Below, one piece after another: positions 1 through 10,850 of a stretch of 10,850 bases of DNA. Origin of the DNA: an archaeon (GTDB taxonomy: Archaea > Hydrothermarchaeota > Hydrothermarchaeia > JALTZZ01 > JALUTC01); assembly GCA_027051265.1 (NCBI GenBank), contig JALTZH010000191.1, positions 1 through 10,850 of the forward strand. Reading direction: 5' to 3'. The translations under genes were made by a program, and so were the position numbers. Under the pieces are notes generated by a model that saw only the letters and a program-made list of their open reading frames with translations, made no database searches and had not been told where the DNA came from. Every line of letters begins with the position of its first letter. Within the stretch, counting starts at the first letter, position 1.

Positions 1-64
1 TTTTTAATGATTTAAGAATATCATAACACAAATTTGTCTCTTTCAAATTTTTAATGTTCTTCAT
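1..64 (-). CDS. Possible 5' end of a gene running off the left edge
   Basis: An open frame begins with ATG at 64 and reads 21 codons to the window edge without a stop (start MKNIKNLKET, then NLCYDILKSLK). The near-palindromic TATA-like stretch at 88-96 lies about 28 nt upstream, the right distance for a leaderless archaeal transcript. It would be divergent from the RibL-like gene and share its promoter region. The segment is too short to assign a family, and a 21-codon open frame can arise by chance in AT-rich sequence. Confidence 0.35.
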   Translation of the reverse strand, partial: MKNIKNLKETNLCYDILKSLK

Positions 65-87
65 AAAATTAATTTAAATCTAAATGC

Positions 88-96
88 TATATAAAT
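88..96 (+). promoter_or_regulatory. TATA box of the RibL-like gene, possibly bidirectional
   Basis: TATATAAAT is centred about 45 nt before the ATG at 137, which predicts a transcript start near 117-119 and a leader of roughly 18 nt. No clear Shine-Dalgarno sequence precedes the ATG. Read on the other strand (ATTTATATA) it sits about 28 nt from the ATG at 64, so it could serve both directions. Confidence 0.45.
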
Positions 97-136
97 GATT
101 TGAGATTTAAACTTTTTAACAATCGAGAATAAATTT

Positions 137-697
137 ATGCCACATGAGAACCTCATGGAAAAAATTAAGGAATTATATAGGTATCAAGTGTTGAATGGAT
201 ATATCCCAAAAGAAAAAGCTGAGAGAGTATTTACAAAGGAGATAAATGGAAAATATTATCTAAAAGAAGAATTCAGAAAAATGCTCAAAGTAGTTCTAGT
301 TGGTGGAGCATTTGAGATAATACATCCAGGACATTGTTTCTTTTTAAACGAAGCTAAGAAGTATGGGAACTTCCTTGTCGTAATTTTAGCTAGAGATTCG
401 ACAATAAGAAAAAGAAAAGGAAAAGTTATAATTGATGAAGATACGAGAAAAAACGTCGTCGAATGTCTTAAACCTGTTGATTTAGTATTACTTGGAGATG
501 AAAAAGATTTTATAAAGCCTGTTAAGAGAGTGATGCCAGATGTTATTGTGCTTGGATATGATCAAGAATTGGATAAGGAATTAAAAGAAAGGATATATTC
601 TTTAGGTATTAAAATTTTCAAACTTAATAAGAAGTTTAAAACATACAGTACAAAAAATATTGTAAAAAAAATATTAGAAGAATTTAAATCTTTTTAA
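137..697 (+). CDS. RibL/FAD synthase-like cytidylyltransferase-fold nucleotidyltransferase with N-terminal extension
   Basis: A 186-residue protein of the nucleotidyltransferase alpha/beta-phosphodiesterase superfamily. The signature GGAFEIIHPGH (about residues 56-66) carries the HxGH nucleotide-binding motif. VVILARD at 81-87, a basic KRKGK segment, LKPVDLVLLG and PDVIVLGYDQ follow the layout of archaeal RibL (FAD synthase, which adenylylates FMN). It differs from RibL in three ways. It has about 48 extra N-terminal residues before M49. The usual aspartate of GTFD is a glutamate (GAFE). It lacks the C-terminal cysteines seen in RibL. FMN adenylylation is therefore a family-based guess, and another cytidylyl- or adenylyltransferase activity is possible. 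M49 is an alternative start, but the TATA position favours the long form. Its 3' end overlaps the convergent CooT-like gene by 14 nt. Confidence 0.8.
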   Translation: MPHENLMEKIKELYRYQVLNGYIPKEKAERVFTKEINGKYYLKEEFRKMLKVVLVGGAFEIIHPGHCFFLNEAKKYGNFLVVILARDSTIRKRKGKVIIDEDTRKNVVECLKPVDLVLLGDEKDFIKPVKRVMPDVIVLGYDQELDKELKERIYSLGIKIFKLNKKFKTYSTKNIVKKILEEFKSF

Positions 698-872
698 TAT
701 AAATCTCGTGTTTCGTTGCATCAACTTTTACTATCTTTGCATTTTCAATTTCTAACTTTTTATCAAATCCCAATATTTCAACGTTGCTATTCTTCTCCCT
801 AACTAGAATAGCTTCATCGAATATTTTTTCGGTTGAATCATTTTTTATGAGGAAAACTTTGGATTCGCACAT
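684..872 (-). CDS. CooT-family small nickel-binding protein
   Basis: A 62-residue protein beginning MCESKVFL. The Met-Cys-Glu start, the alternating beta-strand pattern, the IENAKIVKVDATKHEIYI ending and the length match the CooT family (PF10133). In the founding member, CooT of Rhodospirillum rubrum, Cys2 is needed for nickel binding and the protein helps mature carbon monoxide dehydrogenase. Here Cys2 is present and is the only cysteine. Archaeal members, common in methanogens, mostly have no proven role, so a nickel chaperone or storage function is inference. The gene is convergent with the RibL-like gene (14-nt overlap) and divergent from cutA, with 26 bp between the two start codons. An AT-rich TATA-like stretch near 892-902 could be its leaderless promoter. 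Confidence 0.75.
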   Translation of the reverse strand: MCESKVFLIKNDSTEKIFDEAILVREKNSNVEILGFDKKLEIENAKIVKVDATKHEIYIKKI

Positions 873-878
873 ATTTAG
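869..878 (+). promoter_or_regulatory. TATA-like box of cutA
   Basis: ACATATTTAG is centred about 25 nt before the cutA ATG at 899, and there is no Shine-Dalgarno motif between them. This fits a leaderless transcript. The box overlaps the first codon of the divergent CooT-like gene, so the two promoters probably interfere with each other. Confidence 0.3.
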
Positions 879-898
879 AATTTTAAAAAATAAAATTT

Positions 899-1216
899 AT
901 GTATTACTTGGTTTATATCACCTGTAGTAATTTTGAGGAGGCAAAAAAAATCGGTAGAAAACTGATAGAAGAAAGACTTGCAGCTTGTGTGAACATCATA
1001 GAGAAAATAAATTCAATATTTTGGTGGCAAGGAAAAATTGAAGATACAAACGAATCTTTACTCATTGCAAAAACAAACGAAAAAAATTTAGACGATTTGA
1101 TAAACCGTGTCAAGGAACTTCATAGTTATACGATACCTGCTATCCTTGCAATAAAGATCGAGAAAGGTTATGAAGCGTTCTTAAGATGGCTGGATAAGGA
1201 AACATCATGCTCGTAA
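899..1216 (+). CDS. cutA: CutA1 divalent-cation tolerance protein
   Basis: A 105-residue protein with the full CutA1 pattern. An N-terminal VYITCSNFEEAKKIGRKLIEE strand-helix is followed by RLAACVNII, FWWQGKIEDTNESLLIAKT and the HSYTIPAILAIKIEKG motif. CutA1 proteins form very stable trimers with a ferredoxin-like fold. They are linked to copper and other divalent-metal tolerance in bacteria, but their molecular role is unsettled. Length is typical and the gene looks intact. Its last ten bases overlap the start of the following glycosyltransferase gene (ATG at 1207, cutA TAA at 1214-1216), which points to co-transcription and coupled translation. The nickel-protein gene beside it may reflect a loose metal-related neighbourhood, but that is only suggestive. 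Confidence 0.93.
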   Translation: MYYLVYITCSNFEEAKKIGRKLIEERLAACVNIIEKINSIFWWQGKIEDTNESLLIAKTNEKNLDDLINRVKELHSYTIPAILAIKIEKGYEAFLRWLDKETSCS

Positions 1217-2139
1217 TATTTTTAATTTTTTTAAATTTTTTGTTAACATTCGTACTTACTAAATTTCTGATCAAAATCTTACCAAAATATGGATTTTATG
1301 GCATAGATTTACATAAAGAACATAAACAAATTGTCCCAGAAAACGTCGGTTTAAGTGTAATGATCTCGTTAATGGTATCTCTGATAATTTTATACGTAAT
1401 AACGAATCATGTTTTCTTCATACATCTAATCCTCGTATCTCTATTAACTGCTACGTTTGGTTTTTTAGATAGGATTTATAAATTTAAACCAAAAGATAAA
1501 ATTTTTGGATTGTCATTAATCGGCATAACATTGTTACCGTTTTCTGATGAATATTTTTTTGGAATAAAATTATCATACCTATATATCATTTTAATACCTA
1601 TAACTTTTATGATTGTATGTAATTTCACAAACATGCTCGCAGGGTTAAATGGTCTTGAAGTTGGATTAGCAACGATGAACTCGTTCTTTTTAATGATACT
1701 ATCTCTTGTTGTATTCAAAAACGAGTTCCTCTTTTATCTATATCTCTCATTATTCATATCCCTGTTAACATTTCTTTATTTCAATTTTTATCCAGCGAGA
1801 GCATTTCCAGGAGATGTTTTAACGTTGTCTATCGGTAGCATATATATATCAAGCTTAAATTTTTTCAACCTAGAGTTAATTCTTATACCAATATTATTTT
1901 TAAACCTTGTAGATGCCTTTCTAAAATTTATAACTGCTGGAATCATGCATAAAGATGAACATAAACCAACGATAATAAAAAATGGAAAACTTTATTATAC
2001 TTCTGGATATCTTTCTTTGATAAGATTAATTCTTCTGATAAAACCAGATACAGAAAGAAATATAGTATTGAAAATATATTTAGTTCATGCAGCAATTTTA
2101 ATCTTATCGTTCTTAATTATATTTAATTTATATTTATAA
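1207..2139 (+). CDS. Glycosyltransferase family 4 membrane enzyme (dolichyl-phosphate GlcNAc-1-phosphate transferase type)
   Basis: A 310-residue, strongly hydrophobic protein with about ten predicted membrane helices. It carries the landmarks of the MraY/WecA/DPAGT1 superfamily. GIDLHKEHK and VPENVG near residues 32-48 match the cytoplasmic DxxK-type loop. NMLAGLNGLEVG near 140 is the N-L-A-G-x-N-G-L-E motif. FYPARAFPGDVLTLSIGS near 195-212 holds the catalytic-site aspartate region. The late HKDEHKPT loop corresponds to the archaeal EHKPT motif. Archaeal relatives such as AglH transfer a UDP-linked N-acetylhexosamine phosphate to dolichyl phosphate, the first step of N-glycan assembly in the membrane. 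The exact sugar cannot be read from sequence. The start overlaps the end of cutA by ten bases, so translation is probably coupled. Confidence 0.88.
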   Translation: MLVIFLIFLNFLLTFVLTKFLIKILPKYGFYGIDLHKEHKQIVPENVGLSVMISLMVSLIILYVITNHVFFIHLILVSLLTATFGFLDRIYKFKPKDKIFGLSLIGITLLPFSDEYFFGIKLSYLYIILIPITFMIVCNFTNMLAGLNGLEVGLATMNSFFLMILSLVVFKNEFLFYLYLSLFISLLTFLYFNFYPARAFPGDVLTLSIGSIYISSLNFFNLELILIPILFLNLVDAFLKFITAGIMHKDEHKPTIIKNGKLYYTSGYLSLIRLILLIKPDTERNIVLKIYLVHAAILILSFLIIFNLYL

Positions 2140-2142
2140 TAA

Positions 2143-2161
2143 ATATAATCTTCGATTATAT
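2143..2161. terminator. Hairpin between convergent genes, possible bidirectional terminator
   Basis: ATATAATC and GATTATAT form a perfect 8-bp inverted repeat around a TTC loop. It lies between the glycosyltransferase stop (2139) and the end of the radical SAM gene, covering that gene's last two codons. The stem is almost all A-T, so it is weak. In archaea the surrounding T/A runs may matter more than the hairpin. Confidence 0.3.
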
Positions 2162-3199
2162 ACCATAAGCTTTATAACAAGTTCTACAAATTTCAGGTAG
2201 GGGGTATTTCTCTCGTAATTCGTTGATCAAAGATTCAAGTTCAAAGGGATTTGAAACAATTTCTAAAAATCTTCTCCTGTAATATTCTATTCTTCTTTCA
2301 AATGCTTCCCTAAATTTTTTATAATGATAAGAATTCCAATGTTCTATAAGATTTTTTGCATATCCAAAAAATGGTTTCTTATAAACGTATAATTTGTCAC
2401 AAAATATTCTTGTTATATTTTTGCTTGGAACATTTATGTATGCGCAGGGATATATACGACCATTAACCGATATTACTACGGAATCAATAGGACTTGCTTC
2501 ACAGATCAAGACATCTTCCATTTTTAAGGAACATCTTTTGAATTTTAATCCGTATTTTTTTACGATTGTTTCCGCTTTATTTAATATTTTTTCGAATTTT
2601 TTATTGGTATCTCTACATGAGAAGGCTTTTAATTCGTTTGTTTTCTCATTAAAAACATAATCTAGATTCGTAAATATTACAGTATCAAAACCTATTTTTG
2701 CAATCAGTTCAACGAATTTTGGTACTTCTTCTATATTTTCCTTCGTTAACATATAGGTTGCAACGATCTCCGGTTTATCATTACCGGATTTGTTTTTAAG
2801 CATAATCAGAGTCCGTGCATTCTCCAACAATTTATTTAAGTTTGTACCCAATCTTAGTTTGTTATGCAACTCGATACCAGCAAAAGATATTGCAACGAGA
2901 TCGATATCATGATCTATTATTTTCTCGCAGATATCTTTATTTAGTAAGATACCGTTTGTAGTAAAACTAACGTTACAATATTTCTTTGAAAGATCAACCA
3001 TGTCAAAAAAATTCTCATGGAGTAAGGGTTCTCCCCATCCTTGAAGATGAATCCATTTTGTATTGGTGAAAAACTTTGAAATTTCATGAAACATTGAAAG
3101 ACTCATCTTTTCTACATTGTTAAGATTTCTTGCTGGACACATGATACATGAAGCATTACATCCTCGGACAATTTCGATTTGAAAAAATTTAAATTTCAT
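2156..3199 (-). CDS. Radical SAM protein with C-terminal SPASM-like cysteine region
   Basis: A 347-residue protein. CNASCIMC at residues 14-21 is the CxxxCxxC motif that holds the SAM-cleaving 4Fe-4S cluster. LQGWGEPLLH around 53-62 is the GGE-type SAM-binding motif, and FTTNGILL follows the usual barrel layout. The C-terminal third has further cysteines (RCSL, LICEASP, RIYPCAYINVP, and CRTC at 338-341), the pattern of a SPASM domain with auxiliary Fe-S clusters. Such enzymes modify peptides or proteins, act as anaerobic sulfatase-type maturases, or work in cofactor synthesis (MoaA/PqqE/NirJ-like relatives). No precursor peptide or substrate gene is visible beside it, so the substrate is unknown. 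It is transcribed alone, with a TATA-like box 25 nt upstream of the ATG. Confidence 0.85.
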   Translation of the reverse strand: MKFKFFQIEIVRGCNASCIMCPARNLNNVEKMSLSMFHEISKFFTNTKWIHLQGWGEPLLHENFFDMVDLSKKYCNVSFTTNGILLNKDICEKIIDHDIDLVAISFAGIELHNKLRLGTNLNKLLENARTLIMLKNKSGNDKPEIVATYMLTKENIEEVPKFVELIAKIGFDTVIFTNLDYVFNEKTNELKAFSCRDTNKKFEKILNKAETIVKKYGLKFKRCSLKMEDVLICEASPIDSVVISVNGRIYPCAYINVPSKNITRIFCDKLYVYKKPFFGYAKNLIEHWNSYHYKKFREAFERRIEYYRRRFLEIVSNPFELESLINELREKYPLPEICRTCYKAYGI

Positions 3200-3218
3200 A
3201 TAATTTATCTCTCAGTTA

Positions 3219-3228
3219 CTTATATAAT
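3219..3228 (-). promoter_or_regulatory. TATA box of the radical SAM gene
   Basis: On the minus strand ATTATATAAG is centred about 25 nt before the ATG at 3199, with no Shine-Dalgarno motif between. This predicts a leaderless mRNA and supports the chosen start. Confidence 0.5.
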
Positions 3229-3284
3229 TCTTTATAGAGAAGAAGTAAGTGAAAAACACTTGTACAAAGTTTTTTATAAAAATC

Positions 3285-4364
3285 CTATATTTTTCTATTA
3301 ACGGTTATGGTAACGATATCACCATCTTCCAATTTATGATTTAAACCAACTCTTTGTCCTTGTATTTTTACACTTTTACCCCAAACCTGTGCATATCTAA
3401 AATGTTCAAGAAAATCTCTGTGAATTTTTTCACAAACATCTCGGATAGTTGCTCCACGTTTTAATATTAATGGATGATCAAAGTCCGGTTTTTTTCCTTT
3501 TGGTTTTAAATAAATCCTGATTAAATCTAGAGCATTGTATATCTTTTCTTTAACGTATTCTAAGTTTATTCTTTTTTCAGCGGATATGTAAATTCTACCA
3601 TTTTTTTCGAGTATTTTCTCTTTTAGTAAATCCACTTTGTTTATAACATAAATCGCCTTTACATAATACGTATTCTTTGACAACGCATCAATTAATCTAT
3701 CAACGGTTATATCCTCATCTATGAAAATATCTGCATTATGTATTCCGAATTCGTTTAGAATTCCTTTAATAGTTTCATATGTTATGTTGTTAAGTTTGAC
3801 ACTCGAAACGATATTCAAACCTCCTGAAACTTTCTTTTCTATTCTAACTTTCGGTTTCTCCAAATTTATTCTTATACCTGAATTATAAAGCTCCTTTTCA
3901 ATTATCTCTATGGTATCTTCGGTATATATATCAGCCATTATTACTAAGAGATCAGCCATTCTTACATAGCTAAGAATTTCCTTTCCCATTCCTCTTCCAT
4001 AGGAAGCACCTTCTATAATTCCTGGAAGATCGATTATCTGAATTTTAGCACCCTTATACTCCATGATTCCCGAGATAGCTTCGGTTGTTGTAAACGCGTA
4101 ATATCCAACACGAGTAGATGTGTTTGTTAAAGCATTTAACAGGGTTGATTTTCCAACCGAAGGATATCCGAGTAAACATACAGTGGCATCTCCCTCTTTC
4201 TTAATACCTCTTGTTTTAATTTTTCTTGCTTTTTTCTTTTCCAATTCTTCTTTAAGTCTCGCAAGCTTAGCTTTTAATCTTCCTATATGATGTTCAGTTG
4301 CTTTGTTGTAATCTGTTTTTCTTAGCTCTTCCTCTATAAGTTTAATTTTTTCCTCTAACTTCAT
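3285..4364 (-). CDS. drg: DRG-family (developmentally regulated GTP-binding) GTPase with TGS domain
   Basis: A 359-residue protein matching the DRG/Rbg subfamily of Obg-type GTPases along its full length. The basic N-terminal helical region holds the family signature TDYNKATEHHIGRLKAKLA (17-35). G1 GYPSVGKST is at 66-74, the threonine-rich G2 region FTTTEA at about 91, G3 DLPG at 112-115 followed by a glycine-rich segment (GIIEGASYGRGMG), and G4 NKVD at 242-245. The SAEK stretch at 261 gives G5. Residues from about 282 form the TGS domain (LKRGATIRDVCEKIH, VGLNHKLEDGDIVTI). DRG proteins bind GTP and associate with translating ribosomes; eukaryotic DRGs act with DFRP partners. It appears intact and monocistronic, and it is a conserved housekeeping marker of archaeal or eukaryotic type. 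Confidence 0.95.
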   Translation of the reverse strand: MKLEEKIKLIEEELRKTDYNKATEHHIGRLKAKLARLKEELEKKKARKIKTRGIKKEGDATVCLLGYPSVGKSTLLNALTNTSTRVGYYAFTTTEAISGIMEYKGAKIQIIDLPGIIEGASYGRGMGKEILSYVRMADLLVIMADIYTEDTIEIIEKELYNSGIRINLEKPKVRIEKKVSGGLNIVSSVKLNNITYETIKGILNEFGIHNADIFIDEDITVDRLIDALSKNTYYVKAIYVINKVDLLKEKILEKNGRIYISAEKRINLEYVKEKIYNALDLIRIYLKPKGKKPDFDHPLILKRGATIRDVCEKIHRDFLEHFRYAQVWGKSVKIQGQRVGLNHKLEDGDIVTITVNRKI

Positions 4365-4398
4365 ATAAGTTTATTATTTAAAATTTTGATTTACTCTG

Positions 4399-4410
4399 TT
4401 ATAAGTTTAA
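4399..4410 (-). promoter_or_regulatory. TATA-like box of the DRG gene
   Basis: TTAAACTTATAA on the minus strand lies about 40 nt before the ATG at 4364 and would give a leader of about 15 nt. A second AT-rich stretch closer to the start makes the choice uncertain. Confidence 0.3.
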
Positions 4411-4445
4411 GTCATAGTAACAAAGTTTTATCTTTCCGTTGCTTG

Positions 4446-4971
4446 CAAGACCGCCCCCTATATCTTTATTAAATCTTCGAACGAATAATTTTTAAAAAGT
4501 ACTTTAAATATCTAAATCTAAGCGGCAAGATTTTTCACTGTCCCGTTCTTCTTCCATAAAGAGGATTTTTATATCCCAAAACCTCGATCTCCATCATACC
4601 TATGCTTGATCCGCAAAGAATAAGCATGACATTTCTCTTGCTCAAAATTTCATCCCATATTTTTTGAAATTGAGAAACTATACCTTTATTAAGCTCTATA
4701 AGATAAGGAAATTCATCAAAAACAATTACTACCTTTTTATCTTTAATCTCATCTATGAAGTATTTAAAAAGCTCGTGAAATGAACTAACCTCAAGTTTTA
4801 AAAAGTATTCCTTCTTTGTAAATTCGGAAAACTTCTTCTTGAGCTCTTTTAAATTTTCTGTAATACTATCAAATGCCACTTTTATTCGATAAAAATCTTC
4901 TTAATAACTCGCTTTTTTCCAATCCTTCTTCTTCCATAAATTATTATCAAATTTGCGTTTCGCTCTGGATA
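4446..4971 (-). pseudogene. Decayed archaeal-family AAA ATPase gene (P-loop to mid-domain remnant)
   Basis: Reading the minus strand through several lesions restores a PF01637-type archaeal ATPase. The N-terminal part reads YPERNANLIIIYGRRRIGK (Walker A, IYGRRRxGK type). SELLRRFLSNK follows after removing one A from the A6 run at 4913-4918. FDSITENLKELKKKFSEF follows after removing one A from the run at 4880-4883. Next come VVIVFDEFPYLI (Walker B) and LILCGSSIGMMEIEVLGYKNPLYGRRTGQ. A TGA at 4535-4537 stands where the family usually has Trp; beyond it the frame continues KILPLRFRYLKYF. One more indel near 4489-4498 is needed before KNYSFEDLIKI, and a TAG at 4458-4460 follows. The C-terminal half, normally DUF234, and the first 20 or so residues are missing. 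The longest unbroken stretch is 4535-4879 from a GTG. Clearly non-functional. Confidence 0.8.
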
Positions 4972-4994
4972 GCTATGCATAAGCATAGCTATCC
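4967..4994. repeat. Perfect 12-bp inverted repeat with 4-base loop
   Basis: GGATAGCTATGC and GCATAGCTATCC flank ATAA. It lies at the boundary where recognisable ATPase homology stops and the GC-rich region starts, so it may mark an element end or a recombination point. Confidence 0.8.
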
Positions 4995-5115
4995 ATCATC
5001 GCACATATGGTTCCCTTTGTGGATACTTCATTAGGGAGCACAGCTCCCTTTCGTATCCACATCATCGGGCAGTCGTGGGGCACGCGAACCCCACCCATTT
5101 TCGATATTGCAACGT

Positions 5116-5168
5116 AACCTCCTGCTCCTGATGGTTTACGATACCGTCATTGGAGCAGGAGGTTTTTT
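5116..5168 (+). terminator. Strong GC-rich hairpin followed by a T run
   Basis: AACCTCCTGCTCC (5116-5128) pairs perfectly with GGAGCAGGAGGTT (5152-5164). The loop holds a nested stem, TGATGGT (5129-5135) with ACCGTCA (5143-5149), complete if one G-U pair is allowed. Six T residues follow (5163-5168). In a bacterium this would be called an intrinsic terminator. In archaea the T run is the usual signal, and such a strong hairpin is notable. It is also the last stem of the candidate RNA at 4967-5168. Confidence 0.45.
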
Positions 5169-5170
5169 CT

Positions 5171-5304
5171 CCACAATAAAAATTAAATTTTTAAAAATTG
5201 AAAAAATTTTGAAAACGAGCCACGAGTAGCGAGGGAATCAAATTTGATCTATCTTTTTAAACTCGCAACAAAGCAAAATGTTAATTATTTCTATTTAAAG
5301 TTTA
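5171..5304. other. AT-rich stretch without recognisable gene
   Basis: Between the T run of the last hairpin and the ATPase N-terminal fragment no gene is visible on either strand. It holds long A/T runs, the short palindrome TCAAATTTGA at 5238-5247, and CGAG three times at exact 7-nt spacing (5216, 5223, 5230). Nothing assigns a function. Confidence 0.4.
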
Positions 5305-5397
5305 CTAAACTATAGTAGCCTTATTCTCCTTAAATTTTTCTTCCAAAAATTTTAGCTCCTCTTCTCTATCAACAAAATGTTGTATCATGAGTATCAT
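5305..5397 (-). pseudogene. N-terminal fragment of an archaeal-family ATPase gene
   Basis: From ATG at 5397 (or better at 5388) the minus strand reads 30 codons containing HFVDREEELKFLEEKF and then KENKATIV before TAG at 5305-5307. FVDREEEL followed by a short helix is the standard start of PF01637 ATPases, just ahead of the P-loop strand. The rest of the gene is not here. The remnant at 4446-4971 starts with an equivalent but different segment (PERNANLIII), so the two pieces overlap in the alignment by about ten residues and probably come from two paralogues. A TATA-like GTTTAAATAG at 5411-5420 lies about 27 nt ahead of the ATG at 5388, so the promoter may still be present. Confidence 0.65.
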
Positions 5398-5432
5398 AAT
5401 TTACATACAACTATTTAAACATTTATTTATTG

Positions 5433-5864
5433 CTATAGCTTTGAGGGATCAATAATCTCGAGAAAATAAACCCTACTAAAATCGTCGTCAAATGTTGCGA
5501 TTTTCCTAATCCCGTAATATTTACATGTGGCCGCTATAAGGGCATCATTTGGAAGAAGCTTATAATTTTCCATAATCTTAATAATTTCTCTACCTATTTT
5601 TAACGGAAGCACGGTAAAGAATGAAAACAAATCATTCAACGGTTTTAAAATCTTAAGATCGATGGATTTAATTCTTTTTTTAAGTTCAAAAGGATTCAAA
5701 CCAGTATATGCTCTAAGAAAACCGTAAATAACTTCCGAAATAACTATATCGTTAATAAAACCCCTTATTTCTCTTGATTCAACTTTATGTAAGAGTTTTG
5801 TCACTTCAGGTTTTTCATCGGCCAAATGATATAGGAATACATTTGAATCAAAGAATACTTCCAC
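5433..5864 (-). CDS. PIN-domain toxin (VapC-like), module 1
   Basis: A protein of about 143 residues with the PIN ribonuclease fold. Conserved acidic residues are the first Asp in EVFFDSNV, the Glu in VISEVIYG, the Asp in LLPNDALIAAT and the aspartates of ATFDDDF. They would bind the Mg2+ or Mn2+ for RNA cleavage. VapC toxins typically cut tRNA or rRNA. GTG at 5864 is preferred because GAGGAG lies seven bases before it; a TTG two codons upstream (5870) would have only one base of spacing. The start lies inside the upstream DUF104 antitoxin gene (17-nt overlap), so the pair is coupled. The C-terminal third is closely similar to the second PIN protein at 6061-6528, while the first two thirds differ. 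Confidence 0.85.
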   Translation of the reverse strand: MEVFFDSNVFLYHLADEKPEVTKLLHKVESREIRGFINDIVISEVIYGFLRAYTGLNPFELKKRIKSIDLKILKPLNDLFSFFTVLPLKIGREIIKIMENYKLLPNDALIAATCKYYGIRKIATFDDDFSRVYFLEIIDPSKL

Positions 5865-6036
5865 TCTCAATCTCCTCTATAATTTTTTCCATGTTTTTAT
5901 TTTTCAAGACCCCCCGCGTTTGTTCTACAATACTTCTCTCTATTTTTATTTTAACCTTTTCACCTTCTTTTAGATTAAGTTTCCCTAAGGGTTTTAAAAT
6001 CCCTTTCTCATAAATGGCTTCAACCACTATCTCCAT
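5848..6036 (-). CDS. DUF104 antitoxin (AF2212-like), module 1
   Basis: A 62-residue protein. VEAIYEKGILKPLGKLNLKEGEKVKIKIE is the DUF104 domain (PF01954), the antitoxin half of many archaeal VapBC-type modules; it is expected to bind promoter DNA as an oligomer. The C-terminal half (SIVEQTRGVLKNKNMEKIIEEIES) is charged and helical and should wrap the partner PIN toxin. GAGGT directly abuts the ATG, which is unusually close for a Shine-Dalgarno site, but the same arrangement is kept in the second module. It lies 24 nt downstream of PIN toxin 2, so the two modules may be one transcript. Confidence 0.82.
   Translation of the reverse strand: MEIVVEAIYEKGILKPLGKLNLKEGEKVKIKIERSIVEQTRGVLKNKNMEKIIEEIESGSIL
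5872..5877 (-). promoter_or_regulatory. Ribosome binding site deciding the start of PIN toxin 1
   Basis: GAGGAG inside the 3' end of the antitoxin gene is seven bases upstream of GTG at 5864. PIN toxin 2 has the same GAGGAG (6539-6544), ten bases before its ATG. Confidence 0.5.
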
Positions 6037-6060
6037 ACCTCTTATAAAATGAATAACATC
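5934..6060. repeat. Direct repeat, copy 1 (antitoxin N-terminus and upstream bases)
   Basis: 127 bp that matches 6620-6746 without gaps at a constant offset of 686, with about seven mismatches by hand count. It covers the first half of the DUF104 antitoxin and the 24 bp before its ATG, and the similarity ends abruptly inside the gene. Confidence 0.85.
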
Positions 6061-6528
6061 TTACAACTTCGATTGATCAATAATCTCGAGGAAATTAACC
6101 CTTTTAAAGTCTTCATCGAATGTTACAATTTTCTTAATTTCATAGTATTTGCAAGTAGCCACTATAAGAGCATCGTTTGGAAGTAGTTTATAATGCTTCA
6201 TGATATCCATAAAGTCATCCATGCTAAAAATATTCTGTTTGATATCAATGTTAAATATTTTAAGGAACTCGAAAAATTTCTTATGCAAAATTATATCTTT
6301 ATAATCGTTTTTAGCTATAAAATCCTTCTGATCATAAAACCTTTCAATACCCTTAGCTCTCAATTCTTCTCGAACAAGTATAAAAACCGTTTCCTCGAAT
6401 ATATTAACGAAAATCGTTGGTTTGTATTTAGTTAATGATAATTTTATCAGTTCCTTTGCAGTTTTCGTAAGTTCTGTTTTCAGAAAAAAATTTACAAGAA
6501 CATTTGTATCTATTAGAATTTCCTCCAT
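6061..6528 (-). CDS. PIN-domain toxin (VapC-like), module 2
   Basis: A 155-residue PIN-domain protein. MEEILIDTNVLVNFF carries the first catalytic Asp (D7), FEET the Glu (about 45-46), LLPNDALIVAT an Asp at 119, and VTFDEDF the last acidic cluster near 138. The predicted activity is metal-dependent RNA cleavage, held in check by the upstream DUF104 antitoxin, whose gene it overlaps by 16 nt. ATG at 6528 is preceded by GAGGAG at ten bases. From about residue 108 to the end it closely resembles PIN toxin 1 (KLLPNDALI, ATCKYY, FLEIID and SKL endings are shared). The N-terminal two thirds are different and about twelve residues longer. Confidence 0.85.
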   Translation of the reverse strand: MEEILIDTNVLVNFFLKTELTKTAKELIKLSLTKYKPTIFVNIFEETVFILVREELRAKGIERFYDQKDFIAKNDYKDIILHKKFFEFLKIFNIDIKQNIFSMDDFMDIMKHYKLLPNDALIVATCKYYEIKKIVTFDEDFKRVNFLEIIDQSKL

Positions 6529-6722
6529 TCTTTTGCTTCTCCTCTGAGTTTTTTAATGTCTTCAAGCGTTATTTTTGATTCTATTAATCCGCAGTATTCT
6601 TCCAAAACTTCATCCAAATTTCTCTCTATTTTTATTTTAACCCTTTCACCTTCTTTTAGATTAAGCTTCTCTAAAGGTTTTAAAATCCCTTTCTCATAAA
6701 TAGCTTCAATAACTATCTCCAT
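6513..6722 (-). CDS. DUF104 antitoxin (AF2212-like), module 2
   Basis: A 69-residue protein starting MEIVIEAIYEKGILKPLEKL, again a DUF104 domain. Its N-terminal half is almost identical to the antitoxin of module 1. Its C-terminal half (from about NLDEVLEEYCGLIE, ending EWRKF) is unrelated, as expected if each tail recognises its own toxin. The frame stays open upstream to an ATG at 6794, but that start would overlap the end of the marker-12 gene. The shorter ATG matches the start in module 1 and is preferred. It lies 46 nt downstream of the marker-12 gene on the same strand, so read-through from that gene is possible. Confidence 0.82.
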   Translation of the reverse strand: MEIVIEAIYEKGILKPLEKLNLKEGERVKIKIERNLDEVLEEYCGLIESKITLEDIKKLRGEAKEWRKF

Positions 6723-6746
6723 ACCTCTTATAAAATGAATAACATC
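6620..6746. repeat. Direct repeat, copy 2 (antitoxin N-terminus and upstream bases)
   Basis: Partner of 5934-6060, gap-free over 127 bp. The recent duplication or gene conversion covers only the putative DNA-binding half of the antitoxin and its leader. Confidence 0.85.
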
Positions 6747-6768
6747 AATTAGAAACCTATGGATTTTT

Positions 6769-7690
6769 TCAATGAGTAAATTTCGGATAAACATCTATTC
6801 CTAAAATTTTTTCCGCTCCATTGTATATATCCTTTGCAATGAAAGATGCTCCAACGGCTTGTACCTTGTTATTTTCAATGGCTACATCGCATAAATCCTT
6901 TAATTCCTTATATATCTCATCCCTAAAAGTTTCGTTCTCAACAGCTGAACCAGCAAGTACGATCAAATCCGGTTCACATATTTTAAAAAGGGAATTTATT
7001 TGTAATAATGCAGACAATTTTAAGCATTCTCTCGCAAATTTATTCTCAAAGAATTTTTCCTCGGATATTCCTAACCTGTATATCAATCCTCCCTTATAAA
7101 ATGCTTCACCTGCTTTTATTAACCCCCTATCTATTCTTCTTATATCTTCCAAATCCAATACACCGTGATATAAACCTCGGGATAATATACAGGCATCTAT
7201 TCCCGCAAATAATTTCGAATCCTTTATTGCAACGGTAACGATATTCGAGGATATATCCGATATTAAAATATTTTTCTTTTTATATTTTTTAAAACAATAA
7301 TATGCCAAGGCTACCTTATCACTCGCACCCATGTGAGAAAATAAAGTTCTAAACCTTTCATCCAATACCTTTAAATTTTTATGCAATCCTGGTATTTGAT
7401 TATGTAATATATTTTTCTGATATTTCATCGTATACCCTCGTGCCTCCACCTATATAATCTCCAACGAATTTCTCCAAAAGACTTCTGTTCTTAACATATC
7501 TCGTATCAATAATTTTATCTATACCGTCACCCATTGAATATGCAATTGCAACTATTCTTATATCATATTCGCTTAACTTTTTCATGAAATCAATCTTCAA
7601 CAAATCCTTTCTGCTATATTCTAAGAATACATTTTCCGGTTCGATATGAAATCTCACGGATTTATATCCATGATCTATTCCGAGAAACAT
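6769..7690 (-). pseudogene. Methanogenesis marker protein 12, split by a one-base frameshift
   Basis: The first part (ATG at 7690) reads MFLGIDHGYKSVRF, IAYSMGDGIDKII and GDYIGGGTRVYDEISE, then hits a stop at 7400. The next frame continues IPGLHKNLKVLDERFRTLFSH, NILISDISSNIVTVAI, LFAGIDACI and GLYHGVLDLEDIRRIDRG. Together these match, in order and spacing, methanogenesis marker protein 12 (TIGR03281), an ASKHA-fold (butyrate-kinase-like) protein of unknown function found in methanogens. Removing one A from the A5 run at 7412-7416 joins the parts into about 306 residues, near the family length. No other lesion is seen, so this may be a sequencing error, a very recent mutation or, less likely, programmed frameshifting. 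The starts of this gene and of the divergent ACT gene are 11 bp apart. Confidence 0.75.
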
Positions 7691-7701
7691 ATTATTTATT
7701 T

Positions 7702-8181
7702 ATGAGGGTAAACTTGGAAGTTAATTTAAGAGATATTCCGGGAGAATTATTAAGGGTTCTTGAACCGATTGCAAAATACGGAGGAAATATCGTGAGCATA
7801 ATTCATTTGAGAGATAGACTTCTAAAACCAAATCAAAGGGTTAAGGTTAACCTTATAGTCGAAGTTCCTTCTCAGAAATCCCTGGAAAATATAATAAAAG
7901 AAATAGAATCCAGAGGTATTTTCATATCCAAGGTTGGAGAAGTTAAAAGAAGAAGAATAATAACAGTTGCATTGGTTGGACATATTGTCGATACCGATTT
8001 AAGGGATACAATAGATAGAATAAACGACTTGAAATATGCATTGGTGGAAGATGTTTCCCTAAGCATGCCAAGTCCCGAAAAGGAATCATCAGCTATCTTT
8101 GAAATTTCTCTTGATGAAGGTATTGATCTGAAAAAATTTTACGAAGAATTGGAAAGGATATGTAAAGAGAAGAACCTTTAA
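7702..8181 (+). CDS. ACT-domain protein, predicted amino-acid-responsive regulator (COG2061-like)
   Basis: A 159-residue protein. The N-terminal half has an ACT fold pattern: MRVNLEVNLRDIPGELLRVLEPIAKYGGNIVSI, with the DxPGEL turn and the glycine of the ligand-binding loop, then VNLIVEVPSQ. The second half (IITVALVGHIVDTDLRDTIDRIN to IFEISLDEG) looks like a second ACT-like unit. Length and layout fit COG2061, ACT proteins predicted to regulate homoserine dehydrogenase in archaea and often encoded beside it. No such gene is next to it here, so the partner enzyme is inferred from the family only. It is divergent from the marker-12 gene with 11 bp between starts, so each promoter must lie within or very near the other gene. 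Confidence 0.75.
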   Translation: MRVNLEVNLRDIPGELLRVLEPIAKYGGNIVSIIHLRDRLLKPNQRVKVNLIVEVPSQKSLENIIKEIESRGIFISKVGEVKRRRIITVALVGHIVDTDLRDTIDRINDLKYALVEDVSLSMPSPEKESSAIFEISLDEGIDLKKFYEELERICKEKNL

Positions 8182-8216
8182 TAATAAGAGAGATATGATG
8201 TTTCTCATGAATAATA

Positions 8217-9269
8217 TTAGACGTTAAACTCTTTTAAGAAACTTCTTATAGCAAGTAAATCAAGTTTGGATTGAGGTTTAAGAAATTTTTTCTTTGGGTC
8301 AGCGAAGAGGATGTTATTTTCGATGAGAAATAATATTTCGGGAGTGATTTTTTTATATTTAATGGAATCGTTATTTTCAAAATTTTTAAGTAAGGAGATA
8401 ATTTTTTTGAAGAATTCTTTTTCATCTTCTTTTTGCAAAATTATTTCGGAGATCCAATTCTTCCTCTCTTCAAGCTTCTCCTCACAATATTCCTTAATAT
8501 CCCTTCCTATATTCCTCATCTGTATCGCTCTTACTATATCAATAGGCTTCCCACCAAAATAATGCCAGACAATTTCTATTTCCTCTTTGCTAAATCCCTT
8601 TCCTTTTAATATCCTCTCAACCGTTCCTTTGTCAAAATCATCCACGAGATAATACTCGCACCTACCTTGCAACATCGCCTCGTTATATATCCTTTCGATA
8701 AAAGTCGAATCTGAAGTAATTGCGAAGACGTGACAAAGTTTGAGCTCTTTAGTTAAGCTGATGAAGAAGTTGAAGATACGATAGATTAGGGGTTCATTGA
8801 TTTTGATATCTTTAATTACTTGTAGTTCGTCGAAGATAAGAATTGGTTTGATATCATTACGTTTTAGTTTAAGGAAGAAGTTTTTCAGGAATTCGAACGC
8901 ATCGTTTATCTCTTTTCTCTTAAGTAACTTTTCGAGCAAAGATTCTCTTATAGGAATTCCGTGATAATTCAAAACGAAGGAAATCCCTTTCGAAATCATT
9001 TCTTTAACCCTGCTGAATATATCCTCCTCGCTTAAATTAAATAGCACTCGAATAAAACTTTCTTGACTCGTTACAAAATATTGCCTCAAATTTATATAAA
9101 AAGTCGCATACCTTTCTTCCTGTTTAGGCAAAACATTCTCAACCAAATGATACATCAAAACCGTCTTCCCCGAATTTATCGGCCCATAGATAAATGTTAT
9201 AAGATTCGGTTCCTGCCTTATCATGCCCAACAAATCATTTATCTCCTTCTCACGATTATAAAATTCCAT
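8217..9269 (-). CDS. Archaeal-family AAA ATPase (PF01637-like)
   Basis: A 350-residue protein when started at ATG 9269 (MEFYNREKEINDLL). An upstream in-frame ATG at 9365 would add 32 residues lying wholly across the divergent nuclease gene. NREKEI is the usual opening of archaeal ATPases. IYGPINSGKT (27-36) is Walker A and PILIFDELQVI (about 142-152) is Walker B; FAITSDSTFIE is the sensor-1 strand. The C-terminal part (about 220-350) contains a lid region (KGFSKEEIEIVWHYFGGKPIDI) and a winged-helix-like tail. It is intact, unlike the ATPase remnants at 4446-5397, and lacks the fused nuclease-like DUF234 domain of many relatives. Function is unknown; such ATPases are often in mobile or defence settings. 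The divergent gene encodes a small nuclease-like protein. Confidence 0.83.
   Translation of the reverse strand: MEFYNREKEINDLLGMIRQEPNLITFIYGPINSGKTVLMYHLVENVLPKQEERYATFYINLRQYFVTSQESFIRVLFNLSEEDIFSRVKEMISKGISFVLNYHGIPIRESLLEKLLKRKEINDAFEFLKNFFLKLKRNDIKPILIFDELQVIKDIKINEPLIYRIFNFFISLTKELKLCHVFAITSDSTFIERIYNEAMLQGRCEYYLVDDFDKGTVERILKGKGFSKEEIEIVWHYFGGKPIDIVRAIQMRNIGRDIKEYCEEKLEERKNWISEIILQKEDEKEFFKKIISLLKNFENNDSIKYKKITPEILFLIENNILFADPKKKFLKPQSKLDLLAIRSFLKEFNV
9256..9264 (+). promoter_or_regulatory. TATA box of the nuclease-like gene
   Basis: TTATAAAAT is centred 24 nt before the ATG at 9284, which predicts a leaderless mRNA. The box lies inside the first codons of the divergent ATPase gene, so transcription of the two genes probably competes. 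Confidence 0.45.
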
Positions 9270-9283
9270 AAAAATTATTTTAT

Positions 9284-9718
9284 ATGAAAGAAAAGAAGGA
9301 CTGGAAAGAAAAACTTTTATATGAATTAAAAAATGATTTTCCAAAATACATATTGAACAAACCATCGAATGAAAAAGATTTACACACGATGTTATATCTA
9401 TATTTGAAATTAAAAGGATATGAGATTGGTTATTCCGCGGGTAGACAAAAAAGTCCGGATTTCATTATTAAAACCAAAAGAGCTAAATATGAAATACCTC
9501 TTGAGGTTAAGCTATCTTCCTCATCATCCGATGTTGATAAAGGAATAAATCAACTCTTCGAATATATGAAAGAAAAGAAATGGGAGAGAGGCATCCTATT
9601 TCTATGGGATATATCAAAAACAGGTGTTATTAGGGATAAGGTTTTATCCGAATATAAGGGGAGGGTTTCGAAAAGATTTGGAAAGGTTGAAAGAACGATA
9701 TATTTGGTTGCAATTTGA
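9284..9718 (+). CDS. PD-(D/E)XK nuclease-like small protein
   Basis: A 144-residue protein with the order of motifs seen in restriction-endonuclease-fold enzymes. There is a Glu in the first helix (E30 in SNEKDLHTML), GYEIGYSAGRQKSPDFII with the catalytic Asp (D59), IPLEVKL with the E-x-K pair (E74, K76), and a following helix with Gln (GINQLFEYM, Q90), as in Holliday-resolvase and Mrr-like families. These residues would bind metal for DNA cleavage. No DNA-recognition domain is visible and the protein is short, so it may need a partner. It is divergent from the archaeal ATPase with 14 bp between starts and abuts the convergent regulator gene stop to stop (9718/9719). Substrate and role are unknown. 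Confidence 0.7.
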   Translation: MKEKKDWKEKLLYELKNDFPKYILNKPSNEKDLHTMLYLYLKLKGYEIGYSAGRQKSPDFIIKTKRAKYEIPLEVKLSSSSSDVDKGINQLFEYMKEKKWERGILFLWDISKTGVIRDKVLSEYKGRVSKRFGKVERTIYLVAI

Positions 9719-10033
9719 TTATCCTTCATCAGAAATTTCCGAAATTAATTTTTGTAACATCTTTATATAATCCAGATATTTTTTCAAACCATAACTCGTT
9801 AAAATTATAATCTTTTTCTTTCTCGAAAATATTCTTTCGTATTGTTTAACATATCCTTCTTTTTCCAATATTCTTAAATGAGTTTCCACGTTCTGAATCT
9901 TTGTCTCCAAGAATTCGGCGATTTCCGATGGAGATTTTGCACCAAAAATATACAAATACGTTACTATTGCGAACCTGAACTTGTTGAATAATACTTTGTC
10001 CAGATTTTTCAAATGCTCCCTTATTTCATTCAT
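9719..10033 (-). CDS. Winged-helix DNA-binding regulator (ArsR/MarR-like)
   Basis: A 104-residue protein. KSPSEIAEFLETKIQNVETHLRILEKEGYVKQ is a helix-turn-helix with recognition helix, followed by a basic wing (ERIFSRKKKIIILTSYG) and a C-terminal helix that could dimerise. The overall shape is that of small archaeal ArsR/MarR-type transcription factors. No cysteine or histidine metal site is visible, so metal sensing is unlikely. Its ATG overlaps the TGA of the upstream membrane-protein gene (ATGA at 10030-10033), so it is the second gene of a two-gene operon with coupled translation. It may control its own operon through the dyad at 10775-10789; that is inference. Confidence 0.8.
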   Translation of the reverse strand: MNEIREHLKNLDKVLFNKFRFAIVTYLYIFGAKSPSEIAEFLETKIQNVETHLRILEKEGYVKQYERIFSRKKKIIILTSYGLKKYLDYIKMLQKLISEISDEG

Positions 10034-10734
10034 ACAACTTTTTTCAAAGATATTAAGCAGTTTAGGATTCCTAACAATATATAATAGGAAAATGCAACAA
10101 CAGGTGAGATTGCGACATGATTGTTTGGAATTTCAATTAATACCATTGTTGCAATTATTATAAAAGAAAACACCAGCATAAATATACCTTGTCTTAGATA
10201 TAGGTTATCGATTTTAAGAACCATTGTCACATATTTATAATAAGTCATCCCTGAAAATATAAAGCCGAATGTTAAGCAAAAATACCAGATGTTACTCAGA
10301 TAAAGTTCCAGATAAAATTGGTTGAGAATTTTGCTGAGAAATGGAGGTATAATCGAATAGGCAACGATGAACGATAACCAGAAAGCTATGAAAAATATTA
10401 CAAACCTACCTTTACGACTTTTCATGTAAAAAGGCAACTTCGATGAATTCTTAACAATTCTTTCCACTTCCTCTCTATAAAGCTTTGGAATCCATGCTTT
10501 AGTTAATAGGTAGAATATTATTGAGATAAGACTAATCATCGTTCCTATATAGATTGGGATGAAAAGGTTTCCAAGACTTATACCATAGAGCTTTCTCGCC
10601 ATTATAATAGAGGTAACGAACAAATATATTCCAGATGCTATTCCTATTGGTATTATTAGTTGCAATATCGTAAACGTTAGGAGTAGATTCTTCTTAAATT
10701 TTTTTGCAACCGTTATTAAATTTATCTCCTCCAT
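10030..10734 (-). CDS. Six-helix membrane protein of unknown function
   Basis: A hydrophobic protein of about 234 residues. By hand there are six membrane segments: LLLTFTILQLIIPIGIASGIYLF; FIPIYIGTMISLISIIFYLL; FVIFFIAFWLSFIVAYSII; IWYFCLTFGFIFSGMTYY; IFMLVFSFIIIATMVLI; and VVAFSYYILLGILNCLISL. A basic cytoplasmic-type loop (YREEVERIVKNSSKLPF, then MKSRKGR) sits between the second and third. No catalytic or transport motif is recognised. An ATG at 10752 is also in frame, but the TATA box lies only about 12 nt before it. The ATG at 10734 (MEEINLITV) is about 30 nt from the box and fits a nearly leaderless mRNA, so it is preferred. The pairing with a downstream winged-helix regulator resembles archaeal sensor-less membrane/regulator operons, but no function can be given. 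Confidence 0.75.
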   Translation of the reverse strand: MEEINLITVAKKFKKNLLLTFTILQLIIPIGIASGIYLFVTSIIMARKLYGISLGNLFIPIYIGTMISLISIIFYLLTKAWIPKLYREEVERIVKNSSKLPFYMKSRKGRFVIFFIAFWLSFIVAYSIIPPFLSKILNQFYLELYLSNIWYFCLTFGFIFSGMTYYKYVTMVLKIDNLYLRQGIFMLVFSFIIIATMVLIEIPNNHVAISPVVAFSYYILLGILNCLISLKKVV

Positions 10735-10757
10735 AATTTGCTTATTTTGCATGATGC

Positions 10758-10769
10758 TTATAAATATAT
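10758..10769 (-). promoter_or_regulatory. TATA box of the membrane protein-regulator operon
   Basis: ATATATTTATAA on the minus strand is a good archaeal TATA box. It predicts a transcript start near 10739 and favours translation from the ATG at 10734 over the one at 10752. Confidence 0.5.
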
Positions 10770-10774
10770 CGAAA

Positions 10775-10789
10775 GTAGTAAAAAACTAC
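10775..10789. promoter_or_regulatory. GTAGT-N5-ACTAC dyad next to the TATA box, possible operator
   Basis: A perfect 5-bp inverted repeat around an A5 spacer begins about six bases upstream of the TATA box, in the BRE region. Its size suits a dimeric winged-helix protein, and the operon itself encodes one. No second copy was noticed elsewhere in the window. Confidence 0.35.
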
Positions 10790-10850
10790 AAGAATCTTAT
10801 ATCAAAAATTATTCCAATTAGTATTTTATCAAAAAAGAAAAATATTATTG
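10790..10850. other. Right-edge AT-rich intergenic sequence
   Basis: No ORF, hairpin or other feature is convincing in the last 61 bases; they probably belong to the upstream spacer of the membrane-protein operon. Confidence 0.4.

Follow-up and report, generated by a model that had tools for sequence, protein, structure and literature searches.

The window analysed here is a stretch of archaeal DNA of 10,850 nucleotides, which contains an array of four consecutive hairpins with a GC content of 49%, compared with 30% for the window. What this array is, and on which strand it would act, are the questions raised by the locus. A sequence-only reading had taken the array, at 4967-5168, to be an unknown RNA or a mobile element. 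We found that the hairpins do lie there and that the feature itself is wider: the array forms the larger part of a 365-bp element, at 4955-5319, which is repeated in its own genome. We are highly confident that this element derives from an IS607-family transposon and is non-autonomous (MITE/PATE-like), and our confidence is only slightly lower when the identity of the element is taken jointly with the strand and nature of its RNA scaffold.

Structure of the hairpin array and layout of the element

The features of the element and its surroundings are listed below in the minus-strand direction, with C numbers for contigs of the same genome.

4535-4954 and 5320-5391 flank the element, as follows:
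5320-5391, minus strand: N-terminal part of the interrupted ATPase gene (MIQHFVDREEELKFLEEKFKENK)
4955-5319, minus strand: whole element, with its left end at 5319, its right end at 4955 and one GC crossover dinucleotide per end
5318-5319, no strand: deduced left crossover dinucleotide GC, common to both ends and to the uninterrupted reading ...AAG GCA AAT TTG...
5303-5317, minus strand: short palindrome TACTAaacTATAGTA inside the left end
5201-5317, minus strand: left end and AT-rich spacer, 91% conserved in C104, with its start kept in C90 and C225
5169-5200, minus strand: AT-rich leader that adjoins hairpin 4 on its upstream side and contains TATA-like TTTTTAAAAA; putative promoter of the RNA
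5116-5164, minus strand: hairpin 4, 13 bp plus an inner stem; 5'-most stem of the putative omegaRNA
4976-5113, minus strand: what is left of the TnpB C-terminus, in a stretch shared with hairpins 3 to 1
5075-5094, minus strand: hairpin 3, a 6 bp stem based on the fold, with loop UUCGCGUG
5060-5069, minus strand: linker CCCGATGATG (plus strand: CATCATCGGG)
5019-5060, minus strand: hairpin 2, with an outer stem of 8-9 bp and an inner stem of 6-7 bp
4966-4995, minus strand: hairpin 1, 13 bp and perfect; subterminal palindrome adjoining the right end
4955-4956, no strand: deduced right crossover dinucleotide GC, found after GAAAC in the window, C232, C17 and C90
4935-4954, minus strand: would-be guide AAATTTGATAATAATTTATG, host sequence; the length of 20 is assumed and the position is by analogy with reRNA (PMC8612924, PMC10711439)
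4535-4954, minus strand: remainder of the interrupted, decayed ATPase gene, with PF01637 at 4538-4879 (E = 4.9e−13)

All four hairpins described before were recovered, as were the GC-rich composition and the repeated linker: the window has exactly two occurrences of CATCATCG, and both lie inside the array, with 0.20 occurrences expected by chance. On the plus strand (4940-5190) the minimum free energy was −100.5 kcal/mol, compared with a mean of −55.6 for shuffled sequences (z = −10.8; 0 of 200 shuffles), and on the minus strand (4957-5170) the fold had a z of −10.2, with no shuffle equally good. When the whole window was scanned in 100-nt steps, the three 200-nt segments of lowest energy all overlapped the array. 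A check against Rfam matched no known family at the gathering level, and E values up to 10 gave only chance-level matches. Compensatory base changes, which the sequence-only reading had also suggested looking for, were found in hairpin 4, where 3 pairs were altered on both sides among 7 distinct sequences (score reached by 7 of 500 shuffles). Across the whole array the signal was weak (2 pairs altered on both sides, score reached by 37 of 500 shuffles) because the copies are too alike. All cells of the outer stem of hairpin 2 were paired in the 4 aligned sequences.

Copies, boundaries and the interrupted ATPase gene

The lack of a second copy had been named in advance as an argument against the array being an RNA or mobile element. 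We searched the element's own genome (1.46 Mb, 257 contigs, 95% complete) by BLASTN and found copies on C104 (93%), C232 (94%), C225 (79%) and, in part, C90, together with a right end on C17 which is 95% identical to that of the window and covers hairpins 1-3; as further copies exist, the argument falls away. C104 starts with exactly the 127 nt that end C232; this resembles an assembler k-mer overlap, and these two were therefore read as one copy. The C225 and C90 copies are both missing parts, with the latter being further deleted. The left end GGCTACTATAG (minus direction) is common to the window, C104 and C90 and has one base changed in C225, while the right end GAGCGAAACGC is found in the window and C17, carries 1-2 changes in C232 and C90 and has been lost in C225. 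No long inverted repeat joining the ends appeared in an inverted-repeat listing of the region up to 5400, which is not a base-by-base comparison. The window and the C104/C232 copy have the same layout at different sites, which supports movement of the element as a gene-less unit.

Hairpin 4 alone was also found on C71, C99, C139 and C49, as well as in the genome G002, which is from the same order. Viral contigs gave 0 matches when searched with the TnpB of C49 and with the hairpin 1 pattern. A match in G029 (E = 0.003, 39 nt) was rejected as chance, with the array being absent around it. By eye, another tnpB-type element seems to have the C104/C232 copy at its right end, and the C225 copy has tnpB-element sequence alongside it; these are apparent nested insertions (L019:8400-8715 with L018:1-345; L021:5800-6190).

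On the minus strand, MIQHFVDREEELKFLEEKFKENKA leads up to the left end and NLIIIYGRRRIGK follows the right end. Removal of the element together with one GC restored the reading of the ATPase gene, and this reading aligned without gaps across the restored junction to intact homologues of 476 aa in G017 (60% identity) and 481 aa in G008 (49% identity). The crossover dinucleotide was thus deduced to be GC, with no target duplication. The GC is present at the junctions in the window, C104/C232 and C90, and a single GC is present in the uninterrupted reading. It should be noted that the ATPase gene is also frameshifted near its Walker motif, beyond the insertion point, so the insertion is not the sole damage to this gene.

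Two other groups of minus-strand genes were observed in the window. The ORFs at 7400-7690 and 6769-7449 overlap in different frames and have the appearance of a single actin/ATPase-fold gene that a frameshift has split. At 5433-6036 and 6061-6794 we saw by eye two similar pairs in tandem, each made up of a PIN-like protein and its short partner, which are probably duplicated toxin-antitoxin pairs.

Descent from the IS607 family

The right end on C17 lies at the 3' end of a tnpB gene, the open frame of which passes through hairpins 3-1. This tnpB (PF07282 match, 1.4e−15) is broken into separate frames and has a fragment of an IS607 transposase upstream of it (NF033518, E = 1.4e−42). The minus strand of the window still encodes 46 aa which match residues 113-158 of the TnpB fragment on C17 at 85% identity (E = 4e−21), so the earlier statement that there is no ORF in the array was not quite accurate. 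In the own genome, IS607 transposase matches were found on C49 (an intact tnpA, E = 1.4e−61), C39 (intact), C17, C153 (one stop) and C117 (weak). The transposase on C17, the TnpB remnant in the window and these matches together therefore point to an IS607 derivative that has lost its genes. The element is without a tnpA of its own and nearly all of tnpB is also gone, and the absence of its own tnpA is the reason why it is classed only as a non-autonomous derivative.

On C49 and in G002, hairpin 4 lies within the 3' end of the tnpB of a sister family. C17 has no hairpin 4 and that of the window resembles the sister family; the window element is therefore read as a mosaic of both families. No intact tnpB with a window-type right end was found: the sole tnpB of this kind, on C17, is broken, and one could be missing since repeats break the assembly. 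No left end of a family A parent was seen. A search of genome contigs with the C49 TnpB gave 3 loci, all in S141 MAGs. An S141 MAG is mentioned alongside Tui Malila and Brothers volcano in work on deposits of deep-sea vents (PMC9793634), which suggests that the source is a vent archaeon. We also observed that L089 (WFXA01000050.1), a contig filed as a Flavobacteriaceae MAG, has a TnpB with 94% identity to the archaeal one over 85 aa, a likeness for which mis-binning is more likely than transfer.

Comparison with the IS607 family (IS607, ISC1904 and ISXfa1, which have a serine TnpA and TnpB) showed three likenesses: ends linked to IS607 tnpA/tnpB in the same genome, a dinucleotide common to both junctions without target duplication, and a right end which overlaps the 3' end region of tnpB. 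The window element differs in having neither tnpA nor tnpB of its own. It also differs from IS607 itself, in which the crossover dinucleotide is GG (PMC4058570, PMC6188088) and not GC, with GG being the value for IS607 and perhaps not for all members.

An alternative is an IS200/IS605 PATE, moved as single-stranded DNA by a Y1 (HUH) transposase for which the hairpins would be recognition sites; there are subterminal palindromes at both ends, target duplication is absent, and IS605-derived PATEs are known in archaea (PMC3119063). However, the own genome (95% complete) contained no Y1 transposase (PF01797), and this origin was rejected on that ground. In addition, the relative with the same right end carries an IS607 transposase, and a dinucleotide common to both junctions fits serine recombination. 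We consider an IS200/IS605 origin very improbable and descent from IS607 the preferred reading. As an IS607 derivative, the element is comparable to the PATEs of Haloquadratum and Halanaerobium (PMC3119063, PMC7290912), which are also transposase-free derivatives of TnpB transposons with palindromic ends; the 271-nt Halanaerobium PATE has likewise kept its right end in full and the final 58 nt of tnpB. Those PATEs come from IS200/IS605, whereas the window element comes from IS607 and has a tnpA-like leader before its scaffold. In open-access papers we found nothing on point about IS607 MITEs or solo omegaRNAs. The kind of element is known and its details are modestly new.

A second gene-less family was observed (C71, C139, C99; L023:1-300, L025:2640-3013, L024:3120-3620), the right end of which matches the intact C49 IS607 element. 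In seven G000 contigs (C194, C173, C21, C32, C138, C50 and C12), the 3' regions of further tnpB genes close with a GC-rich hairpin and have a GGGAGGAGGTCA-like motif in common; these are probably other omegaRNA families.

A putative guide RNA scaffold on the minus strand

In known reRNAs, the 3' end of tnpB and the right end make up the RNA, and the host DNA that flanks the element supplies the guide (PMC8612924). For the IS607 reRNA, activity depends on a pseudoknot, and the scaffold includes a fixed flanking nucleotide (PMC10711439). By analogy, we infer that the minus strand of the array is a TnpB reRNA/omegaRNA scaffold, the RNA of which would start near 5170, reach the right end at 4955 and continue into the host gene. 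Its position is that of such a scaffold, at the tnpB 3' end and right end, as given by the C17 homologue and by the TnpB remnant in the window. It resembles TnpB reRNAs, including that of ISXfa1 (PMC10711439), in its right-end location, its several stem-loops, a 3' end that coincides with the transposon boundary, beyond which the host sequence would be the guide, and a possible pseudoknot between a loop and the right end. It differs in that no tnpB lies beside it. It also differs from the RAGATH-18-type IS607 reRNA, for which independence from coding sequence has been described (PMC11061315): the window scaffold shares sequence with the tnpB frame, and it matches neither RAGATH-18 nor any other Rfam family. 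The linker, which reads CCCGATGA on the minus strand, was also found in the RNA regions of the tnpB loci on C17, C39, C153 and in G048, CCGATGA being a linker common to other tnpB loci.

The sequence-only reading had placed the RNA on the plus strand, as a transcript of about 200 nt running from hairpin 1 to a T6 run near 5168, with a weak TATA-like sequence at 4935-4943 as a candidate promoter. The fold is indeed strong on the plus strand too, and T6 does follow hairpin 4. However, the tnpB homologue, the TnpB remnant and the guide-side end all place the RNA on the minus strand, the proposed TATA lies inside the interrupted host ATPase gene, and the T run is the A run of a minus-strand AT-rich leader which is common to other copies, and is no evidence of a plus-strand terminator. 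We give a plus-strand RNA gene almost no credence; of the earlier proposal, the mobile element and the structured RNA each hold in part, and the isolated plus-strand RNA gene is not supported.

For the minus-strand scaffold, the gene-less copies have an AT-rich stretch with the TATA-like TTTTTAAAAA, then TTGTGGAG or similar, before hairpin 4. A leader-like stretch is present in the gene-less C104, C71, C139 and C99 and before tnpA in C49 and G002. The left end of C139 is also that of C49 and G002, which do carry tnpA, and the C139 leader resembles the region before their tnpA start. Alignment of this AT-rich DNA with the sister elements hints that a deletion may have placed the tnpA promoter ahead of the RNA.

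A pseudoknot can be drawn between the loop of hairpin 3 and the right end. It has 4 bp (GCGU/ACGC) in the window, C104/C232 and C17, which alone is at chance level, and an alternative 4-bp register in the window is equally long (UUCG/CGAA). At the corresponding place there are 6 bp in C39, G048 and three G058 loci (CCGUUC/GAACGG or CCGUUG/CAACGG) and 5 bp in family B (GUGGU/ACCAC); the G048 and G058 element ends were set from the AACGG motif, so this comparison is partly circular. The hairpin 3 loop may pair with the right-end ACGC as a pseudoknot and, if so, the base adjoining the guide has changed from G to C together with its pairing partner.

Whether an RNA is active is a sub-question of its own. 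The element could be a dead deletion remnant of IS607 origin from which no RNA is made or used, with hairpins that persist only through recent insertion, and on this sub-question we lean towards that answer. The cognate tnpB on C17 is broken, the host ATPase gene is itself decayed and the C225 and C90 copies are missing parts, while the stems were not significantly less changed than other positions between the window and C104/C232 (3 of 102 vs 9 of 106, P = 0.14). A dead remnant is harder to reconcile with the compensatory changes in hairpin 4, with the gene-less layout of the window and C104/C232, which moved, or with the comparison to C17, where 0 of 66 stem positions and 9 of 87 elsewhere had changed (P = 0.01; one of six comparisons). 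We hold it possible, though doubtful, that the RNA is currently made and used.

In the element tnpA and nearly all of tnpB are missing, with the left end, the AT-rich leader and the hairpin-rich right end being kept. Under the mechanism proposed here, an IS607 serine transposase acting in trans would have moved the element by crossover between matching GC dinucleotides. The TATA-like leader, now directly before hairpin 4, would drive a minus-strand scaffold RNA, the host sequence past the right end would serve as guide and, with a compatible TnpB, the RNA would target the empty, uninterrupted allele for cleavage. A broader proposal, which we regard as rather unlikely, is that gene-less IS607 elements are a class of solo guide-RNA genes, in which a tnpA-like promoter was fused to an omegaRNA by deletion; each insertion would then create a trans-acting guide against its own empty site, with TnpB borrowed for retention and TnpA for movement, and the GC (vs GG) dinucleotide and the pairing pseudoknot base would have changed together.

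What had been an unexplained row of hairpins is now defined as a mobile element, with its limits placed and the host gene that it splits recognised. Were their RNA made, elements of this kind would bring along a guide but no nuclease, and would offer a simple setting for asking whether gene-less copies are kept by TnpB acting in trans. The joint change of the dinucleotide and the pseudoknot, if true, would be evidence that transposase and guide RNA constrain each other, as has been proposed for IS607 (PMC10711439).
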